In this document: positions 1 through 46,786 of the stretch, one piece after another | How positions within the stretch are numbered: position 1 is the stretch's first letter | How the letters are laid out: each line of letters begins with the position of its first letter | Position numbers and translations under genes: made by a program | Assembly: GCA_018714325.1 (NCBI GenBank) | Contig: DVNN01000234.1 | Location: 1 to 46,786 of the forward strand | Length of the DNA stretch: 46,786 nt | Direction of reading: 5' to 3' | From: Candidatus Pelethocola excrementipullorum | Lineage (GTDB): Bacteria > Bacillota > Clostridia > Lachnospirales > Lachnospiraceae | Notes under the pieces: generated by a model | Seen by the model: the letters and a program-made list of their open reading frames with translations, nothing else | Told to the model about the DNA's origin: nothing | Database searches by the model: none

Positions 1-139
1 ATTGCTACCTACATTCTAACAGCTTAAGTAACAAGATGGATAATTCCTTACTGGTTGTAAGGGATATTAACCATAAATACATTGTAGTAGAAAGGAGACA
101 TGTGTAGACTAATTTACATATAATCTACATCTGAATGCT

Positions 140-3100
140 ATGAAAATGAAAAAGAAAACTCTACTCAGTAAAATACTCTCTGTTATGTTAACAGTTAGCA
201 TGGTGCTCGCACTACTACCCTCAATTCAGCCCTCTGCTGAGACGAATCCTGCGAGAGTATCCGTCCACGATCCCTCCATCCTGAAATCCAATGAGGGCAC
301 CTACTATTTACTGGGTTCCCACGTCGCTTCCGCCAAATCCAGTGATTTAACGAACTGGGAGCAGGTCAGCACTGATTATCAGAATGTGGATGCGGAGCCC
401 TTTTACGGGGACTTGAGCGAATCTCTGTCAGAGTCCTTTGCATGGGCCGGATATGATGACGGGGATGCCGCCGGAGGGAAGTATGCTATATGGGCGCCTG
501 ATGTAATCTGGAATTCCGACTATCAGTGGGAAGACGGCAGCACAGGTGCCTACATGCTCTACTACTCCACCTCCTCCACCTGGAGACGTTCCTGTATTGG
601 CTATATGGTCTCCAAATCCATGGAAGAAACCTTCCAATACGTGGATACCGTTATTTATTCCGGATTTACAAAGACCGGGGAAACAGACGGCAACAGCACC
701 CGGAATACAAAGTGGGACAATGACTATCTGAATTTGAAAGAATTGGTGGGCAAAGGGTCTGCCAATGGCGGGATCGACGCCATCAGCGACAACTGGTTCG
801 ATAGCAATGGTTCCTGGAACCAGAATTACGCTCCAAATGCCATAGATCCTACGATTTTCTATGATGCTGAGGGTGCACTGTATATGGTCTACGGTTCCTG
901 GTCCGGAGGATTGTTTGTCCTGGAACTTGATAAGACCACAGGCCAGCCACTCTACCCAGGCACTGATTCTACTGATTCCCTATCGGGGAATATTACAGAC
1001 CGGTATTTTGGTACCCATATAGCCGGCGGCAATCATCAGTCCGGAGAGGGACCTTATATCCTGTACGATGCTGAAACAGATTACTATTATCTCTACGAAA
1101 CCTATGGTGGTCTCACTGCCACCGGCGGATACAATATGCGTCTTTTCCGCTCCAAAAACGTGGAAGGGCCTTATTTGGATGCTGCTGGAAACAACGCTGC
1201 AGACAGTGGAACGGATAATTACAAGTACGGAATTAAGCTGATGGGCAACTACAAATTCTTTAATCAACAAGGAAAACGTGCCGCCGGACATAATTCCGCT
1301 CTGATTGATGGTGATTCCAGATATCTGGTCTTCCATCAGCGGTTTAATTCCACTCCTCAGACCGAATACCATGAAGTCCGGGTTCATCAACAGTTTATGA
1401 ACGAGGATCAGTGGCCGGTTACGGCTGTTTATGAATATTGCGGCGAAGGTATCAGTAACTATGCAGAAGATGAGATCATAGGCGCTTACGAATATATCAA
1501 CCATGGAAATGCCGCCGCCAGCGGATCACTTCTTCCCACGGAAACGGTCAACCTCAATGCAGATGGTACAGTAAGCGGAGATGAAACCGGAACCTGGACA
1601 AAGTCCGACTCTGGAAAGGGTTATGATTATGTCACCATAATCATTGGAGAAAACACCTATAAAGGCGTCTTCTATAAGCAATCCAATGATACCGAGACCC
1701 ACGAAAAGGTTTTGACATTTACCGCCATCGGTAACGATAATACGGTAATCTGGGGGAGCAAAATGGATACCTCCGATAACGCTATCGTGAATATGGCTGC
1801 CGAGGCTCTGGATAACCTGATTCCAACCACGGCCAAAGAATCCATCACATTCCCCACGGCTTTAAGTGGAGCATCCATTTCCTGGACCTCTTCTCACCCT
1901 GAGGTACTAAACGGTGACGGAGCCGTAAATCCTCAGGTGGAAGATACTGTCGTGACACTTACCGCTTCAATTTCACATGGCGATGTGACCTTGACAAAAG
2001 AATATCAGATTACAGTACAGGCTGTTGCCAAACTGGTCTATGGATACGACTTCGAGACGGCTCCAGGCGAAGACGGCAGTCTCGTCCCTGACAGCGAATC
2101 TTCTAAAACAAACCCTGCTGTTTTGATGGGAACCGCTTCCATCGTCTCTGACACAGAAAGGTCTGGAAACGTTCTGCAGCTTACCAACGATCCCGGCAGT
2201 AAGGGTGTGAATTTCCTGAGGCTTCCGGAAGATACCTTGTCAACGATCACCGAAGCCGGATATTCCATCAGCATGTGGGTAAATGTAGGCTCTGAATCAT
2301 TGGAACACAGCGCTCTCTTTGAGGCGGACAGAGCTGCCGATTACCCAATGACCAGAATCGGCGTCAACCTGATTGGACGCATCAACGCCAATGGTTACAG
2401 TGATGTGCAGGGCAGCCTGCTTTCCTCCAACGGATACCGCAATCAATGGGAAAAGGTGGTCTATACCGTCAATCCTCAGGGAATCAAAGTCTATCTCAAT
2501 GGAGAATTAGTAGGGGAAGAACAAAAAGACCTGACCAGCTGCTTTGACAACTCCAACGATGCCAGTATTCAGAAAGCAGATCAGGTTTCCATCGGCAGCG
2601 GTTTCATCTGGAATGATGAAGATATACGCAACGCCAAATTTGATGACGTAAAGGTTTACCACGGTATCTTAAGAGAATATGATGTGGCTAGAGATTACAA
2701 TCTGGATATGGGTCTTGTACAAGAGCAAACCATCACCGTAAACAGTGACTCTTTGGAATTAAAGACAGGTGAAACTTATCAGATTGAGGCTTCTACCTCT
2801 GGGGATGGCAATTTCTCCTATCAGTCTTCGAATCCTGATGTGGTCACCGTAGATGAAGACGGACTCATAACGGTGAAAGCCGAGTCTGCGGCGGATGCAG
2901 TCATCACGATAACCGCATCTGAAACAGAATTCTACAATAAAGCCAAGACAGAGATACCTGTTCATATACTGGAACCAATCTCTCAGGTTATCACAGTGTC
3001 GAATACCTCTTATACCGTAAAAACCGGGGTGAATCCGTTTCAGCTGAATGCTACTTGTTCCGTGGAGGATACCACATTATTGTATTCCTCAAGTAATGAG

Positions 3101-3493
3101 GGGGTGGCCAAGGTTGATGAAAACGGAATGGTTTCCATCATTTCAGCTGGTTCTGCTGTGATTACAATAACGGCTCCTGAAAACATCGGGCTATTAGAAG
3201 GTACTATGACAGTTAACATAACCGTAGAGGATCAGACAACTCCTACGCCTACCATAACACCATCTCCTACCGCTCCGCCCGAGACTGGGGATGACGGCAA
3301 AGGCAAGGGGGACACTGAAGGTTCAAAAGTGACACCGCCGCCCGTAAATAAGCCCAAACCACAGACATCATCTCCTGTGAAGACAGGTGATTCCACAACT
3401 GTAGTCCCTTATGTTCTGTCGGCCGCAGGCGCTGGTATGATACTGATTATTTCAGTTGCCCTCTATCAAAGGAACCGCAAAAAACAGAATTAA
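140..3493 (+). CDS. Secreted GH43-family arabinan endo-1,5-alpha-L-arabinosidase with lamin-G-like and Ig-like (BIG2) domains and a C-terminal sortase-type anchor
   Basis: N-terminal signal peptide; GH43 features (VHDPSILKSNEGTYYLLGS, APNAIDPTIFYDAEGALYMVYGSW, EGPYILYD, GHNSALIDGDSRYLVFHQR); Ig-like segment (ISWTSSHPEVLNGDGAV); LamG-like segment; two BIG2-like repeats; C-terminal VKTGD + hydrophobic stretch + RNRKKQN. Confidence 0.9.
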   Translation: MKMKKKTLLSKILSVMLTVSMVLALLPSIQPSAETNPARVSVHDPSILKSNEGTYYLLGSHVASAKSSDLTNWEQVSTDYQNVDAEPFYGDLSESLSESFAWAGYDDGDAAGGKYAIWAPDVIWNSDYQWEDGSTGAYMLYYSTSSTWRRSCIGYMVSKSMEETFQYVDTVIYSGFTKTGETDGNSTRNTKWDNDYLNLKELVGKGSANGGIDAISDNWFDSNGSWNQNYAPNAIDPTIFYDAEGALYMVYGSWSGGLFVLELDKTTGQPLYPGTDSTDSLSGNITDRYFGTHIAGGNHQSGEGPYILYDAETDYYYLYETYGGLTATGGYNMRLFRSKNVEGPYLDAAGNNAADSGTDNYKYGIKLMGNYKFFNQQGKRAAGHNSALIDGDSRYLVFHQRFNSTPQTEYHEVRVHQQFMNEDQWPVTAVYEYCGEGISNYAEDEIIGAYEYINHGNAAASGSLLPTETVNLNADGTVSGDETGTWTKSDSGKGYDYVTIIIGENTYKGVFYKQSNDTETHEKVLTFTAIGNDNTVIWGSKMDTSDNAIVNMAAEALDNLIPTTAKESITFPTALSGASISWTSSHPEVLNGDGAVNPQVEDTVVTLTASISHGDVTLTKEYQITVQAVAKLVYGYDFETAPGEDGSLVPDSESSKTNPAVLMGTASIVSDTERSGNVLQLTNDPGSKGVNFLRLPEDTLSTITEAGYSISMWVNVGSESLEHSALFEADRAADYPMTRIGVNLIGRINANGYSDVQGSLLSSNGYRNQWEKVVYTVNPQGIKVYLNGELVGEEQKDLTSCFDNSNDASIQKADQVSIGSGFIWNDEDIRNAKFDDVKVYHGILREYDVARDYNLDMGLVQEQTITVNSDSLELKTGETYQIEASTSGDGNFSYQSSNPDVVTVDEDGLITVKAESAADAVITITASETEFYNKAKTEIPVHILEPISQVITVSNTSYTVKTGVNPFQLNATCSVEDTTLLYSSSNEGVAKVDENGMVSIISAGSAVITITAPENIGLLEGTMTVNITVEDQTTPTPTITPSPTAPPETGDDGKGKGDTEGSKVTPPPVNKPKPQTSSPVKTGDSTTVVPYVLSAAGAGMILIISVALYQRNRKKQN

Positions 3494-3553
3494 TCCTGGA
3501 TGAAACATAAATTCAGGTACAAATGAAAATTCATATATCAATAATTAAAAGAA

Positions 3554-3632
3554 ACCCTATAAAATAGAATGCTAGAAAAAGAGCATATATTGCCATTTTC
3601 TAAACGAACTCTATTTTATAGGGTCTTTTTTA
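3554..3632. terminator. Long-stem bidirectional terminator between GH43 (+) and histidine kinase (-)
   Basis: ACCCTATAAAATAGA (3554-3568) pairs perfectly with TCTATTTTATAGGGT (3610-3624), followed by a T run; inner TAGAAAA/TTTTCTA pairing. Confidence 0.75.
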
Positions 3633-3649
3633 TACTTATATCTATGTGC

Positions 3650-5428
3650 CTATTTAACAATCGGAATCTGTAGAATCACTCTTGTTCCTTCTCCTTCTTT
3701 CGACTGTATTGTAAATGAAAAATCCGACTCATAGATATAGCATAACCGCTCCTTAATATTTCTGATGCCTATATGTTCTCCGCGGATTTTCGCCGCCCGT
3801 TGGTGTTCCAGCTGTTCCGCCATCTCCTCTGACATTCCTGCACCATTATCTTCCACCACGATTTTCAGGTATTGATTCCTAAGGCGTACGGTTACGGTAA
3901 CACATCCTCCGATAATCTCCCCTTCCTCGTCTTTGTTGCAAAAGATCCCGTGAAACAGGGCATTTTCCACCAATGGCTGGAGTATATTCTTCGCAATATA
4001 AAATTCCTTTGTCTCCTCCTCCACTTCAATCTTAGCTTTAAAAATCCCCAAATACCGATATTTCTGAATCAGCAGATACTGCTCCACCACCTTGATTTCC
4101 TGCCAGACAGTATCATATACATTGTCGATCTCTATTCTCAGCCTGTCCCGGAGAATCTCTATCATCGCCTTATTCACGGCTATCACATCTTCATTACGGT
4201 TCTTTTGGGCCAGATAGGTGATTGTGTTCATGGTGTTATAGATAAAATGGGGATCCACCTGAGAAATCATCAACCCATATTTCAGCCGCTGCTCTCTCTT
4301 TTCCTGCTCTAACATTTTTTCGATATTTTCCTGGAGTTTTTCCGCCATAATATTAAAGGATTTACCCACTTCACCAATCTCATCGGTGGATTGAATCTCA
4401 ATACGTACCTGTAGATTTCCCTTGGCGATTTCATTCATCCGTCCGGAAACTTCCATCAGGGGCCTTGTAAAATGACGCACGATTGGAACCATGACCAGCA
4501 CCACTCCAAGTCCGAAGAACCCAACCAGTAGTTCCGCCAGCAAGATCAGATATCTATTATTTGCCAATATCTCTTCCCGGGTGAGACGGCAAATGACCTT
4601 CCAGCCACCATATTCCGAATATCTGGCCGCAACTACAGCATCTTTCTCCTTATAAGATCCCTCCTTATAACTTTTTCCATAGGTCATCCCCTTCAAGGTC
4701 TCTTCCACCCGAATCTGGGAATCCAAAACACTGGGTTCCACCGGATGATTCTCCTCATCCAACAGCAGATAATCCTCACAATAGTTTTTCATATTTTCCG
4801 CTATGTATTTTAACTTATCAAAGGCGGCGATTACCGTCACACTCCCCTTGATATCATTGAACTTATACTTTGTGGCATATCCATAGGCCTTTTGAAAATT
4901 ATTGCCAAAAACTGTATCCGATTCTATCTTATAAGAAAAAGGACTTAAAAAGCTGTACTTCTCTTCCTCCAGGTTAATGTACTCCAGGGATTCCTTTACA
5001 TAGTTTTGAATATTGTCGGGAAGGCCCACCGTATAGAATTCATAGGTCTCCCCACCCTTTTTGGCTTCCACATAGATTCCCAGCACTCCATAGGATTGAA
5101 TCTTATCCTTGATTCCGGCCTGGGACAAATAAAGCCTCACCTTGGCCGCATTAGCCTCCCCGGGATCCTCGATATAGTTTTCTATCCTTTCATCCAAACC
5201 ATTGTCGCTGGCCACCACGTTGGAAAACCTCACCAACTCTTCAAAGACCTGATCCATTCTGGTCATGATCTGCTCATTTAGGATCATGGCATTTTCGCAG
5301 TCATTTTCGCTCACTGTCCGATAGACAATTTCGGACAGCACAGAAGTCAGTATCACGAACATAATCAGGAACACCACAATCTGGGCAAACAACAATTTAT
5401 TCTTCAGTTTCATTCTTTTCCCCTGCAC
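3650..5428 (-). CDS. YesM-type sensor histidine kinase (HAMP + His_kinase + HATPase)
   Basis: Two TM segments, HAMP (VRHFTRPLMEVSGRMNEIAKGN), QVDPHFIYNTMNTI, VENALFHGI, VEDNGAGM; start overlaps the response regulator stop (internal start MKLKNK at 5413 also possible). Confidence 0.92.
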   Translation of the reverse strand: MQGKRMKLKNKLLFAQIVVFLIMFVILTSVLSEIVYRTVSENDCENAMILNEQIMTRMDQVFEELVRFSNVVASDNGLDERIENYIEDPGEANAAKVRLYLSQAGIKDKIQSYGVLGIYVEAKKGGETYEFYTVGLPDNIQNYVKESLEYINLEEEKYSFLSPFSYKIESDTVFGNNFQKAYGYATKYKFNDIKGSVTVIAAFDKLKYIAENMKNYCEDYLLLDEENHPVEPSVLDSQIRVEETLKGMTYGKSYKEGSYKEKDAVVAARYSEYGGWKVICRLTREEILANNRYLILLAELLVGFFGLGVVLVMVPIVRHFTRPLMEVSGRMNEIAKGNLQVRIEIQSTDEIGEVGKSFNIMAEKLQENIEKMLEQEKREQRLKYGLMISQVDPHFIYNTMNTITYLAQKNRNEDVIAVNKAMIEILRDRLRIEIDNVYDTVWQEIKVVEQYLLIQKYRYLGIFKAKIEVEEETKEFYIAKNILQPLVENALFHGIFCNKDEEGEIIGGCVTVTVRLRNQYLKIVVEDNGAGMSEEMAEQLEHQRAAKIRGEHIGIRNIKERLCYIYESDFSFTIQSKEGEGTRVILQIPIVK

Positions 5429-7010
5429 CTGTTATCTTTCTTCTGTACTGATTCGGCGTCATTCCTGTATATTCTTTGAAGATTCTGCTGAAGTACTGGC
5501 TGGATGTAAATCCCGTCTGTTCCGAGACCTCGTAAACCATATAATCTTTTTCCGCAAACATCTGCTTCGCCTGCTCAATCCTGATATTATTAATAAAATC
5601 GCTGACCCCGATCCTGACTTCTTCCTTAAACTTGGTGGATAACCATGAATTGCTGATTCCTACCGAATCCGCTACACTGGCGGCAGTCATCTCAGGATTA
5701 TCATAGTTCGCCTGTATGTAGGACATTGCCTTCAATATGACTTCCGAATATGGAGTCTTCTCTTTTTCCCTTAACATCAGCCAGATTTCATGAATCTTAA
5801 ATTCGATGAAGGCCGTGACCCCTGAAGGATCCTTCAGATCATAATTATTACTTCCCTCCACCATGGAAAAGCTCCGCCAGCTTTTCTCACCGGAAAGACT
5901 TCCTTCAAAGGCGCTGACCGCCTCCAGTATATGCTTGACGTACCAGAAATAAGAAAAAAAGTCTTCATCCTCTATGGATTTTCTTATGGTCTGAATACAC
6001 TGTTTGATCTCACTTTTCTTCTCTCCCCGGATCATCTTAATAATCTCCTCCGAGGTCACCGACTTCGGCTCATTGGAATCCGTCGTAAGTTTTCCCTGAT
6101 CCCTTAATTCCAGCAGTTGGGCCTCCTTCTTCATAAAGCCCTGGGATAATTGGCCTTTATTTTCCTCATAGAAGCTGCCGAACTGCCTTACCGACATCTT
6201 TTGGTCGCAGAAATATAGGTGAAAGGTGTCTTTCTGATTCATCTCCTGAAACACTTTTCTGGCATAATAAAAAAGATTATCCCTGATCTCTTTCTGGGAT
6301 ACCATGCCCGGATTCATATCCAGAACGGCCAGGTACTCTCTTTCATTCACAGGGAAGATGGCCGCCACCTGAATATTGGCCGGCTCCCCATATCTTTGAC
6401 AGATATCTTTAAACTCATATTCATAGGATGCTATGGGCATCTCTTCTCTGGAGATGTACTTTTCTAAAAACCTGGGAATCACTTTTTGATTGAGCAAAAG
6501 AAAGTAATATTTCTTATGGAGACGGATGTAAGCGTTCTCGCTTAAGATTTTCTTATATCGCTCTTCCGGTTGGTCCTTTTGAAAAATCTCTTCCAGAATC
6601 GAAGAAATGGTGTATTGGTCCTTTGCTTTTTCTTTATGGATTACCTCCTTCAGATTCAAGATTTTCTTTAAAAAGCTCTCCTCCTCCAAATCGCTTTTCA
6701 GAAGGTAGTCATCAATCCCCAGACGTATGGCCTGCGTCACATAATCAAAACTCTTATATGCGGACAGAAAAAGAATATGGGTATTTCCGCCATATTCCCG
6801 TATTGCATTCACCAACTCCAGCCCGCTCTTTCCCGGCATCCTCACATCCGATATCACCAGTTCCGGCCGGTATCGTTTGTAGATACTAAACGCCTGCTCC
6901 GGATTGGTCGTCACCCCCACCAATTCAAAGCCGTAATATTGCCAGTCTATGATATTTTCCAGATATTGCAGAGCAAGATACTCATCATCCACCAGTAACA
7001 CTTTAATCAT
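5397..7010 (-). CDS. AraC-family response regulator (YesN type)
   Basis: Receiver domain MIKVLLVDDEYLAL...VISDVRMPGKSGLELV...K; C-terminal AraC HTH (VADSVGISNSWLSTKFKEE...TGFTSSQYFSRIFKEYTGMTPNQYRR). Confidence 0.93.
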   Translation of the reverse strand: MIKVLLVDDEYLALQYLENIIDWQYYGFELVGVTTNPEQAFSIYKRYRPELVISDVRMPGKSGLELVNAIREYGGNTHILFLSAYKSFDYVTQAIRLGIDDYLLKSDLEEESFLKKILNLKEVIHKEKAKDQYTISSILEEIFQKDQPEERYKKILSENAYIRLHKKYYFLLLNQKVIPRFLEKYISREEMPIASYEYEFKDICQRYGEPANIQVAAIFPVNEREYLAVLDMNPGMVSQKEIRDNLFYYARKVFQEMNQKDTFHLYFCDQKMSVRQFGSFYEENKGQLSQGFMKKEAQLLELRDQGKLTTDSNEPKSVTSEEIIKMIRGEKKSEIKQCIQTIRKSIEDEDFFSYFWYVKHILEAVSAFEGSLSGEKSWRSFSMVEGSNNYDLKDPSGVTAFIEFKIHEIWLMLREKEKTPYSEVILKAMSYIQANYDNPEMTAASVADSVGISNSWLSTKFKEEVRIGVSDFINNIRIEQAKQMFAEKDYMVYEVSEQTGFTSSQYFSRIFKEYTGMTPNQYRRKITGAGEKNETEE

Positions 7011-7051
7011 AATCTGCCCCCATCTACACCTTTTTGTAAATTATATAACGA

Positions 7052-7095
7052 CACCTGAGGTTATGCAAATAATTCTAACGCAATACCCTCAGGTG
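7052..7095 (-). terminator. Stem-loop between ABC permease and response regulator
   Basis: CACCTGAGG (7052-7060) / CCTCAGGTG (7087-7095) inverted repeat. Confidence 0.5.
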
Positions 7096-7118
7096 CCATA
7101 TTCATCTTTTACTCAATA

Positions 7119-8108
7119 TTAGCTTTGCCCATTTACTCGTACCAGTTCTTTTTTCATCTTTCTTTCGTTGATATAATTTATCACCCTCTGGTTATTGTAA
7201 GTAAAGATCATGATGACCAGAAGGAATATCCCGGAAGCTGTATCCTGAAGAGAGGCCGAAAGTCCCAGACTCAAAAGTCCTGTTGTCAACATATTCAAAA
7301 TAAAGTTTCCGATAAAGATTCCAATCAGAAGGTTACAATACTGCTCCAGCGCCAGTCCCACATAGATTCCCAACATACAGTTAAATATAATATTAGTGCT
7401 GGACATATACATCGGCGTATCGATGGATCCTTGAATGGAGATCTTCAGCAGGGCTGCGACACCCAGGAACAATGCCGATACAACATAGCAGAGAAATGCC
7501 GTTTTCTTGGTATCCACACCAGAATTCTTTGCAATCTGCTGGGAACTTGCACAGGCTCTTACATTATATCCAAATTTCGTATAATTGAAGATTATGTAAA
7601 ACAGCAGGAACATCACTGCAAAGATAATCAGACAATACGGGAATCTTCCAAAGGTTGTGATATCTCCGCTGATTGCCGTCACCCATGAGATACTTGCCAG
7701 ATTCGACAGGGTCTCATAAACCATACATACACCAAGTGCGGTCACAATGGCCGGAACTCTCAAGAGACGGTACATAATGCCTGATATGATTCCAAGGACC
7801 AATCCGGAACCCACTACAATCAGTGCGAAAGGCACAAGCCCCAGCCCATACAGATGTACCATCTTGGCACCGAACATCGCGGCCAGCATAACCACCGCTC
7901 CAGCACTTAGATCCATGCGGTTACACAGCATATTGGAACACATGGCAAAGGAAATCAGCGTCGGTGCCAATGTCTGCTTCAGATTCATGATGATGCTTGC
8001 CGGTTTTCCAAATGTACCACCAGAGCAAATAAAGAACAAGAGGTATACAAATACCGGAAGCAATAGAACTTTGCACACATTTTTAATATTGGTGAAATTT
8101 GCTTTCAT
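7119..8108 (-). CDS. Sugar ABC transporter permease (RbsC/CUT2 type)
   Basis: Multi-TM protein with RbsC-like motifs (RMDLSAGAVVMLAAMFGAKM, LRVPAIVTALGVCMVYETL, FNYTKFGYNVRACASSQQIAKNSGVDTKK). Confidence 0.85.
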   Translation of the reverse strand: MKANFTNIKNVCKVLLLPVFVYLLFFICSGGTFGKPASIIMNLKQTLAPTLISFAMCSNMLCNRMDLSAGAVVMLAAMFGAKMVHLYGLGLVPFALIVVGSGLVLGIISGIMYRLLRVPAIVTALGVCMVYETLSNLASISWVTAISGDITTFGRFPYCLIIFAVMFLLFYIIFNYTKFGYNVRACASSQQIAKNSGVDTKKTAFLCYVVSALFLGVAALLKISIQGSIDTPMYMSSTNIIFNCMLGIYVGLALEQYCNLLIGIFIGNFILNMLTTGLLSLGLSASLQDTASGIFLLVIMIFTYNNQRVINYINERKMKKELVRVNGQS

Positions 8109-8135
8109 TCATTTCCCCTTTCCAGGACCGCCCAA

Positions 8136-9311
8136 TTATTTTGCATGTCTTGTCATCGTGTCCTCAATACTATAAGCGGCGCCCATCTCCAACAATGTCT
8201 CAGAAGATGCATCACTGTTCTTGGATTTAATCAGGGAATCGACCTCATCTGTTGTCCAGGCATATACGCCATCCTCGTGAAGATATGTCATGTAGTTAGA
8301 AAACTCTTCGCCGGACTTACATACGACGAAATTAACGGGAACCTCTACCTTATCCATGGGTGAACCTTCCAGTGCATTGTACAGAAGTACAAATGGGAAT
8401 ACCGCATCTGCATACTGTCCACCGATCGCACAAATAGTTTCACCACTGTCCAGGCTTTCCTGGCAGTTCTCGGAAAGGTCACAGAATGAGATCTTAACTT
8501 CCCCTTCTCTTCCCGCTGATTTGATAGGCTCTGAGCAGTATTCGATTCCCAATAGGGTGATGGAGATACCGTCGATGGTGCTGTCAGCCGCCAGGAAATC
8601 CTCAACAGCCTTAGTAAACTCCAGGCCTCTGTACTCGCCTGCCTTCTTAACCTCTGGATGATCCTCAAATGCCTGCATCATACCTTCCCATCTTCTGTCA
8701 TGGCAGGTGATTCCAGGTTCATAACCGATTGCAGCGATATTTTTCGCGCCCCCATCGATTAAGCTTGTCACAATTTCATATCCTGCTTCATAATCGGCCT
8801 CGTAGGAACCGCCTACAAAATAATCATTTGCATAAACCTGCTCCTTGATGCTCTCATCAATCTGAGACCAGCCAACTCCAAGATAGACCTCATTCTCTTC
8901 ACAGGTCTTCAAGCCCTGAAGCACCGCCGTACCAGAGAAGTTTGTGGTGATGATGGCATCCACACCCTGTGCACAGAGATTTTCAATTGCGGAAAGATAC
9001 GTTTCATCCGCAAAGTTTTCGATGATATAATAGTTGAATTTTACCCCGTATGCCTTTCCAAGATAATCGGTGTAGTCTTTATATTTGGCACACAGAAAAT
9101 CGGTTGTTGTGTGAATTACCACGCCAAATGTATACTTTCCGTCGGGATCTCCGCAGGTTTCTCCCGCTCCCGCCTGATCGGCCCATACTTCATCCGTCTT
9201 CGCATCTTCGGAACCGCCTGAACTGCTTGCGGCCGGTGATTCACTTTTTCCACATCCCGCAATAGAGAACACCATCACCATCGCCAGAATAATCGCTGTT
9301 ACCTTCTTCAT
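8136..9311 (-). CDS. Sugar ABC transporter substrate-binding lipoprotein (periplasmic-binding protein type 1 fold)
   Basis: Lipobox FSIAGCGKSE; binding-protein core (YTFGVVIHTTTDFLCAKYKDY, ENLCAQGVDAIITTNFS); lies within the transporter operon. Confidence 0.85.
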   Translation of the reverse strand: MKKVTAIILAMVMVFSIAGCGKSESPAASSSGGSEDAKTDEVWADQAGAGETCGDPDGKYTFGVVIHTTTDFLCAKYKDYTDYLGKAYGVKFNYYIIENFADETYLSAIENLCAQGVDAIITTNFSGTAVLQGLKTCEENEVYLGVGWSQIDESIKEQVYANDYFVGGSYEADYEAGYEIVTSLIDGGAKNIAAIGYEPGITCHDRRWEGMMQAFEDHPEVKKAGEYRGLEFTKAVEDFLAADSTIDGISITLLGIEYCSEPIKSAGREGEVKISFCDLSENCQESLDSGETICAIGGQYADAVFPFVLLYNALEGSPMDKVEVPVNFVVCKSGEEFSNYMTYLHEDGVYAWTTDEVDSLIKSKNSDASSETLLEMGAAYSIEDTMTRHAK

Positions 9312-9322
9312 CTCTTCTCCTC

Positions 9323-10288
9323 CTATTCTAATATACCGTCTTTGTTCTTAACATAGGTCAAAAATACCAGTACCAAAAGAACAAGACCCTGAATTCCTTC
9401 AATTACACGCTCATTTACACCCATGATGATCAATCCGTTCCGCAGCAGAATCACGGAAAAACTTCCCACAAGGGCGCCGACCATCTTTACCCTGGAGCCT
9501 CCTGAAAGGGGAACCCCTCCCAGTACCAGGGCTGTGATTACATTCATCTCTAGCCCCTGTCCCGTGGATGTACTCACACTTCCGGCACGAGCCATCAGTA
9601 TAAAGGCGGCCACTCCTACCGTAATACCACTGATGATATAAGCAATCATCCTGGTTTTTCTCACATTGACACCCGCCTGCTGCGCCGCCACCGGATTGCC
9701 TCCAATGGCCTTATTGGCCTTTCCTATGCTGGTCTTTTCAAACAGAATATAGCAGACAACATATACGCCAACTAATAAGCATAGTTTCAATGTCAGGTTA
9801 TCATACTCAAATAAATACACCGGTATACTGTATTTCTGAGATGCACATGCTGTATTCAATATACCACGACACATATACATAATACACAGGGATGTGATAA
9901 ACGGAGATACTTTCAGGTATACGGAAACCACCCCATTCAGCAGAAACCATGCCAGTGCCGCCAGAATACTGGAAAGAAAAACCACTCCAACCGGCACTCC
10001 TGTGTTTGCCACCAAGATGGAAATCAGCACACTGAATCCTATGACACCGCCATAGGAGAGATCCATTCCCCCATGGGAGTATACAAAAATCGCTCCAAAT
10101 GCCATGATAGCCACATATACCGTCTGGTTAATGATACTGTTGATATTTCCTTTGGTCAGTAACTTTCCTTCTCCAAAAACCTGAAATACGATAATCATCA
10201 AAATAATTCCTAGAAAGGGAACAACTTTCTGAAGTATCTCATTCGCATTCCTGATGCCGCTTTGTTTTGTCTTTACCAAATCCTTCAC
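9323..10288 (-). CDS. Sugar ABC transporter permease (RbsC/CUT2 type), second permease
   Basis: Multi-TM, GGMDLSYGGVIGFS, FEKTSIGKANKAIGGNPVAAQQAGVNVRKTR, LGGVPLSGG. Confidence 0.87.
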   Translation of the reverse strand: MKDLVKTKQSGIRNANEILQKVVPFLGIILMIIVFQVFGEGKLLTKGNINSIINQTVYVAIMAFGAIFVYSHGGMDLSYGGVIGFSVLISILVANTGVPVGVVFLSSILAALAWFLLNGVVSVYLKVSPFITSLCIMYMCRGILNTACASQKYSIPVYLFEYDNLTLKLCLLVGVYVVCYILFEKTSIGKANKAIGGNPVAAQQAGVNVRKTRMIAYIISGITVGVAAFILMARAGSVSTSTGQGLEMNVITALVLGGVPLSGGSRVKMVGALVGSFSVILLRNGLIIMGVNERVIEGIQGLVLLVLVFLTYVKNKDGILE

Positions 10289-10301
10289 AGCCTCTCCCCT
10301 C

Positions 10302-11825
10302 CTAAACCATTTTCTTGATTAATACCGCTTCGCTCAGTTCCTCGGACCGCTGGAAAGACTCCTGGACCTTCCCGTCCTTCATGATTAAGATGCGGTCACT
10401 CATTCCGATCAGTTCCGGCAATTCCTCGGAAATCATAAGAATGGATTTTCCCTCTTTTTTCAAACGGTACATCAGCTGATACATAAATGCCTTTACGCCG
10501 ATATCGATTCCTCTGGTTGGACAGTCGAGAATAAAGATTTCCGACTGGTTTCCCAGCCACTTCCCGAATACGACTTTTTGTTTGTTTCCACCGCTTAGAT
10601 CACCCACGCTCTGGGTGATGTCACGGCATTTGATACTAAGGTTTTCAACCTGCTGGTCCGTAAACTTCTTCTCTTCCCCTTTTAAGATCAGCCCTGCTTT
10701 TCCAATCCTGGACAGGGAGGGAAGAACGGTGTTTTCCAGAATACTTGCGGAAAGTATCAGCGCTTCCTGATCCCTGTTTTTCGAAACATAGCCCATCTTG
10801 CGCTGAATCGCCTGTTTCTCCGAGGTAATCTCTTCTCCATTTCCGAGACGTACTTTCCCATAAAGGGGTTTCTCGTTTCCGAATAAAGCTTTTCCCAGCT
10901 CATGCATCCCACAGTCTGTCAGGCCGCCGATTCCAAGGATCTCTCCTTTGTGAAGCTCCAGAGACACGCCCTTTAGACTGGTACCCACATAGAGGTTCTC
11001 GGCTGAAAGGACAACTTCTTTGCCAAAGCTTCCATCATAATCGCTACGGTAATAATCTCCGGTCAGCTTTCTTCCCACCATCAATTCTTTAATCCGCTCC
11101 TCATCAAACTCTTCCTTTTCGAGCTGGGTGATATAAACACCATCTCTTAAGATAATGAGCTTGCTGCAGACCTCCATCAACTCCTCCAGATCATGGGAAA
11201 TAAACAAGACCGTCTTATTCTCCTTCTGGAACTGGCGAATGATTTTGTAGATGATATTCCTTCCCCTCTGGGACAATGCCGTAGTGGTCTCATCCACTAT
11301 AAAAATATTGGGATTGGAATATAGTGCTCTTACAACTTCGATCAGCTTGCGCTCTTCCAGACTGTACTTTACGATGGGATCTTCGGGATTGATACCTTCG
11401 ATGCCGATTTTTTCCATGGCTTTTCGGGCTTCGCTGTACATCTTCTTCCTGTTCACAACTCCTGCTTTCGTAAAAAGCTGCTCCTTTCCCAGAAAGATAT
11501 TATCCGCAACTTTAATGCCGGGAAGCGTTCCCATCTCCTGAGCGATCATGCTGATCCCATGTTTTTGCGCATCCATTGTATCCGTGGGCTTATAGGGTTT
11601 CCCTTCCAGCTCCAGTTCTCCTTCCGAAGCTGGATAGACTCCGGAAACGATGGAGGAAAGCGTTGATTTTCCAGAACCATTTTCACCGATCAACCCTATC
11701 ACTTCGCCCTGCTCAATGTCCGCTGACACTTCTTTTAACGCCTGAGTCAGACCGAAGTTTTTTGATATGTTTTTAATTTTTAGTATAACACTCAAAGAAT
11801 CTGCCACCTCCATCTGCCTTTCCAT
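10302..11825 (-). CDS. Sugar ABC transporter ATP-binding protein with two ABC domains (RbsA/MglA type)
   Basis: Walker A GENGSGKST, second-domain signature LSGGNKQKVVFGKWL, CPTRGIDIG. The listed ORF begins at 11849; the start near 11825 or 11813 avoids most overlap with the upstream gene. Confidence 0.92.
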   Translation of the reverse strand: MERQMEVADSLSVILKIKNISKNFGLTQALKEVSADIEQGEVIGLIGENGSGKSTLSSIVSGVYPASEGELELEGKPYKPTDTMDAQKHGISMIAQEMGTLPGIKVADNIFLGKEQLFTKAGVVNRKKMYSEARKAMEKIGIEGINPEDPIVKYSLEERKLIEVVRALYSNPNIFIVDETTTALSQRGRNIIYKIIRQFQKENKTVLFISHDLEELMEVCSKLIILRDGVYITQLEKEEFDEERIKELMVGRKLTGDYYRSDYDGSFGKEVVLSAENLYVGTSLKGVSLELHKGEILGIGGLTDCGMHELGKALFGNEKPLYGKVRLGNGEEITSEKQAIQRKMGYVSKNRDQEALILSASILENTVLPSLSRIGKAGLILKGEEKKFTDQQVENLSIKCRDITQSVGDLSGGNKQKVVFGKWLGNQSEIFILDCPTRGIDIGVKAFMYQLMYRLKKEGKSILMISEELPELIGMSDRILIMKDGKVQESFQRSEELSEAVLIKKMV

Positions 11826-13357
11826 CATCCAAGGATAATGACATTCCATGACATTTTCGGCAGAACAACGCTAAGAGAATCTTCATCTTGAATCTCACAC
11901 GCCCTCATCTCCACCTGATCCGGATTCTCCAGGGTATTTATCACTTCATAGTCATCACCTGCAAGTACCAAATGTTTCTTAATCTTTTTCTTTCCGTAAC
12001 CCTGAAGTTCCATGGTGAATTCAACCCCTTCTGCCTGGTCGCAGTTTAAGGCGAAAATCCGAACCTCTCCGCTTTCCTCATCATAGACCACAGCCGGTTC
12101 CACGATAGGCAGTTCTCCATAAGCACTCTGATAAAGAGGAGCATCAACCGAAGCCTTCATCGTAGTTCCATGGCCATATTTACTCAGCATATGGAAAGGA
12201 TGATAGATTGCCTGTTTGAAGATGCCGCCGTCTTTGACGGTTGTGATTGGAGCGATTACATTAATCAACTGTGCCAAACAGGCTATTTCCACAACATCCA
12301 CGTTATTCAACAGGGTGATCCCCAGTCCACCTACCACAACCGCGTCCAAAAGGCTGTACTTCTCCTGAAGAATCGGAGGGGCAACCTCCCATTTATCCGC
12401 CGAGGTCATCACGAAGGTATTTAGACCCTGGAGATCATCCAGTGAATCCAGCACGATATCCTGGAAATTCCATACATTCCATTCGTCAAGGCAGATTTTC
12501 ATATCTTTTGTAAAATGATTCTTTGCCTTTACGTATTCGATGACACTGGCGCTGTTTTTGATATGATTATCCAGTTGTTTGTAGGATGCCAGGAAGTCCG
12601 TGGTTCCCTGACCGGAATTCATGGTGTAGTTATGGGTGGAAAGGTAATCCACATGATCATACAACTCCGTCAACATGGTTCTGTCCCACTCCAGATAGGT
12701 GGGCAGCATCTCATAACTACTTCCGCAGGCCACCAGCTTGATGGACGGATCCACCCAACGCATGATTTTAGCGGCTTCCAATGCCTTTTTCGTATAATCC
12801 TCGGCTGAGAGATGACCGGCCTGCCAGCTGCCTTCCATTTCATTTCCAAGGCACCAGTATTTAATATTATAAGGTTCCGGGCTTCCGTTCTTTATTCTTA
12901 AGTCGCTCCAGTAGGTTCCGCCCGGATGGTTGCAGTATTCTACCAGATCACCGGCATCCTTGATGCTTCCGGTTCCCAGGTTCACGGCAATCATGGGCTC
13001 CACGCCTACCTTTTTCGCCCAGCGGCAGAATTCATCGATGCCGAATTCATTGGTCTCGATACTGGACCAGGCATATTCCATACGGCGGGGACGGTCTTCC
13101 TTGGGGCCGATTCCATCATGCCAGTCATAGCAGGATACGAAGTTGCCGCCCGGATAACGAATCACCGGTACATCCAGCTCCTGGACCAGTTCCATCACAT
13201 CTTTACGGTATCCATCCTCGTCCGCATCCGGGTGTCCCGGTTCATAGATACCTGTGTAGATGCTTCTCCCCAGATGCTCTGTGAAAGAGGAATACAGCTT
13301 CTTATCAATCTTACCGATACTGTAGTGAACATCACTGAAACATTTAACTTTTTTCAT
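11825..13357 (-). CDS. abfA: Intracellular GH51 alpha-L-arabinofuranosidase
   Basis: RYPGGNFVSCYDWHDGIGP, YWCLGNEMEGSWQAGH (acid/base NE), KICLDEWNVW (nucleophile E): classical GH51 motifs. Confidence 0.93.
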   Translation of the reverse strand: MKKVKCFSDVHYSIGKIDKKLYSSFTEHLGRSIYTGIYEPGHPDADEDGYRKDVMELVQELDVPVIRYPGGNFVSCYDWHDGIGPKEDRPRRMEYAWSSIETNEFGIDEFCRWAKKVGVEPMIAVNLGTGSIKDAGDLVEYCNHPGGTYWSDLRIKNGSPEPYNIKYWCLGNEMEGSWQAGHLSAEDYTKKALEAAKIMRWVDPSIKLVACGSSYEMLPTYLEWDRTMLTELYDHVDYLSTHNYTMNSGQGTTDFLASYKQLDNHIKNSASVIEYVKAKNHFTKDMKICLDEWNVWNFQDIVLDSLDDLQGLNTFVMTSADKWEVAPPILQEKYSLLDAVVVGGLGITLLNNVDVVEIACLAQLINVIAPITTVKDGGIFKQAIYHPFHMLSKYGHGTTMKASVDAPLYQSAYGELPIVEPAVVYDEESGEVRIFALNCDQAEGVEFTMELQGYGKKKIKKHLVLAGDDYEVINTLENPDQVEMRACEIQDEDSLSVVLPKMSWNVIILG

Positions 13358-13518
13358 GTCTAATCTCCTAGCCTCCTTTTGTTTTCTGAGCTTATTTTAA
13401 GCTTTTTAGGGGGCAACATCCATGTTGGATTTTTTCCAAAATGTGTAATATTTTTTATAATATTGCAGGAATTTGTAGAAAAGTGTAATATTTTTAAGTC
13501 ACATCCGGGGGAAACTCA

Positions 13519-13548
13519 AAAATCCCGGAGCATTTTGCTCCGGGATTT
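13519..13548 (-). terminator. Rho-independent terminator downstream of the dehydratase gene
   Basis: AAATCCCGGAGCATTTTGCTCCGGGATTT perfect hairpin; T-rich on the minus-strand side. Confidence 0.75.
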
Positions 13549-13630
13549 AGATTCCTTCTTCTCTAGTTAATTAATTTAAAATAACTGTATATTTCTATTC
13601 CGATTGGCCAATCTTCTGGCCTTATGACTA

Positions 13631-15370
13631 TTAATTATTTGGGCCATTACAGTCCATATATCCGCCCTTCATCGGCGATACGGCATGTTGGGAATATAAC
13701 TTCAAAACGCCGCTCTTGTACTTTTCTTCCTTGGGTTTCCAGGTCTTTTTTCTTTCTTCCAGAATTTTATCGATCTCCTCTTTAGGCAGCTCCTTCCCCT
13801 TGACACCTATGATATCCAGGGAACGTGCCGGGATGTCGATCCTGATTAAATCATCCTCTTCCACCAGCGCAATCGGTCCTCCCACCGCTGCTTCCGGTGA
13901 AATATGGCCAATGGCCGGGCCCCTGGAAGCACCTGAGAATCTGCCATCCGTAAGCAGGGCAATACTGCTGCCCAACTCCGGGTCGGAAGAAATAGCCTCG
14001 GTGGTGTAGAACATCTCTGGCATTCCGGAGCCTTTGGGGCCTTCATATCGGATGAACATCGCATCTTGAGGCTTGACTTTTTTAGAGATTATCGCGGCGA
14101 TGGCATCTTCCTCACAGTCAAAGGGCTTTGCCTTTAAGACTGCCTGGAACATCTCTTTTGGCACGGCGGAGTGTTTTACGACGGCGCCTTCGGGAGCCAG
14201 GTTTCCTCTTAAGATACCCACGGTTCCATCGGTGCCGATGGGGTTATCAAAGGTACGTATTACGTCTGTTCGTTTGATTCCCCACTTCTTCAGATAGCCT
14301 TCGCATTTCTCATAAAATCCGTTGGTTTTCAGATCCTCCAGATTTTCTCCCAAGGTCTTACCAGTGACGGTCAGAACGTCCAGATGAAGCATGGACTTGA
14401 TTTCTTCCATAACTGCAGGTACGCCTCCTGCATAGTAGAAGAACTGTGCAGGCCACTTGCCCGATGGCCTGATATCCAGCAGATAATGAGCCCCTCTGTG
14501 CATCCGGTCAAAGGTATCTGCATCAATCTCCAATCCGAGTTCATGAGCCATGGCCGGAATATGAAGCAATGAATTGGTGGAACCTGAGATTGCCGCATGT
14601 ACCATAATAGCATTTTCAAAGGACTTCATGGTCACGATATCACTTACCTTGATGCCCTTTTTCACCAGTTCCGTCACCTGACATCCTGCCTGATATGCCA
14701 TTGTCTTCAGATCCTCGCAGGTGGCCGGCATCAAGGCGGATCCGGGCAGCATCAGCCCCAAGGCCTCCGCCATAATCTGCATGGTGGAAGCCGTCCCCAT
14801 AAAGGAGCAGGCGCCGCAGGAAGGACAGGCATGGTGCTTATAGTAGGTTAATTTTTCTTCTGTGATTTCTCCTCTTTGGCGCATGGCGGAATAGGTGCCG
14901 ATCTGCTCCAGTGTCAGAAGATCAGGGCCTGCATCCATCACACCGCCGGTCACGACGATAGAGGGCATATTAAGTCTCGAAAGCCCCATCAGGCAGGCCG
15001 GAACAGATTTGTCACAGCTTGCTACAAAGATACCGCCGTCAAAACCGGTGGAGTTTCCATGGATTTCGATCATGTTCGTAATCATTTCCCGGTGGGCCAA
15101 TGAATAATTAATACCATCATGTCCCTGGGCGATTCCATCACAGATATCCGTGGTAAAGTACCTGGCACCCTTTCCTCCTGTATCGGTAATTCCCCTGACT
15201 GCTTCATTGACAAGTGTATCCAGATGAGCGCTGCCCGGATGGCTGTCCCCGAAGGTGCTCTCCACCATAATCTGAGGCTTTTCCAAGTCCTCCACAGTCC
15301 ATCCCATTCCCATCTTCAAAGGATCATTTTCAGGCGCCAGAGCCCTGACCCGCTGACTGTTCAATTCCAT
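13631..15370 (-). CDS. IlvD/Edd-family dehydratase (dihydroxy-acid or sugar-acid dehydratase)
   Basis: [66 protein letters not shown]; substrate not determinable from sequence alone. Confidence 0.88.
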
Positions 15371-15635
15371 ACCCCATCCTCCATTTCTGTATCATCCCAT
15401 CCTGGCAATCTGACTTTAGTCCTCCCAGGTACCGGGATACTGATTTACATAATTTTCTTTCATACATCTGATGTCTTATTGTTTTTATCATATCATCTGA
15501 ATATTTTGATATCAAGTCGTTTCAGACCATTTTTACTTTTTGTAGACTTTTGACCGCATTTGTTATGAATTTTATATAAAAACTCTCCAATTTTCTTTAA
15601 TTAAAGTCTTTTTAATCATGATCTGCAAACCCAAA

Positions 15636-15674
15636 AGCTCCAAAGTCATCAGATGTTTTGACGACTTTGGAGCT
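15636..15674 (-). terminator. Terminator downstream of the FadR/GntR regulator
   Basis: AGCTCCAAAGTC (15636-15647) / GACTTTGGAGCT (15663-15674) inverted repeat, T-rich on the minus-strand side. Confidence 0.7.
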
Positions 15675-15701
15675 ATATAACCGAATAAGATATGTTCTGG
15701 A

Positions 15702-16412
15702 CTAACTATCGGAATTAGAATTCTTCCGTTTTCTTTTAATCGCATCCCTGTTAAAGGTAAGATGCATCATCATGGCGGCCTTAGCTCCCATGGAGTCTCC
15801 TTCTGCAATCGCTTCGGTCACCGCCCTATGGGTCAGGACCGTTTCCTGCTGCAGTTCTTTATGTGTGACATTGACGAACATCAGAACTGCGGTATCTATA
15901 ATTGGAATCAACTGCTGCACCACTCTGTTTTGGGAACATTCTGCCACACAGGTGTGAAATGCGATATCTTCATCGATATAATTTTCCCCATTTCTGATTT
16001 TTTCTTCCACCTTGTCACAGAGTTTATGAAGCCTTTTCACATCCTCCTCCGATGCATGTAGAGCAGCCATCTCTGCGATTTGGGGTTCCAGCATCATGCG
16101 GACGTCAACCAGTTCCAGCGCCAGGGACATCTTATCTTCCATATCCCTTAGGCCTAAGGGATCCAGATCGGCCGGCGTACTGCTTATCACATAGGTGCCA
16201 GACCCGCGCCTCACCTCCAGGATACCTCTGGACACAAGATGTTTAACCGCTTCTCTTATGGTGCTTCTACCCACCCCGAAACGTTCCCCCAGTTCAAATT
16301 CATTGGGCAGCTTGCTCCCCACATGAACCGGAGTGTTCAATATATATTGATAAATCTGTTCCTGCACCTGTTCAGTAAGCAGCTTACTTTTTAAGTTTGT
16401 AAATTCACTCAT
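15702..16412 (-). CDS. FadR/GntR-family transcriptional regulator (FCD domain)
   Basis: LPNEFELGERFGVGRSTIREAVKHLVSRGILEVRRGSGTYV wHTH; FCD C-terminal half with EDIAFHTCVAECSQN. Confidence 0.92.
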   Translation of the reverse strand: MSEFTNLKSKLLTEQVQEQIYQYILNTPVHVGSKLPNEFELGERFGVGRSTIREAVKHLVSRGILEVRRGSGTYVISSTPADLDPLGLRDMEDKMSLALELVDVRMMLEPQIAEMAALHASEEDVKRLHKLCDKVEEKIRNGENYIDEDIAFHTCVAECSQNRVVQQLIPIIDTAVLMFVNVTHKELQQETVLTHRAVTEAIAEGDSMGAKAAMMMHLTFNRDAIKRKRKNSNSDS

Positions 16413-16546
16413 TATTCTCCACCATTCTCAACAACTACCCTTCGACCAAATCCTTTTAAGTAACCTCACCACTAATGGTATGAAATCAAAAATCATCCCA
16501 TTATAACATCTTTTCTAACAAGATGATACTCCTTGCCATAACTCTT

Positions 16547-16560
16547 AACAATTAATTGTT
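16547..16560. promoter_or_regulatory. 14-bp perfect palindrome, possible operator
   Basis: AACAATTAATTGTT upstream of the GntR regulator start (16412). Confidence 0.35.
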
Positions 16561-16730
16561 ATCTGTTATATTCCAAAGAGAATTTCACTCTGGGATGACA
16601 ATTTTTAAGTAATTCTTTCTTCGCATTATTCTTTTCATATTTTATATTGTTCTTTTTATTTGATGCTGATATAATTAGTGAAGTTTCTCCAGAATTATGG
16701 AGATTTCATCACTCTCATTTTATGATACCA

Positions 16731-16886
16731 GGGTCAAAAGGTCATGCGTTTCATGCTTTCATGAAAAAGCATGAGTTTGGGACCCGCAAAACATGAGAAA
16801 GTAGCCCAAATAGGGCGGATTTCGAATGTTTTAGGATTGTGCGGAACAATCCGTAGTATCATGGGGGCAAAATACCTTTTGACCCC
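16731..16886. repeat. MITE-like small non-coding element with terminal inverted repeats
   Basis: GGGTCAAAAGGT (16731-16742) / ACCTTTTGACCC (16874-16885) perfect TIRs; flanking near-identical direct repeats TCATTTTATGATAYCAGGG at 16715-16733 and 16891-16909; internal hairpins (GATTGT..ACAATC, GCCC..GGGC). Confidence 0.65.
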
Positions 16887-16919
16887 AACATCATTTTATG
16901 ATATCAGGGGGATATACTT

Positions 16920-18287
16920 ATGACAAATAACGAGCATGCAGGCCGTCAAATCATAGACGGAGTCATCTGGAAACAGCTTCTTATCTTTTTCTTTCCCATC
17001 CTGCTGGGAACCTTTTTCCAACAGTTTTACAATACCATTGACGCAATCGTCGTAGGCCGGTTCGTTGGGAAAGAAGCTCTGGCCAGCGTGGGCGGCTCCG
17101 CTGGACAGATTATCAATCTGGTGGTGGGCTTCTTCACGGGACTGACTGCGGGTGCAGGGGTTATTATTTCTCAATTTTATGGAGCGAGAGATGCCAAAGG
17201 CCTGAATGACAGTCTACATACCGCCTATGCATTCTCGCTGGTGGGCAGCGTCTTGATGACAATTCTTGGCATCTGGCTTTCTCCGGTGATGTTGGAGATG
17301 ATGAACACCCCTCAAGAGCTGTTGGCAGAATCCACGGTATATATGCGGATTTACTTTGGCGGAATAGTCTTCGTATTCATATACAATATCGGGGCCAGCA
17401 TTCTACGCGCCCTGGGCGATTCCAAGAGGCCGCTGTACTATCTGATAATCTGCTGCCTGTTGAATATCGTATTGGATCTGATTATGGTTCTGGTCTTCGG
17501 ACTGGGTGTAAAGGGCGTTGCAATCGCTACCGTAATTGCTCAGGCAGTCAGTGCCGTACTAATTACACGAGCATTGATGAAGTCCACAGATATCTATAAG
17601 CTTAATTTACGTAAAATCCGTTTTCACGGTCAAGTGCTTCGTTCTCAGCTATACATAGGGCTTCCCGGCGGATTCCAGTCCACCATGTACAGCCTGTCCA
17701 ACATCCTCATTCAGGCTGCGATCAATGCATATGGTACAGACACCACTGCCGCCTGGGCTGCATACGGAAAGCTGGATGCCATCTTCTGGATGGTCAGCAG
17801 TGCTTTCGGTGTTTCCATCACCACGTTTGTAGGTCAGAACTACGGTGCAGGTAAGTATGACAGAATCAAGAAAAGCGTCCGTATCTGTCTGGGCATGGAC
17901 TTTGTGGTTTCCGTACTGTTAACTTTATTCCTGATGTTTTTGCGCGTCCCGCTGTTCCGTATCTTCACAACGGATGCAGAAGTTATCCGTATCGGCTCCA
18001 GGATGCTGGAACTCATCACGCCTTGCTATGTAATATTCATATTTATTGAAGTGCTGTCGGGTGCACTTCGGGGCATCAGTGATGTAATCATCCCTATGCT
18101 GCTCACACTTTTTGGGGTCTGCCTTCTGAGGATTGCCTGGATCTTGTTCATCGTTCCGATAAGCCCCTCTATAGAAACCCTGCTTTTTAACTATCCGTTG
18201 ACCTGGGTTCTGACATCGATCTTGTTTATTAGTTACTATCTATATAAAAAACGCAGGCTGGGCCCGCCCAAAGTAATACGGGATTAG
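16920..18287 (+). CDS. MATE-family efflux transporter
   Basis: 12-TM MatE protein: FFPILLGTFFQQFYNTIDAIVVGRFVGKEALASVGG; FGVSITTFVGQNYGAGKYDRIKK. Confidence 0.92.
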   Translation: MTNNEHAGRQIIDGVIWKQLLIFFFPILLGTFFQQFYNTIDAIVVGRFVGKEALASVGGSAGQIINLVVGFFTGLTAGAGVIISQFYGARDAKGLNDSLHTAYAFSLVGSVLMTILGIWLSPVMLEMMNTPQELLAESTVYMRIYFGGIVFVFIYNIGASILRALGDSKRPLYYLIICCLLNIVLDLIMVLVFGLGVKGVAIATVIAQAVSAVLITRALMKSTDIYKLNLRKIRFHGQVLRSQLYIGLPGGFQSTMYSLSNILIQAAINAYGTDTTAAWAAYGKLDAIFWMVSSAFGVSITTFVGQNYGAGKYDRIKKSVRICLGMDFVVSVLLTLFLMFLRVPLFRIFTTDAEVIRIGSRMLELITPCYVIFIFIEVLSGALRGISDVIIPMLLTLFGVCLLRIAWILFIVPISPSIETLLFNYPLTWVLTSILFISYYLYKKRRLGPPKVIRD

Positions 18288-18301
18288 GTAAAAGAAAAAA
18301 A

Positions 18302-18350
18302 TATGGTACAGTACAAAATGATTCATTTTGCAACTGTACCATATTATTTT
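18302..18350. terminator. Bidirectional terminator between MATE (+) and fbp (-)
   Basis: TATGGTACAGT ... ACTGTACCATA stem with inner CAAAATG/CATTTTG and T/A runs on both sides. Confidence 0.75.
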
Positions 18351-18369
18351 TACTATTCAATCCGCTGAA

Positions 18370-20319
18370 TCATTTCTCTATAATCAATCCGCTTCGGTAT
18401 GCTCCCAGCAGCTGTAACAATTCGCCGATACGCTCCTTCAGCGCGACACCTGTATCCGTATCCCCCACCAACATCCTTCTGGGTGCCATCTTGACCATAA
18501 TCTGATCGGAATGAATATCCGTCTCCTTGCTGATTGCTTCCTCGGTGGAACAGAAAGGTTCATGTGCCACCAGCAGCATGCCATAAGAATTATAAATCAA
18601 GGTATATCCTGCAATTCCCGTCTTTTTCTGATAAGCCCTGGAAAATCCACCGTCGATAACCAGCACCTTCCCTCCACATTTCACAGGACTTTCTCCCGTC
18701 TTATGCAATACGGGCACATGACCGTTGACGATGATAGCATCTTCTCCGAGGCCGAATTCCGCCAACACCTTATTCATGGTTTTCTCATCGTTTTGCAGGC
18801 GGTAATAAGGATTCTTCACCTCCACATGAGTCTCCTTTTCCGCCAGGAAATACCGCTCAAAGGTGGCCATCTTATCCTTGCCGAAGAGGGGGGAATCCGG
18901 ATGGATCCAGATATACCATAGCATATCCTTCCCCTTCTCCTTTTCCACCTCATCAATGGCGAAGAAGGCTTTACGCACATATTTCTCCAGCACGTCATAC
19001 AGCTTCTTGCCGCAATAGGTCTTTCCATAGATATTCACTTTTCTGAAATTCCCGTGCTTATCCAGGGGCATACAGCCATGATATAACAGGTTGTTATTGA
19101 AAACCTTGTAGATATTCCCCTTATTCAGAAGAAGCTGCATATGGCGCTGCAACTTTTCACACTGTTGAAAAGCCATTTCCAGCCGCTCCATCACATTCCG
19201 CTCTTCCTCCGTCAGACGATAAGGATTCTTCGGATCAATCGTGGGGAAATTAACATCCAATAGCTTGTAACTCTTCCCATACCATTCAATGGTACCATTT
19301 TCATAGTCTATTTTATCCAATAGACGCCGGTCTTCCATGTGGAAGCTTTTGCGCTTGGCTATCACCTGTCCTTCCAACTTAAACTGTATGATGGCAATGG
19401 CCTTATGCATCTTCATATTCATGGCCGTCTCGGCCGTTGTATAAGAATGGCTTCCCTTAATCTCAAACACCTGGCAGGGATCGTCCTTATAGGCCTCCAT
19501 GGCAAATGTGGCCAGCGGAAGCAGGTTAATTCCATACCCCTCTTCCAGAATATCCAGATTTCCATATCTGGCGCTGTTTCGAAGAACCGTGGCGATACAA
19601 GCCTGCTGCCCGGCAGCCGCCCCCATCCAGACCACATCATGGTTTCCCCACTGAATATCCAGAGAATGATACTCCATCAGCTTATCCATAATATTATCCG
19701 GGCTGGGTCCTCTGTCGAAGATATCCCCAAGTATATGAAGATGATCGATAACCAACCGCTGAATCAACTCGGACAAGGCCACGATAAACTCCTCCGCCCT
19801 GCCGATGTTGATGATTGTATCCACGATTGCATCATAGTAGGCTTCCTTGTCCAAAACCTCTGATTTCTCGGTGATCAACTCTTCAATCACATAGGCAAAC
19901 TCCTTAGGCAGTGCCTTGCGGACCTTGGATCTGGTATACTTAGAGGCCACCCGCTTGCAAACCTCAATCAGGCGATACAAGGTAATGCGGTACCAGTCCT
20001 CCATGTGCTTTTCCTTCTTCTTAATCAGATCCATCTTCTCCCGCGGATAGTAAATCAGCGTGGCAAGACCCTTTTTCTCAGACACCCCAAGGGTATGGCC
20101 AAACACATCATCAATCTTCTTCTTCACCGCCCCGGATCCATTCTTTAATACATGGGAAAATGATTCATATTCCCCATGCAGATCCGTTATGAAATGCTCT
20201 GTCCCTTTAGGCAGGTTGAGTATGGACTGCAGATTGATGATTTCCGTAGATGCCTTGGCTATGGTAGGATAAAGCTCCGCCAGGCGCTGCAGATAACGCA
20301 GCTCCAGTTCTTCGTTCAT
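18370..20319 (-). CDS. fbp: Fructose-1,6-bisphosphatase class III
   Basis: 649 aa; metallophosphatase motifs ITDLHGEYESFSHVL, LGDIFDRGPSPDNIMDKL, QWGNHDVVWMGAAAGQ, IVNGHVPV. Confidence 0.93.
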   Translation of the reverse strand: MNEELELRYLQRLAELYPTIAKASTEIINLQSILNLPKGTEHFITDLHGEYESFSHVLKNGSGAVKKKIDDVFGHTLGVSEKKGLATLIYYPREKMDLIKKKEKHMEDWYRITLYRLIEVCKRVASKYTRSKVRKALPKEFAYVIEELITEKSEVLDKEAYYDAIVDTIINIGRAEEFIVALSELIQRLVIDHLHILGDIFDRGPSPDNIMDKLMEYHSLDIQWGNHDVVWMGAAAGQQACIATVLRNSARYGNLDILEEGYGINLLPLATFAMEAYKDDPCQVFEIKGSHSYTTAETAMNMKMHKAIAIIQFKLEGQVIAKRKSFHMEDRRLLDKIDYENGTIEWYGKSYKLLDVNFPTIDPKNPYRLTEEERNVMERLEMAFQQCEKLQRHMQLLLNKGNIYKVFNNNLLYHGCMPLDKHGNFRKVNIYGKTYCGKKLYDVLEKYVRKAFFAIDEVEKEKGKDMLWYIWIHPDSPLFGKDKMATFERYFLAEKETHVEVKNPYYRLQNDEKTMNKVLAEFGLGEDAIIVNGHVPVLHKTGESPVKCGGKVLVIDGGFSRAYQKKTGIAGYTLIYNSYGMLLVAHEPFCSTEEAISKETDIHSDQIMVKMAPRRMLVGDTDTGVALKERIGELLQLLGAYRSGLIIEK

Positions 20320-20375
20320 ATTGTATTCCCTCCCAATAATTATAATATTTATTCTACCCCTTTTCTATACCTTGA

Positions 20376-23300
20376 TTAGCTGTTACTAGCAAAGTCAAAC
20401 AGCGAAATCTGATTGGACTCCGGAATATCTCCAAAAATTCCCATATCATCCATCAAGTCTATTACCGTCTTGCTGACCTTGGTTCTGTTCCGGAAATCAT
20501 CCTTGGACAGGAATATTCCGTCACGAGCCGCAAGTACCACCGCATCCGCCGCCTTATCTCCCAGTCCTTCTATAGTATCCAGAGCCGGCATCAGCTTATT
20601 GTCCACAATCTGGAACCGATGTGCCTGTGCGCTGTACAGATCCACCTGCTCAAATTCAAAACCCCTGGCGTACATTTCCTGTACAACCTTCATATCCTTG
20701 TAAGTATCCTGCTCCTTCTTACTTAAAACATCCTTCCGCTTCTCATAATCATTCATATAATACTCCAGACGATCCTGTCCCAGACACATCAGCTCATAGG
20801 AGAATGCCGAAGCACGGATGGAAAAGTAGGCAGCATAATAGGCAAGAGGATAAAATATCTTATAATAAGCTATGCGATAAGCCATCATAACATATGCCGC
20901 CGCATGGGCTTTCGGAAACATGTATTTAATCTTCTTACAAGACCAGATATACCAATCGGGCACATCGTGCTTTTTCATTTCGGCTTCCCATTCCGGTTTC
21001 AGTCCTTTTCCCTTACGCACGCTCTCCATGATAGTAAAGGATTCCTCACTATCCAACCCCTTGTTGATCAGGTAAATCATGATATCATCACGGGTACAGA
21101 TTGCCGTGGAAATGGTGGCATTGCCCTCTTCAATCAAGGTCTGCGCATTCCCCAGCCACACGTCGGTACCATGGGAAAGCCCTGAAATACGAATCAAATC
21201 TGAAAATGACTGAGGTTTGGTATCCAAAAGCATCTGGATAACGAACTCCGTGCCAAACTCAGGGATTCCCAGACACCCCAGAGGGCAGCCCCTGATATCA
21301 TCCGGCCGGATTCCCAAGGCCTCCGTACTCTTAAACAGAGACATTACATGGGGCTCATCCAGTGGAACCTCCTGAGCATCAAACCCGGTCAGATCCTCCA
21401 ACATACGGATCATCGTAGGATCGTCGTGTCCCAGAATATCCAGTTTCAGCAGGTTGGCATCGATGGAGTGATAGTCAAAGTGTGTGGTGATAATATCGGT
21501 GTTATTGTCATTGGCCGGATGTTGTACCGGGGTAAATGAATTGATATCCTCACCGAACGGCAGCACGATGATACCTCCTGGATGCTGTCCCGTGGTACGT
21601 CGGATTCCGGTACACCCCTTAACGATACGATCGATCTCACAATTTCGTTTGCGGGTTCCCCGTTCCTCATAATAGTTCTTCACATAACCAAAGGCCGTCT
21701 TCTCCGCCAGGGTACCGATGGTTCCCGCACGGAAGGTCTGCCCTGCGCCGAAGATAACCTCGGTATACTTATGAGCCTTACTTTGATATTCACCCGAAAA
21801 GTTCAGATCGATATCAGGCTCTTTATTCCCCTTAAACCCAAGGAAGGTCTCAAATGGTATATCAAATCCCATCTTCTGCAGCTGCGCCCCGCATTTCGGG
21901 CATTTCTTATCGGGCATATCACAGCCGGCACGTCCCGTATACTCCTTCACTTCCTCGGAATCAAAATCCACATAATGACACTCTCCACACAGATAGTGTG
22001 GGCTTAAGGGATTTACCTCTGTGATTCCGGACATGGTGGCCACGAAGGAAGATCCTACGGATCCACGGGATCCCACCAGATAACCATCCTCATTGGACTT
22101 CCACACCAACTTCTGAGCGATGATATACATCACGGCATATCCATTGGATATGATGGAATTCAGCTCCCTCTCCAGACGTGTCTCAACAATCTCGGGAAGT
22201 TCTTCCCCATAGAGTTCATGTGCCTTGTCATAACAGATCTCACGGAGACTCTGATCCGAGTTCTCGATGATTGGTGGGAATTTACCTGCCCGAATCGGTG
22301 ATATCTTATCCACCATATCGGCAATCTTCTGGGTATTGGTGATAACCACCTCTTCCGCCTTTTCCGAACCCAGATAAGAAAACTCTTCCAACATCTCATC
22401 GGTAGTTCTCAGATAAAGCGGTGCCTGGTCGTCCGCATCAGAAAATCCCTTTCCTGCCATAATAATCCTGCGGTAAACCTCATCCTGTGGTTCTATGAAG
22501 TGAACGTCACAGGTTGCCACCACCGGCTTGTTGAACTTTTCCCCCAACCTTACGATCTTCCGGTTAATTTCCTTTAAGTCTTCTTCGCTGTTGACCGCCG
22601 AAATATCCTCTTTCCTGATCATAAATGCGTTATTGCCCAGTGGCTGAATCTCCAGATAATCATAGAAATCCACCAGCCTGGTAAGCTCCTGTTCCGGTGC
22701 TCCTCTTACGATCGCCTGATACACTTCTCCTGCTTCGCAGGCAGAACCGATAATCAGGCCTTCCTGATACTTTTGATACAGACTTTTAGACAATCTGGGC
22801 CTCCGGTTATAATACTTCAGATGAGTCTCAGAAATCAGCCGGTAAAGATTTACTCTGCCAACCTCATTGGCGGCCAGTATGATGGCATGATAGGTAGGCA
22901 TCTTCTTTATGGTATTCTCAGAGATACTTCCCTGCTCGTTCAATGCATCCAGATCTTCGATTCCGCGGTCACGGAGCATTTTCACAAAGCGAACGAAGAT
23001 ATCCGCCGTACAGGCCGCATCATCCACCGCCCGGTGATGATTATTCAAAGGTACTCCTACGGCCTTTGCCACCGTATCCAGCTTAAACCGGTTCAGCCCC
23101 GGAAGCAGGAAACGGGCCATGGCAACCGTATCCACTACGGTAAACTCCTTCTGGATGCCCTGACGTTCACTGTTCTGCTCGATAAAACTCATATCGAACC
23201 CTGCATTGTGGGCCACCATAACCGCACCTTCACAGAATTCAAGGAACTCTGGCAGCACGGTCTCAATCAGTGGTGCATCCACCACCATACCGTCATTGAT

Positions 23301-24836
23301 TCCCGTCAGGTTCTCAATCTTAAATGGAATCGGCACCTGAGGATTCACAAAGCTGGAAAAACGCTTGGTAATCTGACCATTTTCCACACGTACCCCGCCA
23401 ATCTCTATGATCCTATCCACAATTGGGGAGAATCCGGTGGTCTCCAGGTCGAAAACCACATAGGGATGATCCAGGGACTGCTTCTTACTGTTGACCACAA
23501 TCCCCTTCAGGTCATCCACCAGATAGGCTTCCACCCCATAGATAACCTTAAAGGGAGCGCTGACTTGCTTCAACTCCTCTTTTGTGGCATCGGGATGTTC
23601 TTCTTTGTATTTGTTTCTAAACTTGCCATCGATATCCTCCATGGCATGGTTGGCCTCCGGAAATGCCTGCACCACACCATGATCTGTGATGGCAATGGCT
23701 GGATGCCCCCATTCATAGGCCCGCTTAACCAAGGTTCCGGCATCGGTCACCCCGTCCATATCACTCATCTTGGTATGGCAGTGAAGCTCCACCCTCTTCA
23801 TGGGTGAGTTATCGCTTCTGCTCTGCCGGAAATCACGGATTTTCTTAATTCCCCAGACCGAAGCAATGGTCAGATCGTGGTCAAAGGTATCGATCACCGT
23901 CTTACCCTTCAGTTTTATGAAGGTCCCTTCCTTAAGCGCAGGCTTAAGCTCCGGTACCTGCTCATTTCTCACGAAGATTTTTATGGTGATGGTGTCGGTG
24001 AAATCAGTAACCTGAAAGATTAAAATAGTCCGCTCATTCCTGATTTCCCGCATATCAAATGCCTGTACCATTCCCCGGATTGCGACTTCCCCAATCTCTC
24101 CCTCGATGGAGGAGATGGTTATACTTTCATCCTCGAAATCCTTTCCATAGATCAGGTCAGGATTAGATGGTTTTTTGGACTTCTTATCATCCCCCTGGGA
24201 TTGAAACTGTGTTTTTCCTTCTTTCTTCCCGGCCTTCTTCTCCAGGTGTTCCCCAATCTGGGTGCGTTCCATCACATGGCGTACCTGCTGTTGGATCTTC
24301 AATTCACTCTTTTCCTTGGCACGGCTCAGTTCCTGCTTTTTATAACCGGTATGTATCTTCAGATTCAGACCACAGCGCTCGCAGAAAATCTTCTCCAGAA
24401 TCTGCAGAAGTTCCTCTTCCCGCTCATGGGCAATCACCGAATCCACCAGTTCCAGACTCATCACCTCGACCTCAGGAAATGATATGGTGGCCGTCTGGAA
24501 CAGGTTACAGAGAAATACACTGTATTCCCTCAATTCCGTCATAATACTGCCATGGTATACTTCGAGCAGATTTTCCGGCGTATACTGTCTGGAGAGCTGA
24601 AACTTTTCAATGATCTTAATCTGAATCTCCACATTCTGGAAAAATTGATTTTTAATTGCCTGTTCCAGGGCAAATATATGCTTTTTATGAATCCATTGGC
24701 TGCTGACCAGATAAACCCTCAGCAGATCCTTCTTTTTGGTGATTCCCACTCTGGTTACCTGAACCAGCTCCAATAAATCCGCCAGCTCTCCTGAAATCTG
24801 GAGACCCGGAAAAACATCCATAAACTCTTTATTCAT
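20376..24836 (-). CDS. polC: DNA polymerase III subunit alpha, Gram-positive PolC type
   Basis: PHP domain (ELHCHTKMSDMDGVTD), DEDD exonuclease (YVVFDLETTGFSP), polymerase motifs (GSRGSVGSSFVA, GNKEPDIDLNFSGEYQ), 1486 aa. Confidence 0.97.
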   Translation of the reverse strand: MNKEFMDVFPGLQISGELADLLELVQVTRVGITKKKDLLRVYLVSSQWIHKKHIFALEQAIKNQFFQNVEIQIKIIEKFQLSRQYTPENLLEVYHGSIMTELREYSVFLCNLFQTATISFPEVEVMSLELVDSVIAHEREEELLQILEKIFCERCGLNLKIHTGYKKQELSRAKEKSELKIQQQVRHVMERTQIGEHLEKKAGKKEGKTQFQSQGDDKKSKKPSNPDLIYGKDFEDESITISSIEGEIGEVAIRGMVQAFDMREIRNERTILIFQVTDFTDTITIKIFVRNEQVPELKPALKEGTFIKLKGKTVIDTFDHDLTIASVWGIKKIRDFRQSRSDNSPMKRVELHCHTKMSDMDGVTDAGTLVKRAYEWGHPAIAITDHGVVQAFPEANHAMEDIDGKFRNKYKEEHPDATKEELKQVSAPFKVIYGVEAYLVDDLKGIVVNSKKQSLDHPYVVFDLETTGFSPIVDRIIEIGGVRVENGQITKRFSSFVNPQVPIPFKIENLTGINDGMVVDAPLIETVLPEFLEFCEGAVMVAHNAGFDMSFIEQNSERQGIQKEFTVVDTVAMARFLLPGLNRFKLDTVAKAVGVPLNNHHRAVDDAACTADIFVRFVKMLRDRGIEDLDALNEQGSISENTIKKMPTYHAIILAANEVGRVNLYRLISETHLKYYNRRPRLSKSLYQKYQEGLIIGSACEAGEVYQAIVRGAPEQELTRLVDFYDYLEIQPLGNNAFMIRKEDISAVNSEEDLKEINRKIVRLGEKFNKPVVATCDVHFIEPQDEVYRRIIMAGKGFSDADDQAPLYLRTTDEMLEEFSYLGSEKAEEVVITNTQKIADMVDKISPIRAGKFPPIIENSDQSLREICYDKAHELYGEELPEIVETRLERELNSIISNGYAVMYIIAQKLVWKSNEDGYLVGSRGSVGSSFVATMSGITEVNPLSPHYLCGECHYVDFDSEEVKEYTGRAGCDMPDKKCPKCGAQLQKMGFDIPFETFLGFKGNKEPDIDLNFSGEYQSKAHKYTEVIFGAGQTFRAGTIGTLAEKTAFGYVKNYYEERGTRKRNCEIDRIVKGCTGIRRTTGQHPGGIIVLPFGEDINSFTPVQHPANDNNTDIITTHFDYHSIDANLLKLDILGHDDPTMIRMLEDLTGFDAQEVPLDEPHVMSLFKSTEALGIRPDDIRGCPLGCLGIPEFGTEFVIQMLLDTKPQSFSDLIRISGLSHGTDVWLGNAQTLIEEGNATISTAICTRDDIMIYLINKGLDSEESFTIMESVRKGKGLKPEWEAEMKKHDVPDWYIWSCKKIKYMFPKAHAAAYVMMAYRIAYYKIFYPLAYYAAYFSIRASAFSYELMCLGQDRLEYYMNDYEKRKDVLSKKEQDTYKDMKVVQEMYARGFEFEQVDLYSAQAHRFQIVDNKLMPALDTIEGLGDKAADAVVLAARDGIFLSKDDFRNRTKVSKTVIDLMDDMGIFGDIPESNQISLFDFASNS

Positions 24837-24893
24837 TCCTACTTCCTACTTCTAATCGATGACGCACACAGTTTCTATATGACTTATGCACTT

Positions 24894-25949
24894 TTATTTC
24901 TCCCAGTTCAATAATTCCTCTCTCAAACAGGATAGTAATTCTGTTTCCTTGACTTTCTTAACGATTTCGCCCTTCTTGATCAACAATCCTTCCCCTTTGC
25001 CGCCGGCAATGCCGATATCGGCCTCCTTCGCCTCTCCAGGCCCGTTGACCACGCAGCCCATCACCGCAACTTTAAGATCCAAGGGAATATCCTGAACCAT
25101 GGTTTCCACCTGATTGGCAAGCTCAATCAAATTTATCTGGGTTCTGCCGCAGGTTGGACAGGATACCACCTCGATTCCACCCTTGCGCATCCCCAACGTC
25201 TTCAATATGAGTTTGGCGGATTTCACTTCTTCCAGTGGATCACCGGTCAGGGATACACGGATGGTATCGCCAATACCCTGATACATGATGATGCCCAGCC
25301 CCAAAGCCGATTTGATATTTCCTGAATATACTGTCCCCGACTCGGTAATTCCCACATGCAGAGGATAATCTGTCTTTTGGGCAATTAATTCATGGGCTCT
25401 TGCACACATCATAACATCGGATGACTTGATACTGATCACAAGGTTTTCATAACCCAAGTCCTCGATAATCTTCACCTTGTCCAGAGCGCTCTCCACAAGT
25501 CCTTCCGCCGTAACCCCATGGTACCTGGCAACCAGCTCTTTCTCCAGCGATCCGCTGTTCACCCCGACACGGATGGGAATATTCCGATCCCTTGCCACGT
25601 CCACAACGGCCTGAATCCGTTCCCTGCTGCCTATATTTCCAGGGTTAATCCTTATCTTGTCAGCCCCATGTTCCATGGACGCTATGGCCAGCTTATAGTC
25701 AAAGTGGATATCCGCTACCAGGGGAATAGTAATCTGCTTTTTGATCTCTTCCAACGCCTTTGCAGCCTCCATGTTAGGCACCGCACACCGGATAATATCG
25801 CAGCCCGCATTGGTCAAAGCCTGAATCTGGGCGGTTGTAGCTTGTACATCCTCGGTTTTCGTATTGGTCATGGATTGGATTAACACAGGATTTCCTCCGC
25901 CAATCACACGATCCCCTATCTTCACTACTCTTGTTTCTCCTCTACCCAT
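24894..25949 (-). CDS. ispG: 4-hydroxy-3-methylbut-2-en-1-yl diphosphate synthase
   Basis: GGGNPVLIQSMTNTKTEDVQAT, IRINPGNIG, SCPTCGRTQ, VMGCVVNGPGEAKEADIGIAGG (Fe-S cysteines). Confidence 0.96.
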   Translation of the reverse strand: MGRGETRVVKIGDRVIGGGNPVLIQSMTNTKTEDVQATTAQIQALTNAGCDIIRCAVPNMEAAKALEEIKKQITIPLVADIHFDYKLAIASMEHGADKIRINPGNIGSRERIQAVVDVARDRNIPIRVGVNSGSLEKELVARYHGVTAEGLVESALDKVKIIEDLGYENLVISIKSSDVMMCARAHELIAQKTDYPLHVGITESGTVYSGNIKSALGLGIIMYQGIGDTIRVSLTGDPLEEVKSAKLILKTLGMRKGGIEVVSCPTCGRTQINLIELANQVETMVQDIPLDLKVAVMGCVVNGPGEAKEADIGIAGGKGEGLLIKKGEIVKKVKETELLSCLREELLNWEK

Positions 25950-25982
25950 TCTATGCCTCCATTTCTTAGTCCAACAAGGGAA

Positions 25983-26840
25983 TTAATACAACTTTTCAAC
26001 GACAGACTCCGCTGTCTTTTCGTTGTTTCGCTTACATTCCTCATAATTTTGTTCATAATACTTCTGATATAGTAAATCAATCAGATACAACTGACCGCCT
26101 TTTGCCTTCAATGAGCCACCGTCCAAAACTCCTTCATCGGCACCGCAAAGCAATACGGCATCCGCATATCTGGTCAGTGGTGATTTGTGAAAATGCGTAA
26201 TGCAGGCGATCCTGGCACCTCCTGCCTTCGCCGCTTTCACCACCTGTATATTGTCCTTTGTGGCACCTGAATACGATATAATAAATATCATATCCTCCTC
26301 CGTCATCGTGGCTGCGGCCATCGCCTGCATGTGTGGATCCGTAATACAGACCACTTTTCCCGTTATTCGTAAAAATTTATTCCTAGCCTCTTCCGCCGTC
26401 AGAAGGCTGTCTCCAATCCCAAAGAAAAACACCCTTCTGGCCTGCTTCAACAGCTCTAACGTTTTGCTGAATTGCTCTCTGTCCAACAGCATATACGTTT
26501 CGCGGATTGCATCAATATGCTGGTGAAAAGTCTTCTCCGCAAAGTCCCCCGCTATCTCCTGCCTTCCCTTCAAGTCGGTATGATATCTCAACTCCGTATC
26601 CTTGGCCCCCTGACTCAGGGATAATTTCATCTTGAATTCCTGATATCCCTTTAATCCCAGGGTGCGGCAGAAACGGTAAACGCTGGTATCTCCCACATCA
26701 CAGGCATCCGCCAGATCCGAGATGGACAGCAAAAGGACCTGTTTCGGCTCCCTTAGTATATAGTCCGCCACCTTTTTTTCTGCTTTTGTAAATTGGTTAT
26801 AAGATGACTGTATCTTCAGTAAAAAATTATGGCTGTCCAT
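25983..26840 (-). CDS. RpiR/MurR-family transcriptional regulator (HTH + SIS domain)
   Basis: FTKAEKKVADYILREPKQVLLLSISDLADACDVGDTSVYRFCRTLGLKGYQEFKMKL; SIS domain FFFGIGDSLLTAEEARNKFLRIT. Confidence 0.93.
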   Translation of the reverse strand: MDSHNFLLKIQSSYNQFTKAEKKVADYILREPKQVLLLSISDLADACDVGDTSVYRFCRTLGLKGYQEFKMKLSLSQGAKDTELRYHTDLKGRQEIAGDFAEKTFHQHIDAIRETYMLLDREQFSKTLELLKQARRVFFFGIGDSLLTAEEARNKFLRITGKVVCITDPHMQAMAAATMTEEDMIFIISYSGATKDNIQVVKAAKAGGARIACITHFHKSPLTRYADAVLLCGADEGVLDGGSLKAKGGQLYLIDLLYQKYYEQNYEECKRNNEKTAESVVEKLY

Positions 26841-27087
26841 ATCCGCCTCTTTTCTCCTTCAAAAGTGTGGCAGCTGCATACCCTTAACGGCCAGTTTTTC
26901 CATCTGGCTCTGCCAATCGCCGGAAACTCTATCTTTTAATGATAATATCATAGTTTAAACTCATCACGCAAGTATTTGTCCCCCTACCTATATATATCAT
27001 TGCATTTTCCTCGATTTTCATATAGAATAACATACATAAGAATTTAACGATTCAACGAACTGAAAAAGCCTAAGATAGAGGAATAAC

Positions 27088-28284
27088 ATGGACAATTTTG
27101 ATTTTAACGATCTGGGTAACAACATCAGTCATCTTGTGGATGACGCCATCAATTCCCAGAATTTTAAGGAACTTAATAAAACAATAAATAAAACCATAAA
27201 CCAGGCACTGGATGGAGTTAACAAGACGGTGGCGAATCTCAATAACTACAGCAACCGCTTTAGTGGCCATCCCTACCAGCCCAACCCGCGAAGTGGCCCC
27301 TTAAGAACACAGCCCTTGCAGAAGCAGACCCCTTCCAGGATTTATGCGAAGTCCCCCAAGGGGCAGATTTCCGGAAGCATCAAGGCGTTTCTGGGATTCA
27401 GCATGGCCGGAATAGGTGGTATATCCGCCCTGGTCCTGATTATCCTGGCTCTCTTTGGGATATTAAATTTGGGCACCACCATCGCTCTGGTTATGGTATT
27501 TTTACTGTTTGCAGGCGGATTGGTTCTGGGCATCTCCGGCACCAAAGTACTGTCACGGCTTAAGCGTTTCCGTCAATACTGCAGTGTAATCGGCGGCAAA
27601 TCCTATGTGGAGCTGAATGATCTGGAAAAGGGCACCGGCCGCTCCAAAAAGTTCCTGATTCAGGATCTGCAGGATATGATCGATCGCCGCATGTTCCATC
27701 AGGCTCATCTGGATCATCAGCAGTCCTGCCTGATGCTGAACGACGCTGTGTACCAGCAATATCTTCAGTCCCTGGAATCCCAAAAGGCCCAGAAGGAAGA
27801 GGAACAGGCCATGGCAGATGCCGGCATCACTCCGGAATTCATGGCGGTTATAAAGGAAAGTGAAGATTACATCACTAAGATCCATCAGGCCAATGATGAG
27901 CTTCCGGGAGAGGTGATTTCCCAGAAACTGGCCCGTTTGGAAGTTGTCATCACCCGTATTCTGGCCGAGGTGAAAAAGCAGCCCAGAAAAGCGGCGGAGT
28001 TGCAGAGATTCATGAACTATTATCTTCCAACTACCTGGAAATTAATCAATGCTTATCTGGAATTTGAACGCCAGCCTGTGCGGACCGAGAATGTCATCAC
28101 CACACAAAAGGAAATCGAAGTCACTCTGGACACAATCAATAATGCCTTTGAAACACTATTGAATGACTTATTCCAGACTCAGGCCTGGGATATCTCCTCG
28201 GATATCTCCGTGCTGCAGACCATGCTGGCTCAGGAAGGCCTTACCAAATCAGATATCAATCATAAAGCAGATAATACAAATTAA
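27088..28284 (+). CDS. XpaC-like protein (5-bromo-4-chloroindolyl phosphate hydrolysis family)
   Basis: Two adjacent TM segments followed by a helical domain; immediately upstream of a TelA-like gene, the common xpaC-telA pairing. Confidence 0.7.
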   Translation: MDNFDFNDLGNNISHLVDDAINSQNFKELNKTINKTINQALDGVNKTVANLNNYSNRFSGHPYQPNPRSGPLRTQPLQKQTPSRIYAKSPKGQISGSIKAFLGFSMAGIGGISALVLIILALFGILNLGTTIALVMVFLLFAGGLVLGISGTKVLSRLKRFRQYCSVIGGKSYVELNDLEKGTGRSKKFLIQDLQDMIDRRMFHQAHLDHQQSCLMLNDAVYQQYLQSLESQKAQKEEEQAMADAGITPEFMAVIKESEDYITKIHQANDELPGEVISQKLARLEVVITRILAEVKKQPRKAAELQRFMNYYLPTTWKLINAYLEFERQPVRTENVITTQKEIEVTLDTINNAFETLLNDLFQTQAWDISSDISVLQTMLAQEGLTKSDINHKADNTN

Positions 28285-28318
28285 AAGTTACATTGACAGA
28301 TCTAAAGGAGAACATATT

Positions 28319-29470
28319 ATGAGCGAAGAATTTAAGGATTTCACTGCGGCACCAACTTTAAGCTTTGGCGAACCGCTGACTCCATCACCATCACCTGAAG
28401 TGCCTGCCGTTTCCAATGATTTACAGACCGGCTCTGCCATGGATGATTCCATGCTTTCCTCGGAAGAGAAACAACTTGTGGATCAGTTCGTGGAAAAGAT
28501 CGATATTCACAATGCCAAGGGCATTCTGGAGTATGGCGCAGGCACCCAGAAAAAGATGGCTGATTTTTCCGAGCGCACATTAGAGAATGTACGCGGCAAA
28601 GATATGGGGGAGATCGGTGACTTGCTGGCATCTGTGGTTACCGAAGTGAAAGGATTTGATGCTGAGGAGGAAGAGAAGGGCTTCTTGGGTTTATTTAAGA
28701 AAACTTCCAATAAACTGACTGCCTTAAAGGCCAAATATGATAAGGCAGAGGTCAGCATATCCAAGATCTGTCAGGCTTTGGAAAGCCATCAGATCACCTT
28801 ATTAAAAGACGTTGCGGTACTGGATAAGATGTATGACATGAATCTTGCCTATTACAAAGAGCTGACCATGTATATCCTGGCCGGAAAGAAAAAACTGGAG
28901 CAGGTACGGACAGTGGAAGTTACGGCACTTAACGCAAAAGCTCAGGCCAGTGGGCTGGCAGAAGATGCTCAGGCCGCCAGAGACCTGGATGAGCTTTGCA
29001 ACCGTTTTGAGAAGAAACTTCATGATCTGGATCTGACCAGGACGATTGCGATGCAGACCGCACCTCAGATCCGCATGATTCAAAATAACGATACCCAGAT
29101 GGCCGAAAAGATTCAGTCCACCATCGTCAACACAATCCCACTGTGGAAAAACCAGATGGTGATTACCTTGGGAATACAGCATTCCACTCAGGCTGCCGAG
29201 GCTCAACGTCAGGTAACCGATGCCACCAACGAACTGCTCAAGAAAAATGCAGCCGCCTTAAAGACAGCGACCATCGAAACTGCCAAGGCCAACGAGCGGG
29301 GAATTGTGGATATTGAAACCTTGAAACAGACCAATCAAAGCCTGATTTCCACCTTGGATGAAGTGATGAAGATTCAGCAGGAAGGACGTCAAAAACGTGT
29401 GGCGGCCGAAGCCGAACTTCGGAGTATGGAGAATGACCTGAAAAACAAACTTTTAACCCTGAACGCATAA
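28319..29470 (+). CDS. Toxic anion resistance protein, TelA family
   Basis: Start MSEEFKDF at 28319 has AAAGGAG upstream (the listed ORF start at 28163 is an upstream extension); TelA-like helical sequence ending NDLKNKLLTLNA. Confidence 0.85.
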   Translation: MSEEFKDFTAAPTLSFGEPLTPSPSPEVPAVSNDLQTGSAMDDSMLSSEEKQLVDQFVEKIDIHNAKGILEYGAGTQKKMADFSERTLENVRGKDMGEIGDLLASVVTEVKGFDAEEEEKGFLGLFKKTSNKLTALKAKYDKAEVSISKICQALESHQITLLKDVAVLDKMYDMNLAYYKELTMYILAGKKKLEQVRTVEVTALNAKAQASGLAEDAQAARDLDELCNRFEKKLHDLDLTRTIAMQTAPQIRMIQNNDTQMAEKIQSTIVNTIPLWKNQMVITLGIQHSTQAAEAQRQVTDATNELLKKNAAALKTATIETAKANERGIVDIETLKQTNQSLISTLDEVMKIQQEGRQKRVAAEAELRSMENDLKNKLLTLNA

Positions 29471-29496
29471 TTTGATATTTCTCATATGCAAATACG

Positions 29497-29540
29497 AAAA
29501 CCATCCGAACAGCACCGATATGCCGCTTGGATGGTTTTAT
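29497..29540 (+). terminator. Terminator after telA-like gene
   Basis: AAAACCATCC (29497-29506) / GGATGGTTTT (29529-29538). Confidence 0.7.
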
Positions 29541-29574
29541 TAATATCTAAAGAAGAGAAGCGGAGGAACACACG

Positions 29575-30357
29575 ATGTTTAAAGGATTATATGAAAAACT
29601 GCCGGATCTGACAGCATACCTGGACCGGCTGAACTTGACAGAAGCTCCAACTCCCGATCTGGAGGGACTGAATCGTCTCATCTATGCGCATCAATGCATG
29701 ATTCCTTTTGAGAATCTGGATATCTGCGAAAAGCAGATTCCAATCTCACTGAATATTGAGGATCTCTATGAGAAAATCATTCTCAGAAAGCGTGGGGGAT
29801 ATTGTTTTGAGCTGAATGCCCTCTTTCATTCCCTGCTGGCAGCCTGTGGATTTCAGGTCATACCCTGCACGGCCCGCATCGTCCGGGGTAAGGATTATGT
29901 AGCACTTCCCCTGCACCGGGCAAACCTGGTTGCCTTGGATCAGAAGTATTATTTCTGTGACGTAGGTTATGGTGGTGCTCAACCTGCTCAAGGCGTTCCT
30001 GTTGAGGACGGATGGGAAGGAACTGCTAAGGGCCATACCTTTGGGATTACTCAGCTCAAAGACAATTGGTGGCTGCTGAGCCAGCGTATTCAGGGTGAGC
30101 TGGTTCCAATCATCAGTTTTTCGGCCGCGCCCATGGATCCCGTTGATTTTATTCCGGCCAACTACTACGCCTCCACCAGCCCTGACTCGGTCTTTACCAC
30201 CCGCCGCTTCTTAAACAGACGTACACCGGAGGGAAGCATCTCCATCCATGGCAATACCTTTAGCAGAGTGAGCCATCACCAAAAGACGGAACAACCGATT
30301 ACCTCCGACGAAGAATTCCAGAACATTCTGGACACACACTTTAACATGAACTACTAA
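29575..30357 (+). CDS. Arylamine N-acetyltransferase family protein
   Basis: IPFENLDI, RKRGGYCFELNALFHSLL (catalytic Cys), LPLHRANLV, CDVGYGG (NAT Cys/His/Asp). Confidence 0.93.
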   Translation: MFKGLYEKLPDLTAYLDRLNLTEAPTPDLEGLNRLIYAHQCMIPFENLDICEKQIPISLNIEDLYEKIILRKRGGYCFELNALFHSLLAACGFQVIPCTARIVRGKDYVALPLHRANLVALDQKYYFCDVGYGGAQPAQGVPVEDGWEGTAKGHTFGITQLKDNWWLLSQRIQGELVPIISFSAAPMDPVDFIPANYYASTSPDSVFTTRRFLNRRTPEGSISIHGNTFSRVSHHQKTEQPITSDEEFQNILDTHFNMNY

Positions 30358-30401
30358 AAAACAAGAACAGAATAATACCTGTTCCTAATACGATACATAG
30401 A

Positions 30402-30448
30402 AATCCCGCAGTGATGCAAAGGCTTAAACAGTACATCACTACGGGATT
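30402..30448. terminator. Bidirectional terminator between NAT (+) and FliB-like gene (-)
   Basis: AATCCCGcAGTGATG (30402-30416) / CATCACTaCGGGATT (30434-30448). Confidence 0.7.
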
Positions 30449-30465
30449 CTATTCTTTCTTGCAGT

Positions 30466-31611
30466 CTATATAATACTTAGTATCTCACAGAATCCAAAGA
30501 TAGGATTCTCCTCCAGAATCTCTTCCAACCGGATCAGATTCTGATCAGAATGCTCCAGTTCTCTGGAATACCAGTAGCAGATGAATATCTGATCCTGGAT
30601 TCCAAATTCGCCCTTATTCTTGAGAAATCTTCCGGTAGCCAGCTCCCTGATAAACAATGTGCTTATCACCGCCAACTTCATCTTGGCAAATGCCGCTCCA
30701 TCATATACCGCTCCGCAGAAATAGGTGAACACCCAGTAAACCATCAACTGTTCACTTTGTACCTCCCATCCGCTGTAAGAAGATCGGAAGGCTTTCCTGG
30801 TCTCTTCGGCGCCTTCTTCCCCCCGTTGATACAAAGGCTGAAGGTTTTCCTTCAGAAACTCCGCCCACTCCTCTCTTAGCACCTCCATCTCTGGCACTAT
30901 AGTTTTCCACATTTTCTGAATTGTGGTATGGCTGCTTTCCACATCTTTCGTCCAGTTCTCCCACTTTGTTAGAAAACTTGTGCTAAATCCGGATTTCCGG
31001 TGGCGCTGCCGGATTTCGTCCCCGCGGTACAGTTCCCCCTTATCCAGACTCACCTGAAAATCATGGACATAGGCCAGGGCTTTTCCAATCCGTACCTCCA
31101 TGGCCACTTCCCGGTCTTGAAGTATTTCAATCACATAATCCCGGGCATCCATAAGAGCAGAAAACAAAAGGTAGTCAAATTCTTCATACTCCTCTTCCCC
31201 GCCTGTCTTTTCTCCATGGAGAAACCGCACCGGTTCTTTCTTTTCCAACAAGATTCTGGCCACCTCAGGACAGGAAAGTGACAGCGTGATTTCCTTCAAT
31301 CCCTCAAACTCTTCCACATGTCTGGGATATTTTCTACAGGTATCACAAAGCATATGCTTGCCCGCTTCACTGTAAATATCACAGAGATTTTCCTCATTTA
31401 AAAACTCGCATCTTCTACCATTTTGTAAAAATGCTCTTTCCTTCCAATCAATCCCATTGTGCAGACGATTGCGAAAGGATCCCTTGACCTTCCGGTACTT
31501 CTTCAGACTTTTGTCATCGATTATTATCTGCCAACCCGCACAACAGGTATCCGGACATTCTCCGGCAATACAAGTAAATTCACGGTAATAATCTGGTATG
31601 GTAAACTGCAT
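30466..31611 (-). CDS. FliB-like flagellin lysine-N-methylase family protein
   Basis: Cysteine-rich N-terminus CIAGECPDTCCAGWQIIIDD, CDTCRKYPRHVEEF. Confidence 0.75.
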   Translation of the reverse strand: MQFTIPDYYREFTCIAGECPDTCCAGWQIIIDDKSLKKYRKVKGSFRNRLHNGIDWKERAFLQNGRRCEFLNEENLCDIYSEAGKHMLCDTCRKYPRHVEEFEGLKEITLSLSCPEVARILLEKKEPVRFLHGEKTGGEEEYEEFDYLLFSALMDARDYVIEILQDREVAMEVRIGKALAYVHDFQVSLDKGELYRGDEIRQRHRKSGFSTSFLTKWENWTKDVESSHTTIQKMWKTIVPEMEVLREEWAEFLKENLQPLYQRGEEGAEETRKAFRSSYSGWEVQSEQLMVYWVFTYFCGAVYDGAAFAKMKLAVISTLFIRELATGRFLKNKGEFGIQDQIFICYWYSRELEHSDQNLIRLEEILEENPIFGFCEILSII

Positions 31612-31630
31612 CCGCTTTTCCTCTTCACTT

Positions 31631-32275
31631 TTAAATTAGTTTGGGGCACCACTCCGCCAGGGGGCATTGCTCACATTTTGCCTTTCTCGAGGTACAGATT
31701 TCTCTACCCAGATAGATCAGCTGGAAATTAATTCTGTTCCAATGGTCCACAGGCAGTACCTTCTGCAATTCCAGCTCCACCTGCTCAGGGTTTTTCCCCT
31801 TGGCCCAGCCAAGGCGTTTGGAGATTCGAAAGACATGGGTATCCACCGTGACGCCCGGAATCCCATGGGCGTCGGCCAGGTATAAGGTCGCAGTCTTTCT
31901 TCCCACCCCCGCCAGCTTCAACACCTCTTCCAGCTTATCCGGAACCTGTCCTCCATATTCCCCAACAATCTGCTGGCAGCATTTCTTTACGTTCTTCGCC
32001 TTATTCTTATAAAGCCCTATGGATCTTATGTAATCCTCTATTTCCTCTACGGGAGCTTCCGCCATCTCTTCCACATGTTGAAACCTGGCATAGAGGGCGG
32101 GAAGCGCCACATCCACCTGCTTGTCCGTACTCTGAGCGCTCAACATAATAGCCACCAGAAGCTGCCATGGCTCCTGATGAAAAAAACCATCCTTTGTGGT
32201 TCCGTACCGATCATCTAAGATCTTAAGAATCTGGTCTCTATTCTCCTGAAACTTTTTCTTCGTTATACGCGGCAT
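31631..32275 (-). CDS. nth: Endonuclease III
   Basis: HhH LAGVGRKTATLYLADAHGIPGVTVDTHVFRISKRLGW; Fe-S C-x6-C-x2-C-x5-C (CTSRKAKCEQCPLAEWC). Confidence 0.95.
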   Translation of the reverse strand: MPRITKKKFQENRDQILKILDDRYGTTKDGFFHQEPWQLLVAIMLSAQSTDKQVDVALPALYARFQHVEEMAEAPVEEIEDYIRSIGLYKNKAKNVKKCCQQIVGEYGGQVPDKLEEVLKLAGVGRKTATLYLADAHGIPGVTVDTHVFRISKRLGWAKGKNPEQVELELQKVLPVDHWNRINFQLIYLGREICTSRKAKCEQCPLAEWCPKLI

Positions 32276-32320
32276 AAATTCACCCCTTTTTTCTTAAAAA
32301 CTCTGTGTTTTAACTGGCTC

Positions 32321-33142
32321 TTATACAAGCTCTTTCTCTCCAAATAAATCATAATAAAAAATATACTGTTGTAAAACACCTTCGTACCCTTGATAACGCT
32401 CCATCGGAAATCCATGCTGATAATACTTCTCCAACGCCTGTCGGATATGAGTATCCACCGGAAAGGCTTCCAGCTTCTGAAGTGCGAAAAGACAGATGCA
32501 GTCTGCCACTTTTCCGCCAACGCCATAGAGTTTCATCAACTCCGCTTTCGCCTCGTCATACTCCATCCCCTTCACTGCTTCCAGACTCACCTCTCCTGAG
32601 ACAATGCTCTGGGCAGTACGGATTACATATTTACTGCGATACCCCAGATTACATGCTTTCAAATCTTCGTCCGTAGCCGCTGCAAGGGCCTCCGGTGTGG
32701 GGAATGCATCGTAAGCCACTCCATTGGGGTTTTTCTTCTTCTCCCCATATCGGCTGCAGATATTCCCGATACACCGCCGGATCCGAGTGATATTATTCTG
32801 CTGGGAAATCAAAAAGCTAACAATCATTTCCCATAAATCCTGCTTTAAAATTCGAATCCCACTTCCATATGCGGCCACGGTGGTCAGATACTCATCCGTA
32901 GGATCAATGCTCTCTATATACGCTCCATAATTCCTGTCTAGATCAAAATAGGGTGACCAAAACTCCTGAAATTCCTGCTGTGTACAGTCAAATCTACAGG
33001 TATCCCCCTCCTGCTCCAAATCCAGATAATGTTCTCCGGCTATGACTTCATATCCATGATCTCCTATACGGTTCATGCGGAAGCACTGGCCGGAATTACA
33101 GATCTGTTCCATATTAAAATTCTTCAGTTCTAAAGTTATCAT
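32321..33142 (-). CDS. OGG/AlkA-type DNA glycosylase (8-oxoguanine glycosylase-like)
   Basis: CNSGQCFRMNRIGDHGYEV N-terminal OGG motif; EMIVSFLISQQNNITRIRRCIGNIC; HhH-GPD LMKLYGVGGKVADCICLFALQKLEAFPVDTHI. Confidence 0.9.
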   Translation of the reverse strand: MITLELKNFNMEQICNSGQCFRMNRIGDHGYEVIAGEHYLDLEQEGDTCRFDCTQQEFQEFWSPYFDLDRNYGAYIESIDPTDEYLTTVAAYGSGIRILKQDLWEMIVSFLISQQNNITRIRRCIGNICSRYGEKKKNPNGVAYDAFPTPEALAAATDEDLKACNLGYRSKYVIRTAQSIVSGEVSLEAVKGMEYDEAKAELMKLYGVGGKVADCICLFALQKLEAFPVDTHIRQALEKYYQHGFPMERYQGYEGVLQQYIFYYDLFGEKELV

Positions 33143-33182
33143 ATGTTTTTTTATAATTTCACCTCATTGTTCAAACTACTTA

Positions 33183-33596
33183 TCATTCAGTCATCTGTTG
33201 TTTGATTGCCTCGTCCAATTCCGGGTAACTCTTCTTCAGTGAGATGGGCCTTCCCCCTTCTCCTAAAAAGCAATGGCGGGATTCCCCTATGGCCACAACC
33301 TCATCCGTCTTCTCCAATCTCATCTCATAGCCCAGGATTAACTTGATACCATTATATTCCCGGACCTGCAACGAGATGGATACCAAATCTGCGAATGTTG
33401 TCGTCATCTTGTATTCACAGTCGACTCCAATAACAGGAGACATAATCCCCACGGCCTCCATCTTATCGTATCCCCAATTCACGGAATCCAGAAACTCTAC
33501 ACGGGCCTCCTCCATCCAGCGGATGTAATTGGAGTGATGGGTGATTCCCATACGGTCAGTTTCATAATAATGAACTTTATGCAAATACTTACTCAT
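33183..33596 (-). CDS. Acyl-CoA thioesterase, YbgC/4HBT family
   Basis: YYETDRMGITHHSNYIRWMEEARVEFLD hot-dog motif. Confidence 0.9.
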   Translation of the reverse strand: MSKYLHKVHYYETDRMGITHHSNYIRWMEEARVEFLDSVNWGYDKMEAVGIMSPVIGVDCEYKMTTTFADLVSISLQVREYNGIKLILGYEMRLEKTDEVVAIGESRHCFLGEGGRPISLKKSYPELDEAIKQQMTE

Positions 33597-33895
33597 ACAC
33601 CTCTATCCTTTTCTTATATATTACTTATTAACGGATATTCCTATTTTACCAGAATTTTTCCCCACTTTCCACCGGGAACCATCCTTTCCCTCATTTCCCA
33701 TACATGAACTCAATTCATTTTGCCGAATCACCCCGGATATCTTGCATATGTTGGGAACTCCGTATTTCCTGTCTAATAAAAAATGGCTTATCATGGAATA
33801 CCAGAAGCCTGCAAACAATCCATACCTGTTTGTAAGCTTCACGCTCTCTTCATTCCATAATAAGCTACTATCTTTAACTTTCTATATAGAAAACG

Positions 33896-34588
33896 TTATT
33901 CACTAAGTCCTACTTTTCCCAACGCTGCATCTTCAATGTCCCCAGCCCTTCTTAGTTCCACCCACTCAAGAAGTCCTCTGGTAAAGTGTACATCAAAGAA
34001 ATGTATCACCGGTCCGAATCCAAATGCCGCCAGCAAGGTCCCCAGGCCCACGATTCCACCTGCCAGATAGCATACCAGCGCACACAGCCCGTCGGTGAAC
34101 ATTCTGCACCAGAAGTAAGAGATCCGGGGCCACCGCCTTGTCATAATCAAGGACAGGCTGTCATAGGGGGAAACCCCAACATCTGAAGTCTGGTAAAGGG
34201 ATGCCCCAAAACAGCAGACCACCACACCGATACACACAATCACAACTCTCTGCCACATCAATTCAGGAGCGCCAAATATCAGCTTCAACACATAGTTGAA
34301 AAAGGTAACAATATACCCCAGACACAGGGCATTGACCACAGTTCCAATTCCTATAAACTTCCTGCCGGTCAGAAACTCTATAAAAAACAGTATGATGTTA
34401 AACAAGATCAAAAAACTGGAATATACAATCCCCGTCACATCGGACAATGCCATGATCATCCCACTGAAGGCATCATTGCCCAAGCCGGACAATTTAAAGA
34501 TACTGATTCCCAATCCAAGAAATATATTGCCGAAGACCATGATGATGAAGCGCTCGCTTCCAACCTTTTTAAAATAATCAGCCAACAT
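33896..34588 (-). CDS. YczE/YitT-like integral membrane protein
   Basis: NIFLGLGISIFKLSGLGNDAFSGM ... LYQTSDVGVSPYDSLSLIM; multiple TM segments. Confidence 0.7.
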   Translation of the reverse strand: MLADYFKKVGSERFIIMVFGNIFLGLGISIFKLSGLGNDAFSGMIMALSDVTGIVYSSFLILFNIILFFIEFLTGRKFIGIGTVVNALCLGYIVTFFNYVLKLIFGAPELMWQRVVIVCIGVVVCCFGASLYQTSDVGVSPYDSLSLIMTRRWPRISYFWCRMFTDGLCALVCYLAGGIVGLGTLLAAFGFGPVIHFFDVHFTRGLLEWVELRRAGDIEDAALGKVGLSE

Positions 34589-34716
34589 TTGATTAGACTC
34601 CTTCTATCGTAAAATATTCAAATATCTAAAAAACATTTCCCCTCCGGATTTTTACATCCGTGTTGTATTATATAACTTGTTGGAAGCGAAAGCAAATTGT
34701 TTCTAAACATTAAGAA

Positions 34717-34746
34717 GCGTTCTTCGACCGAACCGTCAAAGAACGC
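34717..34746. terminator. Terminator-like hairpin
   Basis: GCGTTCTT (34717-34724) / AAGAACGC (34739-34746). Confidence 0.5.
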
Positions 34747-34773
34747 ATACTTTTTTTCATGATGTATTTAGTT

Positions 34774-35028
34774 TTACAACCCATTCCTCTTGCAGAATTG
34801 CTGATATAGCGTTTCGATTAACTCCCTATCATCCAATCCCTCATACTGTTCTTCCCCGCTGTCCAGATCCTCTGATGTAACGCGAAGAATATGAACCGGC
34901 TCATCCTCATCACCATCTTCCGGGAAAAGTACGATATATTCCTCACCTTTGTGCTCCATGATGTCCAGTACCTCAAACTGAAGTTCCTCACCATTCTCAT
35001 CAGTCAATACTAACAGATCCTCACTCAT
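34774..35028 (-). CDS. DUF1292-family small acidic protein
   Basis: VLTDENGEELQFEVLDIMEHKGEEYIVLFPEDGDEDEPVHILRV; AGGAGG-like RBS upstream. Confidence 0.85.
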   Translation of the reverse strand: MSEDLLVLTDENGEELQFEVLDIMEHKGEEYIVLFPEDGDEDEPVHILRVTSEDLDSGEEQYEGLDDRELIETLYQQFCKRNGL

Positions 35029-35168
35029 AATTCCTCCTACCAGGCTTAACCACAGCAGCCTGTTTTATAACAAGATTATGTATTCAGGATATCATATATT
35101 ATTTTGAAGTTCAATTGTTATATAGGAAGAAAAATATATTTATAGTTGATCATTCCAAATCTCTCAAA

Positions 35169-35351
35169 TTAAGCCCCTATACGACTCAGGCATACGTCAG
35201 AAATCACAATAATATCATCGACCCTCACCTGTAAAACCGCCGCCAGTACCATATCTATGGAAGGCAGCGTTGTCCCATGCTGCCACTTATAGATTGTTCT
35301 CCTGTTCCAGGCTATCGCTGAATGATCCGTATCCCTACCATTGAAAGCCAT
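35169..35351 (-). pseudogene. Remnant of an XRE-type helix-turn-helix regulator
   Basis: RRTIYKWQHGTTLPSIDMVLAAVLQVRVDDIIVI resembles the C-terminal half of an XRE HTH domain, but the N-terminal part is missing and no recognisable C-terminal domain follows. Confidence 0.45.
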
Positions 35352-35375
35352 AGCCTTAACTAGGAATTCCTGTTC

Positions 35376-36587
35376 TCATTCAGAAGCCTTAAAATTATAA
35401 ATAGGCTTTATCACCTCAATAATATCCACTGCGCTCTGGATGACATCCACAATATCATGCAAGGACTTATAAGCCATCGGTGCCTCATCCAGTGTTGCTT
35501 CATTTACAGAGGTTGTATAAACACCCTCCATCTCTTTTCGATACTCCTGCATCGATAATTTCTCTTTCGCCTTAGTTCTGGACATCATCCGTCCCGCTCC
35601 ATGGGGAGCTGAGTAATTCCACTCCGGATTGCCCCTTCCAACTGCCAGCACACTCCCGTCACGCATATTGATTGGGATCAGAACCTTATCACCTTTCTGC
35701 GCCGCAATGGCTCCTTTCCGCAGAATCATTTCCTCTACATCGATATAATTATGAATGGTATGAAATCCATCCTTTTCGGACAGTCCGATTCGATCTATCA
35801 AAATCTCTGCGATCAATTCCCGGTTTCTTCTGGCAAATTCCTGACAGATTTCCACATCGTGAAGATAATCCTCCAGAAATTCACCGTACAGATAGCATAG
35901 ATCCTCCGGTATTAACAGTTCTTTTGCGGTCCATTTCAACTGCTTTAATGCCCCTTGTATCTCGGTTCTTCTGCCTGCCGCCTTATATTCCGCAATCAGA
36001 GCATCTCGTTTTGCAAAATACTCTTCTTTCCCCTGATGCAGCCCTATGGCCAGGCGCTGATAATAATCTGCCACCTGTTTGCCCAGGTTCCGGCTTCCGG
36101 TATGAATCACCAGATAATTGGTTCCATCGGCCGACTGGTCGACTTCTATAAAATGATTGCCGCCGCCCAAAGTTCCAAGGCTGCGTTCTAATCGCTTTGT
36201 ATCCCTCAAATTCCTATAACATCTCAACTCCATCAGGTCGAACTTTCTCTGCCTGCCCTCCCAGACATGCTTGCCCGACGGTACGTATCGTGCCGCCTGA
36301 TCCAGTTTTTCCATATCAATCTCATCTTTTCCCAAATTGACCGTATACATCCCACAGCCGATATCAACTCCCACAATATTGGGAACAGCTTTATCTGTTA
36401 TCGTCATGGTCGTTCCTATGGTACATCCCTTTCCGGCATGCACATCCGGCATAATGCGTATCTGGCTGCCCTTTGTAAATTCCTGATCACACATCCTTCT
36501 AATCTGAGCAATGGCCTCATCCTCTATTACCTTTGCATAGCAGACCGCCGTATTCATCGTTCCTTTAATCTCTAACTTATCTAACAT
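35376..36587 (-). CDS. rtcB: RtcB-family RNA-splicing ligase
   Basis: IMPDVHAGKGCTIGTTM, NIVGVDIGCGMYTVNL, LGGGNHFIEVD, HTGSRNLGKQVADYY, APHGAGRMMSRTKAK, DEAPMAYKSLHDIVD. Start MLDKLEIKG (36587) preferred over the 36620 extension because GAGGAGAAAG precedes it. Confidence 0.93.
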   Translation of the reverse strand: MLDKLEIKGTMNTAVCYAKVIEDEAIAQIRRMCDQEFTKGSQIRIMPDVHAGKGCTIGTTMTITDKAVPNIVGVDIGCGMYTVNLGKDEIDMEKLDQAARYVPSGKHVWEGRQRKFDLMELRCYRNLRDTKRLERSLGTLGGGNHFIEVDQSADGTNYLVIHTGSRNLGKQVADYYQRLAIGLHQGKEEYFAKRDALIAEYKAAGRRTEIQGALKQLKWTAKELLIPEDLCYLYGEFLEDYLHDVEICQEFARRNRELIAEILIDRIGLSEKDGFHTIHNYIDVEEMILRKGAIAAQKGDKVLIPINMRDGSVLAVGRGNPEWNYSAPHGAGRMMSRTKAKEKLSMQEYRKEMEGVYTTSVNEATLDEAPMAYKSLHDIVDVIQSAVDIIEVIKPIYNFKASE

Positions 36588-36640
36588 CTTTCTTCTCCTC
36601 AATCCTGCTACAAACATCAAGTGCAGTTCTTATTAACAAA

Positions 36641-36675
36641 CAGAAAAGGCCGCCTATCCACATGGATAAGCGGCC
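36641..36675 (-). terminator. Rho-independent terminator of the small ORF/RNA upstream of rtcB
   Basis: Minus strand GGCCGCtTATCCA TG TGGATAgGCGGCC TTTTCTGTTT. Confidence 0.85.
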
Positions 36676-36702
36676 GCCTGGAATCACTCTATGAAATCAT
36701 GA

Positions 36703-36825
36703 TTACACAACACAACTCTTAAACGCTTTCCCATATGAACGCAACACGATAAAGCTCTGGCTTTGGCGCAGAGCTTGAGGCTGTTCATTATATAGCCAAA
36801 CGTTTAAAAAATTAACTGATTTCAT
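36703..36825 (-). CDS. Candidate 40-aa small protein or leader peptide MKSVNFLNVWLYNEQPQALRQSQSFIVLRSYGKAFKSCVV
   Basis: ATG to TAA, 41 codons, preceded by GGGAAAGGAATCTAATC (purine-rich SD-like); own promoter-like sequence and terminator. Too short for the supplied ORF list. Confidence 0.5.
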   Translation of the reverse strand: MKSVNFLNVWLYNEQPQALRQSQSFIVLRSYGKAFKSCVV

Positions 36826-36878
36826 GATTAGATTCCTTTCCCGCATTCTTCTGCGTCCATTTTTATCACTTGTCTTAC

Positions 36879-36907
36879 ACTATATCATATAAAATTCCTT
36901 TTGTCTT
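36879..36907 (-). promoter_or_regulatory. Sigma-A-like promoter for the small ORF/RNA
   Basis: Minus strand AAGACA (36902-36907) - 17 nt - TATAGT (36879-36884). Confidence 0.5.
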
Positions 36908-36954
36908 TATACTTCTGCTATAAATTTCTAGATATTCCCAGAATTTTCACTCAC

Positions 36955-37428
36955 TTATCTCAAATATTCTCCTAATATTTTGCCAACTTCCTCAGGCTTT
37001 ACCCCTGAATACAGCCTATCATCAATTTTCAGATTGGGCCCTTTGGTGCATTGCTTCATGCAGTTCTGTGTGCGTACAGCAAAGACAAGACCAGCTTTAT
37101 TTTCCCTGATTACTCTCAGCTCCTCCCTGACAGCATCTGCAACTTTCCCACATCCTCTTGCCGAACATCTCGGACCCACGCATAAGGTGATGATATGACG
37201 TTTGACAGCATGTAGGCTGGGGTAGTATTTAAGCAAGCTCTTTATCACCACTTCTTTGATTCCAAACTCCTGACATACCCTCTGCTGGACATCATCCGGT
37301 ATATATCCGTATACTTCTTGAATTTCCCTTAGTAATTCCACCAAACGATCCTGCTGATAGTCATATTTCAAATCCTCATAGCAAGGAATCATCTCTTCTA
37401 TTTGTTTTTCGTATTCTTCTTCTAACAA
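36955..37428 (-). CDS. NuoE-like [2Fe-2S] thioredoxin-fold protein (NADH dehydrogenase/hydrogenase 24-kDa subunit family)
   Basis: CVGPRCSARGCGKV and NCMKQCTKGPN (C-x4-C ... C-x3-C). TTG start at 37428 has AGGAGG (37435-37440) upstream; the listed ATG start at 37494 lacks this support. Confidence 0.82.
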   Translation of the reverse strand: MLEEEYEKQIEEMIPCYEDLKYDYQQDRLVELLREIQEVYGYIPDDVQQRVCQEFGIKEVVIKSLLKYYPSLHAVKRHIITLCVGPRCSARGCGKVADAVREELRVIRENKAGLVFAVRTQNCMKQCTKGPNLKIDDRLYSGVKPEEVGKILGEYLR

Positions 37429-37533
37429 AATTTGCCTCCTAAAACTTTTGATAATAAAATCAGTAATCTTTATTATATTTCTTAAACATATCACAATCCC
37501 TACTGTTTCTCAACTATTTTACTCCAAAAAGAA

Positions 37534-37555
37534 AGAGTCTGACAAGTCAGACTCT
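37534..37555 (-). terminator. Terminator downstream of AEC transporter
   Basis: AGAGTCTGACAAGTCAGACTCT hairpin followed on the minus strand by TTCTTTTT. Confidence 0.7.
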
Positions 37556-37596
37556 CGCGCGATAAAACGTCATTCGCATCCCCCGCAGGGTTTTCA

Positions 37597-38538
37597 TCAG
37601 ATCAGCAGTGAAATAAGCGGAACTGTAATCAGGGAGAATACCGTGGTAAATGCAATCAACCGATTGCTTTCCGTGCCTTTCCCCCCATACTCTTCCGCAA
37701 GCATGCCAGAGATACTGGCGCAGGGCATGGATACACATAACATGAAGATTCCCAATAGCTCCTTGCTGATTGGAAGCTGGCGTGCTATTAGCACACAGAT
37801 TGCCGGAAATACCAACATCTTCACAATCATAAATGTATAATGCTCTCTATCCAAGAATAATTCTTTTAAGCTCATTTTAGCAACCGACGATCCTATGATA
37901 ATCATGGACAGCGGAATCGCTGCATCCCCCATATACTTGAACGCATCCTGTATCGGTTCCATGACGGGTATCTGAAAGATAAATATAACTAAACTTACGA
38001 TACAGGCCAGCAGTCCCACATTGAATAAGGACTTCCAGGAATATTCCGCCTTCTTATCCGATGATTTAGATGCCAGATAGATGCCCAGGGTGTACACGAT
38101 AATATTAAATAACAGTATGTAAAACACAAGATAGATGATATATTCATCACCATAGATCCCCTTTACCAGAGGTATCCCTATAAATCCCACATTATTAAAA
38201 ATCAACATCAATTGATAGAAACTTGCTTTTTTGAGTTCATACCTTCTCAGTTTCACATATAAGAAACTTAAAGCAATCAGAAGGGTATACATTAAAAGCA
38301 CAGCAAGGATATTTTGAAATATCAATTTATCCCCGGTCATCTTTTCACCAAGCACTCCTGAGATTATGAGCATTGGGTTTAATACATTCACAATAAGAGA
38401 TGTGATTTTCCGACAAGTATGATCATCTATGATATTCTTCTTATAACTATAGATACCGATAACCACCATTATAAACAATACTAACATTCTTTGTAGTAAT
38501 ATTGCACTATCCACTCTTCGCCCTCCGGTTTTCGACAA
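37597..38538 (-). CDS. AEC (auxin efflux carrier)-family transporter
   Basis: 10-TM protein; LIVNVLNPMLIISGVL, MLIFNNVGFIGIPLVKGIYG, MGDAAIPLSMIIIGSSVA, MPCASISGMLAEEYGG. Confidence 0.88.
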   Translation of the reverse strand: MSKTGGRRVDSAILLQRMLVLFIMVVIGIYSYKKNIIDDHTCRKITSLIVNVLNPMLIISGVLGEKMTGDKLIFQNILAVLLMYTLLIALSFLYVKLRRYELKKASFYQLMLIFNNVGFIGIPLVKGIYGDEYIIYLVFYILLFNIIVYTLGIYLASKSSDKKAEYSWKSLFNVGLLACIVSLVIFIFQIPVMEPIQDAFKYMGDAAIPLSMIIIGSSVAKMSLKELFLDREHYTFMIVKMLVFPAICVLIARQLPISKELLGIFMLCVSMPCASISGMLAEEYGGKGTESNRLIAFTTVFSLITVPLISLLI

Positions 38539-38655
38539 TATTTATATTGTAATCAATATCTGTACTTTACACAAGACCTTTTAGGCTATTTTAACAAAAA
38601 GATCCCATGCAGCCATTGGATGCCGCATGAAATCTCTGTTATTCAACCCACTCCT

Positions 38656-39672
38656 CTAGAAAGTCAATACAATCTTTCTCATGGATGGGTCCTTGCTGTC
38701 TATGAAATCAAATGCCTTTTGAGCATCCGTGAAATGATAGGTATGAGAAACAGAATCCTTCAGATTCAGCCTTCCTTCATTCACAAGATCGATCACGCCC
38801 TGGAATTTCTTGTTTTGCAGACGGGATCCACGGATATCCAACTCCTTGGAGGTAATCTTAAACTGAGTCACCGGAGTATTGTCAATTGAGAATCCCATTG
38901 TGATCACTCTTCCTGCATTGCCGGTAGCCTCCAGTAATCTGCCCAGAGAATCACTGGTACAAGCAGCATCGATAGATACTGTCACTCCATATCCGCCGGT
39001 GTACTCTCTCACCTTTTCCGTAAGGTCCTCTTTCAGAGTGTTGATGGTATACTTAGCACCCAGATTCTTCATGGCCTCTAATTTGTCATCAACGATATCC
39101 GCCACGATAATGTTACTTGTATGCAGCCTGGCTATCTTCAGGATACTGCTTCCCAGAGCACCTGCGCCGAAAATCAGCAAGGTGTCTTCCGCAACCAATT
39201 CTGCTCTGCTGCAGGATTGTACTGCGATGGTAGCAGGCTCTATCATAACCGCTTCCACATCCGTCAATGAATCCGGCACGAAGTAAACATCCTTCTCCGG
39301 AACTACAATATACTCCCTGTATCCTCCGTCGATATGCACACCGCGTACCTTTAAGTCCGCACATACATTTCCACGGTTGATTTTGCAGGCATAACAGGTT
39401 CCACAATTTACCACCTGATCCACGATTACCCTGTCACCAGGTTTTACCTTGGTCACGTTATCGCCGACTTCCACCACCTGGCCTACCATCTCATGTCCGA
39501 TAACTCTGGGGTACGTTGCTGCAGCATTGGTTCCATGATAAATATGTACATCAGAACCACAGATTCCGGCTGCTGTCATTTTTATTAAAACATTATTCTG
39601 TTCATCGATTTCAGGTTTATCCATGTCAATAACTTCTATTTCGAATGGTTTATTAATTCTTACTGCTTTCAT
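38656..39672 (-). CDS. Zinc-binding medium-chain alcohol/polyol dehydrogenase
   Basis: AAGICGSDVHIYHG, VIGHEMVGQVVEVGDNV, structural-Zn cysteines CGTCYACKINRGNVC, Rossmann FGAGALGSSILKIA. Confidence 0.92.
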   Translation of the reverse strand: MKAVRINKPFEIEVIDMDKPEIDEQNNVLIKMTAAGICGSDVHIYHGTNAAATYPRVIGHEMVGQVVEVGDNVTKVKPGDRVIVDQVVNCGTCYACKINRGNVCADLKVRGVHIDGGYREYIVVPEKDVYFVPDSLTDVEAVMIEPATIAVQSCSRAELVAEDTLLIFGAGALGSSILKIARLHTSNIIVADIVDDKLEAMKNLGAKYTINTLKEDLTEKVREYTGGYGVTVSIDAACTSDSLGRLLEATGNAGRVITMGFSIDNTPVTQFKITSKELDIRGSRLQNKKFQGVIDLVNEGRLNLKDSVSHTYHFTDAQKAFDFIDSKDPSMRKIVLTF

Positions 39673-39721
39673 TCTAAGAACTCCTTTTATGTCTTTTCAG
39701 ATTATAAAATTAATCAGGATT

Positions 39722-40216
39722 TCAATCTTTTATGGAAACCTTAACAACTACTTTCTTCACGTTGCAAGGCTCACCTGCCATACATCTTGGCTTATGGGCG
39801 TCTTCCGGGGCAACCACGATTAAGTCCCCTTCTTCCAGAACCACACAACCACTGAATGCCGGTTCCTGATAGAAAATCACATCATTATCCTCATTCTTCT
39901 CTTTTTCCACCAGACCATCTCTTTTACACACTCCAAAGGCTTCCCTTCCGGATGCCAGATACTGGATATCAAAGTATTTATCATGGGTTTCAAAGAACAA
40001 GGTCTCACTGGGCATTGTGGTGTATTCCTGTATATTAGCAATTACTTCCTGCCCCAGAATCTCGTAGGCTCCGGGGGCTAAAGAACTCACATCAGTTTCT
40101 TCCAGCCACTTATATGCAGCCTGAAATTTAGAGTTTAAATAATTATATTTCTCAGCAACTTTGATATTTGCAAAATACATCGTATATCCTCCTATGTTAA
40201 AAATGTAGCAATCCAA
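39722..40216 (-). CDS. YhcH/YjgK/YiaL-family protein (cupin-like, sugar metabolism)
   Basis: FETHDKYFDIQYLASGREAFGVCK, VVAPEDAHKPRCMAGEPCNVKKVVVKV. Confidence 0.88.
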   Translation of the reverse strand: MDCYIFNIGGYTMYFANIKVAEKYNYLNSKFQAAYKWLEETDVSSLAPGAYEILGQEVIANIQEYTTMPSETLFFETHDKYFDIQYLASGREAFGVCKRDGLVEKEKNEDNDVIFYQEPAFSGCVVLEEGDLIVVAPEDAHKPRCMAGEPCNVKKVVVKVSIKD

Positions 40217-40223
40217 AAGAAAG

Positions 40224-40260
40224 GGCGGCAGAATTCAACTTAATAATTGATACTGCCGCC
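40224..40260 (-). terminator. Hairpin downstream of the Ldh_2-type dehydrogenase gene
   Basis: GGCGGCAG (40224-40231) / CTGCCGCC (40253-40260), T-rich on the minus strand. Confidence 0.6.
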
Positions 40261-40296
40261 AAAATTCTTTATTCTATTCTCGAAGAAACTCCAGAA

Positions 40297-41340
40297 TTAT
40301 TTGCTTGCAATGTCAATTACATCCAGATTTCCATCAGCAATGGCTTTAACCTGTGCCCAGATTTGATCATCGACCTGAACACCATTCTCCATGCTTGCCT
40401 TACGTACATCCATGGTACGTTCCCCAGGACAAGTCACCTTGCCGCCTTCCTTTTCAGGATGGGAACTATCCGCAGCATCTACTCTCTTGTTAAGCATTGT
40501 CTGAATTTCATCCTTGGAACCGAATAGATAAGGATCATAGGCGATGAAGATCTGACAGCAGCCTGTACAACTGCCCTGATTCTCTTCATCCAGATCGGCA
40601 CCGCTCTTTCCGTTAGCCATAAGTGCGGCCGCCAGATCCAGAACGATTGCCATTCCGCTTCCCTTCCAATAACCGGTAGGAAGAATGCGTTTGCTATCTT
40701 CAATCGCTCCCGGATCGGAGGTCAGGTTTCCATCTTTATCAAATCCCCCAGGATATGGTAATTCTTTTCCTGCAAGTCTGTATACCCCTAGTTTTCCATA
40801 TGCATACTGGCTCATTGCCATATCCAGCACGATTGGTCCATCCTCACGCGGAATCGCGATACAGAATGGATTATTGCCCACACCAGGTTCATCACTGCCC
40901 CACAGAGGCATACAGCTTTCTGTATTGGTCCAGCTCATTCCCATGTATCCGGCTTCCGCCATTCTCCATGCGTATGTGCCGCCTCTCATCCAGTGAGTGG
41001 TGTTTTTCAACGCCACGCAGCCAATTCCATGGGCTTTCGCCAATTCAACGGCTCTATCAGCACAATAAATCGCATTGGTGATTCCGATTCCCAGATTTCC
41101 ATCGTAATTCTCAACCGCTCCCTTTGCCAGAACCAGTTCCGGTTTTGCCTTGGGATCAACCCAGCCTCTCTGAACATATTCTACAAATCGTGGAACCCTG
41201 TTCAGGCCGTGGCTTTCGATTCCATCCGCATTGGACTGGGAGTGTACCGTTGCACATGTTTCAGCCTGCTCTTCGCTTAAACCAGCGTTCAGCAGCGCTT
41301 TTTTAACAGTCTCTTTTACAACATCGTATTCTATACGCAT
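40297..41340 (-). CDS. Ldh_2-family malate/L-lactate/diketogulonate-type dehydrogenase
   Basis: VHSQSNADGIESHGLNRVPRFVEYVQRGWVDP, KNTTHWMRGGTYAWRMAEAGYMGMSWTNTE, NPFCIAIPREDGPIVLDMAMSQYAYGKL. Confidence 0.92.
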   Translation of the reverse strand: MRIEYDVVKETVKKALLNAGLSEEQAETCATVHSQSNADGIESHGLNRVPRFVEYVQRGWVDPKAKPELVLAKGAVENYDGNLGIGITNAIYCADRAVELAKAHGIGCVALKNTTHWMRGGTYAWRMAEAGYMGMSWTNTESCMPLWGSDEPGVGNNPFCIAIPREDGPIVLDMAMSQYAYGKLGVYRLAGKELPYPGGFDKDGNLTSDPGAIEDSKRILPTGYWKGSGMAIVLDLAAALMANGKSGADLDEENQGSCTGCCQIFIAYDPYLFGSKDEIQTMLNKRVDAADSSHPEKEGGKVTCPGERTMDVRKASMENGVQVDDQIWAQVKAIADGNLDVIDIASK

Positions 41341-41362
41341 CTTGACACTTCACCTCACCTTT

Positions 41363-42142
41363 TTATTCATTACTTGAACAAGGCTCTACCCCTGCATATC
41401 CCATCATTTCTTCATAAAGGCCGCTGGCCTCCATCGGTGAATATCCATAAACTAACAGAACATCCATCAGATATGGTGCATAAGGAATTCTTGTCATTTC
41501 TTTCGCAAAGGCCATGGCGGCAATTTCACTTAAAGCAATAATTAACGAATCATTGTGGAAGGGTCCAATATTCCATAGACGTATCTTCTCATTCTGTGTG
41601 AATATCTCGTTTTTATATTGATCCTCCACACAGTGAAATAATTCATGGGCGAGAAGCAATTTACTGATATTCAGTTTTCCGGTCATGACCTCCAATACTT
41701 CAGGTTTTTCCAACAACCGGTTTGCCTTCCTCACCGCATCCATATAAATTGAAATCTGATTCGGCATTCTATATTCCGCGAATAATATCCGGTCCCCGCC
41801 TTCAGGAAGCGCGGGATAGGAAACTTTAAGCCCCATGGACTTTGCTAAAGATACCGGATCATTCGATGAATACTTCTTACAGATTAGCCGGCAATACTCC
41901 TGGCCGCATGCTATGGATTGTTCCATCCAGGTTCTGCGTTGTTCATCTGTAAACTTTCCATTCAATGGTTCTCTTGAAAATGCATACTTATACCAGTCCA
42001 GCATCTCAATTCTGGATAAATCCTCCAACATAGTGCCCAGATCACGCAGTTCGAATTCCGGTCTTTTATATGCATTGGATTTTCCAGTCAGAAAACCTTC
42101 TTTAATTGGCTTTAATAATTCTCGAATTTCACCTTTTTTCAT
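41363..42142 (-). CDS. Putative zinc metallopeptidase-like protein (HExxH; ImmA/IrrE-like arrangement)
   Basis: LLLAHELFHCVEDQ (HExxH) with downstream ALSEIAAMAFAKE as potential third ligand; starts 5 bp after the hydantoinase-like stop. Confidence 0.6.
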   Translation of the reverse strand: MKKGEIRELLKPIKEGFLTGKSNAYKRPEFELRDLGTMLEDLSRIEMLDWYKYAFSREPLNGKFTDEQRRTWMEQSIACGQEYCRLICKKYSSNDPVSLAKSMGLKVSYPALPEGGDRILFAEYRMPNQISIYMDAVRKANRLLEKPEVLEVMTGKLNISKLLLAHELFHCVEDQYKNEIFTQNEKIRLWNIGPFHNDSLIIALSEIAAMAFAKEMTRIPYAPYLMDVLLVYGYSPMEASGLYEEMMGYAGVEPCSSNE

Positions 42143-42147
42143 TTACA

Positions 42148-44286
42148 TTAAATCCCCATAACAGATGCTGTGATAAGAACCTCTTCTTCAGGGTCTCTAT
42201 CACCCAAATCCAGATCAATCAGTAACTCTATCTGTTCCAGATCCACCGCGCTGTAGTCAGAAACACGAGGGCCAAAGCATACAAAGAAATCAGGTCTGAT
42301 TACTGTATCAGTCTTAAAGTATGCCTCATCCTCCCAGAGCTTCTCAATAGCCTCATGGTAATCTTTTACCTTACACTTAATTACAGATCCGTTGGAACAC
42401 TGTACTTTTATGAAACCTTTTTTGTCCACGATACGCAGTGGCTGTTTGTCATCCCGAACACCTTTGAATACATAGAACTTGTCAGTCTTTTCAGCCAGCT
42501 CCACATCGGTAACCTTAGAACCAAAGTCCTGCTTAGCCAGATCGTAGGCTTCACTTTCATCACATTCCTTCAGCAGGTCGGTAGCCTTAACCTCGGTGGA
42601 TCCTGTTGCGATAGCCGTTACCTTACCCGTCTGATTATCGATCTCAATATGAACCTCTACGGAATCCGGTGACGCACCAGAACTTACTGCCATATCCGCT
42701 GCTTCTTTCTTAAGATCAGAAATATCCTGCTTGGTTGGGCTGGGAATCACACGCTCTACCACGTCTCTTACCATGGATAATGCAACACCGATGGATGAGA
42801 TAACTTCCGCATTTTCAGGGATGCTATACTGCAGATCCATCTTGTTTGCACAGTAAGGTACCAGAGAAGCAGCTCCACCACCACAACCTACCAGCTTCAT
42901 ACTTTCTTTATCCAGCTGATATTTTTCTGCCAGTGAGTTGATACACTCGCTGATTTTTTCATAATCTTTATTCAGAATCTGGGTAGCCATTTCTTCCACT
43001 GTGATGCCTAATTTGTCTGCCACTGGCTGCATAGCCTTACGTGCTGAATTAGCATTACCATGAGCAAAATACTTCTCATCGATCAATCCAAGCACGTTTG
43101 CGGCACAGGTATTGGTGAAGCAGATACGCTTGCCATTTTTCAGAATCAGAATAACATAGTCGGCGGGGTCACCCTGTTTTGGGCTAACCATCTCAATAGT
43201 AGGATCTTCAATCTCTTCTTCCGGTGTGAAGCATGCATACTCACAACCAGCGATATGAGCGGAACGCGGTCCCACGTCAACGACTTCTTTATCGTTAATA
43301 CGCACCATGGAGCCTCCGGCGCAGCCCAGAATACGTACATCCAGAGAACTGATAAAGGTATCGTGGCCTCCGATTTTCGCGTAATCCACACCAGGACGTC
43401 CGTTTTTGATAACGCCGATATTGGTGGTTGTTCCTCCAACCTCAAAGTAGATGGCGTTGGAAGCTCTCAGGTACATAAGGGATCCCATAACGGATGCTGC
43501 CGGGCCTGACAACGCAGTCAGAATCGGACGCTTACGCATCTCGCTGATCTCCATAACACCACCGTCACCACGCATGATCATAAGCGGTACATCAACACCT
43601 GCGGATCTTACGGATGACTCCGTAGCATTAGCCGTGGACATCATCTTCGGCAGAATTGATGCATTGATTGCTGCAGTACGTGTACGTCTTGTCAATCCAT
43701 AAAGTTTAGTTATATCAGAAGCCATTGTAACCGGCATATTTTTCTTCTCTACGCAGTCATGGATCATCATCTCTTCGTCCATACTATCTACACCAAAAGC
43801 CATAGAAGCAACGATTACCTGAGCACCCTGATTAATCAGCTCATCAATATTACTGTTAATTACTTCTTCTGTCAGCATTTTTTTCTTAATATAAGTATTA
43901 AATACCTTAATCAGACGTCCTACTTTTTCATCCAGAACGATATCCTTCAGATTTAACTGTCTTTTTGCCAGAAAGCCCTCAATCCCGCCTCCTGAAACAC
44001 CGATGATACCAACATTGGCAACATCACCCTCTATAAAGGCATTTGTAGCCTGAGTAGTTGAATGCGCAACAAACACAACATCTTCAGGCAAAATGTTATT
44101 CTCGTCCATACAGTTCTGGAAACTTTGAACAACACCCGCAGCAACTCCACTTTCATGATCGTGGGTTGTCTTTACTTGATTCTTTCCTACGATTTCATGA
44201 GTAACGTTATCCATGGCCACACATTTTGTATATGTTCCGCCAACGTCAATTCCCATACGAATCGCTCTGTTCGTGTGCTTAGACAT
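42148..44286 (-). CDS. Hydantoinase/oxoprolinase-family protein (HyuA-like)
   Basis: MGIDVGGTYTKCVAMD, VAHSTTQATNAFIEGDVANVGIIG, MRGDGGVMEISEMRKRPILTALSGPAASVMGSL, FEVGGTTTNIGVI. Confidence 0.9.
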   Translation of the reverse strand: MSKHTNRAIRMGIDVGGTYTKCVAMDNVTHEIVGKNQVKTTHDHESGVAAGVVQSFQNCMDENNILPEDVVFVAHSTTQATNAFIEGDVANVGIIGVSGGGIEGFLAKRQLNLKDIVLDEKVGRLIKVFNTYIKKKMLTEEVINSNIDELINQGAQVIVASMAFGVDSMDEEMMIHDCVEKKNMPVTMASDITKLYGLTRRTRTAAINASILPKMMSTANATESSVRSAGVDVPLMIMRGDGGVMEISEMRKRPILTALSGPAASVMGSLMYLRASNAIYFEVGGTTTNIGVIKNGRPGVDYAKIGGHDTFISSLDVRILGCAGGSMVRINDKEVVDVGPRSAHIAGCEYACFTPEEEIEDPTIEMVSPKQGDPADYVILILKNGKRICFTNTCAANVLGLIDEKYFAHGNANSARKAMQPVADKLGITVEEMATQILNKDYEKISECINSLAEKYQLDKESMKLVGCGGGAASLVPYCANKMDLQYSIPENAEVISSIGVALSMVRDVVERVIPSPTKQDISDLKKEAADMAVSSGASPDSVEVHIEIDNQTGKVTAIATGSTEVKATDLLKECDESEAYDLAKQDFGSKVTDVELAEKTDKFYVFKGVRDDKQPLRIVDKKGFIKVQCSNGSVIKCKVKDYHEAIEKLWEDEAYFKTDTVIRPDFFVCFGPRVSDYSAVDLEQIELLIDLDLGDRDPEEEVLITASVMGI

Positions 44287-44321
44287 AATAATCCTTCTTC
44301 CTTGTAATTTATCTAACTAGA

Positions 44322-44353
44322 GTATTTGGGTGTACCTAGATACACCCAAATAC
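44322..44353. promoter_or_regulatory. 32-bp near-perfect palindrome between transporter fragment and hydantoinase-like gene
   Basis: GTATTTGGGTGT-acctagat-ACACCCAAATAC; no clear T run, so terminator or operator is undecided. Confidence 0.5.
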
Positions 44354-44435
44354 AAATTTATATAGTAAGAGAGAAAAGCTTTATAAAAATATGGATTTCT
44401 GCATGTATCTGTGAAGATACTGAACAGATATATTT

Positions 44436-45047
44436 TTACATAAACCAGGCAGCACCTAATCCGCCTAACATAATAAATAAGGTGATATACTGTAATATTC
44501 CAGTTGCATATACATTCGGTATGGACAATTTCAGGAAGTCCTTGGACTCTGTCTTCGTATAGGCAAGTCCCCATGCAACCCAAGACTGTGTAATACAACA
44601 TCCGATGTTAACTGTGATTGTCGGAATCGCAAACACACCATACAGGAAAGGTACTGAGAAAGATGCAACATTACGTAATACTCCAAGTGTAGCCGCTCCA
44701 CAACCAACTAATGTCATTGGACCACGGAATAATCCTAATACAAGTAAAACTGCGAATACAATACATACAACCAGCTCACTCTTCGGCATGATGTTACCGA
44801 TGATAACATTGAAATAAGGAGATGCATATTTTGCTACGGCGTTAAACATAGGCAGGGTCAACAGGAATCCAAATAATGGAGCTGTATCAACCGCACCGTC
44901 ATAATACAATTTTGTTACCAACTGACAACTATCTTTAAAGGATCCTTTCAATCTTCCACAGAGGAACAGGGCAAGGAATCCAGCGATGACAAATCCACCA
45001 ATAACAGAGAAGTCCAGGATAATCTTTAATAATACTGGGTCAATCAT
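44436..45047 (-). pseudogene. Integral membrane transporter, probably C-terminal portion of a 5'-truncated gene
   Basis: 203 aa with several TM segments; the frame stays open upstream of the ATG for 13 more codons (QINTLRGGNPTKK) to a TAA at 45087-45089; no convincing RBS before ATG 45047; IS element adjacent. Confidence 0.5.
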
Positions 45048-45103
45048 TTTTTTCGTGGGATTGCCACCACGTAATGTATTGATTTGTTACGCCACCCTTG
45101 ACC

Positions 45104-45207
45104 GGATGGAAAAGCAATGCTGTTCGTTTATCACCGACGGCGAAGAACTCAAGAACAATCTTCTTTTTCTTCGTCAAGCCACATAGTGTAGCATTGTTTT
45201 TCCATCC
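45104..45207. repeat. Imperfect inverted repeat, 18-bp arms
   Basis: GGATGGAAAAGCAATGCT (45104-45121) and AGCATTGTTTTTCCATCC (45190-45207), 17/18 complementary. Confidence 0.6.
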
Positions 45208-45249
45208 CCTCAAGGGCAATCCCCTTCGGGATGGCTGGTTTATACCTCT

Positions 45250-46786
45250 GGCTCAGTAGCCTAAGAACAATCTTATATTGTTTCATTACAATTGAATAAA
45301 AAAGGATCTTCCTATAAGATTGAATTGTGTCCTGGACAGATACAACAACCCAATCTAAAGGAGATCCTCTATCATGGATTATATACGAAACAGCGAAAAT
45401 GGACAATTAGTTTTTACTCAATCTATAGAATTTTTAAGAATTCCTTCCTGTTTGTATGGATTCATGAATCATACTACAACTACTGAGATGACTGCATCCG
45501 GTCGTACTGCTTTCTGTTTTCATGGTGAACTTGATGCTAGTGAAGACGATATCATCTGCCACTGTGGCTGTAAGATGCATGTAAACAACCATCCTGGTAT
45601 TACACTGAGGCATCTTCCTTTTGGTGGATATCTTAGCCAGGTGCAGTTTAATCGCAATCAATATGTATGCCCTAAATGTGGTAAAACCAGAATGCAGTTT
45701 ATCTCTTTTAAGGCACCGGCTCACCGTATTACAGAAGAATTGTATCAGTATACCCGTGACCTTCTGGCAACTGGAAACTATACCAATAAAGAAGTAGCTG
45801 AGCTTACAGGTCTTGGTAAGAATACAGTCAAAGACATTGATAAACAGCGTCTTCAGGAACTTTATACAATCGATGGAACAAAGCTAATCAAACCGGAACG
45901 TAAGGCAAAGTTTCTCGGTATAGATGAATTCAAGCTTCACAATGGTTACAAGTATGCCACTCATATCATAGACATAGAAACTGGTCACGTGTTATGGATT
46001 GCCAATGGCAAGAAAAAGCAGGTAGTCTATGACTTCATCGAGCATGTAGGGCTTGAATGGATGGACAGTGTGGAAGCCATCGCATGTGATATGAATTCTG
46101 ATTTTCAGGAGGCTTTTGAGGATAAGTGCCCTCATATCCAACCTGTATTTGATTACTTTCATATCGTTAAGAACTTCAATGACAAGGTTGTCAGTGAAGT
46201 TCGCAAGGATGAACAGCGTCGTCTGCTTGCTGAAGGTGATGACGAAGCAGCACGTTCTCTAAAGAAGACCCGCTACATCCTTATGTCTTCCAGAAAAACG
46301 TTAAAACGTAAGGATCAGGATGCCGCTGATGAAAGAGTTATCTCAAAAGGAAGTCCTATCTTTGGTACAGAGGATTACATCCGTAAGGGTGGTCATGAAG
46401 AAAGATATGATGAACTGCTTAGCCAGAACAAGCTGCTGTTTACACTTGATCTCATCAAAGAGAGTTTAACTCTTGCGTATTCTCGTAATGATGAAGCACG
46501 CATGTCTGAGGATATTATCTCTATCATGGATACCTGTAAATCAACTAAAAACGAGCACCTTATGTGGTTCAGAAGGTTATTGGACAATCACTTTGAGGGT
46601 ATCATAGCTCATGCAACATATGACATATCAGCTGGTAAGATTGAGGGTATAAACAACAAAATCAAAACATTAAGACGACAGGCTTACGGATATCGTGATG
46701 ATGAATACTTCTTCCTTAAACTGTTTGATATCAGCAGGAAGACTTATGTCAGAAATCCTTTATCCCACAAAATTTGTGATTGAGCC
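45250..46786 (+). mobile_element. ISL3-like insertion sequence, right end at or near the window end
   Basis: ISL3-like transposase plus possible termini GGCTCA (45250-45255) and TGAGCC (46781-46786); only 6 bp clearly match, so the left boundary is uncertain. Confidence 0.5.
45374..46783 (+). CDS. ISL3-family transposase
   Basis: N-terminal zinc-finger-like CHCGCKMHVNN ... CPKCGKTRMQF; DDE region FLGIDEFKLHNGYKYATHIIDIETGHVLWI, AIACDMNSDFQEAFEDKCPHIQPVFDYFHIVKNFNDKV; AAAGGAG RBS. Confidence 0.9.
   Translation: MDYIRNSENGQLVFTQSIEFLRIPSCLYGFMNHTTTTEMTASGRTAFCFHGELDASEDDIICHCGCKMHVNNHPGITLRHLPFGGYLSQVQFNRNQYVCPKCGKTRMQFISFKAPAHRITEELYQYTRDLLATGNYTNKEVAELTGLGKNTVKDIDKQRLQELYTIDGTKLIKPERKAKFLGIDEFKLHNGYKYATHIIDIETGHVLWIANGKKKQVVYDFIEHVGLEWMDSVEAIACDMNSDFQEAFEDKCPHIQPVFDYFHIVKNFNDKVVSEVRKDEQRRLLAEGDDEAARSLKKTRYILMSSRKTLKRKDQDAADERVISKGSPIFGTEDYIRKGGHEERYDELLSQNKLLFTLDLIKESLTLAYSRNDEARMSEDIISIMDTCKSTKNEHLMWFRRLLDNHFEGIIAHATYDISAGKIEGINNKIKTLRRQAYGYRDDEYFFLKLFDISRKTYVRNPLSHKICD

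Follow-up and report, generated by a model that had tools for sequence, protein, structure and literature searches.

What is the function of the strongly folded RNA encoded directly upstream of an RNA ligase gene in Candidatus Pelethocola excrementipullorum? The window (the whole 46,786 nt stretch analysed here, contig DVNN01000234.1) carries on its minus strand, at 36641–36872, a segment that an earlier note had described as a structured RNA, acting either alone or as a translation-controlled switch. The structure and the switch linked to translation both survive the analysis set out below; the lone RNA does not, the segment being the 5′ leader of rtcB, a link absent from that note. The conserved logic is the coupling of leader translation to a downstream terminator, and we consider it probable that the segment is a transcription attenuator working through a leader peptide, with control codons that correspond to the tRNAs being replaced or repaired. 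The computed support comprises the fold, its covariation, selection on the small ORF, gene context and a match between leader codons and operon tRNAs.

Layout of the leader and its operon

All features described here lie on the minus strand. The predicted promoter consists of a −35 element AAGACA (36902–36907; TGACAA in relatives) and, 17 nt away, a −10 element TATAGT (36879–36884), the spacing of which places the expected transcription start near 36872. It is overlapped by an operator-like inverted repeat, TATAG-N5-GTATA (36908–36922), a degenerate version of the TATAC-N5-GTATA repeat of the family; TATAC-N5-GTATAATGACA stands upstream of the leader in most relatives and is a putative repressor-binding site. 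Within the transcript, a mini-hairpin termed P1 (CGCA-gaagaa-TGCG, 36842–36855), matched by a short hairpin at the same position in the folds of most relatives, lies directly upstream of the ribosome site. The Shine–Dalgarno sequence GGAAAGGA (36834–36841), kept in nearly all relatives, stands a short distance before the start codon of a 40-codon leader-peptide ORF, MKSVNFLNVWLYNEQPQALRQSQSFIVLRSYGKAFKSCVV (36703–36825; ATG at 36825, stop codon TAA at 36703–36705). An intrinsic terminator follows, with a GC-rich stem GGCCGCTTATCC-atgt-GGATAGGCGGCC at 36648–36675 (regions 3 and 4) and UUUU at 36644–36647. Its sequence is conserved among relatives, where it precedes the controlled gene and its stem is separated from the stop codon by a median of 36 nt in diverged leaders.

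The rtcB gene itself (RNA ligase, Pfam PF01139; 35376–36587) starts about 56 nt past the terminator. At 35169–35351 lies a stretch that tblastn aligns to the family and that appears to be what is left, after truncation, of the small HTH (XRE-like) gene found behind rtcB in relatives; it has no Pfam match of its own, and ‘XRE-like’ is a label only, since even an intact relative of the gene scores under the curated cut-off of the Pfam HTH models. Judged by their sequences, this gene, which seems truncated or frame-shifted, and the degenerate promoter-side repeat both look decayed in the Pelethocola copy, decay or an assembly error being possible.

The fold and known RNA families

The earlier note had named five ordered complementary pairs, and inspection of the sequence locates every arm within the segment, in the order given. 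From the outside inwards these are GGAATC (36831–36836) with GATTCC (36680–36685), the latter separated by 4 nt from the terminator stem just as had been claimed; ATGAAATCA (36817–36825) with TGATTTCAT (36691–36699); TTAAACG (36801–36807) with CGTTTAA (36719–36725); ATGAAC (36783–36788) with GTTCAT (36735–36740); and an apical hairpin of AAGCTCTG (36769–36776) with CAGAGCTT (36752–36759), spanning 36752–36776 and supported by the fold and by covarying helices. The 5′ arm of the long interrupted hairpin (region 1, 36779–36812), seen in the fold here and as covarying helices in relatives, thus faces a 3′ arm (region 2, 36719–36740). The minimum free energy of the native sequence (−83.7 kcal/mol) is far below that of 200 dinucleotide shuffles (−56.7 ± 4.5 kcal/mol; z −5.96), none of which equalled it.

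A scan of the leader against Rfam release 15 produced no match reaching the gathering score and none of note with E up to 10, which rules out the known Rfam families; the models for raiA, T-box and Y RNA, if present in that release, gave no match over the gathering cut-off, and the only match in the whole window was a Clostridiales-1 RNA (RF01699, 93.9 bits) at 16723–16861 on the plus strand. The likeness to 6S RNA raised previously lies in the long interrupted hairpin, but the leader does not match the covariance model RF00013, and the genome's own 6S RNA (61 bits) is found on another contig, which rules this candidate out.

A family of leaders in Lachnospiraceae

Nucleotide searches for homologues of the leader returned only chance matches of 20–40 nt because the leader RNA drifts fast. 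Homologues were instead gathered through the rtcB neighbourhood and with a covariance model. In other genomes of this bacterial family, the region preceding rtcB has the same layout and an almost unrelated sequence: every leader combines a promoter and a ribosome site with a short ORF, which is set on a long hairpin that covaries, and with an intrinsic terminator. A first covariance model, made from eight leaders, detected the leader in 33 of 397 genomes of the family; a refined model, made from 39 relatives and leaving out the Pelethocola copy, detected it in 47 of the 397 and in five of 391 genomes of the class, four of these five belonging to the same family. When the refined model was run against the 3.9 Mb Pelethocola genome, its sole match (E 0.0054) was this leader, with the ATG as the exact start of the match. 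Among the carriers are Faecalicatena orotica and numerous Lachnospiraceae assemblies, and the layout also occurs in one Erysipelotrichaceae assembly. The collection comprises 71 distinct leaders and 39 further matches in one genus (about 110 in all), and would appear to represent an undescribed family found mainly in the Lachnospiraceae.

Homologous leaders show compensatory change, which bears out the earlier claim of a structured RNA. In an alignment of 39 leaders, 71.6% of cells pair; shuffling the partners lowers this to 61.9%, and sliding the arms to 43.6% or less. Two-sided compensatory changes occupy 191 cells, compared with 88.5 in shuffles (none of 500 reached the observed number), and are present in all six helices. 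The covariation score of 0.343 exceeds those of the shuffled (0.194) and slid (0.130 or less) controls. Fitting the alignment to the structure inflates these figures, but they agree with the slid control and with the folds of individual leaders. The consensus fold of a plain MAFFT alignment contained nothing but the terminator, because sequence alignment misplaces the arms.

Leader codons and operon tRNAs

Amongst the 71 distinct leaders, 50 stand before rtcB (a count biased by the gathering of part of the set through rtcB), 58 before the HTH gene and 30 with tRNA genes; 68 precede at least one of the three and three precede none. The tRNA genes, from one to 24 per operon, are located either between the terminator and rtcB or behind the HTH gene, and leaders found by the model only also head arrays of an HTH gene plus tRNA genes that lack rtcB.

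Family-wide, the control codons fit the function of the operon. For 22 leaders, a fraction of 0.259 of the residues matched the tRNA set of the same operon, compared with 0.185 for permuted sets (z 6.2, p 2e-4, the match being scored by amino acid, not exact codon, and shuffle p-values of this kind not being exact for related leaders), and the other two frames of the same DNA gave z 0.1 and 0.2. The excess is confined to codons 9–29, with nothing in codons 2–8 or 30–36. At stricter identity the match persists below 40% (z 3.2, n = 8), the two leaders remaining below 33% being too few to give the test any power, and pairs of related leaders with differing tRNA sets are concordant in 38 cases and discordant in 18 (p 0.005). 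A second set, from one genus and with the codon window set in advance, replicated the match (z 3.8, p 3e-4), and the sets combined gave z 6.85 (p 1e-4) with codons 2–8 and 30–45 null. By way of example, the L160 operon encodes tRNAs for Tyr-Cys-Gln-Gln-Ser and its leader reads ...CYSYQYEQQ..., whilst L161 has tRNAs for Lys-Glu-Glu-His-Tyr and a leader reading ...YHQAHNEYEKALKREEY....

Since the Pelethocola operon contains rtcB but lacks tRNA genes, the tRNA match rests on its relatives. Its control window, placed by inference at codons 9–29 (36739–36801), reads VWLYNEQPQALRQSQSFIVLR and is glutamine-rich, with four Gln codons as well as Tyr, Asn, Glu, Ser and Arg; by the logic of the family, the leader is predicted to react when glutamine tRNA, amongst other tRNAs, is lost.

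Several observations on the wider neighbourhood are recorded here. One genus (L222–L260) has tRNA islands, with as many as 24 genes, behind the leader; they are patchily distributed between species (33 of 79 genomes) and in some genomes occur twice, which suggests mobility. Viral contigs contain three relatives of the HTH gene, with no adjoining leader or tRNA gene. Between terminator and rtcB, L034 has a tRNA-like sequence whose anticodon region carries an insertion and which was not called by ARAGORN (L058). Finally, in L032, L035 and L041, copies of rtcB without the leader are directly preceded by a gene that, by eye, ends like a vWA/Ro60-like protein, which may represent a further way of arranging RNA-repair genes within this bacterial family.

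Terminator control and the proposed mechanism

In the mechanism that we propose, a promoter near 36880–36907 would transcribe a leader comprising the ribosome site, the 40-codon ORF on the 1:2 hairpin and the 3:4 terminator, followed by rtcB. Were the ORF left untranslated, the 1:2 hairpin would form, and with it the terminator; were it translated to its stop codon, the ribosome would cover region 2 and the terminator would still form. If the tRNAs for codons 9–29 were missing or broken, we infer that the ribosome would stall and free region 2, which could then pair in part with the 5′ arm of the terminator and allow polymerase to read into rtcB and, in relatives, on into tRNA genes for the same amino acids. 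The operon would in this way sense loss of particular tRNAs, with tRNA damage as the presumed natural signal, and supply an RNA ligase to mend them, fresh tRNA copies or both. The HTH protein, for which a repressor role may be envisaged, would probably provide a second control at the promoter.

The weakest step of the attenuator reading is the identity of the antiterminator segment. By inspection, GGGAAAGCG in region 2 (36724–36732) can pair at eight of nine positions with CGCTTATCC in the 5′ arm of the terminator (36664–36672). It is the best partner for that arm in the Pelethocola leader (−8.6 kcal/mol; p 0.40 against shuffles of the zone), and across the family the terminator 5′ arm is complementary to region 2 beyond shuffles (combined p 5.6e-5), more weakly to the apical zone (p 0.004) and not beyond shuffles to region 1 or the linker after the stop codon. 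In stall simulations, the probability of 2:3 pairing was 0.09 without a ribosome, 0.30 with a ribosome stalled at codons 5–7 and about 0.01 at codons 31–37, a change in the expected direction yet seen only in part of the leaders, the Pelethocola copy alone not being significant. The most effective simulated stalls (codons 3–9) lie somewhat upstream of the tRNA-matching codons (9–29). The modelling thus offers partial support for a 2:3 antiterminator.

A further conserved element is found family-wide about 40 nt before the leader ATG, upstream of the P1 hairpin (for example GATAAGCGGA in L064). In many leaders this 5′ motif could pair with much of the terminator 5′ arm (combined p 1e-7), for which it competes with region 2, the two complementarities being anticorrelated across leaders; it is perhaps a second antiterminator. 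A variant of the same leader-peptide sensor can be built on it, in which the 5′ motif, or some other segment, replaces region 2 as the antiterminator; alternatively, the ribosome might report general translation stress, as the response of the TrcR-repressed rtcB and 26-tRNA operon of Anabaena to elongation-blocking antibiotics would allow (PMC10272220). In the simulations, however, pairing of the 5′ motif with the terminator arm was unaffected by ribosome position, and the specific match of codons to tRNAs favours specific sensing over general stress. We regard these variants as rather unlikely and retain region 2, freed by a ribosome stalled on specific codons, as the preferred candidate for the antiterminator.

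Translation of the leader

Readings that dispense with attenuation fare less well. One is that the locus encodes a free structured small RNA, Y RNA- or 6S-like, that has its own promoter and terminator, merely lies beside rtcB and contains an ORF by accident. The strong fold and the promoter and terminator fit this picture, as does the presence of the Y RNAs yrlBA in the Salmonella rtcB operon (PMC7790460). Yet in 46 diverged leaders (<80% identity) the ATG frame is open over 38 codons in 45, compared with 2/46 and 0/46 for the other frames, a result for which the bias from a collecting script that required an ORF of 28–90 codons is small because the leaders it dropped (L036, L126, L133 and L097) do have the ORF and were missed for other reasons; L021 has a GTG-started frame. 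The small ORF, on this sequence evidence, is selected to stay open, the Shine–Dalgarno sequence is conserved, only in-frame residues match operon tRNAs and Rfam offers no match. A free small RNA is accordingly very unlikely, and the claim of a translation-linked switch gains from the same data.

The form of switch put forward in the earlier note, with the start codon of the small ORF concealed in the hairpin and exposed only on a signal, holds for the predicted fold of the Pelethocola copy, where the AUG is almost wholly paired (paired with probability 0.99, unpaired 0.01), but not across the 46 diverged leaders. There, the Shine–Dalgarno sequence is mostly open (mean unpaired probability 0.59) and the state of the AUG varies (0.39; 13 of 46 open); pairing of the AUG is particular to the Pelethocola copy because the conserved, modelled helix begins just past it. 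Close leader pairs, moreover, differ by 178 nonsynonymous and 63 synonymous codon changes; translation of the leader thus seems to matter and the peptide product not to, so that hiding the start would leave no product to control, and we judge such a switch highly improbable. That the ORF encodes a functional small protein, such as a toxin or an RtcB partner, is scarcely credible, for although the frame is conserved and third codon positions change somewhat more often in close pairs (103/77/142 changes by position), nonsynonymous changes exceed synonymous ones, composition tracks the operon tRNAs and there is no Pfam match. Attenuation by way of a translated leader peptide remains our reading of the locus.

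Comparison with known systems

Leader-peptide attenuation is textbook knowledge for amino acid synthesis, the trp, his, leu and ilv operons of enteric bacteria being biosynthetic attenuators of this type. The leaders described here resemble them in having a Shine–Dalgarno sequence, a short ORF with control codons, segments predicted to form 1:2 and 3:4 (terminator) pairings and, putatively, a 2:3 pairing, and a peptide that is free to drift. They differ in the genes controlled (an RNA ligase, an HTH protein and tRNA genes), in control codons that are of many kinds and follow the tRNA set of the operon, and in the presumed signal, which would be a missing or broken tRNA and not just an uncharged one. 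We found no report of leader-peptide attenuation of rtcB/RNA ligase or tRNA genes in the literature searched, which excludes most subscription journals. On balance, we lean towards a new attenuator class, a self-tuning sensor of tRNA loss with a leader peptide written in the codons of the operon's own tRNAs, such that attack on those tRNAs (by anticodon nucleases, for example) would induce RtcB and spare tRNAs, and leader and tRNA cargo would co-evolve. If so, the natural targets of bacterial RtcB would become readable from sequence, each leader naming the tRNAs that it watches, and the spare tRNA islands of gut bacteria would be tied to defence against tRNA-cutting enzymes.

T-box leaders bind tRNA directly and have no ORF. 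Like the leaders considered here, they are leader RNAs that report on tRNA and set a terminator; the present leaders differ in possessing an ORF and in having no Rfam T-box match.

Two other systems connect rtcB to tRNA or translation. In Anabaena, the ribbon-helix-helix repressor TrcR has a regulon of rtcB and a 26-gene tRNA operon on which elongation inhibitors act (PMC10272220). The likeness is that a single control responding to translation stress governs both rtcB and spare tRNA genes; the difference is that control there is repressor-based, and neither leader peptides nor attenuation are mentioned in the text of that paper. In the Salmonella rsr-yrlBA-rtcBA operon, broken tRNAs (tRNA halves) induce rtcBA through RtcR, a CARF-domain activator (PMC7790460), so that rtcB expression is again tied to tRNA damage. 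Where Salmonella relies on an activator that binds tRNA halves, and on no leader peptide as far as the text of that paper says, the Lachnospiraceae leaders would use a leader peptide and an RNA fold, which, if our reading is correct, would explain how these bacteria could sense RNA damage without RtcR.

Follow-up and report, generated by a model that had tools for sequence, protein, structure and literature searches.

On the minus strand of the window (the whole 46,786-nucleotide stretch of DNA analysed here), a short open reading frame (ORF) of 40 amino acids plus stop runs from its ATG at 36825 to 36703, ahead of rtcB, with a promoter before it and an intrinsic terminator after it. The peptide, start and strand are exactly those given by the first-pass annotation. 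The rtcB gene itself begins with an ATG at 36587, beyond the leader terminator. The features of the locus are as follows.

36901–36912, minus strand: promoter box GTATAAAGACAA (family consensus GTATAATGACAA), which holds the -35 element; present in 62 of 73 leaders
36879–36884, minus strand: -10 element TATAGT, with extended TG
36842–36855, minus strand: small 5' hairpin CGCA-GAAGAA-TGCG, before the Shine–Dalgarno sequence
36834–36841, minus strand: Shine–Dalgarno sequence GGAAAGGA of the leader ORF, kept in the family alignment
36703–36825, minus strand: ORF of the putative leader peptide, MKSVNFLNVWLYNEQPQALRQSQSFIVLRSYGKAFKSCVV followed by a stop; gaps in frame family-wide, pN/pS 0.57 in frame
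36782–36810, minus strand: arm 1, codons ~6–15, anti-antiterminator pairing with arm 2 (z = -9.4); also the candidate codons of the sensor ribosome
36711–36746, minus strand: arm 2, the putative antiterminator strand, codons ~28–39, core TCATATGGGAAAGCG, forming a duplex with the terminator arm
36648–36675, minus strand: intrinsic terminator GGCCGCTTATCC-ATGT-GGATAGGCGGCC followed by TTTT, with a 5' arm and loop to which arm 2 pairs in the alternative fold
35376–36587, minus strand: rtcB, RNA ligase (PF01139, E 6e-58), the presumed controlled gene
35169–35375, minus strand: remnant of an HTH_3 (XRE) gene, with KWQHGTTLPSIDMVLA.. kept and the N-terminus lost

The signals that had been proposed from the letters were all recovered: the promoter AAGACA-17-TATAGT, sigma-70-like in appearance, lies at 36907–36879, 53 nt before the ATG; GGAAAGGA occupies 36841–36834 ahead of the ATG at 36825; and the terminator stem (36675–36648; 12 bp, 8 GC) stands 28 nt past the ORF stop. 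An alternative in-frame ATG seven codons upstream (36846) was rejected, as it precedes the Shine–Dalgarno sequence and is not conserved. Hairpins of similar shape and differing sequence (GGACATAGTCC, CGGACGGATGTCCG) precede the Shine–Dalgarno sequence in relatives. The leader transcript of the window folds far more strongly than its shuffles (z = -6.2, 0/200), and a search of the leader region against Rfam, at gathering and permissive thresholds, returned no credible family and no T-box. We also considered, and set aside, a tRNA-like or Y RNA ahead of rtcB; ARAGORN detected no tRNA gene in any part of the window. With tRNA genes absent, the window switch seems to control rtcB alone. Elsewhere in the window, a Clostridiales-1 RNA (RF01699), annotated as an sRNA gene, occupies 16723–16861 on the plus strand (93.9 bits).

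In related operons a small HTH_3 (XRE) gene comes after rtcB, and such a gene recurs in the leader operons of loci L242, L251, L255, L256 and L258. The conserved GTATAATGACAA promoter box may be the binding site of its protein. At L242 (genome G065) the leader-linked rtcB frame is shortened to 358 aa, an internal stretch being missing.

Distribution and translation of the leader family

By DNA similarity to the window element, no homologues were found in 60 relatives and none in plasmids; it took rtcB synteny and an iterated peptide profile, started from 11 peptides, to reach the homologous leaders. Despite the absent DNA similarity, the regions upstream of rtcB homologues have the layout of the window, and the profile search found homologous ORFs before rtcB at about 43 loci, in many Lachnospiraceae genera. 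Of the 397 Lachnospiraceae genomes sampled, about 50 match the profile at E 1e-3 or better; in the order-level sample it found no leader outside Lachnospiraceae. Faecalicatena orotica (L033) is among the isolates that bear a leader. Across the family the leader stands ahead of rtcB, of spare tRNA genes or of both.

The recurring order at dozens of Lachnospiraceae loci is promoter GTATAATGACAA-N16-TATAGT, Shine–Dalgarno sequence, ORF of 35–69 codons and terminator CCGCTTAYC... The box plus TATAGT, with up to three mismatches, was found in 62/73 leaders against 5/73 shuffled sequences, and the exact pattern GTATAATGACAA-N16-TATAGT, present in 3 of 61 genomes, lies at a leader in all three. A terminator whose 5' arm is of the CCGCTTAYC type comes after the ORF at almost every locus that the profile found before rtcB, and of the 48 rtcB-linked candidates scanned, 44 have a terminator directly behind the leader; the exact terminator pattern matched only 4/397 genomes, each time directly before rtcB. 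Shared as it is at dozens of loci, the order of ORF, Shine–Dalgarno sequence, promoter and terminator in the window is not a product of chance.

The leader peptide is clearly translated, judging by frame, gap and codon evidence. A nucleotide alignment built without regard to reading frame has 117 gap runs between the ATG and the antiterminator, of which 116 have a length divisible by three, compared with 25/97 in the spacer after the ORF; gap runs common to relatives are non-independent events, and the in-frame contrast is nonetheless extreme. Substitution bias, which the first-pass annotation had named as a check on coding, points the same way: across 19 independent close pairs the in-frame pN/pS of 0.57 lies below the 0.85 and 1.27 of the other two frames. 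Frameshifts or stops with the base pairing kept had been named as grounds for abandoning the ORF. The frame is kept instead; the Shine–Dalgarno sequence and ATG are conserved across the family, and the one copy with an in-frame stop (L259) lies on a truncated contig. Sequence statistics thus establish a conserved, translated frame.

The peptide product itself is poorly constrained. Its length ranges from 35 to 69 aa, the C-terminus and stop position vary, mean column identity is ~25–30%, there is no Pfam match, and the residues that are conserved appear to be largely dictated by RNA pairing. The single cysteine and the basic, aromatic C-terminus that had drawn attention in the window copy have no conserved role in the leader peptides.

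Competing pairings and ribosome position

Two mutually exclusive pairings involve the ORF. In most loci codons ~29–36 (typically TCA TAT AAG ATA AGC) are complementary, at the same place, to the terminator 5' arm and loop, and in the window the duplex between arm 2 and the terminator 5' arm amounts to -21.9 kcal/mol. RNAalifold, run on a 32-sequence MAFFT alignment, recovered the terminator alone, owing to the diversity of the set and the competition between two structures; the pairings were therefore tested by permutation. With its own partner the antiterminator pairing scores about -15.5 kcal/mol, against about -12.5 kcal/mol with permuted partners (z = -8.1 to -8.3), and none of 20,000 permutations was as good as the true partners, whereas four control regions gave z between -1.1 and +1.3. 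The pairing is also present in nearly all leaders found outside the rtcB set. Arm 1, in the front half of the ORF, pairs with arm 2 by the same own-versus-permuted comparison (z = -9.4), and the folding of the ORF beats synonymous shuffles with a mean z of -1.7. At single loci the duplex between ORF and terminator arm beats codon shuffles (p < 0.05) in only 13 of 44, so the support for this pairing sits in the whole set and not in single loci. At that level the statistics demonstrate the competing pairings.

To model the effect of translation, we placed a ribosome at one codon after another and folded the transcript as far as the terminator loop. The mean modelled probability of the antiterminator is ~0.8 with the ribosome at codons 4–28 and no more than 0.21 with the ribosome from codon 32 on; without a ribosome it is 0.22 on average and 0.0 in the window. 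Once the whole terminator is included, folding at equilibrium tips towards it wherever the ribosome is placed (P 0.87–0.97); antitermination must therefore be kinetic, as is usual for attenuators.

Leader codons and operon tRNAs

In 17 of the 47 rtcB-linked leader loci, a set that includes a few weak profile matches, tRNA genes either separate the terminator from rtcB or closely follow rtcB and the small HTH_3 gene. At eight or more further loci the leader stands directly before tRNA genes and rtcB is absent, as at L241, L246, L257 and L277; at others, such as L255, it precedes HTH plus tRNAs. Three of these sets are listed here.

L241, no rtcB: Phe, Ile, Ser, Lys, Cys, HTH, Gln, Gln; leader MNTMIHNYCFNQISQQSALFCKSQQGF
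L246, no rtcB: Lys, HTH, Glu, Glu, His, Ser
L255, leader before HTH and tRNAs: Tyr, Cys, Gln, Gln, Ser; leader MFRLNFANCYSYQYEQQLVQEYEQSLVC

The operon tRNAs are extra copies; in genome G293 two housekeeping copies of tRNA-Lys lie elsewhere, and the one in the operon shares 83% identity with them. The commonest are Lys-TTT, Tyr-GTA, Glu-TTC and Ser-GCT, and Ala, Gly, Val, Pro, Thr and Asp never occur among them. Genes for tRNA also accompany rtcB where this leader is absent: 23 around rtcB at L048 (a Eubacterium MAG), seven after rtcB at L196, and a single tRNA-Leu(CAG) just before rtcB at L052 and L053 (Coriobacteriia).

The leader peptides mirror the tRNA sets of their operons, as at L241 and L255. 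Over 23 operons with less than 60% peptide identity, leader codons 6–29 match the operon tRNA isotypes in frame with z = 7.7, related loci being not fully independent here and in the pairing statistics; the other frames gave z of 2.0 (+1) and -0.2 (+2), and the antisense frames -1.9 to 1.3. In sliding windows the match reaches z of 4 to 5 for codons 6–29, compared with 0.4 for codons 2–9 and no more than 1.1 from codon 26 on, and codons beyond 30 show none. It holds in rtcB operons alone (n = 14, z = 4.8, p = 5e-5) and at less than 40% peptide identity (n = 9, p = 1e-4), and it survives removal of the two loci that stand out most. It is also present among loci found away from the rtcB collection (n = 10, z = 4.6), of which L242 at least does precede an rtcB. 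In the presence test no enrichment was seen for Lys, the most frequent of the operon tRNAs. The statistics thus bear out both the codon–tRNA match and the operon content. The codons within the sensor region of the window leader, an intact copy, include those for Trp, Tyr, Gln, Ser, Leu and Asn.

A proposed attenuator and its relation to known systems

The family combines a translated short ORF with a Shine–Dalgarno sequence near the transcript 5' end, a terminator before the gene that would be controlled, and an antiterminator that excludes the terminator and is conserved with compensatory change; in the operons with tRNA genes, unlike the window, it also has sensor codons at which a stall would free the antiterminator. 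We propose, with a probability of roughly 80% and on the basis of sequence comparison and modelled folding, that the ORF encodes the leader peptide of a trp-type, ribosome-mediated transcription attenuator, which would answer a shortage of specific tRNAs and have RtcB, with or without replacement tRNAs, as its output. The competing hairpins would be of the trp type (1:2 / 2:3 / 3:4). With the ribosome absent, arm 1 would pair with arm 2, the terminator would form and rtcB would be OFF. During fast translation, the ribosome would cover arm 2 when RNA polymerase arrives at the terminator, again giving OFF. A ribosome stalled at codons ~4–28 would melt arm 1, leaving arm 2 to pair with the terminator 5' arm, so that read-through would turn rtcB ON. 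The overlap between the codon-matched region and the region in which a modelled stall frees the antiterminator is the strongest evidence for this mechanism.

We infer stalling and antitermination in the cell from these patterns, and likewise tRNA damage as the trigger and the substrate of RtcB. The signal would be a shortage of particular charged tRNAs, since the stall codons match the spare tRNAs of related operons; for the window copy the tRNA-specific reading is carried over from relatives, because the window is without a tRNA gene. Such a shortage may arise from cleavage by anticodon nucleases, and the output would be RtcB, able to reseal cleaved tRNAs, together with replacement tRNAs where these are encoded. 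The link to anticodon nucleases and to the resealing of cleaved tRNAs is inferred from the known biochemistry of RtcB. For Lachnospiraceae at large, it is probable, if with less assurance, that this is a class of attenuators in which matched leader codons report a shortage of specific tRNAs and those very tRNAs are made along with an RNA-repair ligase, possibly as a defence against anticodon nucleases.

The first-pass annotation had left a free small protein, a signalling peptide and a leader peptide side by side, and of these the leader peptide fits and the other two do not. That the ORF upstream of rtcB encodes a functional small protein that acts on its own, or a signalling peptide, is very improbable: the conserved frame and start and the in-frame pN/pS of 0.57 would suit it, but the low column identity, the variable C-terminus, the absent Pfam match, residue conservation largely explained by RNA pairing and a complementary terminator closely downstream of the ORF all speak against it. 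Slighter still is the chance of a non-coding structured RNA or small-molecule riboswitch in which the ORF is accidental; the strong fold (z = -6.2) and structure selected beyond synonymous shuffles would be expected of such an RNA, whereas 116/117 gaps in frame, a conserved Shine–Dalgarno sequence and ATG, a codon–tRNA match in the correct frame only and the lack of an Rfam family would not.

A general translation-inhibition attenuator, in which any slow leader ribosome (e.g. an antibiotic-bound one) induces rtcB with no tRNA specificity, as in vmlR and bmrCD, is unlikely, though less so than either of these. The modelled ON region is broad (codons 4–28), and in Anabaena rtcB and a tRNA array answer translation inhibitors generally (PMC10272220). 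Nevertheless, the leader codons are tuned to the tRNAs of their own operon, in frame and only inside the ON region.

The tRNA-specific attenuator would bear on the question of how bacteria that lack RtcR switch on RtcB, and to which signal. The leader codons would name the watched tRNAs, so that the signal would be legible from DNA, and the element would be a case of leader-peptide attenuation that acts on tRNA genes themselves and ties replacement tRNAs to a ligase for tRNA repair. It also predicts which tRNAs come under attack in gut Lachnospiraceae. In the literature searched, mostly open-access papers, a leader-peptide attenuator for rtcB or tRNA genes was not found.

Among known systems, the trp, his and ilv attenuators likewise have a leader ORF rich in sensor codons, exclusive 1:2, 2:3 and 3:4 hairpins and a terminator before the structural gene; here, however, an RNA ligase and tRNA genes would be controlled, and the sensor codons follow the operon tRNAs rather than one amino acid pathway. 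In the antibiotic-responsive attenuators of the B. subtilis vmlR type (PMC9226507), also from Firmicutes, the position of the ribosome in a short upstream ORF decides termination, whereas the rtcB leader system is without a resistance gene and its codons follow the operon tRNAs. T-box riboswitches, again in Firmicutes, sense the state of tRNA and control termination, but they bind tRNA directly and do not need leader translation, and the rtcB leader has no T-box match. In Salmonella, where rtcB lies in the rsr-yrlBA-rtcBA operon, rtcB expression is similarly linked to damaged tRNA, although there RtcR, a CARF-domain activator, senses tRNA fragments by binding them (PMC7790460), in place of a leader peptide and terminator in cis. 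The marks of an RtcR-regulated rtc operon are an rtcR activator gene and a sigma-54 promoter next to rtcBA. In Anabaena, extra tRNA genes and rtcB are likewise silent until translational stress: TrcR represses a 26-tRNA array and rtcB, and translation inhibitors release the repression (PMC10272220). TrcR is, however, a ribbon-helix-helix repressor that acts in trans on separate loci, while here a single rtcB–tRNA operon with an HTH_3 gene would be attenuated. In their different ways, Salmonella RtcR and Anabaena TrcR both make rtcB answer to tRNA or translation stress.
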